A stretch of 64,000 bases of DNA, taken from contig NZ_JARGPK010000042.1 in assembly GCF_029212575.1 (NCBI RefSeq), positions 1 through 64,000 of the forward strand. Reading direction: 5' to 3'. A program made the position numbers and the translations under genes. Shown piece by piece: positions 1-64,000 of this stretch (its first letter is position 1; each line of letters begins with the position of its first letter). Source of the stretch: Antarcticimicrobium sp. (GTDB lineage Bacteria > Pseudomonadota > Alphaproteobacteria > Rhodobacterales > Rhodobacteraceae). The notes under the pieces are model-generated. The model was given only the letters and a program-made list of their open reading frames with translations, had not been told where the DNA came from and made no database searches.

Positions 1-257
1 AGCGCGCCAACATGATCGCCTCGGGCAAGATGTTCCTTGCCAATTCGCTGCCCGGCTTCATGCTGCCGATCTTTTCCTGGAATCCGCTGTTTCACAGCAT
101 CGACCAGTCGCGCGGCTTCGTCTTTCTCAACTACAACCCGATGAACAGCAGCTGGCAATACGCGGCATGGGTGGGCATCGTCCTGCTGATGATCGGGCTG
201 ATGGGCGAGTTTTATACCCGCCGCCATGCCTCGCTCAGCTGGAGCGCGCGGCGCTAG
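1..257 (+). CDS. ABC-2 type transporter permease, C-terminal end (5' truncated)
   Basis: The reading frame is open from base 3, so the 5' part lies outside the window; 84 codons to a TAG at 255-257 are visible. The fragment has a hydrophobic stretch ending in PLFHSIDQSRGFVF, a polar loop, and a last membrane helix around WVGIVLLMIGLMGEF followed by a basic tail. This looks like the C-terminus of ABC-2 permeases that export polysaccharide or lipopolysaccharide in Rhodobacteraceae (the KpsM-like group). The assignment is inferred from the tail only, and the substrate cannot be told. It converges on alkB with a 4-bp gap. Confidence 0.6.
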   Translation, partial: RANMIASGKMFLANSLPGFMLPIFSWNPLFHSIDQSRGFVFLNYNPMNSSWQYAAWVGIVLLMIGLMGEFYTRRHASLSWSARR

Positions 258-261
258 CGGG

Positions 262-864
262 TCAGGTCGCCACCCTCAGGGTCAGATTCAGACGCCCGCC
301 CCTTGGCAGCAGCCGCGAGGATTTGAACCGGATCCGGTCCACCCCGTGATAGGTGAGCCGCGCCGGTCCGCCCATCACCACCACGTCGCCGGAGTTCAGC
401 CAGACCGTTTCCGTCCGGCCGCCACGGGTGGGATTGCCGATGCGAAACAACCCGTCGTCGCCGAGACTGACCGAGACCACGGGAAAGGAAAAGTCCGCCT
501 CGTCCTTGTCCTGGTGCAGGCCCATGCGCGCGCCTTCGCCGTAGTAGTTGATCAGGCAGCAATCGGGGTCTCTTTCCAGTCCGGTCACGTCGCGCCAGAT
601 CTCCAGCACCTCTCGCGGGATCGGCGGCCAGTCCGCGCCGCCGGGATGGTGCGGTGCATAGCGATACCCCTTACGGTCCGAGACCCAGCCGAACCGTCCG
701 GCCGAGGTCATCCGCACCGACATCTTGCGGCCGGACGGGGTTTCCGGCGTGAAGAGCGGTGCCGCCTTGAGCACCGGGCGCAATGCCTCGATCAGTGCCG
801 CCTGGGCCGCCGCGTCAAGATAGGATTTCGCGATCTCGACATCGCGGATCGAAAGCCGGGTCAT
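262..864 (-). CDS. alkB: AlkB-family alpha-ketoglutarate-dependent dioxygenase
   Basis: A 200-residue Fe(II)/2-oxoglutarate dioxygenase of the AlkB family, which oxidatively removes alkyl groups from damaged DNA or RNA bases. The jelly-roll metal ligands are visible: H117 and D119 in GLHQDKDEADF and H173 in TYHGVDRI. The two arginines that bind 2-oxoglutarate are R191 and R197 in RLNLTLR. Length matches bacterial AlkB (about 200-216). A GTG lies one codon upstream of the chosen ATG (864), but a G-rich Shine-Dalgarno stretch 7 bases before the ATG favours the ATG. It is transcribed away from dnaK. No SOS-type or Ada box was recognised upstream. Confidence 0.9.
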   Translation of the reverse strand: MTRLSIRDVEIAKSYLDAAAQAALIEALRPVLKAAPLFTPETPSGRKMSVRMTSAGRFGWVSDRKGYRYAPHHPGGADWPPIPREVLEIWRDVTGLERDPDCCLINYYGEGARMGLHQDKDEADFSFPVVSVSLGDDGLFRIGNPTRGGRTETVWLNSGDVVVMGGPARLTYHGVDRIRFKSSRLLPRGGRLNLTLRVAT

Positions 865-947
865 CACAACGCCCCCTGTCAGCCCAGCCCCCTCAGATCG
901 CAGCAGAAATCACTCACAAATTCGTGAATACCGGCCGTCAAGGACGG

Positions 948-978
948 TTGCAGGGGCTTTTCCTGCTCCCTATATACG
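948..978 (+). promoter_or_regulatory. Candidate heat-shock (RpoH-type) promoter of dnaKJ
   Basis: CCTATATACG at 969-978 fits the -10 pattern CYTATNTNNG reported for alphaproteobacterial sigma-32 promoters. Upstream, TTGCAG at 948-953 sits 17 bases before the TATATA core, so the same element would also read as a sigma-70 promoter. The predicted start leaves an untranslated leader of roughly 100 bases before dnaK. The -35 is only a partial match to CTTG-type RpoH elements. No CIRCE inverted repeat is seen in the 868-1085 interval. Confidence 0.45.
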
Positions 979-1085
979 CCGGGACGCACGACGCACCACC
1001 GCCGTGCCACATCATCGGGGCCGGGATGCCGTAACGGGTTCAGGCCTCGGGTAATCGCCTTGAAATTGAAAAGGGATCGAAACGC

Positions 1086-2999
1086 ATGAGCAAAGTAATC
1101 GGGATCGACCTGGGAACCACCAACAGCTGTGTCGCCATCATGGACGGCGCGCAACCCAAGGTCATCGAAAATGCCGAAGGGGCCCGCACGACCCCCTCGA
1201 TCGTCGCCTTCACCGACAACGAGCGGCTGGTCGGCCAGCCGGCGAAACGCCAGGCCGTCACCAACCCCGACGCCACCATCTTCGCCGTCAAGCGCCTGAT
1301 CGGCCGCCGCACCACCGATGCGGAAGTGACGAAAGACCAGAAGATCGTCCCCTACAACATCATCGACGGCGGCAATGGCGACGCCTGGGTCGAAGCCAAG
1401 GGCGAGAAATATAGCCCGTCGCAAATCTCCGCCTTCATTCTGGGCAAGATGAAGGAAACCGCCGAAAGCTATCTCGGCGAAGAGGTGACGCAGGCCGTCA
1501 TCACGGTTCCCGCCTATTTCAACGACGCCCAGCGCCAGGCGACCAAGGACGCCGGCAAGATCGCCGGGCTTGAGGTCCTGCGCATCATCAACGAGCCGAC
1601 CGCGGCCGCGCTGGCCTATGGCCTCGACAAGAGCGAAAGCCACACCATCGCCGTCTACGACCTTGGCGGCGGCACCTTCGACGTGACCATCCTGGAGATC
1701 GATGACGGGCTGTTCGAAGTGAAGTCGACCAACGGCGACACCTTCCTGGGCGGCGAAGACTTTGACATGCGGATCGTCAATTACCTGGCCGACCAGTTCA
1801 AGAAAGAGCATGGCGTCGACCTGACCAAGGACAAGATGGCGCTGCAGCGGCTGAAGGAAGCCGCCGAAAAGGCCAAGATCGAGCTGTCAAGCTCGTCGCA
1901 GACCGAGATCAACCAGCCCTTCATCTCGATGGGGTCGGACGGCTCGCCGCTGCACATGGTCATGAAACTGACCCGCGCCAAGCTGGAAAGCCTGGTTGGC
2001 GATCTGATCAAGGCTTCGCTCAAGCCTTGCGCCGCGGCGCTGAAAGATGCCGGCCTGTCGGCCTCGGACATCGACGAGGTGGTTCTGGTCGGTGGTCAGA
2101 CCCGGATGCCGAAGGTCTTTGAGGAAGTGACCAAGTTCTTCGGGAAAGAGCCGCACAAGGGTGTGAACCCGGATGAGGTTGTCGCCATGGGCGCCGCCAT
2201 CCAGGCCGGCGTTCTGCAGGGCGACGTCAAGGACGTGGTGCTGCTCGACGTGACGCCGCTGAGCTTGGGGATCGAGACCCTGGGCGGCGTATTCACCCGG
2301 CTGATCGATCGCAATACCACCATCCCGACCAAGAAAAGCCAGGTCTTCTCGACCGCCGAGGACAACCAGGGCGCGGTGACCATCCGCGTGTTCCAGGGCG
2401 AACGGGAAATGGCCGCCGACAACAAGATGCTCGGCCAGTTCAATCTGGAGAACATCCCGCCGGCGCCGCGCGGCATGCCGCAGATCGAGGTGACATTCGA
2501 CATCGACGCCAACGGCATCGTGTCGGTTTCCGCCAAGGATAAGGGCACCGGCAAGGAGCAGAAGATCACCATCCAGGCGTCGGGCGGTCTGTCCGACGAG
2601 GACATAGACAAGATGGTCAAGGACGCCGAGGAGAACGCCGAGGCGGACAAGGCCCGCCGCGAGCTGATCGAAGCCAAGAACCAGGCCGAAAGCCTGATCC
2701 ATTCGACCGAGAAATCGGTCGAGGAGCATGGCGACAAGGTCGATCCCACGACCGTCGAGGCGATCGAACTGGCCATGGCCGCGCTCAAGGACGACCTTGA
2801 GAAGGAAGATGTCACTGCCGACAAGATCAAGTCGGGCCTGCAGAACGTGACCGAGGCTGCGATGAAGCTTGGCGAGGCCATCTACAAGGCCAGCCAGGAA
2901 GAGGCCGGCGAGGAGCCCAGCGCGGCCGATGCCGGTCCGGGCGAAGATGACATCGTCGATGCCGAGTTCGAAGACCTCGACGACGACAAGCGTTCCTGA
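1086..2999 (+). CDS. dnaK: Molecular chaperone DnaK (Hsp70)
   Basis: A 637-residue cytosolic Hsp70 that binds unfolded polypeptides in an ATP-driven cycle with DnaJ and GrpE. The N-terminal phosphate-binding signature [12 protein letters not shown], the second Hsp70 signature [12 protein letters not shown] near residue 195 and the third, [13 protein letters not shown] near 340, are intact. The substrate-binding domain follows from about residue 390, and the protein ends with the acidic EFEDLDDD tail typical of the family. The ATG is preceded by AAAAGGGA nine bases upstream. dnaJ follows 78 bp downstream, so the two are likely one operon. grpE and hrcA are in this window at about 50.6-52.2 kb, not in the operon, as is usual in Rhodobacteraceae. 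Confidence 0.99.
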
Positions 3000-3024
3000 G
3001 GTGTAACACCGGACAATGACGGGC

Positions 3025-3048
3025 CGGGCCGGTCTCCGGACCGGCCCG
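3025..3048 (+). promoter_or_regulatory. Perfect 10-bp stem-loop between dnaK and dnaJ
   Basis: Bases 3025-3034 (CGGGCCGGTC) are fully complementary to 3039-3048, with a TCCG tetraloop. No T-run follows, so it is not a standard terminator. In dnaK-dnaJ operons such intercistronic hairpins are often thought to stabilise the 3' end of the dnaK message and lower dnaJ expression relative to dnaK; that role is inferred here. Confidence 0.6.
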
Positions 3049-3077
3049 CATGCGTTCCGGGAAAAGGATAATGACCG

Positions 3078-4232
3078 ATGTCAAAACGTGATTTTTACGA
3101 CGTTCTGGGCGTGTCCAAGGGCGCATCGGCCGACGAGATCAAGAAAGCCTACCGCACCAAGGCCAAGGAGCTTCACCCGGACCGCAACAAGGACAACCCC
3201 GAGGCCGAGGCGCAATTCAAGGAGGCCAACGAGGCGTATGAGATCCTGAAGGACGCCGAGAAAAAGGCCGCCTACGACCGCTTCGGCCATGCCGCCTTCG
3301 AAGGCGGGATGGGCGGCGGACAGCGCCCCGGCGGCCCCGGATTCGGCGGCGGCGGTGGCGGCGGCGATTTCTCCAGCGCGTTCTCGGACGTGTTCGACGA
3401 TCTGTTCGGCGACTTCATGGGCGGCCAGCGCGGCCGGCAGCGTGCGACGCGCGGTTCGGACCTGCGCTATAACCTGCGGGTGACCCTGGAAGAGGCCTAT
3501 TCCGGCATCCAGAAAACCATCAACGTGCCCACCTCGGTGGCCTGTTCGGTCTGCGAGGGCACCGGCGCCGAGGGCGGGGTCGAGCCCTCCACCTGCCCCA
3601 CCTGTTCCGGCATGGGCAAGGTCCGCGCACAGCAGGGCTTCTTTACCGTCGAACGCACCTGCCCGACCTGCTCGGGCATGGGCCAGATCATCAAGAACCC
3701 CTGCAAGGCCTGCGGCGGTGCCGGCCGGGTCGAGAAGGACCGCGCGCTGAGCGTGAACATCCCTGCGGGCGTGGAAACCGGCACCCGGATCCGGCTGGCC
3801 GGCGAGGGCGAGGCCGGGATGCGCGGCGGCCCGACCGGCGATCTCTATATCTTCGTCGAGGTCGCGCCGCATGAGCTGTTCGAGCGCGACGGGGTCAACC
3901 TCTATTGCCGGGTTCCGGTCAGCATGTCGACGGCGGCGCTGGGCGGCGCCATCGAGGTGCCGACCATCGATGGTGGACGCGGGCGGGTGCAGATCCCGGC
4001 CGGCAGCCAGTCCGGCCGGCAGATGCGCCTACGCGGCAAGGGCATGCCGCCGCTGCGCGGTGGCGGGCACGGCGACATGTTCATCGAACTGGCGGTGGAA
4101 ACCCCGGTGAACCTGACCGGCCGCCAGAAGGAGATCCTGAAGGAGTTCGACGCGTTGAGCGAGGACAACAACCCGGAGAGCAAGACCTTCTTCTCGTCGG
4201 TCAAATCCTTCTGGGACAGCATGAAGGGGTGA
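3078..4232 (+). CDS. dnaJ: Co-chaperone DnaJ (Hsp40, type I)
   Basis: A 384-residue class A Hsp40 that delivers substrates to DnaK and stimulates its ATPase. The J domain (1-70) carries the HPD tripeptide in HPDRNK near residue 34. A Gly/Phe-rich linker covers about 75-120. The cysteine-rich zinc domain has four CxxCxGxG repeats: [16 protein letters not shown] twice, and CKACGGAG. The C-terminal substrate-binding domains follow. The start is an ATG preceded by the purine-rich GGGAAAAGGA. It is the second gene of the dnaKJ operon and ends before a strong bidirectional terminator. Confidence 0.98.
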
Positions 4233-4309
4233 GGCGCGCCCGGAAAAAGGTCCGGTGGACATTTTTCAGCGCCGAACGGGCGGAGCCCCGACCACTCGCT
4301 ATAGTAGAG

Positions 4310-4337
4310 AAAAAGGCGCCTCTTGGGGCGCCTTTTT
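4310..4337 (+). terminator. Bidirectional intrinsic terminator after dnaKJ
   Basis: AAAAAGGCGCC (4310-4320), a six-base loop, then GGCGCCTTTTT (4327-4337). The perfect stem flanked by A5 and T5 is a textbook rho-independent terminator, positioned to end the dnaKJ transcript. Its A-tract means it would also work on the opposite strand. Confidence 0.9.
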
Positions 4338-4373
4338 CCTTTTCCGGCGGTCCCCATTGATCACAACTCCCCC

Positions 4374-4449
4374 TGTCATCCCCGCGAAAGCGGGGACCTC
4401 CCTGGATTGGCGCAGGGTCTGAACGATCCCCGCCTGCGCCGGGATGACC
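4374..4449. repeat. REP-like imperfect palindromic element
   Basis: The outer arms GTCATCCC (4375-4382) and GGGATGAC (4441-4448) are perfectly complementary, and the 24-base half-sites match at about 20 of 24 positions with a short spacer. This TCATCCCCGCG...GCGGGGA design resembles dispersed palindromic repeats found in intergenic regions of many proteobacteria. Only one copy was seen in this window, so repetition elsewhere in the genome is inferred. Confidence 0.6.
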
Positions 4450-4509
4450 GGGCACTCCGCTCTCATTCGTTAACCCCGCGTTTACCGCGCCGGCCGCAGC
4501 CTCTCCCGC

Positions 4510-5271
4510 ATGACCCAGCCGCCCGCCTTTCACGAAGCTTCCGGTTCTCTCTTTTCCCCGGACGAGGCGCCGGAGATGCCGTTGCCGGCGGGGCGGCTGC
4601 CCTCATACATCCGCGATCACCGGCAACGATTGCGCGACCGGTTCATGACCGGCGGCGCCGGTGCGATGCCGGATTATGAATTGCTGGAGCTCTTGCTCTT
4701 CCGCTCGATCCCGCGGCGTGACGTGAAACCGCTGGCGCGCGCCCTGCTGGACCAGTTCGGCGATTTCAACCGCGTCCTCGCCGCCGCGCCCGAGCGGCTG
4801 GTCAAGGTTGACGGAATCGGCCCGTCGGTAATCGCCGACCTGAAGATCGTCGAGGCCGCCGCGCACCGGATGGCACGCGCCAAGGTGTTAAAGCGGCACG
4901 TGATTTCAAGCTGGGACGCGGTTCTGGATTATTGCCGCACCACGATGGCGCATCGGGATACGGAACAATTCCGCGTGCTTTACCTGGATACCAAGAACAC
5001 CTTGATCGCGGATGAGGAACAGGGACGCGGCACCGTGGATCACGTGCCCGTTTATCCGCGCGAAGTGGCCAAGCGCGCGCTGGAGTTGAACGCCTCGGCG
5101 CTGATCCTTGTGCACAACCACCCCTCGGGCGATCCCAGCCCGTCGGAGGCCGACATCCGCATGACCGAAAAGATCAACGCGGCCTGCGCCGCGCTGGGGA
5201 TCACGCTGCACGACCATCTGATCATCGGCAAGTCGCGCGAAATCAGTTTCCGGGCCGAGGGCCTTTTATAG
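4510..5271 (+). CDS. radC: RadC family protein (JAMM/MPN+ fold)
   Basis: A 253-residue RadC-like protein. The N-terminal half contains a helix-hairpin-helix region (about 85-110, VDGIGPSVIADLK) that suggests DNA contact. The C-terminal half is the RadC domain with the JAMM metalloprotease-like motif ILVHNHPSGDPSPSEAD. The cellular role of the family is unsettled; the historic DNA-repair annotation is not well supported. The ATG at 4510 has a poor ribosome-binding site; an in-frame ATG at about 4576 is an alternative, which would remove a non-conserved leader. It converges on the minus-strand gene ending at 5274, with 2 bp between them. Confidence 0.93.
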   Translation: MTQPPAFHEASGSLFSPDEAPEMPLPAGRLPSYIRDHRQRLRDRFMTGGAGAMPDYELLELLLFRSIPRRDVKPLARALLDQFGDFNRVLAAAPERLVKVDGIGPSVIADLKIVEAAAHRMARAKVLKRHVISSWDAVLDYCRTTMAHRDTEQFRVLYLDTKNTLIADEEQGRGTVDHVPVYPREVAKRALELNASALILVHNHPSGDPSPSEADIRMTEKINAACAALGITLHDHLIIGKSREISFRAEGLL

Positions 5272-5273
5272 GC

Positions 5274-6833
5274 TCACTTCACCCAGACCTCGACCCGCCG
5301 ATTCACCTGACGGCCCCAGTCGCTGTCGTCACAGGCCATCGGCAGCGCCTCGCCAAAGGCCTCCACCGCCATCTCGACCCGCGGTTCGCCCGGTGTTTGC
5401 GCCATCTGTCGCACCGCGTCGCGTACCGCCTCGGCCCGTTTCATGGCAATGCGGCGGTTCGCCGAAGCCGGCCCCTGCCCGTCGCTGAACCCGACGAAAA
5501 GGAGTGTCGCCGAATCATATGCGCCGATCTCGATGGCGCGGGCCAGTTGGGCGATATTGGCGCGCGATTGCGCATCGGGCCGGACCGAGCCGGTTTCGAA
5601 CCGAAAGGACGTCGATAGTCGCGCCAGCGGCCCCAGCGTTGCGATCATGCGCTGCAACTCGTCCAGCGGAATCTCTTCCCCGGCCGCGGCGATCGCGTTC
5701 GACAGCCGGTCGCCCTGGGTGTTGAGGGAAATCCGTTCCGGCGCCTGATCGACAAACCCCGCGCGCCGGATCACGATCTGTGCCGCCGGGCTTTGAACGT
5801 AGAGCAGAAACTCGCGCGCGACCTTGGGCAACCGCCGCGCCGGGAGGTAGAGGAACATCGGCGAGGTCAGCGGATAATCTTCGGTCTTGATCGTGCGTCG
5901 GCTGGCAGCGAGCGAGAAGCCACAGCTTCCGGTCAGGGTCAGCGCGCGGGCCGCGCCGGTCTCGGCAAAGCTGGCGATGCCGATGGCAAAGGGATCGGCG
6001 CTGACCGCGCGGGCCAGATCGCTGCTGCGGGCGTGGCGTTGCACTTCTTTCGCACGGTCAAGGCCCGCAGGATGCAAAAGCCTGTCCTCCACCGCCTGCG
6101 CAAGGCCCGTGCCCGCATCGGGCAAATGCAGGTCGATCGGCGCGTCCGGTCCGCCCAGCTCGGACCAGTTAATAATCTCTCCGGAAAAGATCCGGGCCAG
6201 TTCCGGCGTCGAGATCCGCCGCACCGGGTTTCCCGGCGCCACGATCGGCACCATCGCATCCAGCGCCAGAACGCGGCTTCGGTTGATGTCGGTCATGTCG
6301 CCCATCCCGGCCTCGAAGGCGCGGCGGCGTTCATCCTTGCGAATCTCGCGCATGGCCATGACGATGTCGGCCTCGTTGGCCAGAAGATCGGCGAACCCTT
6401 CGTCGGTGGTGCTGACGCGAAAGGTGAAATAGGCCATCGGTGCGCCGGTCTCGGGGCGCAGCAGGCTGTAGCGGAAGTGGCTTCCATCCAGGGTTTCGCG
6501 CGCGGCGCGCCATCCGTTGCGCAGGGCAAACCCCTCGACCAGCGCCGGCAACAGAACCTCCGCCATGGTCGATGAGCCCGACAGCGACAGTTCTGCCACG
6601 TAGTCGGTCAGGCTGGGGCATCCCGGCCCGTCGCAGGACACGCCAGAGCCGTCCACCGTCAACTCGCCGAACTTGGTGTCGACACGGTAGAATTCGCCGT
6701 CGAACCCCAACAGCGTGCCGGAAATTTCCACAGCACCGTCTGGCGATGTCAACGTGATGTCCTGCGCCAGCAAGGGAGCAGAAAGCGAAAAAAGAAAGAG
6801 TGCGGCGATTGCCGCCGCACGAGACCAATTCAT
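5274..6833 (-). CDS. Exported PstS-like substrate-binding domain fused to OmpA C-terminal domain
   Basis: A 519-residue protein with a signal peptide (residues 1-23, cleavage after LLAQ). A PBP-like domain of the phosphate-binding PstS type starts around residue 85 with LSLSGSSTMAEVLLPALV and continues with ISTPELARIFSGEIINWSELGG, both typical of PstS. From about residue 400 it has an OmpA/Pal-like peptidoglycan-binding domain (FRFETGSVRPDA..., VGFSDGQGPASANRRIAMKRAEAV). This predicts a periplasmic binding protein anchored to the cell wall. Ligand unknown; phosphate is only one possibility. The next gene upstream (6858-7868) lies 24 bp away on the same strand, so the two are likely cotranscribed. 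No ABC permease gene is adjacent. Confidence 0.88.
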   Translation of the reverse strand: MNWSRAAAIAALFLFSLSAPLLAQDITLTSPDGAVEISGTLLGFDGEFYRVDTKFGELTVDGSGVSCDGPGCPSLTDYVAELSLSGSSTMAEVLLPALVEGFALRNGWRAARETLDGSHFRYSLLRPETGAPMAYFTFRVSTTDEGFADLLANEADIVMAMREIRKDERRRAFEAGMGDMTDINRSRVLALDAMVPIVAPGNPVRRISTPELARIFSGEIINWSELGGPDAPIDLHLPDAGTGLAQAVEDRLLHPAGLDRAKEVQRHARSSDLARAVSADPFAIGIASFAETGAARALTLTGSCGFSLAASRRTIKTEDYPLTSPMFLYLPARRLPKVAREFLLYVQSPAAQIVIRRAGFVDQAPERISLNTQGDRLSNAIAAAGEEIPLDELQRMIATLGPLARLSTSFRFETGSVRPDAQSRANIAQLARAIEIGAYDSATLLFVGFSDGQGPASANRRIAMKRAEAVRDAVRQMAQTPGEPRVEMAVEAFGEALPMACDDSDWGRQVNRRVEVWVK

Positions 6834-6857
6834 GAGTGCCCTTGATTCATCCGCGGA

Positions 6858-7868
6858 TTACTTTGCCGCGATCTTCAGGTCATCCAGCAGATTGTTCAAC
6901 ACCAGAAAATCACCAACCGCATCGCAACCCGGCACCGAGAGGTCAAGCTCCCGCGTCTGAACCCGGCCCTTTCCCTTGCGCTCAAGCAGTTGGGCGGAAA
7001 TGTCGCGACCGCAGTTGCCCGGCGTCACCTCGGCCTCGACGCTCAGTGCAATGTCGCCGGCGCGGTCGGCGCGGGCCACGGGAAAGGTGTAGACCTCGGC
7101 CAGAAGCGGCGAAAGCGCATCGCCCTCGCCCAGGCGGATCACCGATCCGGTGGTGCGGCCGGCCGCGCCCTGAGCCTTGGCCCCGGACCAGACATGGCCC
7201 GGCTCGCCATAGCTTGCGCCGAATTCGAGCGCGTGGATCTGGAACCCGGCCTCTCCCTGCCATTGCAGGACGATCCGGTCGAAATCGGCGATATCCTCCA
7301 CCCGCGCGGTGGCGACGGCGCCCTCTCCATTGTCGAAGGCGGCGATGAAAACGGCCCGTTCCGCCAGCGCCGGCACGGTCACGTCAAGGTTGCCCTGTAC
7401 GTCGGTGATGGCGGTGAAGGTCATGCCGTTGTGGTGCACCACCAGGCGCGAATTGCCCAGACAGGGTGCGGCGACCGCAAGATCGACCATCGCCATCGGG
7501 CCGGGTGTTGCCCGGGCCGTCACGGCGCAGCCCAGTTCGGGCACCTCGGGATCTTTCGGGGTGGTCGGCAGCACAGTGTCGGGGGTGGATGCGGCCACGG
7601 GGGCGGGGAGAGACGGGGCGTTTGGACGATTTCGCGTCACATCGTCATCGGTTCGGGCCGCGGTCAGCGCGATCTTCTCGATATCCAGCGCGGAAACCTC
7701 GGCGATGCGCACCACATCGGGGCGCGGTGACGCGGCGGGCGCGTCCTTGGCCGAAGCCGGGGCGGGCGTGTAAGTCGGCGCGGGTTGCCCGCGCTGCATC
7801 ACGTGGCCGATACCAAGCGCACAGGCAAGGGTGCCGCCAGCCAGGCCAATCAAACGCAGTTTGGACAT
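6858..7868 (-). CDS. Exported or membrane-anchored protein of unknown function (often labelled 'translocase')
   Basis: A 336-residue protein with one N-terminal hydrophobic segment (about 4-22, RLIGLAGGTLACALGIGHV), then a Pro/Ala-rich stretch and two adjacent beta-rich regions (about residues 110-330). There are paired cysteines in the second half. No catalytic motif was recognised. The ATG at 7868 has GGAGG just upstream, better than a longer start 18 bases earlier. It lies between secA and the PstS-OmpA hybrid, all on the minus strand. In related genomes such genes are sometimes named after secA, but nothing in the sequence supports a translocase function. Confidence 0.75.
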   Translation of the reverse strand: MSKLRLIGLAGGTLACALGIGHVMQRGQPAPTYTPAPASAKDAPAASPRPDVVRIAEVSALDIEKIALTAARTDDDVTRNRPNAPSLPAPVAASTPDTVLPTTPKDPEVPELGCAVTARATPGPMAMVDLAVAAPCLGNSRLVVHHNGMTFTAITDVQGNLDVTVPALAERAVFIAAFDNGEGAVATARVEDIADFDRIVLQWQGEAGFQIHALEFGASYGEPGHVWSGAKAQGAAGRTTGSVIRLGEGDALSPLLAEVYTFPVARADRAGDIALSVEAEVTPGNCGRDISAQLLERKGKGRVQTRELDLSVPGCDAVGDFLVLNNLLDDLKIAAK

Positions 7869-7910
7869 CACATCCTCCGTCACCATTCGGGTCTGGTCAG
7901 ATGTGCCCGG

Positions 7911-7935
7911 AAAACGCGGCCATCATGTGGCCACG
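7911..7935 (-). terminator. Intrinsic terminator downstream of secA
   Basis: On the minus strand CGTGGCCA (7935-7928), loop CATGA and TGGCCGCG (7922-7915) form an 8-bp stem with one G-T pair, followed by TTTT (7914-7911). It lies 35 bp beyond the secA stop and separates secA from the downstream minus-strand gene. Confidence 0.65.
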
Positions 7936-7969
7936 CGTGGGAGTCATTCTGGCAACTTCATGTCGCGGG

Positions 7970-10681
<2,712 letters not shown>

Positions 10682-10854
10682 GTCTTCTCCAGCGGCTCTG
10701 ACTTTTCGTGGTTTTGTCAGGCTTGCCCGCCCTGCGCACAACCCATAGATACGGGGGGAAAGACGGTCCTGACGTCGGCCTTAAGGCGATGTAAGGGGCG
10801 GTTGAAACAGTGTCAACGCCGCGCCCGGTCGCGGTCCAACGTTAGGATGATTCA

Positions 10855-11703
10855 ATGCCCAAAGGTTTCACTTTCCTGCCTGCCCTTGCGATTGCCGCCG
10901 CGATGGCGCTGCCGGTCCGGGCAGAACCGCCCAGCGCCGACACCATTGTCGCCCGGGTCAACGGGCAGGAGATCAAGCTGGGCCACGTCATCATCGCCCG
11001 CGCCGCGCTACCGCAGCAGTACCAGCAGCTGCCGCCCGAGGTGCTTTACGATGCCATCGTCGAGCAGCTGATCCAGCAAAGCGCCCTGGAGCAGGCCTTT
11101 GCCGGCGAGGTGCCGAAGCGGGTCGCGCTGTCGCTTGAAAATGAGCGCCGCTCGCTTCTGGCCGGCGAAGAGATCGAGCGGATCATGGCCGGGGCGGCGG
11201 GCGACGCCGATCTGAAGGCCGCCTATGACACGACCTACGGCGCCGACTACGACGCGCAGGAGTTCAACGCAGCCCACATCCTCGTCGAGACCGAGGAGGA
11301 GGCCAAGGCGATCGCCTCCGAGCTCGAATCCGGCGCCGATTTCGCCGCGCTTGCCAAGGAGAAATCCACCGGCCCCTCGGGCCCAAACGGCGGAGCGCTG
11401 GGCTGGTTCGAAAAGGGCATGATGGTGCCCGAGTTCGAGGCGGCGGTCATGGCGCTGGAACCGGGCCAGATCTCGGACCCGGTGAAAACCCAGTTCGGCT
11501 GGCACGTGGTCAAGCTGAACGAAACCCGCGCCAAGGCGCCCCCCGCATTCGATGACGTGCGCGAGGAGCTGGCCGGAGAACTGCGCCAGAAGGCGGTCGC
11601 GGAACGGGCTGACGCCCTGGTGGCCGAGGCCACCGTCGAGCGCCCCGAGATCGAGGGGCTGGACCCCGGTGTGATCGGAACCCTCGACCTTTTGGAGAAT
11701 TGA
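10855..11703 (+). CDS. Periplasmic peptidyl-prolyl isomerase, parvulin (PpiC/SurA type)
   Basis: A 282-residue exported protein with an N-terminal signal sequence (LPALAIAAAMALPVRA, cleavage near residue 23). A SurA_N-like helical segment follows, then one parvulin domain at about 135-235 (FNAAHILVETEEEAKAI..., GGALGWFEKGMMVPEFE, FGWHVVKLNETR). It should catalyse cis/trans proline isomerisation of secreted proteins. It is divergent from secA, consistent with handling SecA clients. It ends 3 bp before the TTG start of argJ, so it probably shares that transcript. Confidence 0.93.
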   Translation: MPKGFTFLPALAIAAAMALPVRAEPPSADTIVARVNGQEIKLGHVIIARAALPQQYQQLPPEVLYDAIVEQLIQQSALEQAFAGEVPKRVALSLENERRSLLAGEEIERIMAGAAGDADLKAAYDTTYGADYDAQEFNAAHILVETEEEAKAIASELESGADFAALAKEKSTGPSGPNGGALGWFEKGMMVPEFEAAVMALEPGQISDPVKTQFGWHVVKLNETRAKAPPAFDDVREELAGELRQKAVAERADALVAEATVERPEIEGLDPGVIGTLDLLEN

Positions 11704-11706
11704 GAA

Positions 11707-12933
11707 TTGGCCAAGATCGACCATGTATCGCCGCTTGCCCCCGCCGGGTTTCCGCAGATGCCGCGGATCGGCGGCGTGCGGTTCGCCGCCGGGGCGGCCG
11801 GGGTCCGCTACCAGGGTCGCGATGACGTGATGCTGGCGGTGATGCGCCCGGGGACCGCGGTGGCCGGGGTGTTCACCCGCTCCGCCACCCGCTCGGCCCC
11901 GGTTCTGGATTGCCAGGCCAAGCTGGGCGGCGCCTCCGACGGGCCCGCCGCGATCCTGGTCAACTCGGGCAATTCCAACGCCTTTACAGGGCATTACGGT
12001 CAAACCTCGGTTGCGGCTGTGACCGCGGCGGTGGCCAAGGCGACCGGGGTTGCACCCGGGCGGGTCTTTACCGCATCGACCGGCGTGATCGGCGAGCCGT
12101 TGCCGCATGAGCGAATCACCGCCAAGCTTGACGATCTGGCCGGTACACTCAGCGACGCGGCCATCGAGCCCGCCGCGCGCGCGATCATGACCACAGACAC
12201 CTTTGCCAAGGGCGCCTGCGCCACGCTGGAGATCGACGGCACGCCGGTAAACATCGCCGGCATCGCCAAGGGCTCGGGGATGATTGCGCCGGACATGGCG
12301 ACGATGCTGGTCTACATCTTTACCGACGCGGGTTTTGACCAGGGCGCGCTTCAGACGCTGCTGTCGAAACTGACCGGTACCACCTTCAATTGCATCACCG
12401 TCGACAGCGATACCTCGACCTCTGACAGCCTGATACTCTGCGCCACCGGCGCCGCGGGGGTCGACGCCACCGGAAACGCGGCGTTCGAATCCGCGCTGCA
12501 TGGCGTGATGCTGGACCTTGCCCAGCAGGTCGTGCGCGATGGCGAAGGCGCGACCAAGTTCGTCGAGGTCCGGGTGACGGGTGCGGCCAACGACGCCGAT
12601 GCCAAGACGCACGGGCTCTCGATCGCCAACTCGCCGCTGGTCAAGACCGCCATCGCCGGCGAGGATCCCAACTGGGGGCGCGTGGTTATGGCCATCGGCA
12701 AGTCCGGCGCCGCCGCCGACCGCGACCTGCTCAGCATCCGTTTTGGCGAGATCCTGGTGGCCGAAAAGGGCTGGGTTTCCCCCCACTACCGGGAGGCCGA
12801 CGCTGCCGCCTACATGAAGGGGCAGGACCTGGTGATCGCCGTCGATCTTGGCCTCGCCGACGGGCGCGCCACGGTCTGGACCTGCGACCTGACCCACGGA
12901 TATATCTCGATCAACGCGGATTACCGGTCGTGA
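11707..12933 (+). CDS. argJ: Bifunctional ornithine acetyltransferase / N-acetylglutamate synthase ArgJ
   Basis: A 408-residue enzyme of arginine synthesis that moves acetyl groups from N-acetylornithine to glutamate and can also use acetyl-CoA. The autocleavage site is visible in KGSGMIAPDMATMLVY, where the threonine of MATML becomes the nucleophile of the beta chain. The start is TTG (11707), supported by GGAG at 11694-11697 nine bases upstream inside the preceding gene's end. The mutT start overlaps the argJ stop by 4 bp, so isomerase-argJ-mutT form one unit. argG, a later pathway step, lies separately at 40.8 kb. Confidence 0.97.
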   Translation: MAKIDHVSPLAPAGFPQMPRIGGVRFAAGAAGVRYQGRDDVMLAVMRPGTAVAGVFTRSATRSAPVLDCQAKLGGASDGPAAILVNSGNSNAFTGHYGQTSVAAVTAAVAKATGVAPGRVFTASTGVIGEPLPHERITAKLDDLAGTLSDAAIEPAARAIMTTDTFAKGACATLEIDGTPVNIAGIAKGSGMIAPDMATMLVYIFTDAGFDQGALQTLLSKLTGTTFNCITVDSDTSTSDSLILCATGAAGVDATGNAAFESALHGVMLDLAQQVVRDGEGATKFVEVRVTGAANDADAKTHGLSIANSPLVKTAIAGEDPNWGRVVMAIGKSGAAADRDLLSIRFGEILVAEKGWVSPHYREADAAAYMKGQDLVIAVDLGLADGRATVWTCDLTHGYISINADYRS

Positions 12934-13328
12934 AAACGGTTCTGGTCTCGGCCGTCGCGCTCATTGACGTTGACGGGCGGGTGTTGCTGGCGCAGCGGCC
13001 CGAGGGAAAGTCGATGGCCGGGCTGTGGGAGTTTCCGGGCGGCAAGGTCGAGCGCGGCGAAACACCGGAGGCGGCGCTGATTCGCGAGTTGGAGGAGGAG
13101 CTGGGGATCGACACCTGGGCCTCCTGCCTGGCGCCGCTGACCTTTGCCAGCCATGCCTACGAGGATTTTCACCTGCTGATGCCGCTTTTTGCCTGCCGAA
13201 AGTGGCAGGGCCAGCCCGTCGCGCGCGAGGGGCAGACGCTCAAATGGGTGCGGGCGCGCGACTTGCGCGACTATCCGATGCCGCCCGCGGATTTGCCGCT
13301 GATCCCGGTCTTACGCGACTTGCTGTAA
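12930..13328 (+). CDS. mutT: 8-oxo-dGTP diphosphatase (MutT-like Nudix hydrolase)
   Basis: A 132-residue Nudix enzyme that should hydrolyse 8-oxo-dGTP and so prevent A:T to C:G transversions. The Nudix box runs from GGKVERGETPEAALI to RELEEELGI, about residues 36-58, with all catalytic glutamates present. QRPEGKSMAGLWEFPGG before it is typical of MutT. It starts with GTG overlapping the argJ TGA (GTGA), indicating translational coupling. Length is typical of MutT. The exact substrate is inferred by family. Confidence 0.92.
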   Translation: MKTVLVSAVALIDVDGRVLLAQRPEGKSMAGLWEFPGGKVERGETPEAALIRELEEELGIDTWASCLAPLTFASHAYEDFHLLMPLFACRKWQGQPVAREGQTLKWVRARDLRDYPMPPADLPLIPVLRDLL

Positions 13329-13369
13329 CGCCGGGCGGCGCAATTGCGTGGCGGATGGGGTCAAAAGCA

Positions 13370-13385
13370 CCTGTTCTTGAACAGG
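13370..13385. promoter_or_regulatory. 16-bp operator-like palindrome
   Basis: CCTGTTC and GAACAGG flank a two-base centre (TT). The perfect dyad lies 33 bp upstream of the -35 element of the small gene at 13509. It looks like a dimeric regulator site. It does not fit the alphaproteobacterial LexA pattern GTTC-N7-GTTC. The regulator is unknown. Confidence 0.4.
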
Positions 13386-13418
13386 AAATGCGTACATTTT
13401 GTGGAGTGTGACAGTTTG

Positions 13419-13447
13419 TTGCACAATATGTGAGCCTTTTGTGTATA
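13419..13447 (+). promoter_or_regulatory. Sigma-70 type promoter of the small gene at 13509
   Basis: TTGCAC (13419-13424), a 17-base spacer and TGTATA (13442-13447) in an unusually AT-rich stretch. The expected leader is about 55 bases to the GTG at 13509. Confidence 0.65.
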
Positions 13448-13508
13448 GGTGTCTGTCCCACTTGTGGTGTAGCATTGAAGTGTCGCAACTGTTCAGGGAG
13501 GAACTGAC

Positions 13509-13643
13509 GTGCTTCGGACCATCACAGTAGGTAGCTGTGTTTCGGTACAAGGAATTTTTGTCCGCGCGTTGTCGGACGGCCGAATCGCAGTTCGAGTCGG
13601 CAAGAAAATCTATCAAGGCAAGCCAGTTGAGGCCGCCGCTTAG
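13509..13643 (+). CDS. Small uncharacterised protein, 44 residues
   Basis: A 44-codon frame starting at GTG with a strong GGGAGGA Shine-Dalgarno seven bases upstream. The product begins MLRTITVGSCVSVQGIFVR, is basic in its second half (RVGKKIYQGKP) and has a single cysteine. Promoter, leader, gene and terminator form a complete independent unit, which argues that it is real. No domain or function was recognised. It lies next to infB on the opposite strand, so an infB-derived name would be a neighbour-based guess. The AT-rich upstream sequence stands out from the surrounding genes. Confidence 0.65.
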   Translation: MLRTITVGSCVSVQGIFVRALSDGRIAVRVGKKIYQGKPVEAAA

Positions 13644-13670
13644 GCCGCCAGAAATTTCCCGACCATGAAG

Positions 13671-13707
13671 AAAGGGGGGACGGCAATGATCTGCCGTCCC
13701 CCCTTTT
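13671..13707. terminator. Bidirectional terminator between the small gene and infB
   Basis: A 15-bp perfect stem: the arm starting AAAGGGGGG at 13671-13685 pairs with 13692-13706, with loop ATGATC and a following TTTT on the plus strand. On the minus strand the stem ends in TTT as well. It can end the 13509 gene rightward and the rimP-infB operon leftward. Confidence 0.9.
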
Positions 13708-13734
13708 CGTTCCTGGTTCCGTCTTCTGGCCGAA

Positions 13735-16209
13735 TCACTCCAGCGTCCGGGTCACTTCCTCGCGCTCGAAGATCTCGATCACGTCGGCGGGACGGATATC
13801 GTCGTAGTTCTCGAAGGCCATGCCGCATTCCTGGCCCGACTGAACCTCGGCAACCTCGTCCTTGAACCGCTTCAGCGTCTTCAGCGTTCCCTCGTGGATC
13901 ACCACGTTGTCGCGCAGGAGGCGAACCCCGGCCGACCGGCGGGCAACGCCCTCGGTGACCAGACAGCCGGCAACCTTGCCGACGCCGGTGACCTTGAACA
14001 CTTCCTTGATCTCGGCATAGCCGATGAACTTTTCGCGCACCTCGGCCGACAGCAGGCCCGAGGCCGCGGCCTTCACATCGTCCACCAGGTCATAGATCAC
14101 CGAGTAATAGCGGATCTCGACGCCCTTCTGGTTGGCCGCGTTCCGTGCCGGCGCATTGGCCCGCACGTTGAAGCCGATCACCGGTGCGCCCGAGGCCTCG
14201 GCCAGGCCGATGTCGGTTTCGGTGATGGCGCCGACGCCCGAATGCAGCACGCGCACCCGCACCTCGTCGTTGCCGACCTTTTCCAGCGCCTGAACGATGG
14301 CCTCGGCAGAGCCCTGCACGTCGGCCTTCACCAGAACCGGCAGTTCGGCCACGTTCTCGTCGTCCTTGGCCTTCTGCATGAGCTGTTCCAGCGTCGTCGC
14401 CGCACCGGCCGCGGCACGCTTTTCCTTGGCCTGTTCGTGACGGTACTCGGCGATCTCGCGGGCCTGCGCCTCGGTGTCGACCACGTTCAGAACATCACCG
14501 GCTTCCGGCGTGCCGTTGAGACCCAGCACTTCGACCGGAACCGACGGACCCGCATCCTTGACACGTTCGCCGCGGTCGTTCTCCATCGCGCGGACCTTGC
14601 CGTACTGCTCGCCGACGACAAAGATGTCGCCCTGGTGCAGCGTGCCCTGCTGGATCAGAACCGTGGCGACCGGGCCACGGCCCACGTCCAGTTTGGCCTC
14701 GATCACCGCACCTTGCGCAGCGCGCTCCGGGTTGGCCTTGAGTTCAAGGATCTCGGCCTGCAGCGCGACTGCTTCCAGAAGCTCGTCCAGGCCCTGACCG
14801 GTTATCGCCGAAACCTCGACATCCTGCACTTCGCCGGACATCTTTTCGACGATCACCTCGTGCTGCAGCAATTCGGCGCGCACCTTGTCGGGATCGGCCG
14901 AGTGTTTGTCGATCTTGTTGATCGCCACAATCATCGGCACGCCGGCCGCTTTCGCGTGGTGGATCGCCTCGATCGTCTGCGGCATGACCGAATCGTCGGC
15001 GGCAACGACGAGGATGACGATATCCGTCACCTGCGCCCCGCGCGACCGCATCGAGGTAAAGGCCGCGTGGCCCGGCGTATCGAGGAAGGTCAGCTTTGCG
15101 CCGTCCTTGGTCTTCACCTGGTAGGCGCCGATATGCTGGGTGATCCCGCCGGCCTCGCCCGAGGTCACGCTGGTGTCGCGCACCGCGTCGAGCAGCGAGG
15201 TCTTGCCGTGGTCCACATGGCCCATGATGGTGATGACCGGCGGACGCGACTTGAGATCCTCGGGGTTGTCCTCGACCTCCTTGATCACGTCCTCGACGTC
15301 GGCATCGGAAACCCGCACCACCCTGTGGCCGAATTCCTCGATGATCAGTTCGGCGGTGTCGGCGTCGATCGGTTGGTTCTGCGTGACCATCATCCCCATG
15401 TTCATCAGCGACTTGACCACATCTGCGACGCGCTCGGCCATGCGGTTGGCCAGCTCGCTGACCACGATGGTTTCGGGCAGCTGAACGTCACGCACGACCT
15501 TTTCGCGCTCGACAGCGCCGCCCATGGCCTTTTGACGGGCGCGCTCCTGCTTGCGCTTCATCGCGGCCATCGACCGTTGCCGACCACCTTCGCCGCCCGA
15601 AAGCGCCTGGTTCAGCGTCAGCTTGCCGGCACGGCGGCCGCCATCGTCGCGGCCCTTGCGCGGTGCCCGGGCGGGCTGCTCGCGCTCGACCTTGCGCACG
15701 GGTTGCAGGGCGGGCTTGCCGCGGACCGGTTCCGGTTCGGACGGTTGCGCCGGCGCGGCGGCGGCCTTGTTGGCGGCCTCCTCGGCTTCGCGCTTCTTGC
15801 GTTCCTCGTCCTCGGCTTTCTGGCGCGCGCGCTCTTCGGCCTCGCGCTGTTCGCGCTCCTTGGCCTCGGCCTCGGCGCGGCGGCGTTCACGGTCCTCGGC
15901 GCGCTGACGCTCGTCTTCCTCGCGCTGGCGGGCCTCCTGGACCTCTCGTGCCTTGGCAGCCTGAAGCGCCTTCAGCCGGCGCTCCATCTCCGCATCGGAA
16001 ATACCGGCGGGGCGACGCGACGGATCGCCGGTCTTGGCCGACCCGCCTCCGGCCGATTTGGCCGGACCCTGTTTGGGCACGACAACGCGCTTGCGCTTGG
16101 TTTCCACCACGACGTTCTTGGTCCGGCCGTGGCTGAAACTCTGCTTCACGTTCCCCGGACGGGACCCGCTACGCAAACCCAATGTCTTTTTGCCGTCATT
16201 ATCGCTCAT
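13735..16209 (-). CDS. infB: Translation initiation factor IF-2
   Basis: An 824-residue GTPase that places initiator tRNA on the small ribosomal subunit. The N-terminal quarter is a long charged, low-complexity Arg/Glu/Ala region (about 90-170), probably coiled, as in other IF-2 proteins. The GTPase domain begins near residue 320 with G1 [14 protein letters not shown], then DTPGHAAF (G3) and NKID (G4). The beta-barrel and C2 domains follow to the end. It is the last gene of rimP-nusA-ylxR-infB and is followed by a strong hairpin terminator at 13671-13707. It starts 5 bp after the end of the ylxR-type gene. Confidence 0.98.
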
Positions 16210-16214
16210 AAAGC

Positions 16215-16838
16215 TTATTTTCCTTCCCGACGGCCGGTGCCGTCGTTCGTTTCGCGCAATCCTCGCAAGCGTTGCGCTTCCTCTACAACACGTTTGCCGA
16301 GTCCACCAGAGGCCAGCGCGGCATGTATCACAGTTTCACGACCAAAGGCCATGCCCAGCTCATCCGCCGTCAGCCAGCCGATGTAGCGGCCAAAATGCGG
16401 TGTGCTGAGCTTCGATTTTCCCCGTCCCGATCCATCGACTGCCTGGATCAGCACTTCGGCGTCCTCCCTGTCGAGCCAGGATTTCACCTTTTCATAACCC
16501 GACACCGCAGCGCCGGATTTGCGCGCCAGGCTGATCAGGTCGATCACCCGCCGGACCAATTGCCGCTCAACCACATCGATCAGATCCGGCGGCACCTTGA
16601 CCTTCTGCTTCAGCCCGCGGGCAAACAGGTTCTTGTCAACCGACCGCTGTAGCGCCGCCCGGTCGGCGGCAACGTATACACCCCGACCGGGAAGTTTTTC
16701 CAGTATATCTGGCACCACCTCGCCGTCCGGTCCCATCACGAAACGGATCAGACCGCCCTTCGGCTGCACCTCGCCTGTGGCGATGCACTTCCGCTCGGGA
16801 CCGTCCTGCCGGTCTTTCGAGGCGCCACCGCGACCCAT
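16215..16838 (-). CDS. YlxR-family RNA-binding protein with L7Ae-like C-terminal domain
   Basis: A 207-residue protein. Residues 14-95 are a DUF448/YlxR domain ([33 protein letters not shown]). From about 110 there is a second domain resembling ribosomal L7Ae/L30e RNA-binding proteins ([21 protein letters not shown]). In Gram-positive bacteria YlxR (RnpM) regulates RNase P; a similar role here is unproven. The two-domain fusion between nusA and infB is common in alphaproteobacteria. It is the third gene of the operon, 23 bp after nusA. Confidence 0.9.
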
Positions 16839-16861
16839 GTCGGACCCAACGGGGCCTGAGA

Positions 16862-18493
16862 TCAGGCCCCGGCCTCCGGGTTTGCCGCGGTATCGCCGTC
16901 GTCGTCCCCGGTCTCGGCGTCCTCTGCCAAAAGCTCCTCGGGATCGACCCAGCCAAGCTGGATACGCGCCGTCATGACCAGGTTCTGCGCCTCTTCCAGC
17001 GACACGTCGAAAGGTTCGAGAAGGCCGTCATCCTTGACCCGCTCTCCCTCGACCGTGGTCCAGCCGCCGGCCAGTTCCCAGTCTGCGCAGGTCGCGAAAT
17101 CTTCCAGCGTCTTGATGTCGTCCTTGGCCAGCGCCTCGATCATCTGGGGTGTGAGGCCATCGAATTCAACCAGGCTGTCCTCGACACCCAGGGCGCGGGC
17201 ATTCTCCAGCGCGGCCTTGGCCTGGGCCTCCAGATAGTCGCGCGCGCGCGCCTGAAGCTCCTCGGCGGTGCCCTCGTCGACCCCGTCGATCACCAGCAAC
17301 TCGTCCTGTTCGACATAGGCAACCTCTTCGAGGTTGGTGAACCCTTCGGAGACCAGAAGCTGGGCAAAGAACTCGTCCAGGTCCAGCGTTTCCATGAACA
17401 GGCCGGTGCGCAGCTCGAATTCCTTCTGGCGGCGCGCGCTTTCCTCTTCCTCGGTCATGATGTCGATGTCGAGCGCGGTCAGCTGGCTGGCCAGCCGCAC
17501 GTTCTGGCCGCGCCGGCCGATGGCCAGGCTCAGCTGCTCCTCGGGAACCACGACCTCGATCTTGCCGGCTTCCTCGTCCAGCACCACCTTCGACACCTCG
17601 GCCGGCTGCAGCGCGTTCACCAAGAAGGTCGGCATATCCTCGGACCACGGGATGATGTCGATCTTTTCACCCTGAAGCTCGTTCACCACCGCCTGCACCC
17701 GGCTGCCGCGCATGCCGACGCAGGCGCCGACCGGGTCGATCGAGTTGTCATAGGAAATCACCGCGATCTTGGCGCGGCTGCCCGGATCGCGGGCCACCGC
17801 CTTGATCTCGATGATGCCGTCGTAGATCTCCGGCACTTCCATCTTGAACAGCTCGGCCATGAATTCCGGCGCCGTGCGCGACAGGAAGATCTGCGGCCCG
17901 CGCGGTTCGCGGCGCACGTCCTTGATGAAACAGCGGATACGGTCGTTGGGGCGATAGCTTTCGCGGCCGATCTTCTCGTTGCGGCGCAGAATACCCTCGC
18001 CGGTGCCCACGTCGACGATGACGTTGCCGTATTCCTCGCGCTTGACGACGCCGTTGATGATGGTTCCGGCACGGTCCTTGAACTCTTCGAACTGGCGGTC
18101 CCGCTCGGCCTCGCGCACCTTTTGCAGGATCACCTGCTTGGCCGACTGGGCGGCGATCCGGCCCATTTCAACCGGGGGCACTTCTTCGACAAACTCGTCG
18201 CCGACTGCGGGGGCGTCAAGGTATTGCTTGGCCTGTTCGACGGTCATTTCCGCCTGGTAATTCTCCAGCTCTTCATCCTCGACCACGGTGCGCACGCGGG
18301 TAAAGCTCGCGCGGCCCGTCTTGCGGTCGATGGCGACGCGAATGTCCATCTCGGCGCCGTACCGGCTCTTGGCCGCGCGCGAGAGGCTCTCTTCCATCGC
18401 CTCGATCACCAGCCCGGGGTCGATCATCTTTTCGCGGGCCACCGCCTCGGCGGTCTGCAGAAGCTCAAGCTGGTTTGCGGAAGTGATTGCCAT
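16862..18493 (-). CDS. nusA: Transcription termination/antitermination factor NusA
   Basis: A 543-residue RNA polymerase-associated factor that controls pausing, termination and antitermination. The order is an N-terminal polymerase-binding domain (1-130), S1 (about 135-200, GTIINGVVKREEYGNVIVDVG), two KH domains (about 235-375, DPVGACVGMRGSRVQAVVNEL and LAIGRRGQNVRLASQLT) and C-terminal helix-hairpin-helix repeats with an acidic tail. The ATG at 18493 has GGAGGA six bases upstream; a GTG one codon earlier is badly spaced. The ATG overlaps the rimP TGA by one base. Its own leader contains a terminator hairpin, so autoregulation is plausible. Confidence 0.97.
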   Translation of the reverse strand: MAITSANQLELLQTAEAVAREKMIDPGLVIEAMEESLSRAAKSRYGAEMDIRVAIDRKTGRASFTRVRTVVEDEELENYQAEMTVEQAKQYLDAPAVGDEFVEEVPPVEMGRIAAQSAKQVILQKVREAERDRQFEEFKDRAGTIINGVVKREEYGNVIVDVGTGEGILRRNEKIGRESYRPNDRIRCFIKDVRREPRGPQIFLSRTAPEFMAELFKMEVPEIYDGIIEIKAVARDPGSRAKIAVISYDNSIDPVGACVGMRGSRVQAVVNELQGEKIDIIPWSEDMPTFLVNALQPAEVSKVVLDEEAGKIEVVVPEEQLSLAIGRRGQNVRLASQLTALDIDIMTEEEESARRQKEFELRTGLFMETLDLDEFFAQLLVSEGFTNLEEVAYVEQDELLVIDGVDEGTAEELQARARDYLEAQAKAALENARALGVEDSLVEFDGLTPQMIEALAKDDIKTLEDFATCADWELAGGWTTVEGERVKDDGLLEPFDVSLEEAQNLVMTARIQLGWVDPEELLAEDAETGDDDGDTAANPEAGA

Positions 18494-19083
18494 CACATGT
18501 CCTCCTCAACGGACCCTTCGGTCTCGATTTCGTCGAATTTGTCTTCGTCCAGGGCGCCGGCCGCCTTGCGCTGGCGCAGCATTTCCTTGATCAGGTCGTC
18601 GGTCAGGACCAGCTTGGCGTCGCTCAGCCAGTCGAAGGTCAGCCCGATCGTCACCGGCGCACCGTCCTCGTCGATGTTGATCAGAACCTCGTCCCCCTCG
18701 ACCCCGGCCAGCATCCCCTTGAAGCGGCGGCGGCCGTCGATCAGCTCTGCGGTTTCCAGCTTGGCCTCGTAGCCCTCGTAGGTCTCGAAATCCTTCAGCC
18801 GGGTCAGCGGCCGGTCGATGCCGGGGCTGGACACCTCCAGCGTATAGGCATCCAGGATCGGATCCTCGACATCCAGAACCGCGCTGACCGCGTTGGAAAT
18901 CTCGGCGCAATCGTCCACCTCGATGCCGCCATCGGGCCGATCGGCCATCACCTGCAGCGTGGTGGACTTGCCCGACATCAGCCGGACGCGCACCAGCTCA
19001 AACCCCAGATCCTCGATCGCGGGGGTGATGATCTCGGCCAGGCGCCGGTCGATCGCGGCCTTTGCTATCAGATCGTTGCTCAT
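18493..19083 (-). CDS. rimP: Ribosome maturation factor RimP
   Basis: A 196-residue cytosolic protein needed for late assembly of the 30S subunit. The N-terminal domain carries [10 protein letters not shown] near residue 25 and the family signature [15 protein letters not shown] near 55, followed by [12 protein letters not shown]. An SH3-like C-terminal domain follows, with an acidic tail longer than in E. coli RimP. The ATG at 19083 agrees with the family start (MSNDLIAK...). The ribosome-binding site is weak (GGA) and follows directly after a terminator-like hairpin. It is the first gene of the operon with nusA, ylxR and infB. Confidence 0.96.
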
Positions 19084-19096
19084 ATCGTCCAAACAC

Positions 19097-19119
19097 AAAA
19101 AAACGGGCGCGCGGCCCGT
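19097..19119 (-). terminator. Intrinsic terminator inside the rimP leader (candidate attenuator)
   Basis: On the minus strand ACGGGC (19119-19114), loop CGCGC, GCCCGT (19108-19103) and then six T (19102-19097). It lies 14 bp before the rimP start codon and downstream of a good promoter, so it would stop the operon transcript unless bypassed. It could also serve the upstream pip/binding-protein transcript. An upstream leader segment (minus strand 19163-19153) is complementary at 10 of 11 positions to the 5' arm region (19121-19111), which would give an antiterminator. Confidence 0.7.
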
Positions 19120-19173
19120 CAAATAATTCCGGTGGTGCCCCAGGCCAGAGCCTGACGCGCCGCTGTTGAGGGG

Positions 19174-19202
19174 CATATACGCCGCATGCCCCGAGTCTTC
19201 AA
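19174..19202 (-). promoter_or_regulatory. Promoter of the rimP-nusA-ylxR-infB operon
   Basis: Minus strand TTGAAG (19202-19197), a 17-base spacer and TATATG (19179-19174). The CTTGAA context means RpoH could also read it. The leader to rimP would be about 85 bases and includes the hairpin at 19097-19119. Confidence 0.55.
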
Positions 19203-19253
19203 GCCTTCTCTTGAGGGTCGCGCGATTTCCCGGGAATCGGACCGGTCAGGGCG

Positions 19254-20090
19254 TCACGCGATCCACCACCGTTCGGCGATCCGCCCGTCGTCCAGCGCCG
19301 CCCTTGTGCCGATCTTGCCGGGAATGCCCACGCCGCGATGCGCCGCCAGCGCCATCTCCTCGACCGAGGGGTGATAACGGAACTCGCCCCGCCCCAGCAG
19401 GCCCTCGGGCGCCGGCAGTGCCGCCACATCGACGAAGCCGTCGCGCAGCGCCTCGGCGCGCACGACCTCGTCGGGAATCACCAGCACCTCGATGCTGTCA
19501 GCCCAGCCGGCGCGGCCGGCCTTGTAATGATCCGTCACCCGGGTGGCGCGGAAATGTCGGCCCGCCTGCGCCCGCTCCACCCGGTAGGCTCCGGTGCCCA
19601 CCGCCCGGTCAAGCGGCACCTCGATCCCGCCTCCGGGGGCAACGATCCGGCCCGGCGCGGCAAGGTGATAGGGCAGGTCCGGATTGCCCTCGGCCAGTTC
19701 GATGCGCAGCGACAGCGGTCCGGTCGCCTCGACCCGCAGCACGCCCGGCACATCCCAGGCCAGGACCGAGGTCACCGCATCCCCGGCGCCCAGCATCCGG
19801 CCGTCGTGAAAGGGAATATCGCCGCGCAGGTCGAACCGCCAGTCGCGGGCGTCGGCGCCGCCGTGCCAGCTTTCCGCCAGTTCCGCGCGCAGCACCCCGT
19901 CCGGGCCAATCTCGGTCAGCCCGTCGTAGAGCGCCCCGCGCGCCACCTGCTCCAGGCTGCCGTCGCGCGGCACCGCCAGACGCAGACGCCCGCCCGGTCG
20001 CGGCGCGGCCTCCAGCGACACGCCGGTCGCCGCCAAAAGGGCGGCGGCCGCACCCGATGTGAACAGTGCGCGCCGGTCCAGACGTGTCAT
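19254..20090 (-). CDS. Short solute-binding protein, family 5 (N-terminal lobe type)
   Basis: A 278-residue protein resembling the start of peptide/opine-type ABC binding proteins (SBP_bac_5): GGRLRLAVPRDGSLEQVARGALYDGL, LAESWHG..., and an ITF/PF-like DIPFHDGRMLGAGDAV. The N-terminus [22 protein letters not shown] looks like a Tat-type twin-arginine signal. Usual family members are about 500 residues, so this is a half-length version that seems to lack the C-terminal lobe. The ATG overlaps the pip stop (ATGA), so the two are coupled. No permease or ATPase genes are next to it. Ligand unknown. Confidence 0.75.
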   Translation of the reverse strand: MTRLDRRALFTSGAAAALLAATGVSLEAAPRPGGRLRLAVPRDGSLEQVARGALYDGLTEIGPDGVLRAELAESWHGGADARDWRFDLRGDIPFHDGRMLGAGDAVTSVLAWDVPGVLRVEATGPLSLRIELAEGNPDLPYHLAAPGRIVAPGGGIEVPLDRAVGTGAYRVERAQAGRHFRATRVTDHYKAGRAGWADSIEVLVIPDEVVRAEALRDGFVDVAALPAPEGLLGRGEFRYHPSVEEMALAAHRGVGIPGKIGTRAALDDGRIAERWWIA

Positions 20091-21064
20091 GCCATCGCCT
20101 CCGCGATCCGATCCATCACCCGCACCAGTTCGGAGCTGATTCCGGGCTCGGACAAAGCATGCCCCGCATTGCGCACCATCTTCAACTCTGCCATCGGCCA
20201 AAGCTCGTTCAGCTTCCAGGCTGCGCTGGGCGGGCAGATCATGTCATAGCGGCCCTGAACGATCACCCCCGGAATATGCGAGATGCGGCCCATGTTGGCC
20301 AGGATCTGCCCGTCGAACTCCAGGAACCCCGCATTGACGAAATAGTGATTCTCCAGCCGGGCAAAGGCGCGGGCGTAGTGGCCCGGGCTTTCGCCCGACC
20401 GGCCGTTGGACTGGATCGAGGCCAGCGCGTTTTCCCAGGCCGACCAGGCCCGGGCGTATTTGGTTTCCTCGTTCAGATCGCCCGAAAACAGCCGCCGATT
20501 GTACGCCGCGATCATGTCGCCACGCTCGTTCTCGGGAATCGGCGCCACGAACCGCGCCCAGGTCTCGGGCCAGAACCGCCCGGCGCCGCCGCCATAGAAC
20601 CAGTCCAGCTCGCCCTGCGTCATCAGGAACACGCCGCGCAGGACCAGCTGCGTGACCCGCTCTGGATGCGTCTCGGCATAGATCAGCGACAACGTCGCCC
20701 CCCAGCTGCCGCCAAAAACGATCCACTCCTCGATTCCCAACAGAACCCGGATCCGCTCGATATCCGCCACCAGATGCCAGGTGGTGTTGTCGGTGATCGA
20801 GGCATGCGGCCGCGACCGGCCGCAGCCGCGCTGGTCGAACAGCACCACCCGGTAGATCTCGGGATCGAAATAGCGCCGCATCGCCGGGCTGCAGCCGCCC
20901 CCCGGGCCGCCATGCAGCACCACGACGGGTATGCCCTTGGGGTTGCCGCATTGCTCGACATAGACGCTGTGGCCTTGCCCGACATCGACCATCCGCTGAT
21001 CGAACGGGTCGAACGGCGGGTAAAGATACTGCACTGCGCGCTTTTGATCCGGGAATTTGTCCAT
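20087..21064 (-). CDS. pip: Proline iminopeptidase
   Basis: A 325-residue alpha/beta hydrolase that removes N-terminal proline from peptides. Signatures: the oxyanion-hole region [10 protein letters not shown] near residue 50, the nucleophile elbow [11 protein letters not shown] with the serine near 118, and a late aspartate and histidine ([20 protein letters not shown]). Length is typical of the S33 family. It is upstream of and overlapping the short binding protein, and divergent from ubiG with only 47 bp between start codons. The pair could serve peptide use. Confidence 0.95.
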
Positions 21065-21111
21065 TACAGCCCTATATAACGTCTCGGAATAAAGATCGAA
21101 CGGTGATCGGA

Positions 21112-21858
21112 ATGCAAGTGTCTCAAACCACGGTCGACCCGTCTGAAATCGCGAAATTCGAAGCGATGGCTGCGGAATGGTGGGATCCGTCGGGTAAATT
21201 CAAGCCCCTGCACATGCTCAACCCCTGCCGGCTGGACTATATCACCGGCCAGATCGCGGGGGAGTTCGGCCGCGATCTTGCGGCGCAGCGCCCGTTCGAG
21301 GGGCTTCGGATCCTCGATATCGGCTGCGGCGGCGGGCTGCTTTCCGAACCGATGGCGCGGCTGGGCGCCACGGTGGTGGGTGCCGACGCGGCCGAGGGCA
21401 ACCTGCCCGTCGCGCGCATCCACGCCGAGCAATCGGGACTCCGGATCGACTATCGCCACACCACCGCCGAGGCGATGGCCGCGGCAGGGGAACAGTTCGA
21501 CGTGGTGCTGAACATGGAGGTGGTCGAACATGTGGCCGACCCGCTGTCCTATCTCACCGCCTGCCGGCAGTTGCTGAAACCGGGCGGGCTGCACATCTGC
21601 TCGACCATCAACCGCAACCCGAAATCCTACGCCGTCGCCATCCTCGGGGCCGAGGTGGTGATGCGCTGGCTGCCGCGCGGCACCCATGAGTGGTCAAAGT
21701 TCATCACCCCGGACGAGCTGTTCGAGCTGCTGGCGAATTCCGGGGTGGAACCCGTGGACCGCAAGGGCTTCGTGTTCAACCCGGTCGGCTGGAGCTGGAG
21801 CATTTCCGACCGCGACCTGAGCGTGAACTACGTCACGGCAAGCGTGAAGCGGGGCTGA
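21112..21858 (+). CDS. ubiG: Ubiquinone biosynthesis O-methyltransferase UbiG
   Basis: A 248-residue SAM-dependent enzyme that does both O-methylations of ubiquinone synthesis. [19 protein letters not shown] at the N-terminus is diagnostic for UbiG, motif I is [14 protein letters not shown] near residue 65, and the C-terminus has [18 protein letters not shown] three codons upstream is an equally possible start; neither has a strong Shine-Dalgarno. It converges on marR with a 29-bp gap. Confidence 0.97.
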
Positions 21859-21887
21859 AATCGCGGCGGACTGAGCCGCCCGCGTGC

Positions 21888-22334
21888 CTAATCACCCTGT
21901 TCCAGTTTGACGCGCAATTCGCGCAGCACCGGCAACACCGCGCGCACCTTGTCCGCGCCCAGCTCGCCCACCACCCGGTTGATCATCGGGGCAATCGCCG
22001 CCACCGCCTGGTCGCGCGCCTGTTTTCCTGCCGGGCTGATCGCCACCATCTTGCGCCGCGCATCGTCCCAGTCGGGGCGGATATGCACGTAACCGGCCCA
22101 TTCCAGCTTGTTCAACGTGTTGGTCATCGCCCCGCGGGTGACGTGAAAGGTATCGGCCAGCTGCGCCGGGGTCCGCTCGTCATGCACGAAGATCAGGTGG
22201 TTGAGCACCGAGAAATGCGAGATTTCCATGCCCTTGGGCAACACCCGGCTGAGCCGGTTGCGCAAAAGCTGGTCGGCGGTCAGCAACTCGCTGAACAGGG
22301 CCACCGCAAGGGGGTTGTTGCTGTCTTCGGTCAT
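21888..22334 (-). CDS. MarR-family transcriptional regulator
   Basis: A 148-residue winged-helix protein. The recognition part runs from RTPAQLADTFHVTRGAMTN to LNKLEWAGYVHI, about residues 55-85, with the wing DDARRKMVAISPAG, as in MarR proteins that bind palindromic sites as dimers and respond to phenolic or oxidant signals. Ligand and targets are unknown. It ends a minus-strand run with the nitrilase-family gene and grxC, 12 bp after the hydrolase stop, so it is probably cotranscribed. Confidence 0.92.
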   Translation of the reverse strand: MTEDSNNPLAVALFSELLTADQLLRNRLSRVLPKGMEISHFSVLNHLIFVHDERTPAQLADTFHVTRGAMTNTLNKLEWAGYVHIRPDWDDARRKMVAISPAGKQARDQAVAAIAPMINRVVGELGADKVRAVLPVLRELRVKLEQGD

Positions 22335-22346
22335 CGGGTTCTGCGG

Positions 22347-23177
22347 TTACGGACCTTGAAAGTCCCGGATATGCGTCAATGCGGGCACCTTGGCGCGGGC
22401 ATCCTCCACCAGCGCCCGGTCCATGTCAAAGACGTGGATGCCGGCCTCGGTCCCGCCATCGACCAGAACCTCGCCCCAGGGTGAGATTGCCATGCTGTGC
22501 CCGTATGTGCGCCGCGCCTTGCCCCGGGTCGCCGGATGCGTCCCGGTCTGGGCCGGGGCCAAGACGAAACAGCCGGTCTCGATCGCCCGGGCGCGCAAAA
22601 GCGCCTCCCAATGGGCCGCGCCGGTCACCGGCGAGAAAGCCGCCGGAACGGTCAGGATCTCGGCCCCGGCACGGGCCAATGCCTGATGCAGATGCGGGAA
22701 ACGGACGTCATAGCACACCGTCATCCCCACCGCGCCGAACGGGGTTTCGGCCAGTACCGCGCGGTCGCCCGGCCGGAAGCCATCGGATTCGCGATAGGTT
22801 TCCTCCGGCGTGACCTGCACGTCGAACATGTGGATCTTGTCATAGCGCGCGCGGATGCCGCCATCCGGCCCGATCAGGAACGACCGGTTGGCAAAGCGCC
22901 CGTCCGGGTCGTCGGTCTTCAACGCCAGAGATCCGATCAGCAGCCAGATGCCCAGCTCCTCGGCCTGCTGGCGCAGTGCGGCCAGCGTCGGGTCCTCGGC
23001 CTCCGGGCGCAGGACCTCGTTCTGCTGGCTGCGGCTGGCCGAGACGCAGTTGGTCACCTCCGGCGTCAGCACGAACTCCGCCCCCTCCGCCGCCGCCTCG
23101 GCCAGCATCCACTGGACCTGCCGGAGGTTGTCGCCGGGATCGTCGCCCGAGGTCATCTGCGCCAGCGCGGTCTTCAT
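22347..23177 (-). CDS. Carbon-nitrogen hydrolase (nitrilase superfamily, Nit1/omega-amidase-like)
   Basis: A 276-residue cytosolic amidase. The catalytic Glu-Lys-Cys triad is visible: E in FVLTPEVTN near residue 40, K in RYDKIHMFDV near 113 and C in GMTVCYDVRFP near 150. DKIHMFDV and the overall length match the Nit branch, whose members hydrolyse deaminated glutathione or alpha-keto acid amides. Placement beside glutaredoxin grxC (ATGA overlap) fits a role in repairing or recycling glutathione-related metabolites; this link is inference. Confidence 0.9.
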   Translation of the reverse strand: MKTALAQMTSGDDPGDNLRQVQWMLAEAAAEGAEFVLTPEVTNCVSASRSQQNEVLRPEAEDPTLAALRQQAEELGIWLLIGSLALKTDDPDGRFANRSFLIGPDGGIRARYDKIHMFDVQVTPEETYRESDGFRPGDRAVLAETPFGAVGMTVCYDVRFPHLHQALARAGAEILTVPAAFSPVTGAAHWEALLRARAIETGCFVLAPAQTGTHPATRGKARRTYGHSMAISPWGEVLVDGGTEAGIHVFDMDRALVEDARAKVPALTHIRDFQGP

Positions 23178-23434
23178 GACACGGCCAGAAGCGGGTCGAG
23201 CCTACCGTCTTGCTCCAACTCATAAAGCTCATCGCAGCCGCCCACATGGGTTTCCCCGACAAAGATCTGCGGCACGGTACGCCGTCCGCCGGCGCGCTGG
23301 ATCATCTCCGGCTTGCGGTCCGGGCTGGCCCAGACATCGATTTCGGAAAAGGACACGCCCTTTTGCGTCAGCAGCCGCTTGGCCGCGTGGCAATATCCGC
23401 ACATGGGGGAAGTATAGATCTCGACCGGTTTCAT
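23174..23434 (-). CDS. grxC: Glutaredoxin 3
   Basis: An 86-residue thioredoxin-fold glutathione-dependent reductase. The active site is dithiol CGYC in SPMCGYCHAAK near residue 12. The cis-proline and GSH-binding elements are RRTVPQIFVGETHVGG near 53 and a C-terminal DEL-like segment. Length matches GrxC. It is first in grxC-hydrolase-marR and overlaps the next gene by 4 bp. Confidence 0.96.
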   Translation of the reverse strand: MKPVEIYTSPMCGYCHAAKRLLTQKGVSFSEIDVWASPDRKPEMIQRAGGRRTVPQIFVGETHVGGCDELYELEQDGRLDPLLAVS

Positions 23435-23468
23435 ATCTCATCCTCTGGATACGTCGTTTGTGCTGGAT

Positions 23469-24221
23469 TTAGTCATCCTTTGCAACGCGTGCCAGTACCA
23501 CCACATCGACCGACCCCGCCCCGGCGGCGTGACAGGCCGCCGTGCAGGCCGCCAGGGTCGCCCCCGAGGTCATCACGTCATCGACCAGAAGCACCGGGCG
23601 CCCGACCATTCTGAGCCGCCGCCAGGGGTGCGCCGCGATCGCCCCGCGCAGGATTTCCAGCCGCTCCTCGGCGGTGGCATCGTCAAGCATGCGGGTGCGG
23701 CGGATGCGGACCAGCAAATCCGGGCAAAGCTCTGCCCCGGTTTCCTGCGCCAGCGCCCGGGCCAGCAGTGCCGCCTGGTTGTAACGCCGCCGCACGAGCC
23801 GCGTCCAATGCAGCGGCACCGGCGCGATCAGCGTGTCGGGCCCCAACAACGGGCGTGCCGCACGGGCCATCCAACCCCCCGCCGGGCGGGCAATATCGGA
23901 GCGGTCGCCGTGTTTCAGCGCCAGAACAAGCTGCCGCGCCCGGTCGGCATAGAGCAGCGCCGCCCGCCCCTGCCGCCAGGGCCGCGGGGTCTGCATGCAG
24001 TCGTCACACTCGATCCGATGACCGTCCGCCACCCCCTGGAGCGGAATGCCGCAGCCCTCGCACACGGTGCCGTCGATGAACGGGGTGTCACGCCAGCAGG
24101 CGCTGCAAAGGCCGAAATCGCTCTCCACCTGGGAACCGCAACCAAGGCAGCGCGGCGGGTAGATCAGTGCGACAGCGGTTTGTATCCCCGCGCGCAACAC
24201 CCTAGTTTGCGCCCATGACAT
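23469..24221 (-). CDS. ComF family phosphoribosyltransferase-like protein
   Basis: A 250-residue protein of the ComF group, related to DNA-uptake factors but widely present in non-competent bacteria. The N-terminal part has two zinc-finger-like pairs (CLGCGSQ, CSAC and CEGC, CDDC), and the C-terminal half is a PRTase fold with the PRPP loop VLLVDDVMTSGATLAAC near residue 205. The start is uncertain: the ATG at 24221 overlaps the divergent methyltransferase start by 7 bp, and a GTG at 24200 would shorten it. Role here unknown. Confidence 0.88.
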   Translation of the reverse strand: MSWAQTRVLRAGIQTAVALIYPPRCLGCGSQVESDFGLCSACWRDTPFIDGTVCEGCGIPLQGVADGHRIECDDCMQTPRPWRQGRAALLYADRARQLVLALKHGDRSDIARPAGGWMARAARPLLGPDTLIAPVPLHWTRLVRRRYNQAALLARALAQETGAELCPDLLVRIRRTRMLDDATAEERLEILRGAIAAHPWRRLRMVGRPVLLVDDVMTSGATLAACTAACHAAGAGSVDVVVLARVAKDD

Positions 24222-25033
24222 CCGCGCCCCCCCTGTTCGACAGGTCCACCCTGTCCGCCCGCCGCGCCCGCGCAAGCGAGGCCAGCCTGTTCCTGCACCG
24301 CGCGGCACTGGACGAGGCTCAGGATCGCCTTTCGTTGGTTAAGAGAACCTTTACGGCGCCGGCCATCGTCACCCCGTTCCCGGCTCTGTGGCAGCCCGCC
24401 TTCCCGGATGCGCGCATCGTCGGGGACGACGACACGCTCGATCTGGAGCCCGGCGCGCAGGACCTGGTGATCCACGCCATGTGCCTGCACATGTCCAATG
24501 ACCCGGTCGGCCAGCTGATCCAATGCCGCCGCGCGCTGAAGGAGGATGGGCTCCTGCTCGTCTTCCTGCTGGGCGGCGAAACCCTGCAGGAACTGCGCGC
24601 GGTTCTTGGACAGGCCGAAACCGAGATCACCGGCGGCTTGTCGCCCCGGGTTGCACCGATGGCCGAGATTCGCGACCTCGGCGCGCTCTTGCAACGCGCC
24701 GGGCTGGCGCTGCCGGTTGCCGACAGCATGACGCTCACCGCCGAATACCGTGACCTGACCCACCTGATGCACGACCTGCGCGGCATGGGGGAAACCAACG
24801 TGCTGACGGGCCGGCTGCGCCGCCCCACCCGGCGCGCCGTCTTTGCCCGTGCCGGCGCGCTTTATGCCCAACATTTCCGCACGCCGCAGGGGCGGTTGCG
24901 CGCCAGTTTCGAACTGGTCGGCCTGACCGGCTGGGCGCCCTCGGACAGCCAGCCCAAACCGCTGCGCCCCGGATCGGCGCAGGCGCGGCTGGCCGATGCG
25001 CTGAATACGACCGAAAACCCGCTGGCAGATTGA
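24215..25033 (+). CDS. SAM-dependent methyltransferase, BioC/NDUFAF5-like
   Basis: A 272-residue class I methyltransferase. The sequence FDRSTLSARRARAS at the N-terminus, the loop DLVIHAMCLHMSNDPVGQLIQCRR near residue 90 and DLTHLMHDLRGMGETNVL near 190 match the alphaproteobacterial relatives of mitochondrial NDUFAF5 (C20orf7). Motif I is degenerate. NDUFAF5 modifies a complex I subunit; whether the bacterial form does this is not shown. The ATG lies in the overlap with the divergent comF-like gene. It is followed by hemH, 55 bp downstream. Confidence 0.85.
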   Translation: MTSAPPLFDRSTLSARRARASEASLFLHRAALDEAQDRLSLVKRTFTAPAIVTPFPALWQPAFPDARIVGDDDTLDLEPGAQDLVIHAMCLHMSNDPVGQLIQCRRALKEDGLLLVFLLGGETLQELRAVLGQAETEITGGLSPRVAPMAEIRDLGALLQRAGLALPVADSMTLTAEYRDLTHLMHDLRGMGETNVLTGRLRRPTRRAVFARAGALYAQHFRTPQGRLRASFELVGLTGWAPSDSQPKPLRPGSAQARLADALNTTENPLAD

Positions 25034-25088
25034 CGGGTGGCCAAATCCCGTTATCTGAGCCTTTGACCCCCGTAATCAGGATCGCCCC

Positions 25089-26138
25089 ATGACCGACGCA
25101 GCCCGCCCCGCGCACGCCCCCGCCGATCACCCCAAGATCCCCGCGCCGAAAACCGGCGTCCTGCTCGCCAACCTCGGCACGCCGGATCATTATTCCTACT
25201 GGCCGATGCGCCGCTATCTGAACGAGTTTCTCTCGGATCAGCGGGTCATCGACTACCCGGCGTGGAAATGGCAACCCTTGCTGCAACTCATCATCCTGAC
25301 CAAGCGGCCGTTTTCCAGCGGCGCCGCCTATAAATCGATCTGGAACGAGGAGCAGAACGAAAGCCCCCTGATGACGATCACCAAGGCCCAGACATCCAGG
25401 ATCGCCGCCGCGCTCAAGGCCCGGCACGGCGATGGGCTGATGGTCGATTTCTGCATGCGCTACGGTAACCCCTCGACCCGCTCCAAGGTGCGCGAGATGG
25501 TGGCCGCGGGATGCCAGCGCATCCTGTTCTTTCCGCTTTACCCGCACTATGCCGGGGCCACATCGGCCACCGCCAACGACCAGTTCTTTCGCGCGTTGAT
25601 GGACGAGGCCTGGCAGCCCGCCAGCCGCACCGTACCGGCCTATTTCGACCATCCGAAATACATCGACGCGCTCGCCCAGTCGGTCGAACGGGCCTATGCC
25701 GGGATGGCGCGGAAACCCGATATCCTGGTCTGCTCCTACCACGGCATGCCCCAGCGCTACCTGATGCAGGGCGACCCCTATCATTGCCAGTGCCAGAAGA
25801 CGACGCGGCTGCTGAAGGAGCGGCTGGGATGGCACGACAGCGATCTGGTCACCACCTTCCAGTCCAAGTTCGGCCCGGAGGAGTGGCTGAAACCCTATAC
25901 CGTCGAACACGTGGCGGACCTGGCACGGCAGGGCAAAAAGAACATCGCGGTGATCGCCCCGGCGTTCTCGGCCGACTGCATCGAGACGCTGGAAGAGATC
26001 AACGAGGAGATCAAGGAAAGCTTCGAGGAGGCCGGCGGCGAAAAGTTTGCCTACATCCCCTGCCTGAACGATGACGACGCGCATGTCGATGCGCTCTGCG
26101 CGGTCATCGACGAGAACCTGTCCGGTTGGGTCGCCTGA
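25089..26138 (+). CDS. hemH: Ferrochelatase
   Basis: A 349-residue enzyme that inserts Fe2+ into protoporphyrin IX, the last step of haem synthesis. Family marks: GVLLANLGTPDHYSYWPMRRYL at the N-terminus, RYGNPS near residue 118, the catalytic histidine in LVCSYHGMPQRYL near 215, and SADCIETLEEINEE near 295 with the conserved glutamates. A cysteine-bearing YHCQCQKTTRLL segment is present. hemJ (62.1 kb) catalyses the preceding oxidation. It ends before a hairpin terminator at 26177-26202. Confidence 0.98.
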   Translation: MTDAARPAHAPADHPKIPAPKTGVLLANLGTPDHYSYWPMRRYLNEFLSDQRVIDYPAWKWQPLLQLIILTKRPFSSGAAYKSIWNEEQNESPLMTITKAQTSRIAAALKARHGDGLMVDFCMRYGNPSTRSKVREMVAAGCQRILFFPLYPHYAGATSATANDQFFRALMDEAWQPASRTVPAYFDHPKYIDALAQSVERAYAGMARKPDILVCSYHGMPQRYLMQGDPYHCQCQKTTRLLKERLGWHDSDLVTTFQSKFGPEEWLKPYTVEHVADLARQGKKNIAVIAPAFSADCIETLEEINEEIKESFEEAGGEKFAYIPCLNDDDAHVDALCAVIDENLSGWVA

Positions 26139-26176
26139 GCCCGTTCAGTCCGCCTCCGACCCTCTGCGCAACAAAA

Positions 26177-26202
26177 AAGGCGGTGGGAAACCCCACCGCC
26201 TT
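26177..26202. terminator. Bidirectional terminator between hemH and the small membrane protein
   Basis: AAGGCGGTGGG (26177-26187) pairs with CCCACCGCCTT (26192-26202) around a four-base loop. Six A bases at 26173-26178 give a T-run on the minus strand, so it is strongest for the minus-strand gene, but it can also end hemH. Confidence 0.85.
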
Positions 26203-26225
26203 CTCTGTATTCGTATTGCTTTGGC

Positions 26226-26408
26226 TTAGCTGCCTGCAACGGCGGCGCCAACCAGCACCAGCAGCAGCAGGGGCAGCAGGATGCCCGACGAAGAGCTGCT
26301 TGCTTCTTCGACGATCACCGGTGCTTCCACCATCGGCTCGGCCAGGGTGCCGGCAGTTGCGGTCGAAGCGGCAGCGGCCAGGGCAGCGGCGAGAACGAGT
26401 TTCTTCAT
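26226..26408 (-). CDS. Small exported/membrane protein, 60 residues
   Basis: A short protein with signal peptide MKKLVLAAALAAAASTATA, a short acidic segment (about 20-35), a serine patch SSSSS and one C-terminal membrane helix GILLPLLLLVLVGAAVAG. It has an ideal GGAGG ribosome-binding site six bases before the ATG and its own terminator, so it is very likely real. Similar small proteins beside hemH in Rhodobacteraceae are sometimes misnamed ferrochelatase after the neighbour. Function unknown; nothing indicates haem binding. Confidence 0.85.
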   Translation of the reverse strand: MKKLVLAAALAAAASTATAGTLAEPMVEAPVIVEEASSSSSGILLPLLLLVLVGAAVAGS

Positions 26409-26476
26409 GTTAACCTCCAGATTTTGCGCAAACCTCCAATGCGAGCTTGCGCACCCAAGACTTACCTCGTGGAATT

Positions 26477-26505
26477 TTTTAAGCAGCTAACCGGCCGGAA
26501 TGCAA
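26477..26505 (-). promoter_or_regulatory. Candidate promoter of the small membrane protein gene
   Basis: Minus strand TTGCAT (26505-26500), 17-base spacer, TTAAAA (26482-26477). The leader would be about 60 bases. Confidence 0.4.
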
Positions 26506-26547
26506 ACTCTTGTTTCGGCCTTTCGCGCTTGCAGCGTCGTGATGTCG

Positions 26548-27153
26548 TCAAATTAGCAACACTTGAGTGCCCACTTTCGCGAACCCGAACAGGTCCGCAA
26601 TATGTTCATTGTAAAGCCCGATGCACCCGTTCGACGATCGCCGCCCGATCTTGCGCGTGTCATGGGTTCCATGGATGCGATAGTATTTCCAACTCAGGTA
26701 CAATGCGTGCGTTCCAAGCGGATTGTCCGGGCCGGGGGGAATATAGTCCGGCCACTCCGGATTCCGCTTCTTCATAGAAGGGGTCGGCGACCAGCTCGGG
26801 CCCACCACCTTGCGTATCACGCTGGTGCGTCCGCGACGGGTCAATTCATCGGTGAGCGGAACGCTCGATGGATAGAGTTTGTAGGTCGTGTGGTCTTCTG
26901 ACCAGTAGTGCAGCGCCCTTGACCGCGTGTCGACAAGGATCGCGCCCTTGCGCAGGTGGCTGAAGTACGGCTGCCAGCTCAACGAACGGAAGCTCGAGAT
27001 GTTGCGCCGTACTGCGGGTTCCGGTTCGGGCGGCGGGCGCAGAGGATCGTATTCCGCGTCCTCCTCGGTCGCCAGGGCAGGAGTGCCGATCAAGGCCGCG
27101 CTTCCGGCCAGAAACGCCCTGCGGCTGGGCGTCAGGAATGAGGATTTCGACAT
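26548..27153 (-). CDS. L,D-transpeptidase (YkuD domain), Tat-like signal
   Basis: A 201-residue exported enzyme. The N-terminus has SRRAFLAGSAALIG, a twin-arginine-like signal. The YkuD domain occupies about 75-201; the catalytic centre is HGTHDTRKIG followed by SSNGCIGLYNEHIADLF, with the histidine, serine and nucleophile cysteine of the H-x14-17-S-x-G-C family pattern. It should form 3-3 peptidoglycan cross-links or attach proteins to the wall. Length and Pro/Glu-rich linker are typical of Rhodobacteraceae LDTs. It is divergent from the CAP lipoprotein. Confidence 0.93.
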   Translation of the reverse strand: MSKSSFLTPSRRAFLAGSAALIGTPALATEEDAEYDPLRPPPEPEPAVRRNISSFRSLSWQPYFSHLRKGAILVDTRSRALHYWSEDHTTYKLYPSSVPLTDELTRRGRTSVIRKVVGPSWSPTPSMKKRNPEWPDYIPPGPDNPLGTHALYLSWKYYRIHGTHDTRKIGRRSSNGCIGLYNEHIADLFGFAKVGTQVLLI

Positions 27154-27324
27154 GACATGTTATCCCTTGCTCTTTAGTCCCCAATGCCCACCATGATATG
27201 GCGTGAATGCCGCAGTCGCAAACCAAACCGTTGAAAATGGCCCAATCGGCGGCCTTGTCCGTTTGCGCCGGCTGCAACGGCGCGATAAGTGCTAGGGAAA
27301 CAGCAATTGTCAGGGTGGACTGCC

Positions 27325-27840
27325 GTGCGTTTTTTCATGCTCCTTTTTGCCGGTTTCCTGGTCCTTGCAGCCTGTGACACGGGCTATGACACGCAAGGCA
27401 CGGGAACCAGCGCCAGCGGATTGTCGACCAAGGTCTACCGCATCCGTCAGGGCGACTCCTCGAAGGTGGAGTACCGGATGCTCGATTCGGTCAATGCGCT
27501 ACGTTCGGCGGCCGGCGTGCCGCCGGTAAAGTTGAATGCGCGGCTGAACGCCGCCTCCGCGACCCATTCGCGTGACATGTCGGTGCAGAATCGCCCCTGG
27601 CATTTCGGCTCCGACGGCTCCTCGCCGCTCGACCGGGTGCAGCGGGCCGGATACGACGGCGCCATGCTGGGAGAGAACATCTCGGAAACCTACGAGACCG
27701 AGCTGGAAACCCTCGCCGCCTGGATGGAAGAGCCTGGAACACGGTCGGTGATCCTTGAAAAACGCGCGACCGACATGGGATTTGCCTGGTTCCAGGAGCC
27801 GAACGGCAAGATCTGGTGGACGCTGGTCATGGGCGGCTGA
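27325..27840 (+). CDS. CAP-domain (SCP-like) lipoprotein
   Basis: A 171-residue lipoprotein. GTG at 27325 gives MRFFMLLFAGFLVLAAC, a type II signal with lipobox LAAC; it has AGGGTGG upstream and is better than a longer frame. The CAP/SCP domain spans about 45-171: LDSVNALRSAAGVPPVKLN, the histidine of ATHSRDMS, and RPWHFGSDG, LGENISETY. CAP proteins are extracellular; bacterial ones have been linked to cell-wall or envelope functions, but the activity is unclear. It converges on a second YkuD protein with 13 bp between stop codons. Confidence 0.88.
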   Translation: MRFFMLLFAGFLVLAACDTGYDTQGTGTSASGLSTKVYRIRQGDSSKVEYRMLDSVNALRSAAGVPPVKLNARLNAASATHSRDMSVQNRPWHFGSDGSSPLDRVQRAGYDGAMLGENISETYETELETLAAWMEEPGTRSVILEKRATDMGFAWFQEPNGKIWWTLVMGG

Positions 27841-27853
27841 CCGGCCCGACCGA

Positions 27854-28351
27854 TCATGCCCTCAGCGTGATCGGGGTGCCCTCGCGAACCATGGCGTAAA
27901 CCAGCTCGATCTCGCGGTTCTTCACCGCAATGCAGCCGGCGGTCCAGTCCGGCCCCTTCGGGCGAAACGCCAGCGGCTGGCCGTGAATGAAGATGTCCCC
28001 GCCCGGTCGCTTGCCCATCTCCCGCGCGCGCGCCACGTCCTGCTCATTCGGATAGGATATACCCAGCGACAGGTGAAAATCGCTGTTGGGATTGCGCCGG
28101 TCGATCAAATAGGTGCCCTCGGGCGTCCTGCCGTCGCCCTCGAATGTCTTGTGGCCGACCGGGGCAAAGCCGAGATCGACGGCGTAGCTTTTCAGGATCT
28201 CGGCGTGGTGCAGCAGGTACATGCTGCGCGCACCCTTGTTCACCACGACCGAGGTCACCTCCGGGCCGCGATAGGTCAGGAACTTGCTGCTCGAACAGCC
28301 CGCCAGCGCCAGCGACGCGGCCGCTCCGAATGTAAAGGTACGTCGTTTCAT
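27854..28351 (-). CDS. L,D-transpeptidase family lipoprotein (YkuD domain)
   Basis: A 165-residue protein with a lipoprotein signal (SLALAGCSSS, lipobox near residue 19). The YkuD domain has VVNKGARSMYLL, DGRTPEGTYLIDRRNPNSDF and the active-site region DIFIHGQP and DWTAGCIAV, where threonine replaces the usual serine two residues before GC. This type resembles murein endopeptidase-like YkuD proteins such as YafK or ErfK relatives. It is the second YkuD protein within 2 kb. Cross-linking versus hydrolysis cannot be told from sequence. Confidence 0.9.
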   Translation of the reverse strand: MKRRTFTFGAAASLALAGCSSSKFLTYRGPEVTSVVVNKGARSMYLLHHAEILKSYAVDLGFAPVGHKTFEGDGRTPEGTYLIDRRNPNSDFHLSLGISYPNEQDVARAREMGKRPGGDIFIHGQPLAFRPKGPDWTAGCIAVKNREIELVYAMVREGTPITLRA

Positions 28352-28412
28352 CTCGTTTTCTCTGCCTCAAGGCTCCGCCGGAAAAATACCCTCGGCCGGC
28401 ACAATCTCAAAG

Positions 28413-29204
28413 TCACTTTTTATCCCCCGACTCGGCATTTTTGCCCAGCCGCCGCTCGATCGCATCCAGCCGCGCCAGCACTTCGTCGCGATAGGCGTCG
28501 GTGCGGTCTCCGGCCTCTTGCTGGTGCGCGTCCTGCATCGAGTTCACGATCAGGCCCACCAGAAGGTTCACCACCGCGAAGGTGGTGACCATGATGAAGG
28601 GCACGAAAAACGCCCAGGCATGCGGGAACACCTCCATCACCGGGCGGACGATCCCCATCGACCAGCTTTCCAGCGTCATGATCTGGAACAGCGAATAGGC
28701 GCTCAGCCCCAGCGTGCCGAACCAGTCGGGAAACGCCGGTCCGAACAGCTTGGTCGCGATCACCGACCCGATGTAAAAGATGATCGCCATCAGGAAGAAC
28801 ACGCTGCCCATGCCCGGCAGCGCGGTGATGAACCCCTCGACCACGCGGCGCAATCGCGGCGCCACCGAGATCACCCGCAGCACCCGCAGGATCCTGAGCG
28901 CCCGCAGGACCGAAAGCCCCTGCGCCCCCGGCACCAGCGAGATGCCGACGATGAAGAAATCAAAGAGGTTCCAGCCAAAGGTGAAGAACCGCCAGTTCTG
29001 CGCCACCATCTTCATCGCGATCTCGACCACGAAGATCGCCAGGCACAGCTTGTCCAGCCCCTCGATCATCGGCCCGGCGCGCACCATCAGCGTATCGGAG
29101 GTTTCCATCCCCAGAAGCACCGCGTTGACCACGATCACCCCGGTGATGAACTGCCCGAAACGCGGGTGTTCGAGAAAGCGCTCGAGTCGGGTCCTGAAAA
29201 ACAT
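28413..29204 (-). CDS. Bacterial voltage-gated sodium channel (NaChBac family)
   Basis: A 263-residue six-helix ion channel that assembles as a homotetramer in the inner membrane. The S4 voltage sensor is an arginine series LRALRILRVLRVI near residue 95. The pore has selectivity filter TLESWSM near 175, identical in kind to NavMs/NavSp-type channels, with S5 and S6 on each side. The C-terminal tail (DEVLARLDAIERRLG) is the expected coiled coil. The ATG at 29204 gives a family-consistent N-terminus; a longer frame is unsupported. It lies 13 bp after the RNA methyltransferase and is likely cotranscribed. A role in Na+-linked motility or pH response is inferred from relatives. Confidence 0.94.
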   Translation of the reverse strand: MFFRTRLERFLEHPRFGQFITGVIVVNAVLLGMETSDTLMVRAGPMIEGLDKLCLAIFVVEIAMKMVAQNWRFFTFGWNLFDFFIVGISLVPGAQGLSVLRALRILRVLRVISVAPRLRRVVEGFITALPGMGSVFFLMAIIFYIGSVIATKLFGPAFPDWFGTLGLSAYSLFQIMTLESWSMGIVRPVMEVFPHAWAFFVPFIMVTTFAVVNLLVGLIVNSMQDAHQQEAGDRTDAYRDEVLARLDAIERRLGKNAESGDKK

Positions 29205-29217
29205 CCCTGTCTCCTGC

Positions 29218-30465
29218 CTAGTTGCCTGTGGTATCCGCCAGCGTGAACGCCGCCGCAAGCTCCACATGCGCCGACCAGCGGAACTGGTCGACCACCTGCA
29301 CCCAATTCAGGCGATAGCCGGCCGCGATCAGCCGCGCCGCGTCGCGCGCGAAGGTCACCGGGTTGCACGACACATAGGCGATCTTCGGCAATCGCGCCTT
29401 GGCCAGCTCGGCCACCTGCGCCTCGGCACCGGCGCGCGGCGGGTCCAGAACGGCGGCCTCGAACGGGGCGGTGAAGGGCGCCAGCTCATCGGGCATCAGG
29501 GGACGGCGGAACAGGTCGCGCACCTCGGTGGTCACCGCCTTCAATCCCTGCGCCTTGCGCCAACCGGCATCCAGCGCGGCGGTCATCGCCCGGTCGCCCT
29601 CGACCGCATGCACCTCGGCCCGCTCCGCCAACGGCAGCGAGAAGGTGCCGCAACCCGCAAACAGATCGACGATGCGCCGTGCATCGCCCACCGCCTCGCG
29701 CACTGCCTCCAACAGCGCCGCCTCGCCCGACCGCGTGGCCTGCAGAAAGGCCCCCGGCGGCGGCACCACCGACGCGGCGCCGAACCGCTGCACCGGCGGG
29801 GCGCGCATGGCGATCACCTCGCCGTCCCAGGCCAGCCGCGCCAGCCCGTGCCGCTCGGTCAGTTGCGCCAGCGCCTGTTGCAGCGGCCCGTCCAGCGGCT
29901 TGCCCCCGCTCACCGCAAGGTCAAGCCCGACCTCGGACAGGGTGGCGGTAACCGAAAGCACGCCCTTGCGGCTGCCACCGGCCATCGCCAGCGCCTCGGC
30001 CACCGGCAGCGCCGCCAAAAGCGCCGGATCGAGCAACTGGCAATCTGGGATCTCGACGATGGTCTCCGAGGCGCGGCCGTGAAAGCCGACCAGCGCCCCC
30101 TTCTTTGTGCGCCGCGCGGCGAAGGTGGCGCGGCGCCGGGACCGCGCGGGCGAGGTCCGGATTGTACGGAAAACCGCCTCGAGTCCCTGGGCGGTTAACG
30201 CCTTTCTAACCACATCCACCTTCCACGCGGCGACGAAATCGTCGCTGGCGTGCTGCAGGGCGCAACCGCCGCAGCCCTGGTAATGGCGGCAGGGCGCCTT
30301 CACCCGGTCGGCCGAGGGCGCCACGATCCGCACCTCGCCCAGGCGATCGCCGGCGCGCACCCCCTCGACGACCTCCCCTGGCAGGGCGCGCGGCACAAAG
30401 ACCGGCCCCGGCGCGACACCGTCGCCCTGATGTCCCAGTCGCTCGATGATGAATTGCTCGGCCAT
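29218..30465 (-). CDS. Class I SAM-dependent RNA methyltransferase (TrmA/RlmD family)
   Basis: A 415-residue enzyme that probably methylates C5 of a uridine in 23S rRNA or tRNA. It has an N-terminal TRAM-like domain (FIIERLGHQGDGVA), iron-sulfur cysteines CRHYQGCGGC near residue 70 with a later PDCQL, SAM motif RIVDLFAGCGTFSLPLA near 275, DPPRAG near 345 and the catalytic cysteine in YVSCNPVTFARD near 370. All four cluster cysteines seem present. The exact target is undecided, so no gene symbol is given. It lies upstream of the sodium channel. Confidence 0.92.
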   Translation of the reverse strand: MAEQFIIERLGHQGDGVAPGPVFVPRALPGEVVEGVRAGDRLGEVRIVAPSADRVKAPCRHYQGCGGCALQHASDDFVAAWKVDVVRKALTAQGLEAVFRTIRTSPARSRRRATFAARRTKKGALVGFHGRASETIVEIPDCQLLDPALLAALPVAEALAMAGGSRKGVLSVTATLSEVGLDLAVSGGKPLDGPLQQALAQLTERHGLARLAWDGEVIAMRAPPVQRFGAASVVPPPGAFLQATRSGEAALLEAVREAVGDARRIVDLFAGCGTFSLPLAERAEVHAVEGDRAMTAALDAGWRKAQGLKAVTTEVRDLFRRPLMPDELAPFTAPFEAAVLDPPRAGAEAQVAELAKARLPKIAYVSCNPVTFARDAARLIAAGYRLNWVQVVDQFRWSAHVELAAAFTLADTTGN

Positions 30466-30502
30466 TCCCGGTTGATACCCGGGCCAGCGACCCGGAAAAA
30501 GC

Positions 30503-32335
30503 TTATTCCGCCGCGTCGGTCTGCAGAAATCCGCCCGACTGTCGCGCCCAGAACTGCGCATAGAGGCCGCCGGAGGCCAGCAGCGCGTCATGGGTGCCGC
30601 TTTCCACGATGCGGCCCTGATCGAGCACGATGATCCGGTCCATCTCCGACAGGGTCGACAGGCGGTGCGCGATGGCCAGCACCGTCTTGCCCCGCATCAC
30701 CCGGCCCAGCGCGGTCTGGATCGCCGCCTCGACCTCGGAATCCAGCGCCGATGTCGCCTCGTCCAGCACCAGAATCGGCGCGTCCTTCAGGATCGCGCGG
30801 GCCAGCGCGATTCGCTGCCGTTGCCCGCCGGACAGTTTCACGCCCCGTTCACCCAGGTGCGCATCATACCCCTTGCGCCCCGCATGGTCCTGAAGATCGC
30901 CGATGAAGCCATGCGCCTCGGCCTTTTCGGCGGCGCGGCGCACCTCGTCGTCGGCGGCCTCTGGCCGGCCATAGCGGATATTGTCCATCGCCGAGCGGTT
31001 GAACATCGCGGTTTCCTGCGTGACCATCCCGATCTGGCGGCGAAGGCTTTCCTGGGTGACCTCTTCCACCGGCTGGCCGTCGATGCGGATCTGGCCCGAT
31101 TCCGGTTGATAGAGCCGCAACAGAAGCGAAACCAGAGTCGATTTCCCTGCGCCAGAGGCACCGACGATGCCCAGCTTTTCGCCCGCGCGTACGGTCAGAT
31201 CGACGTCGGAAACCCCGCCGACCGCGCGCCCGTAGGCGAAATTCACGTGATCAAAGACGATCTCGCCCTCCGGCACCTGCAACGGCTGCGCATCCGGCGC
31301 ATCCTGCAGCCGCACGGGCGGGGTCAGCGTGCGCATCCCGTCCTCGACCTCGCCAATATCGGAATAGATCCCCATCAGCGCGAAACTGACCCAGCCGGTC
31401 ATCTGCGACAGCCGGATCGCCACCGCACCGGCGGCGACGATGTTCCCCTCGCTCGCCTGCCCCTGCTGCCACAGGAGCAGCGTGGCGCCGATCAGCAGCA
31501 CCGGCAGCAGCCCGGCCAGGCACATCAGGCAGAAGCGGAACAGGGCCGCCAGCCGGCCGAACCCCAGCGCCCGGTCGCGGAACCCCTGCAACGCGCCCAG
31601 CGCGGCGCGATCCTCGTGATCGGCGTGGGCAAAGAGCTTGACCGTCTTGATGTTGGTGATGGTGTCGACGATCTGCCCCGAGACCACCGCCCGCGCCCCG
31701 GCCCGGCCCGCCGCGCGTTCGCGCACCCGCGGCAGGAACCAGCGGATCGTCAGCAGATAGGCGGCGAACCAGACCAGGAACACCAGCGTCACATGCCAGC
31801 CGATCGCGGTCATCAGCACCAGTGATCCGACGATGGAGGCCAGCGCAAAGGCGACCACGTTGATTGATTCCACCGCCACGTTGGTCACGGCGTTGGCCGC
31901 CTGCATCTGTTTCTGCGCGATGCGACCGGCGAAATCATCGTCAAAGAACTGCACCGACTGGCCCAGCGTCCAGCGGTGCAGTCGCGCCAGCACCATCGGG
32001 TTCACGTTCGGCCCGACGGCGATGGAGTTGGCCGCCGAGGACAGCCCGAACAGCACCGGCCGCACCACCAGGAAGAACCCCGCCGCCGCACCGAGCTTGA
32101 GCAGGTTGGCGGGGGTGAACAGGTTCTCCGGCCCGCTGCCGACTGCGGTATCGACCACCAGCCCGAGGATAAAGGCGGTGCCCGCCTCCAGCGCGCCGGC
32201 GGCGCAGGAAACCACGGTGGCAAAGATAAGCGTGGGCCAGGCGCCGCTGAGACACCACAGGATGAACGCCAGCAGCGTCTGCGGCGGCGGCCCTTCGACC
32301 GGGCGGAACGGGTCGATCCAGTGCCCGATCCTCAT
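30503..32335 (-). CDS. ABC exporter half-transporter (TMD-NBD), second of a pair
   Basis: A 610-residue fused membrane and ATPase protein of the MsbA/multidrug type. Residues 1-320 hold six membrane helices. The NBD has Walker A GASGAGKST near 405, signature LSGGQRQRIALARAI, Walker B ILVLDEATSAL and the H-loop AHRLST. It overlaps the start of the preceding paralogue by 4 bp (ATGA), so the two are made together and probably form a heterodimer. Substrate unknown. The pair has matching C-termini ending in FWARQSGGFL plus a short acidic tail, a sign of gene duplication. Confidence 0.93.
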   Translation of the reverse strand: MRIGHWIDPFRPVEGPPPQTLLAFILWCLSGAWPTLIFATVVSCAAGALEAGTAFILGLVVDTAVGSGPENLFTPANLLKLGAAAGFFLVVRPVLFGLSSAANSIAVGPNVNPMVLARLHRWTLGQSVQFFDDDFAGRIAQKQMQAANAVTNVAVESINVVAFALASIVGSLVLMTAIGWHVTLVFLVWFAAYLLTIRWFLPRVRERAAGRAGARAVVSGQIVDTITNIKTVKLFAHADHEDRAALGALQGFRDRALGFGRLAALFRFCLMCLAGLLPVLLIGATLLLWQQGQASEGNIVAAGAVAIRLSQMTGWVSFALMGIYSDIGEVEDGMRTLTPPVRLQDAPDAQPLQVPEGEIVFDHVNFAYGRAVGGVSDVDLTVRAGEKLGIVGASGAGKSTLVSLLLRLYQPESGQIRIDGQPVEEVTQESLRRQIGMVTQETAMFNRSAMDNIRYGRPEAADDEVRRAAEKAEAHGFIGDLQDHAGRKGYDAHLGERGVKLSGGQRQRIALARAILKDAPILVLDEATSALDSEVEAAIQTALGRVMRGKTVLAIAHRLSTLSEMDRIIVLDQGRIVESGTHDALLASGGLYAQFWARQSGGFLQTDAAE

Positions 32336-34170
32336 TCCGCCGCCTCCGGGTTGAGAAACCCGCCCGATTGCCGCGCCCAGAACCGGGCGTAGAGCCCGCC
32401 GGAGGACAGAAGATCCTCGTGCCGGCCCTGCTCCACGATCCGGCCCTGATCCATCACCAGAATACGGTCCATCTGGGCAATGGTAGAAAGCCGGTGCGCG
32501 ATGGCAATGACGGTCTTGCCCCGCATCATGCCATAAAGCGTGTCCTGGATCGCCGCCTCGACCTCGGAATCCAGTGCCGAGGTCGCCTCGTCCAGCAGCA
32601 GGATCGGCGCGTCCTTGAGGATCACCCGCGCCAGCGTCACCCGCTGGCGCTGCCCGCCCGACAGTTTCACGCCGCGTTCGCCCACATGCGCGTCATATCC
32701 GGCGCGCCCCTGCGGATCGGTCAGATCCAGGATGAACTCATGCGCCTCGGCCTGTTTGGCGGCAGCGATCACCTGCGCCTCACTCGCATCGGGGCGGCCG
32801 TAAAGCAGGTTGTCGCGCACCGAGCGGTGCAGCAGCGCGCTGTCCTGCTGGACCATGCCGATCTTGCTGCGCAGACTGTCCTGGGTGACGCGGGCGATGT
32901 CCTGCCCGTCGATCAGGATCTGCCCGGTCTCGGTGTCGTAGAACCGCAGCAGCAGCTTGACCAGGGTCGATTTCCCCGCGCCCGAGCGTCCGATCAGCCC
33001 GACCTTCTCGCCCGGCGCGATCACCAGGTCGATCCGGTCCAGCCCGCCGGCGCCACGACCATAGTGATGCGACACCCCGCGCAGCTCGATCCCGCCGGCG
33101 CCCAGCGCCAGCGGTTTTGCATCCGGCGCATCCACGAGGTCGATGGGCTGGGCAATCGTCTCCATCCCCTCGGCCACCACGCCCAGCTGGCGGAAGAACG
33201 TGGTCAGCGCCCACATGATCCAGCCGGTCATCGCGTTCAGCCGCAGCGTCAGCGCGGTCGCCGCCGCCACCACGCCGACGCTGGCCTGCCCCTGCATCCA
33301 GAGCCAGAACGCCCAGCCCACGACGCCGACGATCAACAGCCCGTTCAGCATCACCAGCGCCCCGTCCATCACGGTGAAGATCCGCATCTCCACCTGAATG
33401 GTGCGGCGCGATCGGTCGATCGCCTCCTTGACAAAGGACAGTTCCCGGTCGTCATGGGCGAACATCTTGACCGAATGGATGTTGGTATAGCTGTCCACCA
33501 CCCGCCCGGTGATCGCCGAGCGCGCGTCCGAGGCCGCCTTGGACGCCGGGCCGACCCGCCGCACCGTCCAGTTGATCAGCAGCGCGTAGAGCACCAGCCA
33601 GAGCGCCAGCGGCAGCATCAGCCGCGGATCGGCTGTCACCAGAAGGATGCCGGCGCCGATGAAATAGGCGATGGAGAACGAGATCGCGTCGAACACCTGG
33701 AACACCACCTCGCCCGCCGCCGGCGGGGTCTGCATGATCCGGTTGGCGATGCGCCCGGTGAAATCGTTCTCGAACCAGCCCACCGACTGGCGCAGCACAT
33801 GCTTGTGCGCGCGCCAACGGATCAGCGTGCCGAAATTGGGCAGGATCGCATTGTTCAAAAGCAGCACATCGAGCAGCTGGACCAGCGGCCGCAGCAACAG
33901 GATGAAGAGGGCCACGAGGATCAGTTCAAACCCGTAGTCGGCCCAGACCTGGGCCGGGTCGCCGCCCAGAAGATCGACCACCCGCCCCATGTAGTAGATC
34001 AGCCCGACCTCGATCGCCGCGACGGCGATCGACATCAGCCCGGCCCAGGCGAACACCCGGCGGAACGGCTGCGCATAGGCCCGCAGAAACGGCCAGAGCC
34101 GGGTGGGCGGGCGATCCTCCTGCGGATAATCGCAATAGGGATCGACGAGATTTTCAAAGAAACGAAACAT
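32332..34170 (-). CDS. ABC exporter half-transporter (TMD-NBD), first of a pair
   Basis: A 612-residue exporter half. The membrane domain covers about 20-320. The NBD contains Walker A GRSGAGKST near 400, signature LSGGQRQRVTLARVI, Walker B ILLLDEATSAL and AHRLST. Catalytic glutamates look intact in both paralogues, so neither half is obviously degenerate. It has a purine-rich GGAG upstream of the ATG. A 197-bp leader region with a possible 10-codon peptide precedes it. Substrate not deducible. Confidence 0.93.
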   Translation of the reverse strand: MFRFFENLVDPYCDYPQEDRPPTRLWPFLRAYAQPFRRVFAWAGLMSIAVAAIEVGLIYYMGRVVDLLGGDPAQVWADYGFELILVALFILLLRPLVQLLDVLLLNNAILPNFGTLIRWRAHKHVLRQSVGWFENDFTGRIANRIMQTPPAAGEVVFQVFDAISFSIAYFIGAGILLVTADPRLMLPLALWLVLYALLINWTVRRVGPASKAASDARSAITGRVVDSYTNIHSVKMFAHDDRELSFVKEAIDRSRRTIQVEMRIFTVMDGALVMLNGLLIVGVVGWAFWLWMQGQASVGVVAAATALTLRLNAMTGWIMWALTTFFRQLGVVAEGMETIAQPIDLVDAPDAKPLALGAGGIELRGVSHHYGRGAGGLDRIDLVIAPGEKVGLIGRSGAGKSTLVKLLLRFYDTETGQILIDGQDIARVTQDSLRSKIGMVQQDSALLHRSVRDNLLYGRPDASEAQVIAAAKQAEAHEFILDLTDPQGRAGYDAHVGERGVKLSGGQRQRVTLARVILKDAPILLLDEATSALDSEVEAAIQDTLYGMMRGKTVIAIAHRLSTIAQMDRILVMDQGRIVEQGRHEDLLSSGGLYARFWARQSGGFLNPEAAE

Positions 34171-34251
34171 GTCGGAGGACTCCGAGAAACGAAAGTGAAT
34201 GCAGATGCAATGAGGGTGGCGCCGAACACCACCCGCACGGGGGCCGGTCGC

Positions 34252-34284
34252 TCAGCTAAGGCTGTTCCAGATCCCGTGATACAT
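34252..34284 (-). CDS. Possible leader peptide (10 codons) upstream of the ABC exporter pair
   Basis: The ATG at 34284 is preceded by GGAG at a spacing of 8 bases and encodes MYHGIWNSLS before TGA. A second ATG two codons upstream would give 12 residues but is only 2 bases from GGAG. Downstream, 34252-34171 can fold (GGGTGG with CCACCC) before the exporter start. No intrinsic terminator is seen. Expression is unproven; short frames like this occur by chance, though the ribosome-binding site is good. Confidence 0.35.
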   Translation of the reverse strand: MYHGIWNSLS

Positions 34285-34367
34285 GCGCATCGCTCCAACA
34301 AGGTTTCGGTGGGGTGGCTACCGGATCAGGCCCGGCTTGTCACCCGTTACATGCTTTTCGCATGCAC

Positions 34368-35537
34368 TTAATCGGCCCCGCTGTCACCCGAAAGCAACGA
34401 CGCCTTGTCCCGCGAGAAGCCCGAGGCGATCCAGACCGCCTCCAGCTCCGCCAGCTTCTCGCCCAGCGCCGCGCCCGCAAGGCCCGGCATCAGATCGCGC
34501 GCGGTGACCGGGAACCGCGCCGCGGCGCCCTGCGCGATGGCCTCCTCCGCCGCCTCGGGCCAGGGCTGTTCCGACCAGGCGCAGCGCAACAGCAGCGCAT
34601 CGCGCGCTGCCTCTTCCTTCAACCGATAGCCCAGTTCGGCCGGGGCCATGACACCGGCGGCCGCTTCGCGCATCCGGTCGAGCGCGCGGGTCTGCGCCCG
34701 GGACAGGCGCAGCGTCTCTTCCACGTCGACCCCACCCAGCGCCGCCAGCCGCCGCAACCCGTCCGGCGATGCGCCGGTCTGCGCCTCCAGATGCACCAGC
34801 GGGGCAAGCGCCCGGTCGTCGGACCCGGGCAACACCTGCCCCAGCGCCCCGGTTGAGCGCATCGTCGCCACCGCCGGCGCCGGATCGGGCGCGGCGAGAA
34901 GGCGCAGCAATTCGCCCCCCACCCGTTCGCGCGACAGCGTCGACAGCCCGTCGAGGTTGTCGGCGATTGCCGCCAGCGCCTCGGGGTCGAATCCCAGGTC
35001 GTCACAACCATACCAGGCGTGAAAGCGGAAATAACGCAGGCTGCGCAGGTAATCCTCGCGGATGCGGTCACTCGCGTTGCCGATGAAGCGCACCCGCCGC
35101 GCCTGCAGGTCCGCCAGCCCCCCGAGCGGATCGAGCACGGTGCCGTCGGATCGGGCGTAAAGCGCGTTCATGGTGAAATCGCGCCGCGCCGCGTCCTCCT
35201 CCACGCGGGTGGAATAAGCCACGACCGCGCGCCGCCCGTCGGTTTCCACGTCCTTGCGAAAGGTGGTTACCTCATGGCCGATCCCGTCCTTGACCAGCGT
35301 CACGGTGCCATGTTCGATCCCGGTCGGCACCGCCTTGATCCCGGCGGCCCTGGCCAGGGCGATCACCCGCTCGGGCACCGCGTCGGTGGACAGGTCGATG
35401 TCGCGCACCGGCACCCCCATCAGCGCGTTGCGCACGCAGCCGCCGACGAACAGCGCCTGCGCGCCGCCCGCCGCAAGCGCCGCGCAAACCGCCTGGGTCG
35501 CCGGGTCGCTCAGCCAATCTTCGGTGATCCGGGTCAT
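34368..35537 (-). CDS. CCA tRNA nucleotidyltransferase / poly(A) polymerase family
   Basis: A 389-residue class II nucleotidyltransferase. The head domain has the glycine-rich loop FVGGCVRNALMG near residue 31 and the metal-binding DxD in RDIDLSTDA near 46. EDAARRDFTMNALY near 113 and the tRNA-recognition segment RIREDYLRSLRYFRFHA near 160 complete the family pattern. It adds or repairs the CCA end of tRNAs. It overlaps the upstream Nudix gene by 4 bp, so hslO-nudix-cca are one operon. A poly(A) polymerase activity cannot be excluded, since the two families are hard to separate. Confidence 0.92.
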   Translation of the reverse strand: MTRITEDWLSDPATQAVCAALAAGGAQALFVGGCVRNALMGVPVRDIDLSTDAVPERVIALARAAGIKAVPTGIEHGTVTLVKDGIGHEVTTFRKDVETDGRRAVVAYSTRVEEDAARRDFTMNALYARSDGTVLDPLGGLADLQARRVRFIGNASDRIREDYLRSLRYFRFHAWYGCDDLGFDPEALAAIADNLDGLSTLSRERVGGELLRLLAAPDPAPAVATMRSTGALGQVLPGSDDRALAPLVHLEAQTGASPDGLRRLAALGGVDVEETLRLSRAQTRALDRMREAAAGVMAPAELGYRLKEEAARDALLLRCAWSEQPWPEAAEEAIAQGAAARFPVTARDLMPGLAGAALGEKLAELEAVWIASGFSRDKASLLSGDSGAD

Positions 35538-36130
35538 GCCTCCATCCGCGCCGCCAGCCCGCGCAGCATCCGCGCCGTCGCGCCCCAGATGTAATAGGGC
35601 CCGAAGGGTACCGTAAAGTAATGCCGCCGCTTTCCCTGCCAGCGCCGCGATTCGATCAGGTAATTCGCCGGGTCCAGAACGTGTCCGAGCGGTACCGAGA
35701 ATACCTCCTCGACCTCGCCGGGTTCGGGCACCGGATCAAACCCGCGCTCCAGAACCGCCACCACCGGCGTCACCCTGAACCCGGTCACCGTCTCATGCTC
35801 CGGCAGGGTGCCCAGAACGGCGGGAATGTCGCGCGGCAAGCCGATCTCCTCTTCCGCCTCGCGCAGGGCGGCGGCGGTCACGTCGGCGTCCGCCTCCTCC
35901 TGCTTGCCGCCGGGAAAGGCGATCTGTCCGGGGTGGTGTTTCAGCGCCGACGACCGCTTGGTCAGGATCAGGCGCGGCGCGCCACCGGTCAGCGTGACCG
36001 GCACCAGCACCCCGGCCGGGCGCAGCCTGCGCCCCTCCGGCAGCCTGAAGTCCGGGTTCAGGTCGAAGTCCGAGGATTCCGCGCCGGTCCGGTCCAGCGC
36101 CGCGCGCAGCCGCGCGACCGGATCACGCAT
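35534..36130 (-). CDS. CoA pyrophosphatase-like Nudix hydrolase
   Basis: A 198-residue Nudix protein. The CoA-subfamily motif LTKRSSALKHHPGQIAFPGG near residue 80 precedes the Nudix box GGKQEEADADVTAAALREAE continuing to EEIGL. It should cleave CoA or oxidised CoA to 3',5'-ADP and phosphopantetheine. The ATG at 36130 lies 8 bp inside the hslO stop region, suggesting translational coupling, and its stop overlaps the cca start. Confidence 0.92.
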   Translation of the reverse strand: MRDPVARLRAALDRTGAESSDFDLNPDFRLPEGRRLRPAGVLVPVTLTGGAPRLILTKRSSALKHHPGQIAFPGGKQEEADADVTAAALREAEEEIGLPRDIPAVLGTLPEHETVTGFRVTPVVAVLERGFDPVPEPGEVEEVFSVPLGHVLDPANYLIESRRWQGKRRHYFTVPFGPYYIWGATARMLRGLAARMEA

Positions 36131-37109
36131 CGCCGTCTTGCCCGGCCTCGAAGCCCACGCTGGCCGGGTCAAGCTCGTAATGCGCGCCGCAGAACTGGCA
36201 ATCGGCGGTGACGATGCCGTCATCCGTGGTCATCGTGCCGATGTCCTTGGCGGAATAGATCGACAGGCTCTGGCGCACGCGGTCCTCCGAACAGGTGCAG
36301 CCGAACCGCACGGCTTGCGCGTCGAACACGCGCGGCTGTTCCTCGTGAAACAGCCGCACCAGCAGGCTGGTCGGCGTGACGACCGGGCCGACCAGCTCCA
36401 TCTCCTCGACCGAATCGAGCAGGATGTTCACCCGGTTCCAGTTCTCGCCCTCTTCTCCGTCGATCAGATCGGCGGGCCGCAGGATGTCGCCGCCCCCCTC
36501 GCCCTGCGCCATGAAGGGCGAGGCCTTGGGCATGTGCTGCAACATCACGCCACCGGCGCGCCAATGCTCGACCCCGCCCTTTTCGGTGGATTTGCCAAAG
36601 CGCAGCTTGAACCGGGTCGGCAGTTGCTCTGACTGGGCAAAGTAATCCTCGGCGCAGCGCCGCAGGGAATCGCCCGCCAGCGGCGTGATCCCCTGATAGG
36701 GTGCCGTGCCCTTGCCCTGATCGATCAGGACTGCGAAATACCCCGCTCCGATCTGCGCGAAGGGGTCCGATCCCTGCAGCCGCTCTTCGTCATAGCTGGC
36801 ATAGGCGCGGATCCTGGCTGGCTCGCCCTCGGTCGTGGGGGCATAGTAATCGGTGGCGATCATCCGCACCGGCCCGTTGGACTGCACCTGCAGCGACAGC
36901 TTCCAGCGCAGCTTGACGGTCTGGCCGATCAGCGCGGTCAAAAGCGCCATCTCGGCCACCAGCGCCTCGACTTGCGGCGGGTAGTCGTGCTGTTTCAGAA
37001 TCCCGTCCAACACGCCGTCCAGCCGGGCCACGCGCCCGCGCATGTCCGAAACGTCAAGCTGGAAGGGCAGGACGGTGTCGTCCCACGCGAGTTTCGATCC
37101 GATGGTCAT
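36123..37109 (-). CDS. hslO: Redox-regulated chaperone Hsp33
   Basis: A 328-residue holdase activated by oxidation. Its C-terminal zinc switch is present: CTC near residue 270 (VRFGCTCSEDRV) and CQFC near 303 (TADCQFCGAHYE), the CxC-x(n)-CxxC pattern. The N-terminal substrate domain begins LPFQLDVSDMRGRVARLD. It opens the hslO-nudix-cca operon and is divergent from a second Nudix gene. Its presence suits an oxidant-response operon with CoA pyrophosphatase. Confidence 0.97.
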   Translation of the reverse strand: MTIGSKLAWDDTVLPFQLDVSDMRGRVARLDGVLDGILKQHDYPPQVEALVAEMALLTALIGQTVKLRWKLSLQVQSNGPVRMIATDYYAPTTEGEPARIRAYASYDEERLQGSDPFAQIGAGYFAVLIDQGKGTAPYQGITPLAGDSLRRCAEDYFAQSEQLPTRFKLRFGKSTEKGGVEHWRAGGVMLQHMPKASPFMAQGEGGGDILRPADLIDGEEGENWNRVNILLDSVEEMELVGPVVTPTSLLVRLFHEEQPRVFDAQAVRFGCTCSEDRVRQSLSIYSAKDIGTMTTDDGIVTADCQFCGAHYELDPASVGFEAGQDGDA

Positions 37110-37187
37110 GGGGTTTCCTTATGCGCCGCGGGTTGGCATACGTCGCGCAATATAGTCGGAACAGACCGCGATGAAAGGGGCAGCGCC

Positions 37188-37634
37188 ATGATCAGACGGT
37201 TCGGCACCCCGCCCGACCCGCGGCAAAGCTATCGCCGTCGGCCCGGCGCCTATGCCCTGCTGCCGCTTGACGGGCATCTTCTGCTCACGCTGCAGGACGA
37301 TCCCGGCCCCGATCTGCAACTGCCCGGCGGCGGCATCGACCCCGGCGAATCGCCACTGGCCGCGCTGCACCGCGAAGTTCGCGAGGAAACCGGCTGGCGC
37401 ATCGCGGCACCGCGCCGCGTCGGCGCATTCCGCCGCTTTGCCTATATGCCGGAATACGATCTCTGGGCCGAAAAGATCTGCCTGATCTACATCGCCCGCC
37501 CGGTCCGCCCGATGGGACCGCCGAGCGAGCCGGGTCATACCGCCCTTTTTCTGCGCCCCGAGGAGGCCGCGCAACGCCTCGGAAATGCCGGAGACCGCCA
37601 TTTCGCCGCCCGGCTGGTCCGCGGCATGATCTGA
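37188..37634 (+). CDS. Nudix hydrolase
   Basis: A 148-residue Nudix enzyme; the box runs from LPGGGIDPGESPLAALH to REVREETGW, residues about 45-70. The N-terminus RQSYRRRPGAYALLPLDG is common in Rhodobacteraceae Nudix proteins of unassigned substrate. The ATG at 37188 has AAAGGGG eight bases upstream, so longer frames that run into hslO are unlikely. It is the third Nudix hydrolase in the window. Substrate unknown. Confidence 0.9.
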   Translation: MIRRFGTPPDPRQSYRRRPGAYALLPLDGHLLLTLQDDPGPDLQLPGGGIDPGESPLAALHREVREETGWRIAAPRRVGAFRRFAYMPEYDLWAEKICLIYIARPVRPMGPPSEPGHTALFLRPEEAAQRLGNAGDRHFAARLVRGMI

Positions 37635-37655
37635 CCGCGCCGCATCAGCGCCCCG

Positions 37656-38927
37656 CTATGGCCCGTTATACTCGAATAGCGTGGCCGAGATGTCGTCCTC
37701 CATGCTCTGCCCGGGTGCCATCATCTCTCGCAGGCGCCCGAACAGATCCTCCAAAAGCGGCTGACCGCCCCGCCCGGTGTCACAGGACCGCACCAGGTCG
37801 AGGAACCCCTCGCTTTCCAGCATGTGCCCGCCTGCCAGACGAAACTCGGTGAACCCGTCCGAATAGAACAGCAACCGATCACCGGGCGCCATCACGGTTT
37901 CGAACTGGGTATAGGCCTGGTCGGGCAGCAGACCGACCGGCACTCCGCCCGCGCCCAGGAACTCCGCCTCGCCGTCACGCCGCAAGAGCAGCGGATGCGG
38001 ATGCCCCGCCTGCACCATCTGCACCTGCCCGTTGCGCAGATCGGCGGTGCCATAGACCATGGTGAAATATTCGTCCACACCGGTGTCGGCGATGAAACGT
38101 TCGTTCAGGATCCGCGCCACCTCGCTCGGCCGACGCAGGGCGAAAAAGCTTTCGTGCCGCTTTTCCAGCCCGACGTTCTGGTCGAAATAGGTGCTCGACA
38201 GGTAACCGCCCAGTTTCGCGGTCACCATCGCCGAGGTGATGCCATGACCCGACACGTCGATGGCATAGAACCCGATCCGCGTTCCCCCCGGTGAGAACAT
38301 GCCCACAAGGTCGCCGCCAATATGACCGCAGGGCTTGAGCAGCAGGCTCACCCGCGAGGCGCCGAAATCTCGTGTCAGTTCCGGCACCAGGGATTGCTGG
38401 ATTCGGCGCGCCTGGATCAGATCCCGGTCGATGGCGTCATGTGCCTTGCGCAGCTTGTCCAGCGTGTCCGAGATCACCCGGTTCTTCTGCGACAGCTCCC
38501 GCTGCATGCTCAGGATGCGCGCCCCGGCCGAGATCCGCGCCCTGAGCTCATGCGCGTTCACCGGTTTGGTCAGGAAATCGTCGGCCCCGGCATCCAGCCC
38601 CTTGGCGATGTCGTGCTTGTCGCTCTTCGAGGTCAGCAGGATGAAATAGCCATAGCCGTCGGTCGGCAGGGCCCGGAAAGCGCGGCAGAACTCCAGCCCG
38701 CTCATCCCCGGCATCATCCAGTCGCTCAGGACCAGATCGGGCGGGGCATCGCGGCAAATCTCCATCGCCCGTTCGCCGCTGTCGGCCTCGATCACCTCGA
38801 ACCCCGATCTCGTCAGGGTCGATATCAGGATGTGACGCTGCAACCGGCTGTCGTCCACCACCAGAACGCGCCGGATCGCATCCGTGGCCAAGTGGGGCCC
38901 GTTCGTTTCCACCATGCGCTCAGGCAT
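37656..38927 (-). CDS. Response regulator with PP2C/SpoIIE phosphatase output (RsbU/RbaY-like)
   Basis: A cytosolic protein of about 423 residues. The receiver (about 20-140) has VLVVDDSRLQR, phospho-acceptor D in PDLVLSDWMMPG near 67 and the lysine in FLTKPV. A coiled linker (about 145-185, NRVISDTLDKLRKAHDAID) leads to a SpoIIE-type PP2C domain: GGDLVGMF, DVSGHGITSAM, GDRLLFYSDGFTE, DDISATLF. Such proteins dephosphorylate an anti-sigma antagonist in partner switching; in Rhodobacter capsulatus RbaY acts this way. The antagonist and kinase genes are not in the window. The start is uncertain between ATG 38927 and 38915. The divergent Hpt gene is a likely partner. Confidence 0.9.
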   Translation of the reverse strand: MPERMVETNGPHLATDAIRRVLVVDDSRLQRHILISTLTRSGFEVIEADSGERAMEICRDAPPDLVLSDWMMPGMSGLEFCRAFRALPTDGYGYFILLTSKSDKHDIAKGLDAGADDFLTKPVNAHELRARISAGARILSMQRELSQKNRVISDTLDKLRKAHDAIDRDLIQARRIQQSLVPELTRDFGASRVSLLLKPCGHIGGDLVGMFSPGGTRIGFYAIDVSGHGITSAMVTAKLGGYLSSTYFDQNVGLEKRHESFFALRRPSEVARILNERFIADTGVDEYFTMVYGTADLRNGQVQMVQAGHPHPLLLRRDGEAEFLGAGGVPVGLLPDQAYTQFETVMAPGDRLLFYSDGFTEFRLAGGHMLESEGFLDLVRSCDTGRGGQPLLEDLFGRLREMMAPGQSMEDDISATLFEYNGP

Positions 38928-39100
38928 CACCTTTGCATCGAACCCTTTGCCAACCAACCGACCCCTCCGCATTTTCGGCGCAAGCGATTAACAGGCGGTG
39001 AAACCGGCCCCTGCCGGGCCTTTCCGCATGGCTTAACCCGGTGTTTACGCCCCGGCCCTAGCGTTTCAGCCGGGTCGGGGTTCAGAAATGTGGGTGCATC

Positions 39101-39433
39101 ATGATTCTATGGTCACGCGTGAACGAGTTGCGCGAAGAGGTCGGCACAGAGGATTTCAAGGAGGTGGTCGAGCTGTTCCTCGACGAGGTCGAGGAGGTGA
39201 TCGAAAGGCTGCGCGCCGGCACCAACCGCGTGCAGCTGGAACAGGATCTCCATTTCCTCAAGGGCAGCGCGCTCAATCTCGGCTTCGGAACCTTTTCCGA
39301 CCTGTGCCAGGATGGCGAACGGCTCGCGGCGCAGGGAAAGGCGGATACCGTGGACCTCGCCGCGATTGTCGACGGCTACGACCGGTCAAAGGCCAGCTTT
39401 CTGGACGGGATGCGCGACCACCTCGCCGCGTGA
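39101..39433 (+). CDS. Hpt domain phosphotransfer protein
   Basis: A 110-residue helical protein with the histidine phosphotransfer signature HFLKGSALNLG near residue 51, giving H as the phospho-acceptor. No other domain is present, so it is a free-standing Hpt that would shuttle phosphate between a hybrid kinase and receivers. It is divergent from the RsbU-like regulator with a gap of about 170 bp, which suggests it phosphorylates that receiver. It converges on ilvA. Confidence 0.9.
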   Translation: MILWSRVNELREEVGTEDFKEVVELFLDEVEEVIERLRAGTNRVQLEQDLHFLKGSALNLGFGTFSDLCQDGERLAAQGKADTVDLAAIVDGYDRSKASFLDGMRDHLAA

Positions 39434-39467
39434 CCCGCTGCCATAACCGGAGCCTCGACTGGGGTGC

Positions 39468-40706
39468 TCAGATCACGAATTGCGCCAGGGTCTCGTCGGT
39501 GGTGATGTCGGTATAGGTGTAACCGGCCGCATCCAACCGCGCGAACAGGTGGGCGAAGTTCTCGGGCCGCTGCGTCTCGATCCCGATCAGGACCGAGCCA
39601 AAGTTGCGGGCCGATTTCTTCATGTACTCAAAACGGCTGATATCGTCCTCGGGACCCAGAATCTCCAGGAAATCCTTCAGCGCGCCGGGCCGCTGCGGCA
39701 GGCGCAGGATAAAGTATTTCTTGACCCCGCTGTAACGCTGGGCACGCTCCTTGACCTCGGGCAGCCGCTCGAAATCGAAATTGCCGCCCGAGGTGACGCA
39801 GACCACCGTCCGCCCGCGCACGAAGCTTGCGATATCCCCCAACGCCTCGACCGACATCGCCCCGGCCGGCTCCAGCACGATTCCCTCCAGGTTCAGCATC
39901 TCGATGATGGTGGTGCAGATGCGGTCCTCGCCCAGCACCAGCACGTCCGACAACCGGGCATCGCGCAGCATTTCAAAGGTCTTTTCCCCGATCCGCCCCA
40001 CCGCGGCCCCATCGACGAAGGTGTCGACATGGTCCAGCGTCACCGGGTGCCGCGCGCTCAGCGCCGCGCGCAGACAGGCGCCGCCGGCGGGCTCGACGAA
40101 AACGCAATGGGTCCGATCCCCGAACCAGGTCGACACGCCGGACGACATGCCGCCGCCGCCCACCGGCAGGATCACGTGATCGGGCATCCGGCCCAGCTGT
40201 TCCTCGATCTCCACCCCGATCGAGGCCTGCCCCTCGATCACGTCCATATCGTCGAAGGGCGACAGGAAATGCCCGCCCTCGCGCGCGCACCACGTCTGAG
40301 CCGCCGCCAGCGTGTCATCGAAATAATCGCCCACCAGGTGGATCTCGACCCGGTCGCCGCCAAAAATCCGGGTCTTCTGGATCTTCTGCTGCGGCGTCGT
40401 CACCGGCATGAAGATCACCCCCTTCACGCCCATGTGCTTGCACATATAGGCGACGCCCTGCGCATGGTTGCCGGCGCTGGCGCAAACGAACAGGTCCTGC
40501 CCCGCCTGCTTGCGCATGGCATTGAACGCGCCGCGCAGCTTGTAGGACCGGACCGGGCTCAGATCCTCGCGCTTGAGCCAGATGTCGGCCTGGTACTTCT
40601 CCGACAGATGCGCGTTATGCTGCAGCGGCGTGGCCGGGAAAACCTCGCGCATCGCGCTTGTGGCGGCGCGGGCCCCGGTGTGAAAGGCGTCTTTTTGATC
40701 CGTCAT
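39468..40706 (-). CDS. ilvA: Threonine dehydratase (IlvA, short form)
   Basis: A 412-residue PLP enzyme converting threonine to 2-oxobutyrate for isoleucine synthesis. The PLP lysine is in VRSYKLRGAFNAM near residue 56, followed by SAGNHAQGVA near 78 and the phosphate-binding GGGGMSSG near 180. The C-terminus has one ACT-like regulatory module (YFILRLPQRPGALKDFLEIL), where E. coli IlvA has two, so this is the short type. The start codon lies 112 bp from that of the divergent argG. Confidence 0.96.
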   Translation of the reverse strand: MTDQKDAFHTGARAATSAMREVFPATPLQHNAHLSEKYQADIWLKREDLSPVRSYKLRGAFNAMRKQAGQDLFVCASAGNHAQGVAYMCKHMGVKGVIFMPVTTPQQKIQKTRIFGGDRVEIHLVGDYFDDTLAAAQTWCAREGGHFLSPFDDMDVIEGQASIGVEIEEQLGRMPDHVILPVGGGGMSSGVSTWFGDRTHCVFVEPAGGACLRAALSARHPVTLDHVDTFVDGAAVGRIGEKTFEMLRDARLSDVLVLGEDRICTTIIEMLNLEGIVLEPAGAMSVEALGDIASFVRGRTVVCVTSGGNFDFERLPEVKERAQRYSGVKKYFILRLPQRPGALKDFLEILGPEDDISRFEYMKKSARNFGSVLIGIETQRPENFAHLFARLDAAGYTYTDITTDETLAQFVI

Positions 40707-40818
40707 GGGGTTCTCTCGCCAAACTCGACCCCGGATGCAAGCCCGCAGGCGCCCCCATCTTGCCCCTGCGTCGAAAACCCGCTAACCCCCGTCGCGGTCT
40801 ACGCAGAAGGAAATCCGC

Positions 40819-42048
40819 ATGTCCGCGCCCAAGAAAGTCGTCCTGGCCTATTCCGGTGGCCTCGACACCTCGATCATCCTGAAATGGCTTCAAACCGAGT
40901 ATGGCTGCGAGGTGGTGACCTTTACCGCCGATCTCGGCCAGGGGGAAGAGCTGGAACCGGCGCGCAAGAAGGCCGAGATGCTGGGCATCAAGCCCGAGAA
41001 CATCTTCATCGAGGACGTGCGCGAGGAGTTCGTGCGCGATTTCGTCTTTCCGATGTTCCGCGCCAACGCGGTCTACGAGGGGCTCTACCTGCTGGGCACC
41101 TCGATCGCCCGCCCGCTGATCTCCAAACGCCTGATCGAGATCGCCGAACAGACCGGCGCCGATGCCGTCGCCCATGGCGCCACCGGCAAGGGCAACGACC
41201 AGGTCCGTTTCGAGCTGGCCGCCTATGCGCTGAACCCCGACATCAAGGTGATCGCCCCCTGGCGCGAATGGGATCTGACCAGCCGCACCCGCCTGCTGGA
41301 GTTTGCCGAGGCGCACCAGATCCCGATCGCCAAGGACAAGCGCGGCGAGGCGCCGTTCTCGGTCGACGCCAACCTGCTGCACACCTCGTCGGAGGGCAAG
41401 GTGCTCGAGGATCCGGCGCAACAGGCGCCCGATTACGTCTATCAGCGCACCGTGCACCCCGAGGATGCGCCGAACGAGGCCGAGTATATCGAGATCGGCT
41501 TTGACAAGGGCGATGCGGTCAGCATCAACGGCGCGGCGATGAGCCCGGCCACCATCCTGACCCAGCTCAACGAGTATGGCCGCAAGCACGGCATCGGCCG
41601 GCTCGACTTGGTCGAGGGGCGGTTCGTCGGCATGAAATCGCGCGGCATCTACGAAACCCCCGGCGGCACCATCCTGCTCGAGGCGCACCGCGGCATCGAA
41701 TCGATCACCATGGACCGTGGCGCGATGCACCTGAAAGACCAGCTGATGCCGCAATACGCCGAGCTGATCTACAACGGGTTCTGGTACTCCCCCGAGCGCG
41801 AGATGCTGCAGGCCGCCATCGACCGCAGCCAGCAGCATGTCACCGGCACCGTGCGCGTGCGCCTCTACAAGGGGCTGGCCTCCACCGTCGGCCGCTGGTC
41901 CGACCAGTCGCTCTATTCCGAAGAGCATGTGACCTTCGAAGAGGACGCCGGCGCCTACGATCAGAAGGACGCCGCCGGCTTCATCAAGCTCAACGCACTG
42001 CGCCTGCGGCTGCTGGCGATGCGCGATCGGCGCAACGCCGGGAAATAG
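40819..42048 (+). CDS. argG: Argininosuccinate synthase
   Basis: A 409-residue ATP-dependent ligase that joins citrulline and aspartate. The PP-loop [13 protein letters not shown] is at residues 7-19, [12 protein letters not shown] lies near 120 and the C-terminal ATP/citrulline-binding region ends normally. AAGGAAAT precedes the ATG by 7 bases. It is divergent from ilvA and monocistronic, with a clear terminator downstream. Confidence 0.99.
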
Positions 42049-42074
42049 GCTCTAACGCTTAAGAATTCGATCGA

Positions 42075-42101
42075 ACGGCCCGCCCCCTCGGCGGGCCGTT
42101 T
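42075..42101 (+). terminator. Intrinsic terminator after argG
   Basis: ACGGCCCGCC (42075-42084), loop CCCTC, GGCGGGCCGT (42090-42099) and a short T-rich tail. The 10-bp stem is perfect. Confidence 0.8.
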
Positions 42102-42119
42102 GCGTTTGCGGCGCCACGG

Positions 42120-42833
42120 CTACAGCTTTTCCGCCCGCATCCGCTCATAAAACGGCATCGCCGCCTCCAGCACCGCCTGCAATCTCTCCGGCACCTCCGG
42201 CAGCGGCCCCTCGGGATCGGCAAAGCCGGTAGAGCTCCACACCGCCCCGTACCAATGCCGCGCCCAGACGCCATCGTCGGAATGGCCCCCTTTCGGCCAT
42301 GTCAGCATCCGCGCGGAGAACTCCAACCCGATCGCATCGCAAAGCCGCTCCAGCGCCGCGCGCGGATCGGCGCGGATGTCATGACTGTCAATCACCACCG
42401 GGCGCTGGCCCCAGCCCCGGACCAGGTCGAACAGCTCCGCCTGTTGCCGGAACCCGATATCGTCCAGCACCGGGTTCTCGCGCTTGGCGGCATAGCTCGC
42501 GATCACCCGCGCCGGATGCCGGATCAGGAACACGTTGCGCACCCCGCGCATCCAGTCGCGCGGCACCCCCTCGATCATGTGCTGGGTCATGTGTTTCTGA
42601 TAGAAATGCGGCATCTCCCCCGGGATAGAGCCACATATTTCTTCTACCACCACCTCCGGGTCCTGCGGTTGCACCGCCAGGATCTCCTCGCGCATCGGAT
42701 GGGTCAGCCCGGTCATCGCCAGGTAGGCGGCATAGAACGGCTCATCCACCACCGCGCAATCGCCCCGCGCGGCAAAGGCATACATCATCGCCGTCGACAG
42801 GTTGCGCGGCCCCGACCACATGGCGATCCGCAT
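42120..42833 (-). CDS. Sulfotransferase-family protein
   Basis: A 237-residue P-loop protein. The N-terminal IAMWSGPRNLSTAMMYAF resembles the PAPS 5'-phosphosulfate loop of sulfotransferases, and IRHPARVIASY near residue 110 resembles their 3'-phosphate-binding segment. The donor and acceptor are unknown. The chosen ATG (42833) overlaps the aminotransferase stop by one base (TGATG) with GGGAG upstream; a GTG three codons earlier is possible. The gene is translationally coupled to the upstream class IV aminotransferase, so the two may act in one pathway. Confidence 0.8.
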   Translation of the reverse strand: MRIAMWSGPRNLSTAMMYAFAARGDCAVVDEPFYAAYLAMTGLTHPMREEILAVQPQDPEVVVEEICGSIPGEMPHFYQKHMTQHMIEGVPRDWMRGVRNVFLIRHPARVIASYAAKRENPVLDDIGFRQQAELFDLVRGWGQRPVVIDSHDIRADPRAALERLCDAIGLEFSARMLTWPKGGHSDDGVWARHWYGAVWSSTGFADPEGPLPEVPERLQAVLEAAMPFYERMRAEKL

Positions 42834-43741
42834 CAGGCGCACTCCCGCTCGATCAGCGCCTTGTAAAGACCCCGAATACGCGTCGTCATCGGCCCCATCT
42901 CTCCGGCTCCGATCTGGCGCCCGTCAACCTCACCCACCGGGGTTTGCGCGCCAAAGGTGCCCGTGAGGAACGCCTCATCGGCGCCATAGGTATCGACCAG
43001 CGAATAGTTCCGCTCAAACACCGGGATGCCATCGGCGCGGCAAACGTCGATCACCTTTTGCCGCGTGATCCCGTTCATGCAGTAATCGCCGGTGCTGGTC
43101 CAAACCGCGCCTTTGCGGACGATGAAGAAGTTGCAGGCGTTGGTGGTGTTGACGAAGCCGTTCACATCCAGCATCAGCGCCTCGTCGGCGCCGGCCTTTT
43201 CCGCCGCGATACAGGCCAGGATGCAGTTCAGCTTGGAATGCGAATTCAGCTTGGGGTCCTGCGTCATCGGCAGCCCGCGGATATGCGGCACCGTCGCCAG
43301 CCGGATCGGTCGCGGCAGGCTGGGCCGCGAATGCTCCATGATGATGGTCACGGTCGGCCCCTGCTGCGACAGCGCCGGATGCTGGAACGGGCGGGTCTTG
43401 ACGCCTCGCGTCACCATCAGACGCGCATGGGCATCGGTGACCATCCTGTTGGCCGCTTGTGTCTCTAACAAGGCGGTTTTGACGTCTTCCCGGTCCATCC
43501 CGATATCCAGGTCTATGGCCTTGGCGGCCTCGAACAGCCGGTCGAGATGCGCCTCCAGAAACGCCCAGGTCCCGTTGTAAAGCCGCAGCCCCTCCCACAC
43601 CCCGTCGCCCAGCATAAAGCCGCTGTCATAGACGCTGACCACGGCCTTGGCCTTGGGCACGATGCGGCCGTTGAGATAGATAAGGATCGCTTCGTTGCGC
43701 GCATCCTCCTGCGCCTGGTGGGTGGTGATCTTGTCGGTCAT
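42833..43741 (-). CDS. Class IV aminotransferase (branched-chain or D-amino acid type)
   Basis: A 302-residue PLP fold-type IV aminotransferase. GDGVWEGLRLYNG near residue 50, the PLP lysine region LNSHSKLNCILA near 160 and DVNGFVNTTNACNFFIV near 190 are conserved. Class IV covers branched-chain aminotransferase, D-amino-acid transaminase and aminodeoxychorismate lyase; IlvE-like is most likely but not certain. The ATG at 43741 has AAAGGAG upstream, which is buried in a strong hairpin (43742-43773). It is coupled to the downstream sulfotransferase-like gene. Confidence 0.9.
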   Translation of the reverse strand: MTDKITTHQAQEDARNEAILIYLNGRIVPKAKAVVSVYDSGFMLGDGVWEGLRLYNGTWAFLEAHLDRLFEAAKAIDLDIGMDREDVKTALLETQAANRMVTDAHARLMVTRGVKTRPFQHPALSQQGPTVTIIMEHSRPSLPRPIRLATVPHIRGLPMTQDPKLNSHSKLNCILACIAAEKAGADEALMLDVNGFVNTTNACNFFIVRKGAVWTSTGDYCMNGITRQKVIDVCRADGIPVFERNYSLVDTYGADEAFLTGTFGAQTPVGEVDGRQIGAGEMGPMTTRIRGLYKALIERECA

Positions 43742-43773
43742 CGCGCTCTCCTTTCGGCAAAGGCTAGAGCGCG
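43742..43773 (-). promoter_or_regulatory. Hairpin that captures the ribosome-binding site of the class IV aminotransferase
   Basis: On the minus strand CGCGCTCT (43773-43766) pairs perfectly with AGAGCGCG (43749-43742), which abuts the start codon. Between them CCTTT pairs with AAAGG around GCCG, leaving only two unpaired bases. AAAGGAG, the likely Shine-Dalgarno, is inside the structure. This predicts strongly repressed translation unless the helix is opened. Confidence 0.6.
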
Positions 43774-43944
43774 CCCGGAACCTTGGGAACCGGTTTTTCG
43801 CGCCGCTGGCAGGGCAGCGAAACAATCCTCGCGCACTTGGTAAATCCTGCTCACCTGCGCGTGACATTTGATGACAGCCGATTGCCCGGGCCGGGCGCGC
43901 GCGGCACTGTCTCACCCAGCCATCGCAGTTTGAGGAGACTTGCC

Positions 43945-44607
43945 ATGTCAGGGTTCAAAACGCTCAAGCCCGTCCTGCTTGCCGGACTCATTGTGCTGGC
44001 AAGCCTGATTCATTCCACCCACGCCCACGCCGGCGCCAGGGAGACGCTTGTCGTCGCCGGCGGCTGCTTCTGGTGCGTCGAATCCGACTTCGAGACGGTC
44101 AAGGGGGTGCAGCAGGCGGTTTCGGGCTATACCGGCGGCAGGATCGACAACCCGACATACAAACAGGTCAGCCGTGGCGGAACCGGCCATTATGAGGCGG
44201 TGAAAATCACCTTTGACCCGTCCCGGATCAGCCGGGAAACCCTGCTGTCGCTGTTCCTGCGCTCGGTCGACCCCACCGACGCGGGCGGCCAGTTCTGCGA
44301 TCGCGGTGACAGCTATCGCACGGCAATTTTCGTCTCTAACAAGGCGGAAAAGGCCTTGGCCGAGGCGGCGATCATCAAGGCGCAGACGGAGCTGGGACAG
44401 CGGATCGTTACCCCGGTGCTGCCCGCCAAACGGTTCTATGAGGCCGAGGATTATCATCAGGATTACTACAAGGGATCCAAGCTGATCCTCACCCGCTTCG
44501 GGCCGAAACGCCAGTCGGTCGCCTACAAGCTTTATCGCAAGGGCTGCGGTCGCGATGCCCGCGTTCGGGCGCTCTGGGGCGATGCCGCGCCCTTTGCCGG
44601 CAGCTAA
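43945..44607 (+). CDS. msrA: Exported peptide methionine sulfoxide reductase A
   Basis: A 220-residue reductase of methionine-S-sulfoxide. The catalytic motif [17 protein letters not shown] starts near residue 42. GYTGG, the [11 protein letters not shown] segment and [17 protein letters not shown] are conserved. An N-terminal hydrophobic signal ([20 protein letters not shown]) predicts export, so it would repair periplasmic proteins. A C-terminal cysteine in KGCGRDARV may resolve. GAGGAG lies seven bases before the ATG. It overlaps the end of the convergent rbsK-like gene by 4 bp. Confidence 0.95.
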
Positions 44608-45479
44608 CCGGGCCGCGCCGCCTGCACGTCCTTCAGATCCGGGATCACGTCCGCCGTGCCGTGCCGCGTCACCATGATCGCGGCGGCGCGCATCGCCTGG
44701 GCAATCGCCTGCGCCATCGGCAGCCCCCGGTCGAGCCCGGCCAGGACATAGCCGGTAAAGGTATCCCCGGCCCCGGTGGTATCCACCGGCGTTACCGGCA
44801 CCGCAGGGAAAACGCGGCTTTCCCCCGATTTAGTGTCGAAATGCCGGGCGCCCCCGGCCCCCAGCGTCACGATCACATCGCGCACCGGCAGGGCGCCGGG
44901 GCCCATGCCCGTCGCCTGCTCCAACTGCTCGGCCTCGACCGCGTTGAGGATCAGGAAATCGAGATACGGCAACACCGCGCGCACCGCCTCCGCGTCAAAC
45001 GGGGCGGCGGCGTAACACACCCGCAGTCCCAGCTCGCGCCCGATCCGCGCGGCCAGCAGTTGCGCGTTGGTCTCGTTCTGCATCAACAGGCTGTCGCCCG
45101 CCGATGCCTCGGCCAGCGCCGCCTGAACCGCCCTCTCGGGGATCGCCCTGTTGGCGCCGGGAAAGATCACGATCTGGTTTTCGCCATCCGGATCGACCGT
45201 CACGATGGCATGGCCGGTGGGCGCGGCAACCTGCTGGATATGGCGCGTGTCCACGCCGTATTCCATCAAACGCTCCACCGCCCAGGCCCCATCGGCGCCC
45301 ACCGCGCCGACGTGACGCACATGGGCGGCAGCCCGGGCGGCGGCCACCGACATGTTGGCGCCCTTGCCGCCCAGGAACCGCTCCAGCCCGGTCGCCGCCA
45401 GCGTCTCGCCCGGGCCGGGCAGATGCGGCACCGCATAGATCATGTCGGAATTGATCGATCCGAGATTCCAGATCGCCAT
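44604..45479 (-). CDS. Ribokinase-like sugar kinase (PfkB family)
   Basis: A 291-residue PfkB kinase. The N-terminal [21 protein letters not shown] and [14 protein letters not shown] are ribokinase-like; the C-terminal [19 protein letters not shown] near residue 240 holds the catalytic aspartate. Ribose is the best guess; other pentoses or nucleosides are possible. It lies 4 bp after the malic enzyme stop on the same strand and so shares its transcript. No sugar transporter is adjacent. Confidence 0.88.
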
Positions 45480-45483
45480 GGTC

Positions 45484-47739
45484 TCAACCGATCCCGCAGG
45501 CCGCCAGAACCGCCATGTTCAGGATGTCGTTGGCGGTGGAGACTGTCGAACAGATCTGGATCGGCTTGTCCACGCCGGTCAGGATCGGCCCGATCACCGT
45601 CGCCTCACCCATCTCCTGCATCAGCTTGACCGAAATGCTGGCCGAATGCCGCGCCGGCACAACCAGGATGTTCGCCGGCCCGGTCAGACGCGAGAACGGA
45701 TAGGAGGCCTGAGCCCGGGTATTCAACGCCACATCGACGGTCATCTCGCCCTCGAACTCGAAATCGACGCCGCGACCCTCCAGCACGTCCGAGGCATGGT
45801 GCATCTTCTCCGCCCGCTCCGACACCGGGTAGCCGAAGGTCGAGAAGGAAACGAAGGCCACCCGCGGCTCCAGCCCCAGCCCGCGCGCGACCGAGGCTGC
45901 ACGCTCGGCGATATTGGCCAGATCCTCGGGCTCGGGCCATTCATGCACCAGCGTGTCGCCGATCAGCACGATCCGCCCCTTGTGCAACAGCGCCGTCACC
46001 CCCGCCGCGCCATGTTGCGCGTCGGCGTCGAAGACGTGGTTGATCTGGTCGAGCACATGGGCCGATTTGCGCGTCGCCCCGGTGACAAGAGCATCGCCAT
46101 GCCCATGCGCCAGCATCAGCGCCGAAAACACATGCCGGTCGCGTGCGGCCAGCCGGTGCACATCCTTCTGGTCGAACCCCTTGCGCTGCAGGCGTTTGTA
46201 CAAAAGCGCCTTGTAGCTGTCCAAATGGGTGGTGTTGGCGGCGTTCACCACCTCGATCTCGCGCACCGCGTCCTCCAGCCCCGCCGCGGCCAGTTTGGCC
46301 TTCACGTCGTCGAGTCGCCCGACCACCAGCGCCTTGCCGAACCCGGACCGCTGGTAGGTGACCGCGGCGCGCAGCACGCGCGGATCGTCGCCCTCGGCAA
46401 AGATCATCCGCGCCTGCGCCGCGCGCGCGCGCGCGTTCAGCCCGCGCAGGATGCTTGCGGTCGGGTCCATCCGGCTTTTCAGCGTCAGCTCATAGGCGTC
46501 CATGTCGATGATCGGCCGCCGCGCCGCGCCGGTATCCATGCCCGCGCGCGCCACGGCGGTGGGAATCCGGTGGATCAGCCGCGGATCAAACGGCGTGGGA
46601 ATGATGTAATCGCGGCCAAAACTCAGCGTCTTGCCATAGGCCAGCGCCACCTCGTCCGGCACATCCTCGCGCGCGATCTTGGCCAGCGCATGGGCGCAGG
46701 CGATCTTCATCTCGTCGTTGATGGCCCGCGCATGGATGTCGAGCGCCCCGCGGAACAGATAGGGAAAGCCCAGCACGTTGTTGACCTGGTTGGGATAATC
46801 GCTGCGCCCGGTGGCGACGATGGCATCCATCCGAACCTCATGCGCCTCTTCCGGGGTGATCTCCGGATCGGGGTTGGCCATGGCAAAGATCACCGGATTG
46901 TCGGCCATCGAGGCCACCATCTCCTGCGTCACCGCACCCCTGGCCGAGACGCCCAGGAAAACGTCGGCCCCCTTCATCGCCTCGTCCAGCGTGCGCAGGT
47001 CCGTGGTGATCGCATGGGCCGATTTCCACTGGTTCATCCCCTCGGTCCGGCCCTGGTAGATCACCCCCTTGGTATCGCAGACGATGCAGTTTTCATGCCG
47101 CGCACCCATGCGTTTCAGCAGCTCGATACAGGCGATGCCGGCCGCGCCGGCGCCGTTCAGCACGATCCTCACATCCTCGATCTTCTTGTCCGACAGGTGC
47201 AGCGCGTTGATCAGTCCGGCGGCGCAAATCACCGCCGTGCCGTGCTGGTCGTCGTGAAACACCGGGATGTCCATCTCTTCCTTGAGCTGCTGCTCGATGA
47301 TGAAACATTCCGGCGCCTTGATATCTTCTAGGTTGATGCCGCCAAAGGTCGGGCCCATCAGCTTGACCGCCCGGATGATCTCCTCGGGATCCTCGGTATC
47401 CAGCTCGATATCGATGGCGTTCACATCGGCGAACCGCTTGAACAGAACCGCCTTGCCCTCCATCACCGGCTTCGAGGCCAGCGCGCCGAGGTTGCCCAGC
47501 CCCAGCACCGCGGTGCCGTTGGTGATCACCGCGACAAGGTTGCCCTTGTTGGTGTAATCATAGGCGGTCTCCGGATTTGCCGCGATCGCCTCGCAGGGGA
47601 CGGCGACGCCGGGCGAATAGGCCAGCGACAGATCGCGCTGCGTGGTCATCGGCACCGTCGCACGCACTTCGAACTTCCCCGGCGTCGGTTCCAGGTGAAA
47701 GGCGAGCGCCTCTTCGTCGGTGATTTTCGTCTTCGCCAT
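45484..47739 (-). CDS. Malic enzyme with phosphotransacetylase-like C-terminal domain
   Basis: A 751-residue enzyme converting malate to pyruvate with NAD(P)+ reduction. The malic domain (1-430) has SLAYSPGVAVPCEAI, the lysine/aspartate centre region VFHDDQHGTAVI near 165, and the dinucleotide fold VLNGAGAAGIACIELL near 195. Residues about 435-751 are a phosphate acetyltransferase-like domain, as in the MaeB/Dme/Tme enzymes of alphaproteobacteria, where it is regulatory rather than catalytic. The ATG at 47739 has GGAGGAG upstream. Cofactor choice (NAD or NADP) is not decided here. Confidence 0.95.
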   Translation of the reverse strand: MAKTKITDEEALAFHLEPTPGKFEVRATVPMTTQRDLSLAYSPGVAVPCEAIAANPETAYDYTNKGNLVAVITNGTAVLGLGNLGALASKPVMEGKAVLFKRFADVNAIDIELDTEDPEEIIRAVKLMGPTFGGINLEDIKAPECFIIEQQLKEEMDIPVFHDDQHGTAVICAAGLINALHLSDKKIEDVRIVLNGAGAAGIACIELLKRMGARHENCIVCDTKGVIYQGRTEGMNQWKSAHAITTDLRTLDEAMKGADVFLGVSARGAVTQEMVASMADNPVIFAMANPDPEITPEEAHEVRMDAIVATGRSDYPNQVNNVLGFPYLFRGALDIHARAINDEMKIACAHALAKIAREDVPDEVALAYGKTLSFGRDYIIPTPFDPRLIHRIPTAVARAGMDTGAARRPIIDMDAYELTLKSRMDPTASILRGLNARARAAQARMIFAEGDDPRVLRAAVTYQRSGFGKALVVGRLDDVKAKLAAAGLEDAVREIEVVNAANTTHLDSYKALLYKRLQRKGFDQKDVHRLAARDRHVFSALMLAHGHGDALVTGATRKSAHVLDQINHVFDADAQHGAAGVTALLHKGRIVLIGDTLVHEWPEPEDLANIAERAASVARGLGLEPRVAFVSFSTFGYPVSERAEKMHHASDVLEGRGVDFEFEGEMTVDVALNTRAQASYPFSRLTGPANILVVPARHSASISVKLMQEMGEATVIGPILTGVDKPIQICSTVSTANDILNMAVLAACGIG

Positions 47740-47878
47740 GGCTGCGTCACTCCTCCGCTGGGCGCCGACCTCATAGCCTAGGGGGCGGACCACCTCAACG
47801 CCAATGCGTTTTCGCCTTTCGCCGGCACCGGGTCATTTGTAAGGTCGCGACCGGTTCGCAGGATGGGGAGACACCGGC

Positions 47879-50518
47879 TTGACCACCACCGTCACGCCGA
47901 TGATGGCGCAATATCTCGAGATCAAGTCACAGCACGCCGATGCGCTGCTGTTCTATCGCATGGGCGATTTCTACGAGATGTTCTTCGACGATGCGGTGGC
48001 GGCCTCCGAGGCGCTGGACATCGCGCTGACCAAGCGCGGCAAGCACGCGGGCGCGGATATCCCGATGTGCGGTGTGCCGGTCCATGCCGCCGAAAACTAC
48101 CTGCTGACGCTGATCCGCAAGGGATTCCGCGTCGCGGTTTGCGAACAGATGGAAAGCCCGGCCGAGGCCAAGAAACGCGGTTCCAAATCGGTGGTGCGGC
48201 GCGATGTGGTGCGCCTTGTCACCCCCGGCACCCTGACCGAAGAGGCGCTTTTGGAGGCGAGGCGGCACAACTACCTCGCCGCCTATACCGAGATCCGCGA
48301 CCAGGCGGCGCTGGCCTGGGCCGATATCTCCACCGGCGATTTCCACGTCATGCCCCTCACCCCGGTGCGATTGTCGCCCGAACTGGCGCGTCTGGCCCCG
48401 GCGGAACTGGTGTTACCCGATACGATCGAGGGCGAAAAGCACGGGTTAGTCTCTGATCTGGGGATCGCCCTGACCCCGCTGGCCCGCGCCAGTTTCGACA
48501 GCACCGCCGCCGAAAAACGGATAATGGAGCTGTTCCGGATCTCCGCGCTTGATGCCTTCGGCAGTTTCTCCCGCGCCGAGGTTTCGGCCATGGGGGCGTT
48601 GATCGACTACCTCGACATCACCCAAAAGGGCAAGCTGCCCCTGCTGCAACCGCCCCAGCGCGAGGCACAGGATCGCATCGTCCAGATCGACGCTGCCACC
48701 CGGCGCAACCTGGAACTGACCCGTTCGCTGTCGGGCGGCAAGGCGGGCTCGCTGCTGGCGGTGATGGACCGCACCGTCACCCCGGGCGGCGCGCGGCTGC
48801 TGGAACAGCGGTTGTCCAGCCCGTCGCGGGATCTTGCCGTGATCCACGCCCGCCAGGACGCCATCAGTTTCTGCGCCGGGGACAGCGCGTTTTCCGATCT
48901 TCTGCGCGACACCCTGCGCAAGACCCCGGACATGGACCGCGCCCTTTCGCGGCTGGCGCTGGAGCGCGGCGGCCCGCGTGACCTCGCGGCGATCCGCAGC
49001 GCCCTGATCCAGTCGGCGGCGCTGGCGGACATCTGTTCGGGACGCGACCTTCCCGCGCATCTGGCCGAGGCGGTGGCGGCGCTGACCGGGTTCGACGATC
49101 TCGCCGCGCTGCTCGAGGCCGCGCTGGTCGCCGATCCGCCGCTGCTGGCGCGCGACGGCGGGTTCATCGCGCCGGGCTACGATGCCGACCTCGACGAGGC
49201 GCGCACCCTGCGCGACGAGGGCCGCTCCGTCATCGCGGCGCTGCAACGCAAATACACCGAACACACCGGCATCGCCGCGCTGAAGATCAAGCACAACAAC
49301 GTGCTGGGCTATTTCATCGAGACCACCGCCACCCACGCCGCAAAAATGCAGACCCCGCCCCTGTCGGAGAGCTACATCCATCGCCAGACCACGGCCAACC
49401 AGATCCGCTTCACCACCGTTGAGCTCAGCGAGATCGAAACCCGGATCCTGAACGCCGGGGGCCGGGCGCTGGAGATTGAAAAGCGGCTCTATCTAGGTCT
49501 TTCAGAGACGATTCTCGAGAATGCACCGCGCCTCAACGCCGCCGCGCGGGGGCTGGCAGAGCTTGATCTCGCCGCCGCGCTGGCCGATCTGGCGCGCGCC
49601 GAAAACTGGTGCCGCCCCCAGGTCGACGACAGCCGCGCCTTTGACGTCACCGGCGGACGGCACCCGGTGGTGGAACAGGCGTTGCGGCAGCAGGGCGGCA
49701 CGCCCTTCGTCGCCAACGACTGCGACCTGACCGCCGGCGACGGCGCGGCGGTCTGGCTGCTCACGGGGCCGAACATGGCCGGTAAATCGACCTTCCTGCG
49801 GCAGAACGCGCTGATCGCGCTCTTGGCCCAGATCGGCAGCTATGTCCCGGCGGACCGCGCCCGGATCGGCATGGTCAGCCAGATCTTCAGCCGCGTCGGC
49901 GCCTCCGACGACCTGGCGCGCGGGCGCTCCACTTTCATGGTGGAAATGGTCGAGACCGCCGCGATCCTGAACCAGGCCGACGACCGCGCGCTGGTCATCC
50001 TCGACGAGATCGGCCGCGGCACCGCCACCTATGACGGGCTCTCCATCGCCTGGGCCACGCTGGAGCATCTGCACGACGTCAACCGCGCCCGCGCCCTGTT
50101 CGCCACCCATTACCACGAGCTGACCGCGCTCGCCGGCAAGCTGGAGCATGTCGACAACGCCACCGTCGCCGTCCGCGAATGGGAGGGCGAGGTGATCTTC
50201 CTGCACGAGGTGCGCAAGGGTGCCGCCGACCGCTCCTACGGCGTGCAGGTGGCGCAGCTTGCCGGGCTGCCCGCCTCGGTCGTGGTGCGCGCCCGCGTGG
50301 TGCTCGACGCGCTGGAAAAGGGCGAGCGCGAGGGCGGTGCGACGCAAAAGGCGCTGATCGACGACCTGCCGCTCTTCGCGGCAACACCGGCGCCGCCGCC
50401 GCCCGCCCCGGTGACCTCGCCCGTGGTGGAGATGCTGGGCGAGATTCACCCCGACGAGCTTACCCCGCGCGCCGCGCTCGACCTGATCTACAAACTGAAA
50501 GAGGCGGCCAAATCCTGA
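47879..50518 (+). CDS. mutS: DNA mismatch repair protein MutS
   Basis: An 879-residue mismatch recognition ATPase. The mismatch-contacting FYE is in [15 protein letters not shown] near residue 30. The ATPase core carries Walker [16 protein letters not shown] near 628, [18 protein letters not shown] and [18 protein letters not shown]. The C-terminal dimer motif follows. The start is TTG (47879) with GGGGAG at 47865-47870 eight bases upstream. It is divergent from maeB with a 139-bp gap. mutL is not in the window. Confidence 0.97.
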
Positions 50519-50557
50519 CCGCCCCTTCTTTTCGTTCCAAATACTCCCGCCGGAGGC

Positions 50558-50579
50558 ACGCGCCCCTTGGGGCGCGTTT
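50558..50579 (+). terminator. Weak terminator-like hairpin after mutS
   Basis: ACGCGCCCC (50558-50566) can pair with GGGGCGCGT (50569-50577), followed by only TTTC. The conserved-looking segment 50535-50556 (TTCCAAATACTCCCGCCGGA...) lies just before it. Confidence 0.5.
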
Positions 50580-50595
50580 CATCGCGTCGCCGGGG

Positions 50596-51159
50596 TCACG
50601 ACGCCGGGGTTGACGACACGCCCACCTGCGCCGGGCGCAGCAGCCGGTCGTGCAGCAGGAACCCTTCGGCGGCCACCTGGATGATGTCGCCGGCCTTGGT
50701 GCCCGGCACCGGTGCCTCGAACATCGCCTGGTGCAGCTGCGGGTCGAACCGGTCTCCGACCTGCGGCGAGACCGGCTCGATGCCGTGCTTGCCAAAGACG
50801 TTCAGCAGCTCGCGCATGGTCAGCTCGATTCCCTCGATCAGCGCCGCGGCGGCTGCCCTCTGTTCGTCCGTCGCGGCCTCTATCGCGCGTTTCATGTTGT
50901 CATAGACCGGCAGGATGTCGCGCGCAAATTTCGACCCGCCATATTGCTCGGCTTCGCGGCGTTGCTTGTCGGCGCGCTTGCGCGAGTTTTCCGCATCCGC
51001 CAGCGCGCGCATGAACTTGTCCTTCAGCGCATCGCGCTCGGCCCGCAGCGCATCGACCTCGGCGGCCTCGCTATCGATCTCGGCCAGCTCCTCGGCCAGT
51101 TCCTCGGCCTCGGCGGCCTCGATGTCATCCAGAAAATCGTCGTTCTTGGGCTCTGCCAT
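50596..51159 (-). CDS. grpE: Nucleotide exchange factor GrpE
   Basis: A 187-residue thermosensor and ADP/ATP exchange factor for DnaK. The N-terminal acidic coiled coil (about 15-85, DIEAAEAEELAEELAEID and on) leads to the head domain with IEPVSPQVGDRFDPQLHQAM near 130, DRFDPQLHQAM being diagnostic. It follows hrcA by 9 bp and is probably its operon partner. dnaK lies about 48 kb away. Confidence 0.97.
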   Translation of the reverse strand: MAEPKNDDFLDDIEAAEAEELAEELAEIDSEAAEVDALRAERDALKDKFMRALADAENSRKRADKQRREAEQYGGSKFARDILPVYDNMKRAIEAATDEQRAAAAALIEGIELTMRELLNVFGKHGIEPVSPQVGDRFDPQLHQAMFEAPVPGTKAGDIIQVAAEGFLLHDRLLRPAQVGVSSTPAS

Positions 51160-51168
51160 ATTTCACCT

Positions 51169-52236
51169 CTAACTCCGGTCTGAAATCAGTTTTCCGACCA
51201 GCTGTGCCGTGTAATCCACGATTGGCACGATACGTCCGTAGTTCAGACGCGTCGGGCCGATCACGCCCACCGCGCCAATGATCTTTCGGTCCGCGTTCAT
51301 ATAGGGAGACACCACCAAAGAGGAACCCGAAAGTGAGAAAAGTTTGTTCTCCGACCCGATAAAAATGCGAACCCCCTCGCCCTCTTCGGCCAGGTCGAGA
51401 AACTGCTCGATATCGCGCTTGCGCTCCAGGTCGTCGAACAGGCTGCGGATGCGGTCGAGCTCCTCGCCAAACCCGTCCTCGCCCAGCAGGTTCGCGCGGC
51501 CACGCACGATCAGCCGGGCCGATTCCCCCTCGCCATCGTCCCAGACGGCCAGCCCGCTTTCGACCATCTCGCGCGCAAGGCTGTCGATCTGCTGGCGCCG
51601 CGCGGCGATCTCGGTGCGGATCACCCCCCGCGCATCGCTCAGCGTGCGCCCCTCGATCAGCGTGTTGAGAAAATTCGTCGCCTCCCGCATCGAACTTGGC
51701 GTCTGCCCCGGCGGCGGCGTGAACAGACGGTTTTCCACATGCCCGTCGGCAAAGACCAGCACCACCAGCGCCCGGTCATGGGCCAGCGACACGAACTCGA
51801 TATGCCGGATCTCGGCCTCCTGCTTGGGGGCCAGCACCAGCGACGCACCCCGCGTCACCCCCGACAATGCCGCGCCGACCCGGTCGAGCAGCCCGCCGAC
51901 ATCGGCCGAATTGCTGCCCGATACCGTCGCCTCGATCTTCTCGCGGTCGGCCACCTCCGGGTCGCGCACCTCAAGAAAGCCATCGACGAACATCCGCAGG
52001 CCCATCTGCGTCGGCACCCGCCCGGCGCTCACATGCGGGCTGTCCAGCAGGCCAAGGTATTCAAGATCCTGCATCACGTTGCGGATCGTCGCCGCGCTGA
52101 CCTTTTCGCTCAGCGATCGGGTCAGTGTCCGGCTGCCGACGGGATCGCCGCTGTCGAGATAGGCCTCGACCACGCGGCGAAACACCTCGCGCGAACGCAC
52201 GTTCAGCTCGTCCAGAACGTTTCTTGCATCATTCAT
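51169..52236 (-). CDS. hrcA: Heat-inducible transcription repressor HrcA
   Basis: A 355-residue repressor that binds CIRCE elements. The winged-helix part has DSGDPVGSRTLTRSLSEKVSAATIRNVMQDLE at residues about 25-55 (GSRTL and ATIRN are family marks), and the C-terminus GAVGVIGPTRLNYGRIVPIV is typical. The ATG at 52236 has AGGGTG six bases upstream. No CIRCE copy (TTAGCACTC-N9-GAGTGCTAA) was recognised here or upstream of dnaK, so its main target, probably groESL, must lie elsewhere. It is followed by grpE. Confidence 0.96.
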   Translation of the reverse strand: MNDARNVLDELNVRSREVFRRVVEAYLDSGDPVGSRTLTRSLSEKVSAATIRNVMQDLEYLGLLDSPHVSAGRVPTQMGLRMFVDGFLEVRDPEVADREKIEATVSGSNSADVGGLLDRVGAALSGVTRGASLVLAPKQEAEIRHIEFVSLAHDRALVVLVFADGHVENRLFTPPPGQTPSSMREATNFLNTLIEGRTLSDARGVIRTEIAARRQQIDSLAREMVESGLAVWDDGEGESARLIVRGRANLLGEDGFGEELDRIRSLFDDLERKRDIEQFLDLAEEGEGVRIFIGSENKLFSLSGSSLVVSPYMNADRKIIGAVGVIGPTRLNYGRIVPIVDYTAQLVGKLISDRS

Positions 52237-52259
52237 ACGCATCACCCTTGGCGGTGCGC

Positions 52260-52288
52260 CATTAAAGACCACATAGGCCCAAGGTCAA
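52260..52288 (-). promoter_or_regulatory. Promoter of hrcA-grpE
   Basis: Minus strand TTGACC (52288-52283), 17-base spacer, TTAATG (52265-52260). It lies seven bases from the divergent rph promoter, with no overlap, so the two could interfere. Confidence 0.5.
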
Positions 52289-52294
52289 TCGGGG

Positions 52295-52323
52295 TTGCAC
52301 AGATACCCTGCCCGGCGGTATCC
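52295..52323 (+). promoter_or_regulatory. Promoter of rph-rdgB-hemW
   Basis: TTGCAC (52295-52300), 17-base spacer, GTATCC (52318-52323). It gives a leader of roughly 20 bases to rph and overlaps none of its coding sequence. Confidence 0.5.
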
Positions 52324-52349
52324 CGACGCCGAAAAACAAAGGAATTCCC

Positions 52350-53063
52350 ATGCGACCCTCTGGACGAGATTTAAGCGACCTGCGCCCGGTTTCAATCGAA
52401 ACCGGTGTAACCAAACATGCCGAAGGCTCCTGCATGATCCGCATGGGCGACACCCACGTGTTGTGCACCGCCACCATCGAGGATCGCGTACCGCCGTTTA
52501 TCAAGGGCTCCGGCCTCGGCTGGGTCACCGCCGAGTACGGCATGCTGCCGCGCGCCACCAACACCCGCATGCGACGCGAAGCCGCAGCCGGCAAGCAGGG
52601 CGGACGCACGGTGGAGATTCAGCGTCTGATCGGCCGCAGCCTGCGCGCGGGCGTTGATCGCGTTGCGCTGGGGGAACGCCAGATCACCGTCGATTGTGAC
52701 GTGATTCAGGCCGACGGGGGCACCCGTTGCGCCTCGATCACCGGCGGCTGGGTGGCGCTGCGGCTGGCGGTGAACAAGCTGATGAAGGCCGGCGACGTGC
52801 TGACCGATCCGCTGATCGACCCGGTCGCGGCGGTCAGCTGCGGCATCTACGCCGGTCAGCCGGTGCTGGATCTGGATTATCCCGAGGATTCCGAGGCCGG
52901 CGTCGACGGTAATTTCATCATGACCGGCTCTGGCCGTTTGATCGAGGTTCAGATGTCCGCCGAGGGCTCGACCTATACCCGCGCGCAAATGAACGAACTG
53001 CTGGATCTGGCGGAAAAAGGCGTGGGAGAACTGGTCGCCGCGCAAAAGGCCGCCTGCGCATGA
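52350..53063 (+). CDS. rph: Ribonuclease PH
   Basis: A 237-residue phosphorolytic 3'-5' exoribonuclease that trims tRNA precursors. The N-terminus [19 protein letters not shown], the central [21 protein letters not shown] near residue 45 and the acidic [18 protein letters not shown] near 175 are characteristic. The ATG has AAAGGAAT upstream. It overlaps rdgB by 4 bp, giving the common rph-rdgB-hemW operon. It is divergent from hrcA. Confidence 0.98.
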
Positions 53064-53671
53064 CCCGGAAATTCACCGGCGACCGCCTTCTGGTCGCGAC
53101 CCACAACACCGGCAAGCTGGAGGAGATGGCGCATCTCCTCGCGCCCTTTGGCGTGACGGTGGTGGGCGCCGGTGAGATGGACCTGCCGGAACCCGAGGAA
53201 ACCGAGGATACTTTCGTCGGCAACGCCCGGATCAAGGCGCATGCCGCCGCGCGGGCCACCGGGCTGCCGGCGCTGTCGGACGATTCCGGCATCACCATCG
53301 ACGCGCTCGACGGTGCGCCCGGGGTCTATACCGCCGACTGGGCCGAAACCCCGCAGGGGCGCGATTTCATCATGGCGATGACCCGCACCCATGAGGAGTT
53401 GGAGGCAAAGGGCGCCCCCAATCCCCGCCTCGCGCAGTTCCGCTGCACGCTGGTGCTGGCCTGGCCCGACGGGCACGACGAGGTGTTCGAGGGGGTGATG
53501 CCCGGTCAGGTGGTCTGGCCGATGCGGGGGGAACAGGGCCATGGCTATGACCCGATCTTTGTTCCCGAGGGATATGACATCACCTTTGGCGAAATGGACC
53601 GCTGGGAAAAGAACAAGATCAGCCACCGCGCCCGCGCGGTCGAAAAATTTGTTGCCGGCTGCTTTGGATGA
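53060..53671 (+). CDS. rdgB: XTP/dITP pyrophosphatase (RdgB/HAM1)
   Basis: A 203-residue house-cleaning pyrophosphatase that removes ITP, XTP and dITP. Substrate-binding [10 protein letters not shown] is at residue 14, the catalytic aspartates are in [13 protein letters not shown] near 72, and [10 protein letters not shown] near 160 is the base-recognition loop. ATGA overlap with rph indicates coupling. Its final codons overlap the start of hemW. Confidence 0.97.
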
Positions 53672-54821
53672 GGATTGGCGCAACGGGGGCTTTGGCCTCT
53701 ACCTGCACTGGCCGTTCTGTCAGGCCAAGTGCCCCTATTGCGACTTCAACAGCCATGTGTCCCGTGAAATAGACCAATCCGCCTGGGTTAGAGCCTATTT
53801 GAAAGAGATTGAACGGGTCGCCGCCGACACATCGGGCCGGGTTTTGAGGTCGATCTTTTTTGGCGGCGGCACCCCCAGCCTGATGGCGCCGGACACCGTT
53901 GCGGCGGTGATCGAGGCCGCCCGCGCCCACTGGCCCTTTGCCAATGACATCGAGATCACGTTGGAGGCCAACCCCGGCTCGGTCGAGGCCGGGCGGTTCG
54001 CAGGGTTCGGTGACGCCGGGGTCAACCGGGTCTCGCTCGGGGTGCAGGCGCTCAACGACGACGATTTGCGGCGGCTGGGGCGAATTCACTCGGCGGCTGA
54101 GGCGCGCGCGGCTTTCAACATCGCACGGAGCTGTTTCGACCGGGTGAGCTTCGACCTGATCTATGCGCGGCAGGGTCAAACCCTCGATGCCTGGCGGAGC
54201 GAGCTGAGCGAGGCGCTGGAGATGGCGGTCGATCACCTGTCGCTCTACCAGCTCACCATCGAACCCGGCACCGCCTTTGGCGATCGCTACAAGGCCGGCA
54301 AACTGCGCGGGCTGCCCGATGACGACCTCTCGGCGGACATGTACTTTGCCACGCAGGAGATCTGCGCCCGGCACGGGCTGCCCGCCTACGAGGTGTCTAA
54401 TCACGCCCGGCCCGGATCGGAATCGCGCCACAACCTGATTTACTGGCGCTATGGCGACTATCTCGGGATCGGACCCGGCGCGCATGGGCGCGTTACCCTG
54501 GACAATGTACGATATGCCACGGAAACCCCCAGGAATCCCGCCGCCTGGCTTCAGGCCGTGGAGCACGGGGCGGCTGAATCTGTCAGAACCTGTCTTGACC
54601 CACAAGATCAGGCGTCTGAATACCTGATGATGGGGATACGACTGAGCGAGGGGCTGGATATTGATCGTTTCGAGAAAATCGCCGGATACCCTTTGCCTGC
54701 CGACAAGATCGCTTATCTAAGGGATCTGGGTATGATCGCACTGTCGGACAACAGGCTGACTGTCACCGATCAGGGGCGCCCGATCTTGAACGCGATCATT
54801 CGCGAATTGCTGGCGGGCTGA
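53664..54821 (+). CDS. hemW: Radical SAM haem chaperone HemW
   Basis: A 385-residue radical SAM protein related to coproporphyrinogen oxidase HemN, now viewed as a haem transfer protein. The cluster cysteines are CQAKCPYC near residue 22 (CxxxCxxC), followed by FFGGGTPSLM and the SAM loop EANPGS near 104. The start is uncertain: TTG at 53664 gives a family-like N-terminus ([15 protein letters not shown]) but overlaps rdgB by 8 bp and lacks a clear Shine-Dalgarno; TTG codons at 53649 or 53652 are alternatives. The frame stays open upstream without family support. Confidence 0.9.
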   Translation: MDEDWRNGGFGLYLHWPFCQAKCPYCDFNSHVSREIDQSAWVRAYLKEIERVAADTSGRVLRSIFFGGGTPSLMAPDTVAAVIEAARAHWPFANDIEITLEANPGSVEAGRFAGFGDAGVNRVSLGVQALNDDDLRRLGRIHSAAEARAAFNIARSCFDRVSFDLIYARQGQTLDAWRSELSEALEMAVDHLSLYQLTIEPGTAFGDRYKAGKLRGLPDDDLSADMYFATQEICARHGLPAYEVSNHARPGSESRHNLIYWRYGDYLGIGPGAHGRVTLDNVRYATETPRNPAAWLQAVEHGAAESVRTCLDPQDQASEYLMMGIRLSEGLDIDRFEKIAGYPLPADKIAYLRDLGMIALSDNRLTVTDQGRPILNAIIRELLAG

Positions 54822-54824
54822 CAC

Positions 54825-55178
54825 ATGCGGTTTATCTGGGCGGGACTAGGGGCGATCTGTGTCGCCCTCGGCGTTGTCGGCGCCTTTCTGCCGCTGCTTC
54901 CCACCGTCCCCTTCCTGCTGCTCGCCACGTTTCTGTTCGCCAATTCCTCACCCAGGATGCACAACTGGATCGTCTCGCACCGGCATTTCGGCCCGATGAT
55001 CGAGGATTGGACCCGCTCCGGCGCCATCCGCCCGCGCGCGAAACGGCTGGCAACCCTGTCGATCGCCGCCGTTTTCGCAATCTCGCTGATCGCTGGGGTG
55101 CGCCCACTGATCCTCGGAGTTCAGGCGGTCATCCTTGGCTGTGTCCTGATTTTCATCTGGACCCGCCCTAACGGCTGA
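54825..55178 (+). CDS. DUF454 family inner-membrane protein (YbaN-like)
   Basis: A 117-residue protein with a DUF454 pattern: WAGLGAICVALGVVGAFLPLLPTVPFLLLATFLFA at the N-terminus, a cytosolic HRHFGPMIEDWTRSGAI segment and two further helices. Function unknown. It starts 3 bp after hemW, so it is likely the last gene of that transcript. Its end overlaps the convergent parB by 11 bp. Confidence 0.88.
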   Translation: MRFIWAGLGAICVALGVVGAFLPLLPTVPFLLLATFLFANSSPRMHNWIVSHRHFGPMIEDWTRSGAIRPRAKRLATLSIAAVFAISLIAGVRPLILGVQAVILGCVLIFIWTRPNG

Positions 55179-56067
55179 GCCGCCCGCAAAGATCGTCCAA
55201 TTGATCGAGCGTATCGTAGCGGATCGAGATGACGCCCGCCTCGCCGCCCGGCTTGTGGTCGATCGTCACCTTCATGCCCAACACCGCCGAAAGATCCCCC
55301 TCCAGCGCCTTGGTATCGGCATCCTTTTCCATCGCCTTTTTGGCCGCAGGTCTGGGTGCGGGGGCGTCGCCCTCCCCCCCCTGCTGTTTCTTGGCCAGCG
55401 CCTCGGTCGCCCGGACCGAAAGCCCGTCCCGCACAACCGCCTTGGCCAGGGTCGATGGGTTTTCCGAGGTGATCAACGCCCGTGCATGGCCCGCCGACAG
55501 ATCGCCGGACTTGACCAGGTCCTGCACATCCTCGGGCAAGGTCAGCAAACGCAGCAGGTTGGCGATGTGGCTGCGGCTCTTTCCCAGAGCCTCCGCCAGT
55601 TTTTCCTGCGTGTGGCCGAACCGTTCCATCAACTGCCGATACCCCGAGGCCTCTTCCATCGCGTTGAGGTCGGCGCGCTGGATGTTCTCGATGATGGCAA
55701 TTTCCAACACCTCGATATCGTCGAGATCCCGGATCAGGACGGGTATCTCGTGCAGCTGGGCTTTTTGCGCCGCGCGCCAGCGGCGTTCCCCGGCGACAAT
55801 CTCGTACCCGCCACCGGCGGCGGGACGCACGATCAACGGTTGAAGGATGCCCTTTTCCCGGACCGAGGCCGCCAGATCCGCCAGATCGTCGGGATCAAAA
55901 CGACGCCGCGGCTGGTTCGGGTTCGGCCTGATCTGTTCGATCGGCACCATTGTATCGGCGCGCCGCACCGATTGCTCGGCCGACGGGGCCGGCTCCAATG
56001 ACACATCCGCCATCAACGCGGAGAGGCCGCGCCCCAACCCGCGGGGTTTGTTTTTCTTTTCTGCCAC
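55168..56067 (-). CDS. parB: Chromosome partitioning protein ParB
   Basis: A 299-residue CTP-dependent clamp that loads at parS and spreads on origin-proximal DNA. The N-terminal KPRGLGRGLSALMADV is typical, the CTP-binding GERRWRAAQKA box is near residue 100, followed by ENIQRADLNAMEEA, and the helix-turn-helix at about 140-175 (KSRSHIANLLRLLTLP). The GTG start at 56067 has GGAGGAAAG upstream; a 16-codon extension is not family-like. It lies 19 bp after parA. Confidence 0.97.
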   Translation of the reverse strand: MAEKKNKPRGLGRGLSALMADVSLEPAPSAEQSVRRADTMVPIEQIRPNPNQPRRRFDPDDLADLAASVREKGILQPLIVRPAAGGGYEIVAGERRWRAAQKAQLHEIPVLIRDLDDIEVLEIAIIENIQRADLNAMEEASGYRQLMERFGHTQEKLAEALGKSRSHIANLLRLLTLPEDVQDLVKSGDLSAGHARALITSENPSTLAKAVVRDGLSVRATEALAKKQQGGEGDAPAPRPAAKKAMEKDADTKALEGDLSAVLGMKVTIDHKPGGEAGVISIRYDTLDQLDDLCGRLSR

Positions 56068-56086
56068 GGTCTTTCCTCCACGTCGC

Positions 56087-56896
56087 TCAGGCGGCGATCT
56101 TTTCGTGTTTTCCAATCAATTCCCGCGCCAGCGCCCGGTACGCGATCGCCCCCTGCGAGCCGGAATCATAGCTCAGAACCGGCAGCGCAAAGGACGGCGC
56201 CTCGCTGACCCGCACATTGCGCGGGATCATCGTCTTGAACACCAGGTCGCCAAGGTATTCGCGCGCATCCTGTTCCACCTGCTGCGACAGGTTGTTGCGC
56301 CGATCATACATGGTAAGGACCACGCCTTCGATCCGCAATTCGGGGTTCGCGGTCTGTCGGACCTCGCGGATCGTCAACATAAGCTGAGACAGCCCCTCCA
56401 GCGCGAAGAACTCGCTTTGCAGCGGCACCAGAACCGAATGCGCGGCGACCATGGCGTTGACCGTCAGCAGGTTCAGCGACGGCGGGCAGTCAATCAGCAC
56501 ATAATCCATCCCGAACGCATCCATCGCCGGCTGCCGCAAGGCATCATGCAGCAAAAAGCTCCGCTTTTCATTCGCCATCAGCTCGATATCGGCCGAGCTC
56601 AGGTCTACCGTCGCCGGCACGATCGACAGCCCCTCGATCGCGGTGGGCTGGATCACCTGGTCAAGCGGGACATCCTCGACCAGCAGCTCATAGGTTGTCA
56701 TGTCGCGGTCCGCGGCCTCGATCCCCAGCCCGGTGGAGGCGTTGCCCTGCGGGTCGATATCAACGACCAGCACCCGCTTGCCGCACTCCACCAGGGCGGC
56801 GGCAAGGTTGATCGCGGTCGTGGTCTTGCCCACGCCGCCCTTCTGATTGGTGACAGCGATGATTCTCGGCCCGTTAGGGCGGGACAGGTCAGTCAC
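56087..56896 (-). CDS. parA: Chromosome partitioning ATPase ParA (Soj)
   Basis: A 269-residue deviant Walker ATPase that moves ParB-parS complexes. The ATP loop NQKGGVGKTTTAINLAAAL begins near residue 17, followed by VVDIDPQGNASTGLG and the switch DCPPSLNLLTVNAM near 123. It starts with GTG, supported by GAAGGAG, and overlaps rsmG by 8 bp. ParA and ParB with the two parS sites form a complete segregation module. Confidence 0.98.
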   Translation of the reverse strand: MTDLSRPNGPRIIAVTNQKGGVGKTTTAINLAAALVECGKRVLVVDIDPQGNASTGLGIEAADRDMTTYELLVEDVPLDQVIQPTAIEGLSIVPATVDLSSADIELMANEKRSFLLHDALRQPAMDAFGMDYVLIDCPPSLNLLTVNAMVAAHSVLVPLQSEFFALEGLSQLMLTIREVRQTANPELRIEGVVLTMYDRRNNLSQQVEQDAREYLGDLVFKTMIPRNVRVSEAPSFALPVLSYDSGSQGAIAYRALARELIGKHEKIAA

Positions 56897-57509
56897 GCGA
56901 CACTCCTTCGACTTTCAAGATTACCGCTTCGGGGTCGGTGATACTGGTAATCGGCTGCGCCTTGAATTTCCATCGTTGCCGCGCGGAATCCAGTTCTTTT
57001 TGCCAGGTGACACCTTTGGGAAACAGCGCCACGCCGGATCGATTCAGATGCCGGTCCGCAAACCCGAGCAGCGTCTCCAGATCCGCGAGCGCCCGGGCTG
57101 AAAGAATGTCCGCCTGTTGCGGCTCCACCGCCTCGATTCGCTCGGCGATTATGGTACAGGTGGCCCCTGTCTCACGCGCCGCGGCGCGGAGAAAGGCGGA
57201 TTTTCTTTGGTCGCTTTCGATCATCGTCACGCGCAGGTTCGGCGCCGCATCGGCGGCGAGGATGGCAACGATCAGCCCGGGAAAGCCCCCTCCGCTGCCG
57301 AGGTCGACCCAATGCCCTTCGGGCGCCACGCAATCGAACAGCTGGACCGAATCGGCGATGTGTCGGGTCCAGAGGTCCGAAAGACTGTTGCGGGACACCA
57401 GGTTGATACGCGGGTTCCATTTTTCCAAAAGCGCGGCAAAGCTTGAAAGCCGGTCCAATGTTTCACGTGAAACATTCAACCCCGGCGGCATCGACCCCTG
57501 CCCGCTCAT
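56889..57509 (-). CDS. rsmG: 16S rRNA (guanine527-N7)-methyltransferase RsmG
   Basis: A 206-residue SAM enzyme (GidB). Motif I is [18 protein letters not shown] near residue 66, preceded by [10 protein letters not shown] near 32. An N-terminal segment NVSRETL at about 12-18 is encoded by a perfect parS site, so the codons are constrained by ParB binding. It overlaps mnmG by 4 bp upstream and parA by 8 bp downstream. Confidence 0.97.
57459..57474. promoter_or_regulatory. parS site 1, inside rsmG
   Basis: TGTTTCACGTGAAACA, a perfect match to the bacterial parS consensus. The perfect dyad extends to 20 bp (57457-57476). It lies within rsmG codons and 5.1 kb from the proposed origin. Confidence 0.97.
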
Positions 57510-59383
57510 GCGCGGCGCGCCTCGTCGCCGCGCCGCAACCGCGACAGCAACAGGGCAAGAGCCGCCGGCGTCATCCCGTCGATCCGTCCCGCCTGGGCCA
57601 GGTTTGCGGGTCTTGCCCGATCCAACTTTGACTTCAGCTCGTTCGACAGCCCCTCGATCGCGCTGTAATCGAACCCCTCGGGAATCTCCCGCGTCTCGTC
57701 GCGCCGTAACGCCTCGATGTCCTTTTTCTGGCGCTCTATGTAGTTCACGTAGAGCGCCTCGCGCTCCAACTGGCGGCGACTGTCCGCGTCCACCCCGGCA
57801 AGATCGCTGTCGAGCGGCAGGAGATCCTCGAAATCCACGTCCGGAAAGGCCAGGATCGCCATCGCCGTTCGGCGGGATCCGTCCTGATTCACCCTGATCC
57901 CGGCTTCGGCAACCTCCCTCGTGGTATAGCCGCGCCCGGTCAGCATGTCGCGGGCCGTGTCCAGCCGCTCCATCTTCTGCCCGAACGCCGCCTCCCGGTC
58001 CTGGCCGATACAGCCGATCTCCAGCCCCAGCGGCGTCAGCCTCTGGTCGGCGTTATCCGCGCGCAGCGACAAGCGGAACTCGGCGCGCGAGGTGAACATG
58101 CGATAGGGCTCAGTAACCCCGCGCGTGGTGAGATCGTCGATCATCACGCCGATGTAGCTGTCCGACCGGTGAAATCCGACCGGCGCGCGCCCCTGCGCCG
58201 CGCGGGCCGCGTTCAGCCCCGCCACCAGGCCCTGCGCCGCCGCTTCCTCATATCCCGTGGTACCGTTGATCTGCCCGGCGAGGTAGAGGCCCGGCACATC
58301 CCTGACCGCCAGCTCCTGCGTCAAGGCGCGCGGATCGACGTAATCGTACTCGATCGCATAGCCCGGTTGCAGGATCACCGCGTTTTCCAACCCGGCGATG
58401 GACTGCACGTACTCTTCCTGCACGTCCTCGGGGAGCGAGGTCGAAATCCCGTTGGGATAGACCGTGTGGTCGCTCACCCCCTCTGGCTCGAGAAAGATCT
58501 GATGCGAGTCCTTTTCGCCGAACCGCACGATCTTGTCCTCGATCGAGGGGCAATAGCGCGGCCCGACCCCCTCGATATGCCCCCCATACATCGCCGAACG
58601 CGACAGATTCCGCTCGATGATCTCATGTGTCCTGGGGTTTGTATGGGTGATGCCGCAGGAAATTTGTGGCGCCTGAACCCCCCGCGACAGAAAGGAAAAC
58701 AGAACCGGATCCTCGTCACCCGGCTGCATCTCCAACCCGTCCCAGGCGATGGTGCGCCCGTCGAGTCGCGGTGGCGTGCCCGTCTTCAGCCGCCCCAGCG
58801 GCAGGTCAAAGGCGTCGATCCGTTCCGCCAGCTTGACCGAGGGGCGGTCTCCCATACGTCCGCCGGGGCGGGACACATCCCCGATATGGATCACACCGCG
58901 CAGGAATGTCCCCGAGGTCAGGACAACCGCGCTGGCCGGAACCTCGGACCCATCCGCCAGGATGACGCCGCAAACCCGGTCCTTTTGCATCAGGAAATCT
59001 GTCGCCTCGCCTTCGATGATGGTCAGGCCCGGCCGCGCCTCGGTCTCTGCCAGCATCGCGGTACGATAGATCGCCCGGTCCGCCTGCGCGCGCGGCCCCT
59101 GCACCGCCGGGCCTTTGCGGCGGTTCAACAGCCGAAATTGGATACCCGCCCGGTCCGCGACACGGCCCATCACGCCGTCCATTGCGTCGATCTCCCGGAC
59201 CAGGTGCCCTTTCCCCAACCCCCCGATCGCAGGGTTGCAGGACATGACCCCGATTCCGGCGCGCGTCAGCGTAACCAGCGCCACCTGCGCGCCAAGACGC
59301 GCCGCCGCATGGGCCGCCTCGGCCCCCGCATGGCCGCCGCCGATAACGATCACATCGTACTGCGAATGTTTCACGTGAAACAC
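57506..59383 (-). CDS. mnmG: tRNA uridine-5-carboxymethylaminomethyl modification enzyme MnmG
   Basis: A 625-residue FAD enzyme (GidA) that with MnmE modifies U34 of several tRNAs. The FAD loop [17 protein letters not shown] is near residue 10, [21 protein letters not shown] near 50, and [11 protein letters not shown] near 158. The protein begins MFHVKHS, translated from a parS site that covers the start codon region. It ends in the overlap with rsmG and follows mnmE by 3 bp. Confidence 0.99.
59367..59382. promoter_or_regulatory. parS site 2, at the start of mnmG
   Basis: TGTTTCACGTGAAACA, identical to site 1, overlapping the mnmG start codon region (ATG at 59383). It is 3.2 kb from the proposed origin. 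No further copy was found in the window. Confidence 0.97.
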
Positions 59384-59386
59384 TCC

Positions 59387-60673
59387 TCACTTGCCCAGAC
59401 AGAAGCTGGCGAAGATCTCGTCCAGCAGGTTTTCCACATCGATCCGACCGACCAGGGATTCAAGGGCCCGAATCGCCTGCCGCAGATCTTCTGCAGCGAT
59501 ATCATACATATCCGGCCCGTCCTCCAGAACGCCGCGCGCCGAGGACAGGGATGTCAACGCCCGCTCCATCGCTGCCCTGTGCCTTTCCCGCGTGGCAAGG
59601 CCCGCGCTTGCCGTGCGGTCCGACAGGATTGCGCCGATCTCCGAAACCAGCCAATCCAGCCCCTCACCGGTCAGGCCGGACACAGCATGCGTCTTGACCT
59701 CCCGCCGGTCCGCCTTTGGCCGCGCCCGGATGTCTCCGGGCTGAAACGGAACGTCCAGATCCTCGCCCTCATCGGCCAGAAAGACGCGCAGATCCGCCGC
59801 CTCGGCCCGCCTGCGCGCCAGGGCGATCCCCATCCCCTCGACCATGTCGCGCGTCTGCCGCAACCCGGCGGTATCCAGCAAGGTCACCGGAAGCCCGGCC
59901 AGGTCCATCCGAACCTCGATCACGTCCCGTGTCGTGCCCGCGTGCTCCGATGTGATCGCGGCCTCCCGCCCCGCCAGCGCGTTGAGAAGGGTGGATTTTC
60001 CCGCGTTCGGCGCCCCGATGATCGCCACCTCGAACCCCTCTCGGATCCGTTCCGCCATTTGCACCCCGGCGGTTTGCGTCTTCAACTCCCGCTCCACCCG
60101 GTCGAGCAGCGCGGTCACCTCGGGCGTGACATCCGTGGGCACCTCTTCATCGGCGAAGTCGATCACCGCCTCGATCAGCGCTGCGGCGCGGATCAGGTCG
60201 GCGCGCCACCCCTCAGCCAAGCGGCCGAGCGCCCCGGCAAGAAGGCTTTGCGCCTGCTTGCGCTGCGCCTCGGTTTCCGCGTCGATCAGATCCGCCAGCC
60301 CCTCGACCTGGGCCAGGTCCAGCTTGCCGTTTTCCAGCGCGCGCCTGGTGAATTCCCCCGGATCGGCAAGGCGCAGCCCGTCGATCTTCCCCAGGGCCGA
60401 CAGAACCCCGGCAACCCCGGCCAGGCTGCCATGTACCTGCAGCTCTGCCACATCCTCTCCGGTGAAGCTGGCGGGCGCGGAAAAGGTCAGGATCAGCCCC
60501 TCGTCCAGCAGGTCGCCGACCTCATCGTGCAACCGCCGCAGGGTCATACCGCGTTTCGGCAGAGAACACCCGCCCAACCTCCCGGCCGCCTCAAGCGCCA
60601 GTGGCCCGGAAATCCGGATCACCGCCACGCCGGATTTACCGCGTGCCGTTGCCAATGCGAAAATCGTATCCAT
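59387..60673 (-). CDS. mnmE: tRNA modification GTPase MnmE
   Basis: A 428-residue GTPase (TrmE) partner of MnmG. It has an N-terminal THF-binding domain (1-115), a helical domain, and an inserted G domain: G1 [14 protein letters not shown] near residue 215, G2 [10 protein letters not shown]3 LDTAGL. The protein ends CLGK, which holds the conserved C-terminal cysteine. The G4 element is not canonical: where NKxD is expected the sequence reads RPKADRR. The start ATG gives [20 protein letters not shown], the family start. It is shorter than E. coli MnmE (454). Confidence 0.96.
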
Positions 60674-60701
60674 GGCGCGTCTCCGCGCGGGAAACCCGCG
60701 C

Positions 60702-61973
60702 TCAGGTGTTCATGGAATCGAAGAACTCGGAGTTCGTCTTGGTCTGCTTGAGCTTCGACAGCAGGAATTCAATGGCGTCGGTGGTGCCCATCGGGTTCAG
60801 GATACGACGCAGGACAAAGGTTTTCTGCAGATCGCCCTTGTCGATCAGCAGGTCCTCTTTTCTTGTGCCGGATTTCAGGATGTCGATGGCCGGGAACACA
60901 CGCTTGTCCGCGATCTTGCGATCCAGAACCAGCTCGGAGTTGCCGGTACCCTTGAACTCTTCGAAGATCACCTCGTCCATCCGGCTGCCGGTGTCGATCA
61001 GCGCCGTGGCGATGATGGTGAGCGATCCACCCTCTTCGATGTTCCGCGCGGCACCAAAGAACCGTTTCGGCCGCTGCAGCGCATTCGCATCCACACCACC
61101 GGTCAGAACCTTGCCCGAGGAGGGCACCACGGTATTAAAGGCCCTACCAAGTCTTGTGATCGAATCCAGAAGTATAACAACATCTCGCTTATGCTCGACC
61201 AGACGCTTGGCCTTTTCGATCACCATTTCCGACACCGCAACGTGCCGCGTCGCCGGTTCGTCGAAGGTCGAAGAAACAACCTCGCCCTTGACCGAGCGCT
61301 GCATGTCGGTCACCTCCTCCGGCCGCTCGTCGATCAGCAGCACGATGAGGTAGCATTCCGGATGGTTCTTTTCGATCGAGTTGGCAATGTTCTGCAGAAT
61401 CACCGTCTTACCGGTCCGCGGCGGCGCCACGATCAGCGACCGCTGGCCCTTGCCGATCGGGGCGACCAGGTCGATGATCCGTGCGGTCCGGTCCTTGATC
61501 GTCGGATCCTCGACCTCCATCTTCAACCGTTCATCGGGATAAAGTGGCGTTAGGTTGTCGAATGCGATCTTGTGGCGGGCCTTCTCGGGGTCTTCAAAGT
61601 TGATCGTGGTGACATTGGTCAGCGCGAAGTACCGCTCATTGTCCAGCGGCGCCTTCATCTGCCCGTCCACGGTATCGCCGGTGCGCAGGCTGTATTGCCG
61701 GATCATCTCGGGCGACACATAGATGTCATCCGGACCGGGAAGATAGTTCGCCTCGGGCGAGCGCAGGAAACCGAACCCATCCTGCAACACCTCGAGCACA
61801 CCATCGCCAAAAATCTCCCATCCCTCGTCCGCGCGTTCGCGCAGGATCTGGAACATCATCTCGCCCTTGCGCATGGTCGAGGCGTTCTCGATCTCCAGGT
61901 CCTCGGCCATGGACAGAAGGTCCTTGGGGCTTTTTGCCTTGAGATCGGACAGGGTGAGGGATTCGACGGTCAT
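60702..61973 (-). CDS. rho: Transcription termination factor Rho
   Basis: A 423-residue hexameric RNA helicase that ends transcription. The N-terminal RNA-binding part has [23 protein letters not shown] near residue 62, the Walker [15 protein letters not shown] near 180, Walker B and [12 protein letters not shown] near 265, and the C-terminal RNA loop. The ATG at 61973 is close to the family start. It lies 28 bp before mnmE, so it could share the hemJ-rho-mnmE direction of transcription away from the origin. Confidence 0.99.
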
Positions 61974-62098
61974 GATGATACGGCCCTTGGCCCCCGAATG
62001 ATCGCGGGGCACTTTTCAAATGGACAGGAAGAGACATCGCCCGGACGGGCGCGTTGCCGGATTACATAATGAAGCGGCGTGACCGAGTCAAATCCCGA

Positions 62099-62548
62099 TC
62101 AGAACTTCACAACCACCGAGATCACGATCACCACCATCAACAGTGTCGGGACCTCGTTCATCATGCGAAATTGCCGCCCGCTCAGCTTGTTCCGGCCGGC
62201 AAGGAAATCCTTGCGGCGCCAATCCAGCCAGAAATGAAACCAGGTCATCGCAATCACCGCCGCCCCCTTGGTCCAGGGCCAGATCCAGCTCCAGTCGACG
62301 ATCCCAGGTGTTACCACCAGCAAAAGCCCCATGATCCAGGTCGCGATCATCGCGGGATGCATGATGTAGCGAAACAGCTTTTCCTCCATCACCAGGAAGA
62401 TCGCCGGCGCATCGGTGACCGACTGCGCCTTTTCTATGTGATAGACAAACAGCCTCGGCAGGTAGAACAGCCCGGCCATCCAGGACAGCACGGCCATGAT
62501 ATGAATCGACTTGGTCCAAGGGTACAGCGTGATCAACAGGTCGGACAT
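62099..62548 (-). CDS. hemJ: Protoporphyrinogen IX oxidase HemJ
   Basis: A 149-residue inner-membrane enzyme for the penultimate step of haem synthesis, used in place of HemG/HemY. Four hydrophobic helices are visible; the conserved histidine is in KSIHIMAVLSWMAGLFYLPR near residue 16, and the C-terminus QFRMMNEVPTLLMVVIVI is diagnostic of UPF0093. Together with hemH and hemW it gives three haem-related genes in the window. It is the leftmost-facing gene beside the origin region. Confidence 0.96.
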   Translation of the reverse strand: MSDLLITLYPWTKSIHIMAVLSWMAGLFYLPRLFVYHIEKAQSVTDAPAIFLVMEEKLFRYIMHPAMIATWIMGLLLVVTPGIVDWSWIWPWTKGAAVIAMTWFHFWLDWRRKDFLAGRNKLSGRQFRMMNEVPTLLMVVIVISVVVKF

Positions 62549-62952
62549 TTGGTTTCCCGCGCAGTTTCCTCTCTCCTAATAATAAGAAAGAAAAGAAGAA
62601 AGGATGATGATGAGGTAGGGACGCCGGAAACGGTGGATTATCGTCTTGTCCCGGATGTTGTCCACCATGGGGACAGCTTGGGACAGTTTCCCGCGATTTT
62701 CTGACAGACGGCGGGAATTTAAATATAAATCAATATCTTAAAATGAATACGGCGCGGTAACCTTTGGGGATAACTCCGGGAGAAATCCAGAGAACAGGGG
62801 TTCTCCCGTGCGCATGGGTTATCCTTATCCAGCCGGGAGGATTTCGGCACGGACGGGAACAAGTCGCCCGAAATCATGGGGTCTTGCACCCACAGACGGA
62901 TAACCTAGAAACCATCAGGGATCGTCCGCCCCCCGATACCGGAGTTTTCCAC
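62549..62952. other. oriC: Probable chromosomal replication origin (oriC)
   Basis: A 404-bp non-coding interval, the longest in the window, between divergent hemJ and maf. It contains a 34-bp stretch with only three G/C (62716-62749), a candidate unwinding element. DnaA-box-like 9-mers (reference TTATCCACA) are TTGTCCACC 62658-62666 (7/9), TTATCCCCA on the minus strand at 62765-62773 (8/9), TTATCCTTA 62819-62827 (7/9), TTATCCAGC 62825-62833 (7/9) and TTTTCCACA 62945-62953 (8/9, touching the maf start). A purine-rich tract lies at 62575-62617. Gene order with parAB, rsmG, mnmG, mnmE, rho, maf and aroE matches alphaproteobacterial origin regions. dnaA is not in the window. Confidence 0.85.
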
Positions 62953-63552
62953 ATGTCTGTCCCGATCATTCTTGCCTCTGGCTCCGAGGTCCGCGCCACC
63001 CTGCTTCGCAAAGCCGGGGTGCAGGTCGAGGCGATTTCCCCGCGCATCGACGAGGATGCGGTCAAGGCTGCGCTGATGTCCGAGGCCGCCGCGCCGCGCG
63101 ACATCGCCGACACGCTGGCCGAACTCAAGGCCCGCAAGATCAGCGAACGGATGCCCGGCGCCATGGTGATCGGTTGCGATCAGGTGCTTGATTTCGAGGG
63201 ATCACTGCTGTCGAAACCGGAAACCCCCGAAGAGGCGCTGGATCAGTTGCGCCGGATGCGCGGCAGGCGGCACAAGCTGCTGTCGGCGGCGGTGATCTGT
63301 CGCGACGGGCGGCCCGAATGGCGTCACGTCGGCCAGGTTCGCCTGACCATGCGCGAGGCAAGCGATTCCTATCTGCAGGGTTACGTCGCCCGCAACTGGG
63401 ACAGCATCCGCCACTCGGTCGGGGCATACAAGCTCGAGGAAGAGGGGGTGCGCCTGTTCACCGCCATTGACGGGGATTACTTTACGGTTTTGGGTATGCC
63501 ATTGTTGGAATTGCTCAATTTCCTGATGCTTCGGGGGGAGATAGACGCATGA
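62953..63552 (+). CDS. maf: Maf-like nucleotide pyrophosphatase
   Basis: A 199-residue nucleoside triphosphate pyrophosphatase of the Maf/HAM1 fold, which cleaves dTTP/UTP or modified nucleotides. LASGSEVRATLLRKAGV at the start, IDED near residue 35 and CDQVLDFEG near 76 are conserved. The ATG at 62953 overlaps the last DnaA-like box. Rightward transcription leads away from the origin. Sub-group (YhdE or YceF) is not decided. aroE overlaps its stop by 4 bp. Confidence 0.95.
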   Translation: MSVPIILASGSEVRATLLRKAGVQVEAISPRIDEDAVKAALMSEAAAPRDIADTLAELKARKISERMPGAMVIGCDQVLDFEGSLLSKPETPEEALDQLRRMRGRRHKLLSAAVICRDGRPEWRHVGQVRLTMREASDSYLQGYVARNWDSIRHSVGAYKLEEEGVRLFTAIDGDYFTVLGMPLLELLNFLMLRGEIDA

Positions 63553-64000
63553 CGGATACGCGGATTCCGCTGGCGGGGGTGATCGGCACCCCCATTGCGC
63601 ATTCAAAATCGCCGCGCCTGCACCGGCATTGGCTCACGACCTACGGGATCGCGGGGCATTACATCCCGATGGAGGTCCGCGCCGAGGATCTGGAACAGGT
63701 GCTCGGGGCCCTGCCGAAGATGGGGTTCGTCGGCATCAACGTCACGATTCCGCACAAGGAAAAGGTGATCATGCTGGCGGATCAGGTCACCGACCGGGCC
63801 ACGCTGATCGGGGCGGCAAACACGTTGATCTTCCGGCCCGACGGCAGCATTCACGCCGATAACACCGATGGCTACGGATTCATGGAAAACCTCCGTCGTG
63901 GCGCGCCGGGATGGGATCCGGCCGCCGGGCCCGCGGCGGTGCTTGGGGCGGGCGGTGCGGCCCGCGCCGTGATCTCGGCGCTGATCGACGCAGGTGTGCC
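63549..64000 (+). CDS. aroE: Shikimate dehydrogenase (5' part, runs off the window)
   Basis: The first 150 residues of the NADP-dependent shikimate dehydrogenase. The substrate-binding serines are in GTPIAHSKSPRLH near residue 15, the catalytic lysine is in NVTIPHKEK near 65, NTDGYGF near 105 is conserved, and the dinucleotide loop AAVLGAGGAARAV is visible near 130. The ATG overlaps maf (ATGA). The C-terminal part is outside the window. Confidence 0.96.
   Translation, partial: MTDTRIPLAGVIGTPIAHSKSPRLHRHWLTTYGIAGHYIPMEVRAEDLEQVLGALPKMGFVGINVTIPHKEKVIMLADQVTDRATLIGAANTLIFRPDGSIHADNTDGYGFMENLRRGAPGWDPAAGPAAVLGAGGAARAVISALIDAGV

Follow-up and report, generated by a model that had tools for sequence, protein, structure and literature searches.

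In E. coli, oriC is ordered as an unwinding element, a DnaA box, an IHF site and further boxes.

For the groups closer to the genome studied here, what is said below refers to the accessible portions of the cited papers. According to DoriC, Rhodobacteraceae have a conserved oriC position next to maf (PMC4793288; Ketogulonicigenium vulgare), and a study that assigned oriC in 101 chromosomes of the family used proximity to parAB as one of its criteria (PMC6699656). In an analysis of alphaproteobacterial genomes, parAB lay near ori in almost every case, though there were exceptions (PMC8116508). Cumulative GC skew, together with partition loci, served to locate the origin regions of R. sphaeroides (PMC6315104); R. 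sphaeroides 2.4.1 is also among the strains tested in another study, in the accessible text of which an origin coordinate was not found (PMC13342612). The Caulobacter crescentus origin, Cori, contains an AT-rich stretch, DnaA boxes and one IHF site (PMC1914354). In the literature on Rhodobacterales, no paper was found whose accessible main text gives the layout of boxes, IHF-type site and repeats reported below.

The window analysed, 64,000 nucleotides long, comprises positions 1-64000 of contig C69 (259,244 bp), part of a 4.14-Mb draft genome of 96 contigs. A preliminary description of this DNA had placed the chromosomal origin in a 404-bp non-coding gap between hemJ and maf. The gap is indeed present at positions 62549-62952 and is bounded by divergent genes: hemJ (UPF0093; 62099-62548, minus strand, start at 62548, PF03653 match) on the left and maf (62953-63552, plus strand, ATG at 62953, PF02545 match), followed by aroE, on the right. 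Among named sequences, hemJ has its closest matches in Antarcticimicrobium (87 and 83% identity), followed mostly by Ruegeria, which suggests that the DNA comes from a Rhodobacteraceae of the Roseobacter type. The strand reversal that had been pointed out is equally clear, with parB, parA, gidB, gidA, mnmE, rho and hemJ on the minus strand, and maf and aroE on the plus strand. The products of parA and parB (55168-56896, minus) have Pfam ParA-type AAA and ParB domains. Two perfect parS sites had been reported 3-5 kb from the gap; both are exact copies of TGTTTCACGTGAAACA (strandless), one at 59367-59382, within the 5' end of the gidA coding sequence, and the other at 57459-57474, within the 5' end of the gidB coding sequence, and they are the only parS matches in the genome at one mismatch or fewer.

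The gap has the features of the maf-adjacent oriC of Rhodobacteraceae, being intergenic, beside maf, and near parAB and parS. It is like the Ori-Finder/DoriC origins of the family in adjoining maf (PMC4793288) and in lying near parAB (PMC6699656), and differs from those predictions in that the source genome is a draft. Given a synteny that is kept in 80 of 90 family loci, box enrichment at fixed positions, the polarity of relatives' chromosomes, and the maf-adjacent oriC in print (in the accessible part of PMC4793288), we consider that the 404-bp hemJ-maf gap is, in all likelihood, the chromosomal oriC, as the preliminary description had proposed. The origin is ordinary in kind, at a site already predicted for the family, and its conserved anatomy is a useful addition.

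Cori, which is located between hemE and COG1806, shares with the gap the AT-rich stretch, the boxes, an IHF-type site (predicted here) and a homologous gene neighbourhood, but its flanks are not matched. The sole hemE match in our genome is on contig C13, not C69, and a PF03618 (kinase-regulator) gene had no match in the whole genome in a search that matched 3 of 14 control genomes. The absence of these two neighbours, and the shortened layout deduced from it, had therefore been described correctly; this truly shortened layout is no oddity, being that of the majority of the family. The Cori CtrA site, TTAAN7TTAA, has no exact copy in the gap and one place with a single mismatch; exact copies were seen in 7 of the 75 family gaps described below versus 1.0 in shuffles. 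The proximal box is of the TAATCCAC type, unlike the Cori G-box with its T-to-G change (accessible text of PMC4468827). The order of elements is the same as in E. coli oriC, but gene context and box sequences are unlike those of E. coli, and the gap is without an exact box.

DnaA-box-like sites were defined as 9-mers with up to two mismatches to TTATCCACA. The gap holds five such sites, the number that had been noted, on both strands: they are at 62632-62640 (minus; GGTGGATTA = TAATCCACC, two mismatches, adjoining the repeat described below), 62658-62666 (plus; TTGTCCACC, two mismatches), 62765-62773 (minus; TTATCCCCA, one mismatch) and, as two overlapping sites starting at 62819 and 62825 (both plus), at 62819-62833 (TTATCCTTATCC). 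A sixth site, TTTTCCACA, is at 62945-62953 (plus) and ends on the first base (A) of the maf start codon. The interval 62549-62955 thus holds six boxes, whereas 2000 dinucleotide shuffles averaged 1.16 and a single shuffle had as many as six. Exact TTATCCACA is absent from the gap, where only the site at 62765 is within one mismatch; genome-wide there are seven exact copies, on seven contigs other than C69. Scans for box clusters covered contig C69, the dnaA contig C31 and the hemE locus. In the 410-bp scan of the whole of C69, the gap tied for the highest box count with one window at 4923, which was rejected as an alternative origin since it sits in coding sequence (radC, called by eye). The dnaA and hemE sites were rejected as well: the 58-kb contig C31 holds at most three boxes per 410 bp, and the 4-kb hemE locus at most one.

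Conservation was followed in a family set of approximately one genome per genus, in which hemJ was matched in 103 of 120 genomes searched. Ninety loci were kept, the 13 dropped being 11 weak best matches (E above 1e-8), one locus at a contig edge (G095) and one that was split (G102). The hemJ and maf genes are divergent in 80 of the 90, and 75 of these loci have a gap of 347-480 bp between the two genes. All motif counts refer to these 75 gaps; left out were a gap of 175 bp and four of about 1.2 kb, in which a PF03618 kinase-regulator gene is located between the gap and maf (4 of the 80 divergent loci). In eight of the remaining ten loci, rho and hemJ are seen but maf is not within reach; another has aroE directly, and the last only hemJ. 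In three of the eight (L171, L182 and L186), hemE (PF01208) adjoins hemJ on the origin side, and in L171 the purine-rich/GTTGTTGTAG module comes after hemE (by eye). Where genes are inserted, the origin module keeps its place next to hemJ or, in L171, next to hemE. These arrangements would be explained most simply by losses from an ancestral order hemJ-hemE-origin-PF03618-maf. Among 80 named loci, hemJ-maf was found in 78, the remaining two reaching a contig end on the maf side, and exactly two exact parS sites were found in the fetched stretch in 69.

The 75 gaps contain 190 boxes within one mismatch, distributed over 69 gaps, versus 6.0 in shuffles, and 459 boxes within two mismatches versus 97 in shuffles. 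On a relative scale of 0-400, minus-strand boxes at 60-100 are followed by plus-strand boxes at 80-120, minus-strand boxes at 120-160, the IHF-type site at 160-200, minus-strand boxes at 200-220, and plus-strand boxes at 240-280 and 340-400. Box 62632 (minus) of the window coincides with the family minus-strand peak at the same relative position, box 62658 (plus) falls in the plus-strand peak at 100-120, and box 62765 matches the minus-strand peak at 200-220, which comprises 44 boxes. The pattern TTATCCTTNTCC, which corresponds in the window to the TTATCCTTATCC element at 62819-62833, is present in 27 of 75 gaps versus 0.8 in shuffles, and GATGATG occurs 69 times versus 4.9. The enrichment of these two patterns, and that of WWWCAN5TTR given below, is partly circular because all three were picked after viewing the alignment. 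No enrichment was found over the 75 gaps for GANTC (272 versus 251 in shuffles).

The 34-bp A+T block with three G/C that had been noted in the gap (62716-62749, strandless; 31 of 34 positions A/T) is the only 34-mer with at least 31 A/T in the entire contig C69, and it contains the conserved IHF-type site. This predicted site, AATCAATATCTTA at 62728-62740 (plus), is an exact fit to both WATCAN5WTR, the published alpha IHF consensus (PMC1914354, accessible text), and WATCAAN4TTR. At the same place and on the same strand, WWWCAN5TTR was found in 44 of 75 gaps (4.0 in local shuffles) and the stricter WATCAN5WTR in 15 (2.5 in local shuffles), while exact WATCAAN4TTR by itself is weak (8 versus 1.8 in shuffles). 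Of 34 pairs of an IHF-type site and the box that follows it, 22 are spaced 35-38 bp apart and eight 26-29 bp apart, two classes that differ by one helical turn; in the window the distance is 37 bp. An IHF-alpha gene is present in the genome (match above the TIGR00987 cut-off). A weak IHF/HU-family match with an internal stop was seen at positions 162896-163171 of C69.

On the hemJ side of the gap, a purine/A-rich block that is conserved in alignments (62576-62602, plus) adjoins a DnaA-trio-like element, in which a GATGATGATG repeat is followed by GTAGG (62603-62619, plus); GTAGG is invariant in an 8-way alignment. The TAG at 62616-62618 lies 13 bp from box 62632; where origins with DnaA-trios were surveyed, spacers of this length were the most frequent (PMC8287927; DnaA-trios are also described in PMC10721633 and PMC10225481; accessible portions of all three). 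With the Bacillus subtilis basal unwinding system (BUS), the window shares an oriented box, the 13-bp spacer, a 3'-GAT-5' triplet nearest the box and trinucleotide repeats beyond. It differs in that only one proximal box was found, and in that the repeats farther out are 5'-GAT-3' and do not keep the register of the first 3'-GAT-5' triplet (spacer 13). When trios were called as at least three 3'-NAN-5' near a DnaA box, the window had five, at a spacer of 17; under the lax published criterion, trios were present in 45 of 75 gaps versus 23.7 of 75 after shuffling of the upstream segment. The shift in register and the frequency of trios after shuffling count against an unwinding role here, but we favour the left purine-rich block beside hemJ, with its GATGATG repeats, as the probable unwinding element.

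The preliminary description had implied an unwinding role, within the same origin, for the A+T block at 62716-62749. By stability, calculated with nearest-neighbour values, that block is in the window the least stable 30-mer (-27.7 kcal/mol; left block, -31.4 kcal/mol), and in 33 of 75 gaps the start of the least stable 30-mer falls at relative positions 120-179; the left block is less stable than the middle one in 39 of 75, which is about even. The A+T block, however, contains the conserved IHF-type site, whereas the left block, as in published BUS layouts, has its trinucleotide repeat at a distance of 13 bp from a box in the proper orientation. The A+T block itself was described correctly, but we consider the unwinding function implied for it less likely than that of the left block.

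The cumulative GC skew of the whole chromosome had been expected to reach its minimum within a few kilobases of the gap. This was not the case on contig C69, where the minimum is at 242,645 because the skew on the maf side stays near zero or slightly negative. From 15 kb to the gap, the skew is mostly about -0.04 to -0.11; right of the gap, along the maf arm (62,953-259,244), it scatters for about 200 kb around zero or slightly below, the latter being the wrong sign, and two maf-side samples of one relative, G104, are also wrong-signed. A recent inversion beside the origin could possibly explain the neutral maf arm of C69. Skewed 8-mers were sought in samples of another relative, G013; none was above threshold, and therefore GGGNAGGG, the E. 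coli KOPS octamer, was used. Its plus/minus counts on C69 are 0/4 left of the gap and 29/19 right of it.

Polarity was also followed along six relatives' chromosomes, the longest contigs of genomes of 1-5 contigs, which were chosen among long-contig ones and assumed to be whole and circular. Evenly spaced 20-kb stretches were sampled, 20 in G104 and G013, and 10 in G003, G055, G034 and G101. The best GC-skew half-split was at the locus in four of the six (G013, G003, G055 and G101). In G104 it was one sample (ca. 195 kb) off on the maf side, and a split at the gap was reached by 0.0011 of permutations; in G034, GC skew was uninformative. The GGGNAGGG majority reverses between halves in all six chromosomes, with plus/minus counts per half of 69/13 and 24/59 (G104), 38/7 and 5/30 (G013), 18/4 and 11/19 (G003), 13/2 and 3/10 (G055), 20/7 and 6/31 (G034), and 12/0 and 2/13 (G101). 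Single samples next to the locus had a wrong or neutral sign in five relatives; the exceptions were the last two in G104, the last in G003 (skew 0.001, octamer 6/1) and in G101 (0.019), the first in G055 (-0.007), and several in G034. The polarity switch is thus located near the locus to ca. 100-220 kb in relatives, and the fine position of the origin rests on the conserved anatomy. In a 5-kb skew test, right was above left in all 74 loci long enough (of 78), a result that is confounded by gene strand and was not relied on.

The position of the C69 skew minimum counts against oriC, as do the skew exceptions among the relatives, the absence of an exact DnaA box and the ten of 90 loci without hemJ-maf adjacency, and the case for oriC is wholly sequence-based. 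If the gap were only the divergent hemJ/maf promoter region, its boxes would serve transcriptional control and the origin would be elsewhere, as is the C69 skew minimum; divergent genes do require promoters, and one sigma-70-like match was found at 62664-62637 (minus; 0.6 expected). Ordered boxes together with an IHF-type site over 75 gaps would nevertheless be unexpected for a promoter, as would a polarity reversal along relatives' chromosomes, and the module is kept while its flanks change, with hemE or a PF03618 gene intervening, or with maf not detected in L139. We therefore regard a mere promoter region as highly improbable. It is also very doubtful that replication really starts as much as 200-300 kb off on the maf side, the hemJ-maf gap being, in this sub-lineage, an origin that is cryptic or no longer in use. 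The skew-neutral maf side of C69 would fit such a displacement, as would G104, where the sign of the GC skew is wrong in the two closest maf-side samples and the best split is displaced by one sample in that direction, but a local inversion next to the origin would look alike. Furthermore, GGGNAGGG leans as expected on C69, the only other six-box window of that contig is in coding sequence, and both parS sites are at the gap.

With the gap taken as oriC, the location, conservation, ordered boxes, IHF-type site and polarity switch near the locus in relatives are what we observed, while every binding, bending and melting step of origin firing is what we infer from them. DnaA on the oriented boxes would oligomerise from box 62632 into the adjacent repeat-bearing A-/purine-rich block (ca. 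62576-62618), which the oligomer would then melt. IHF at 62728 may bend the DNA, allowing the right-hand boxes (62765, 62819-62833 and 62945) to join the complex. Two forks would then move away from each other, and the new origins would be segregated by ParB bound at both parS sites. We tentatively suggest that Rhodobacterales origins (ca. 74 sampled genera) may share one orisome plan, kept despite loss or insertion of flanking genes: a 5'-GAT-repeat unwinding element (a register-shifted DnaA-trio variant), a proximal box whose sequence is altered, and a bend by IHF at either of two distances from the box that follows (ca. 37 or 27 bp), which differ by one helical turn. With the likely origin of this genome fixed, its replichores can be oriented, which helps interpret gene dosage. 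The family-wide footprint of constrained bases makes the unwinding step directly testable in those Alphaproteobacteria that lack the usual neighbours and the CtrA sites of Cori.

Several minor observations were made along the way. Two records, L062 (titled Nocardioides marinus) and L123 (uncultured Rhizobium), carry a Rhodobacteraceae-type hemJ locus and are probably mislabelled or contaminated assemblies. In L139, maf was not detected in the locus and aroE directly adjoins the origin module; in L135, the computed hemJ-maf gap is only 175 bp, in very A/T-rich DNA. A search of positions 61500-64000 against Rfam gave nothing at gathering score. Four terminator-like sites were found in 62000-63300 versus 1.3 expected; three of them are stem-loops inside the gap, at 62679-62693, 62805-62818 and 62917-62933. 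Finally, a tandem GGGACAGCTT/GGGACAGTTT repeat, with its units 10 bp apart, occupies positions 62670-62689, between box 62658 and the A/T block.
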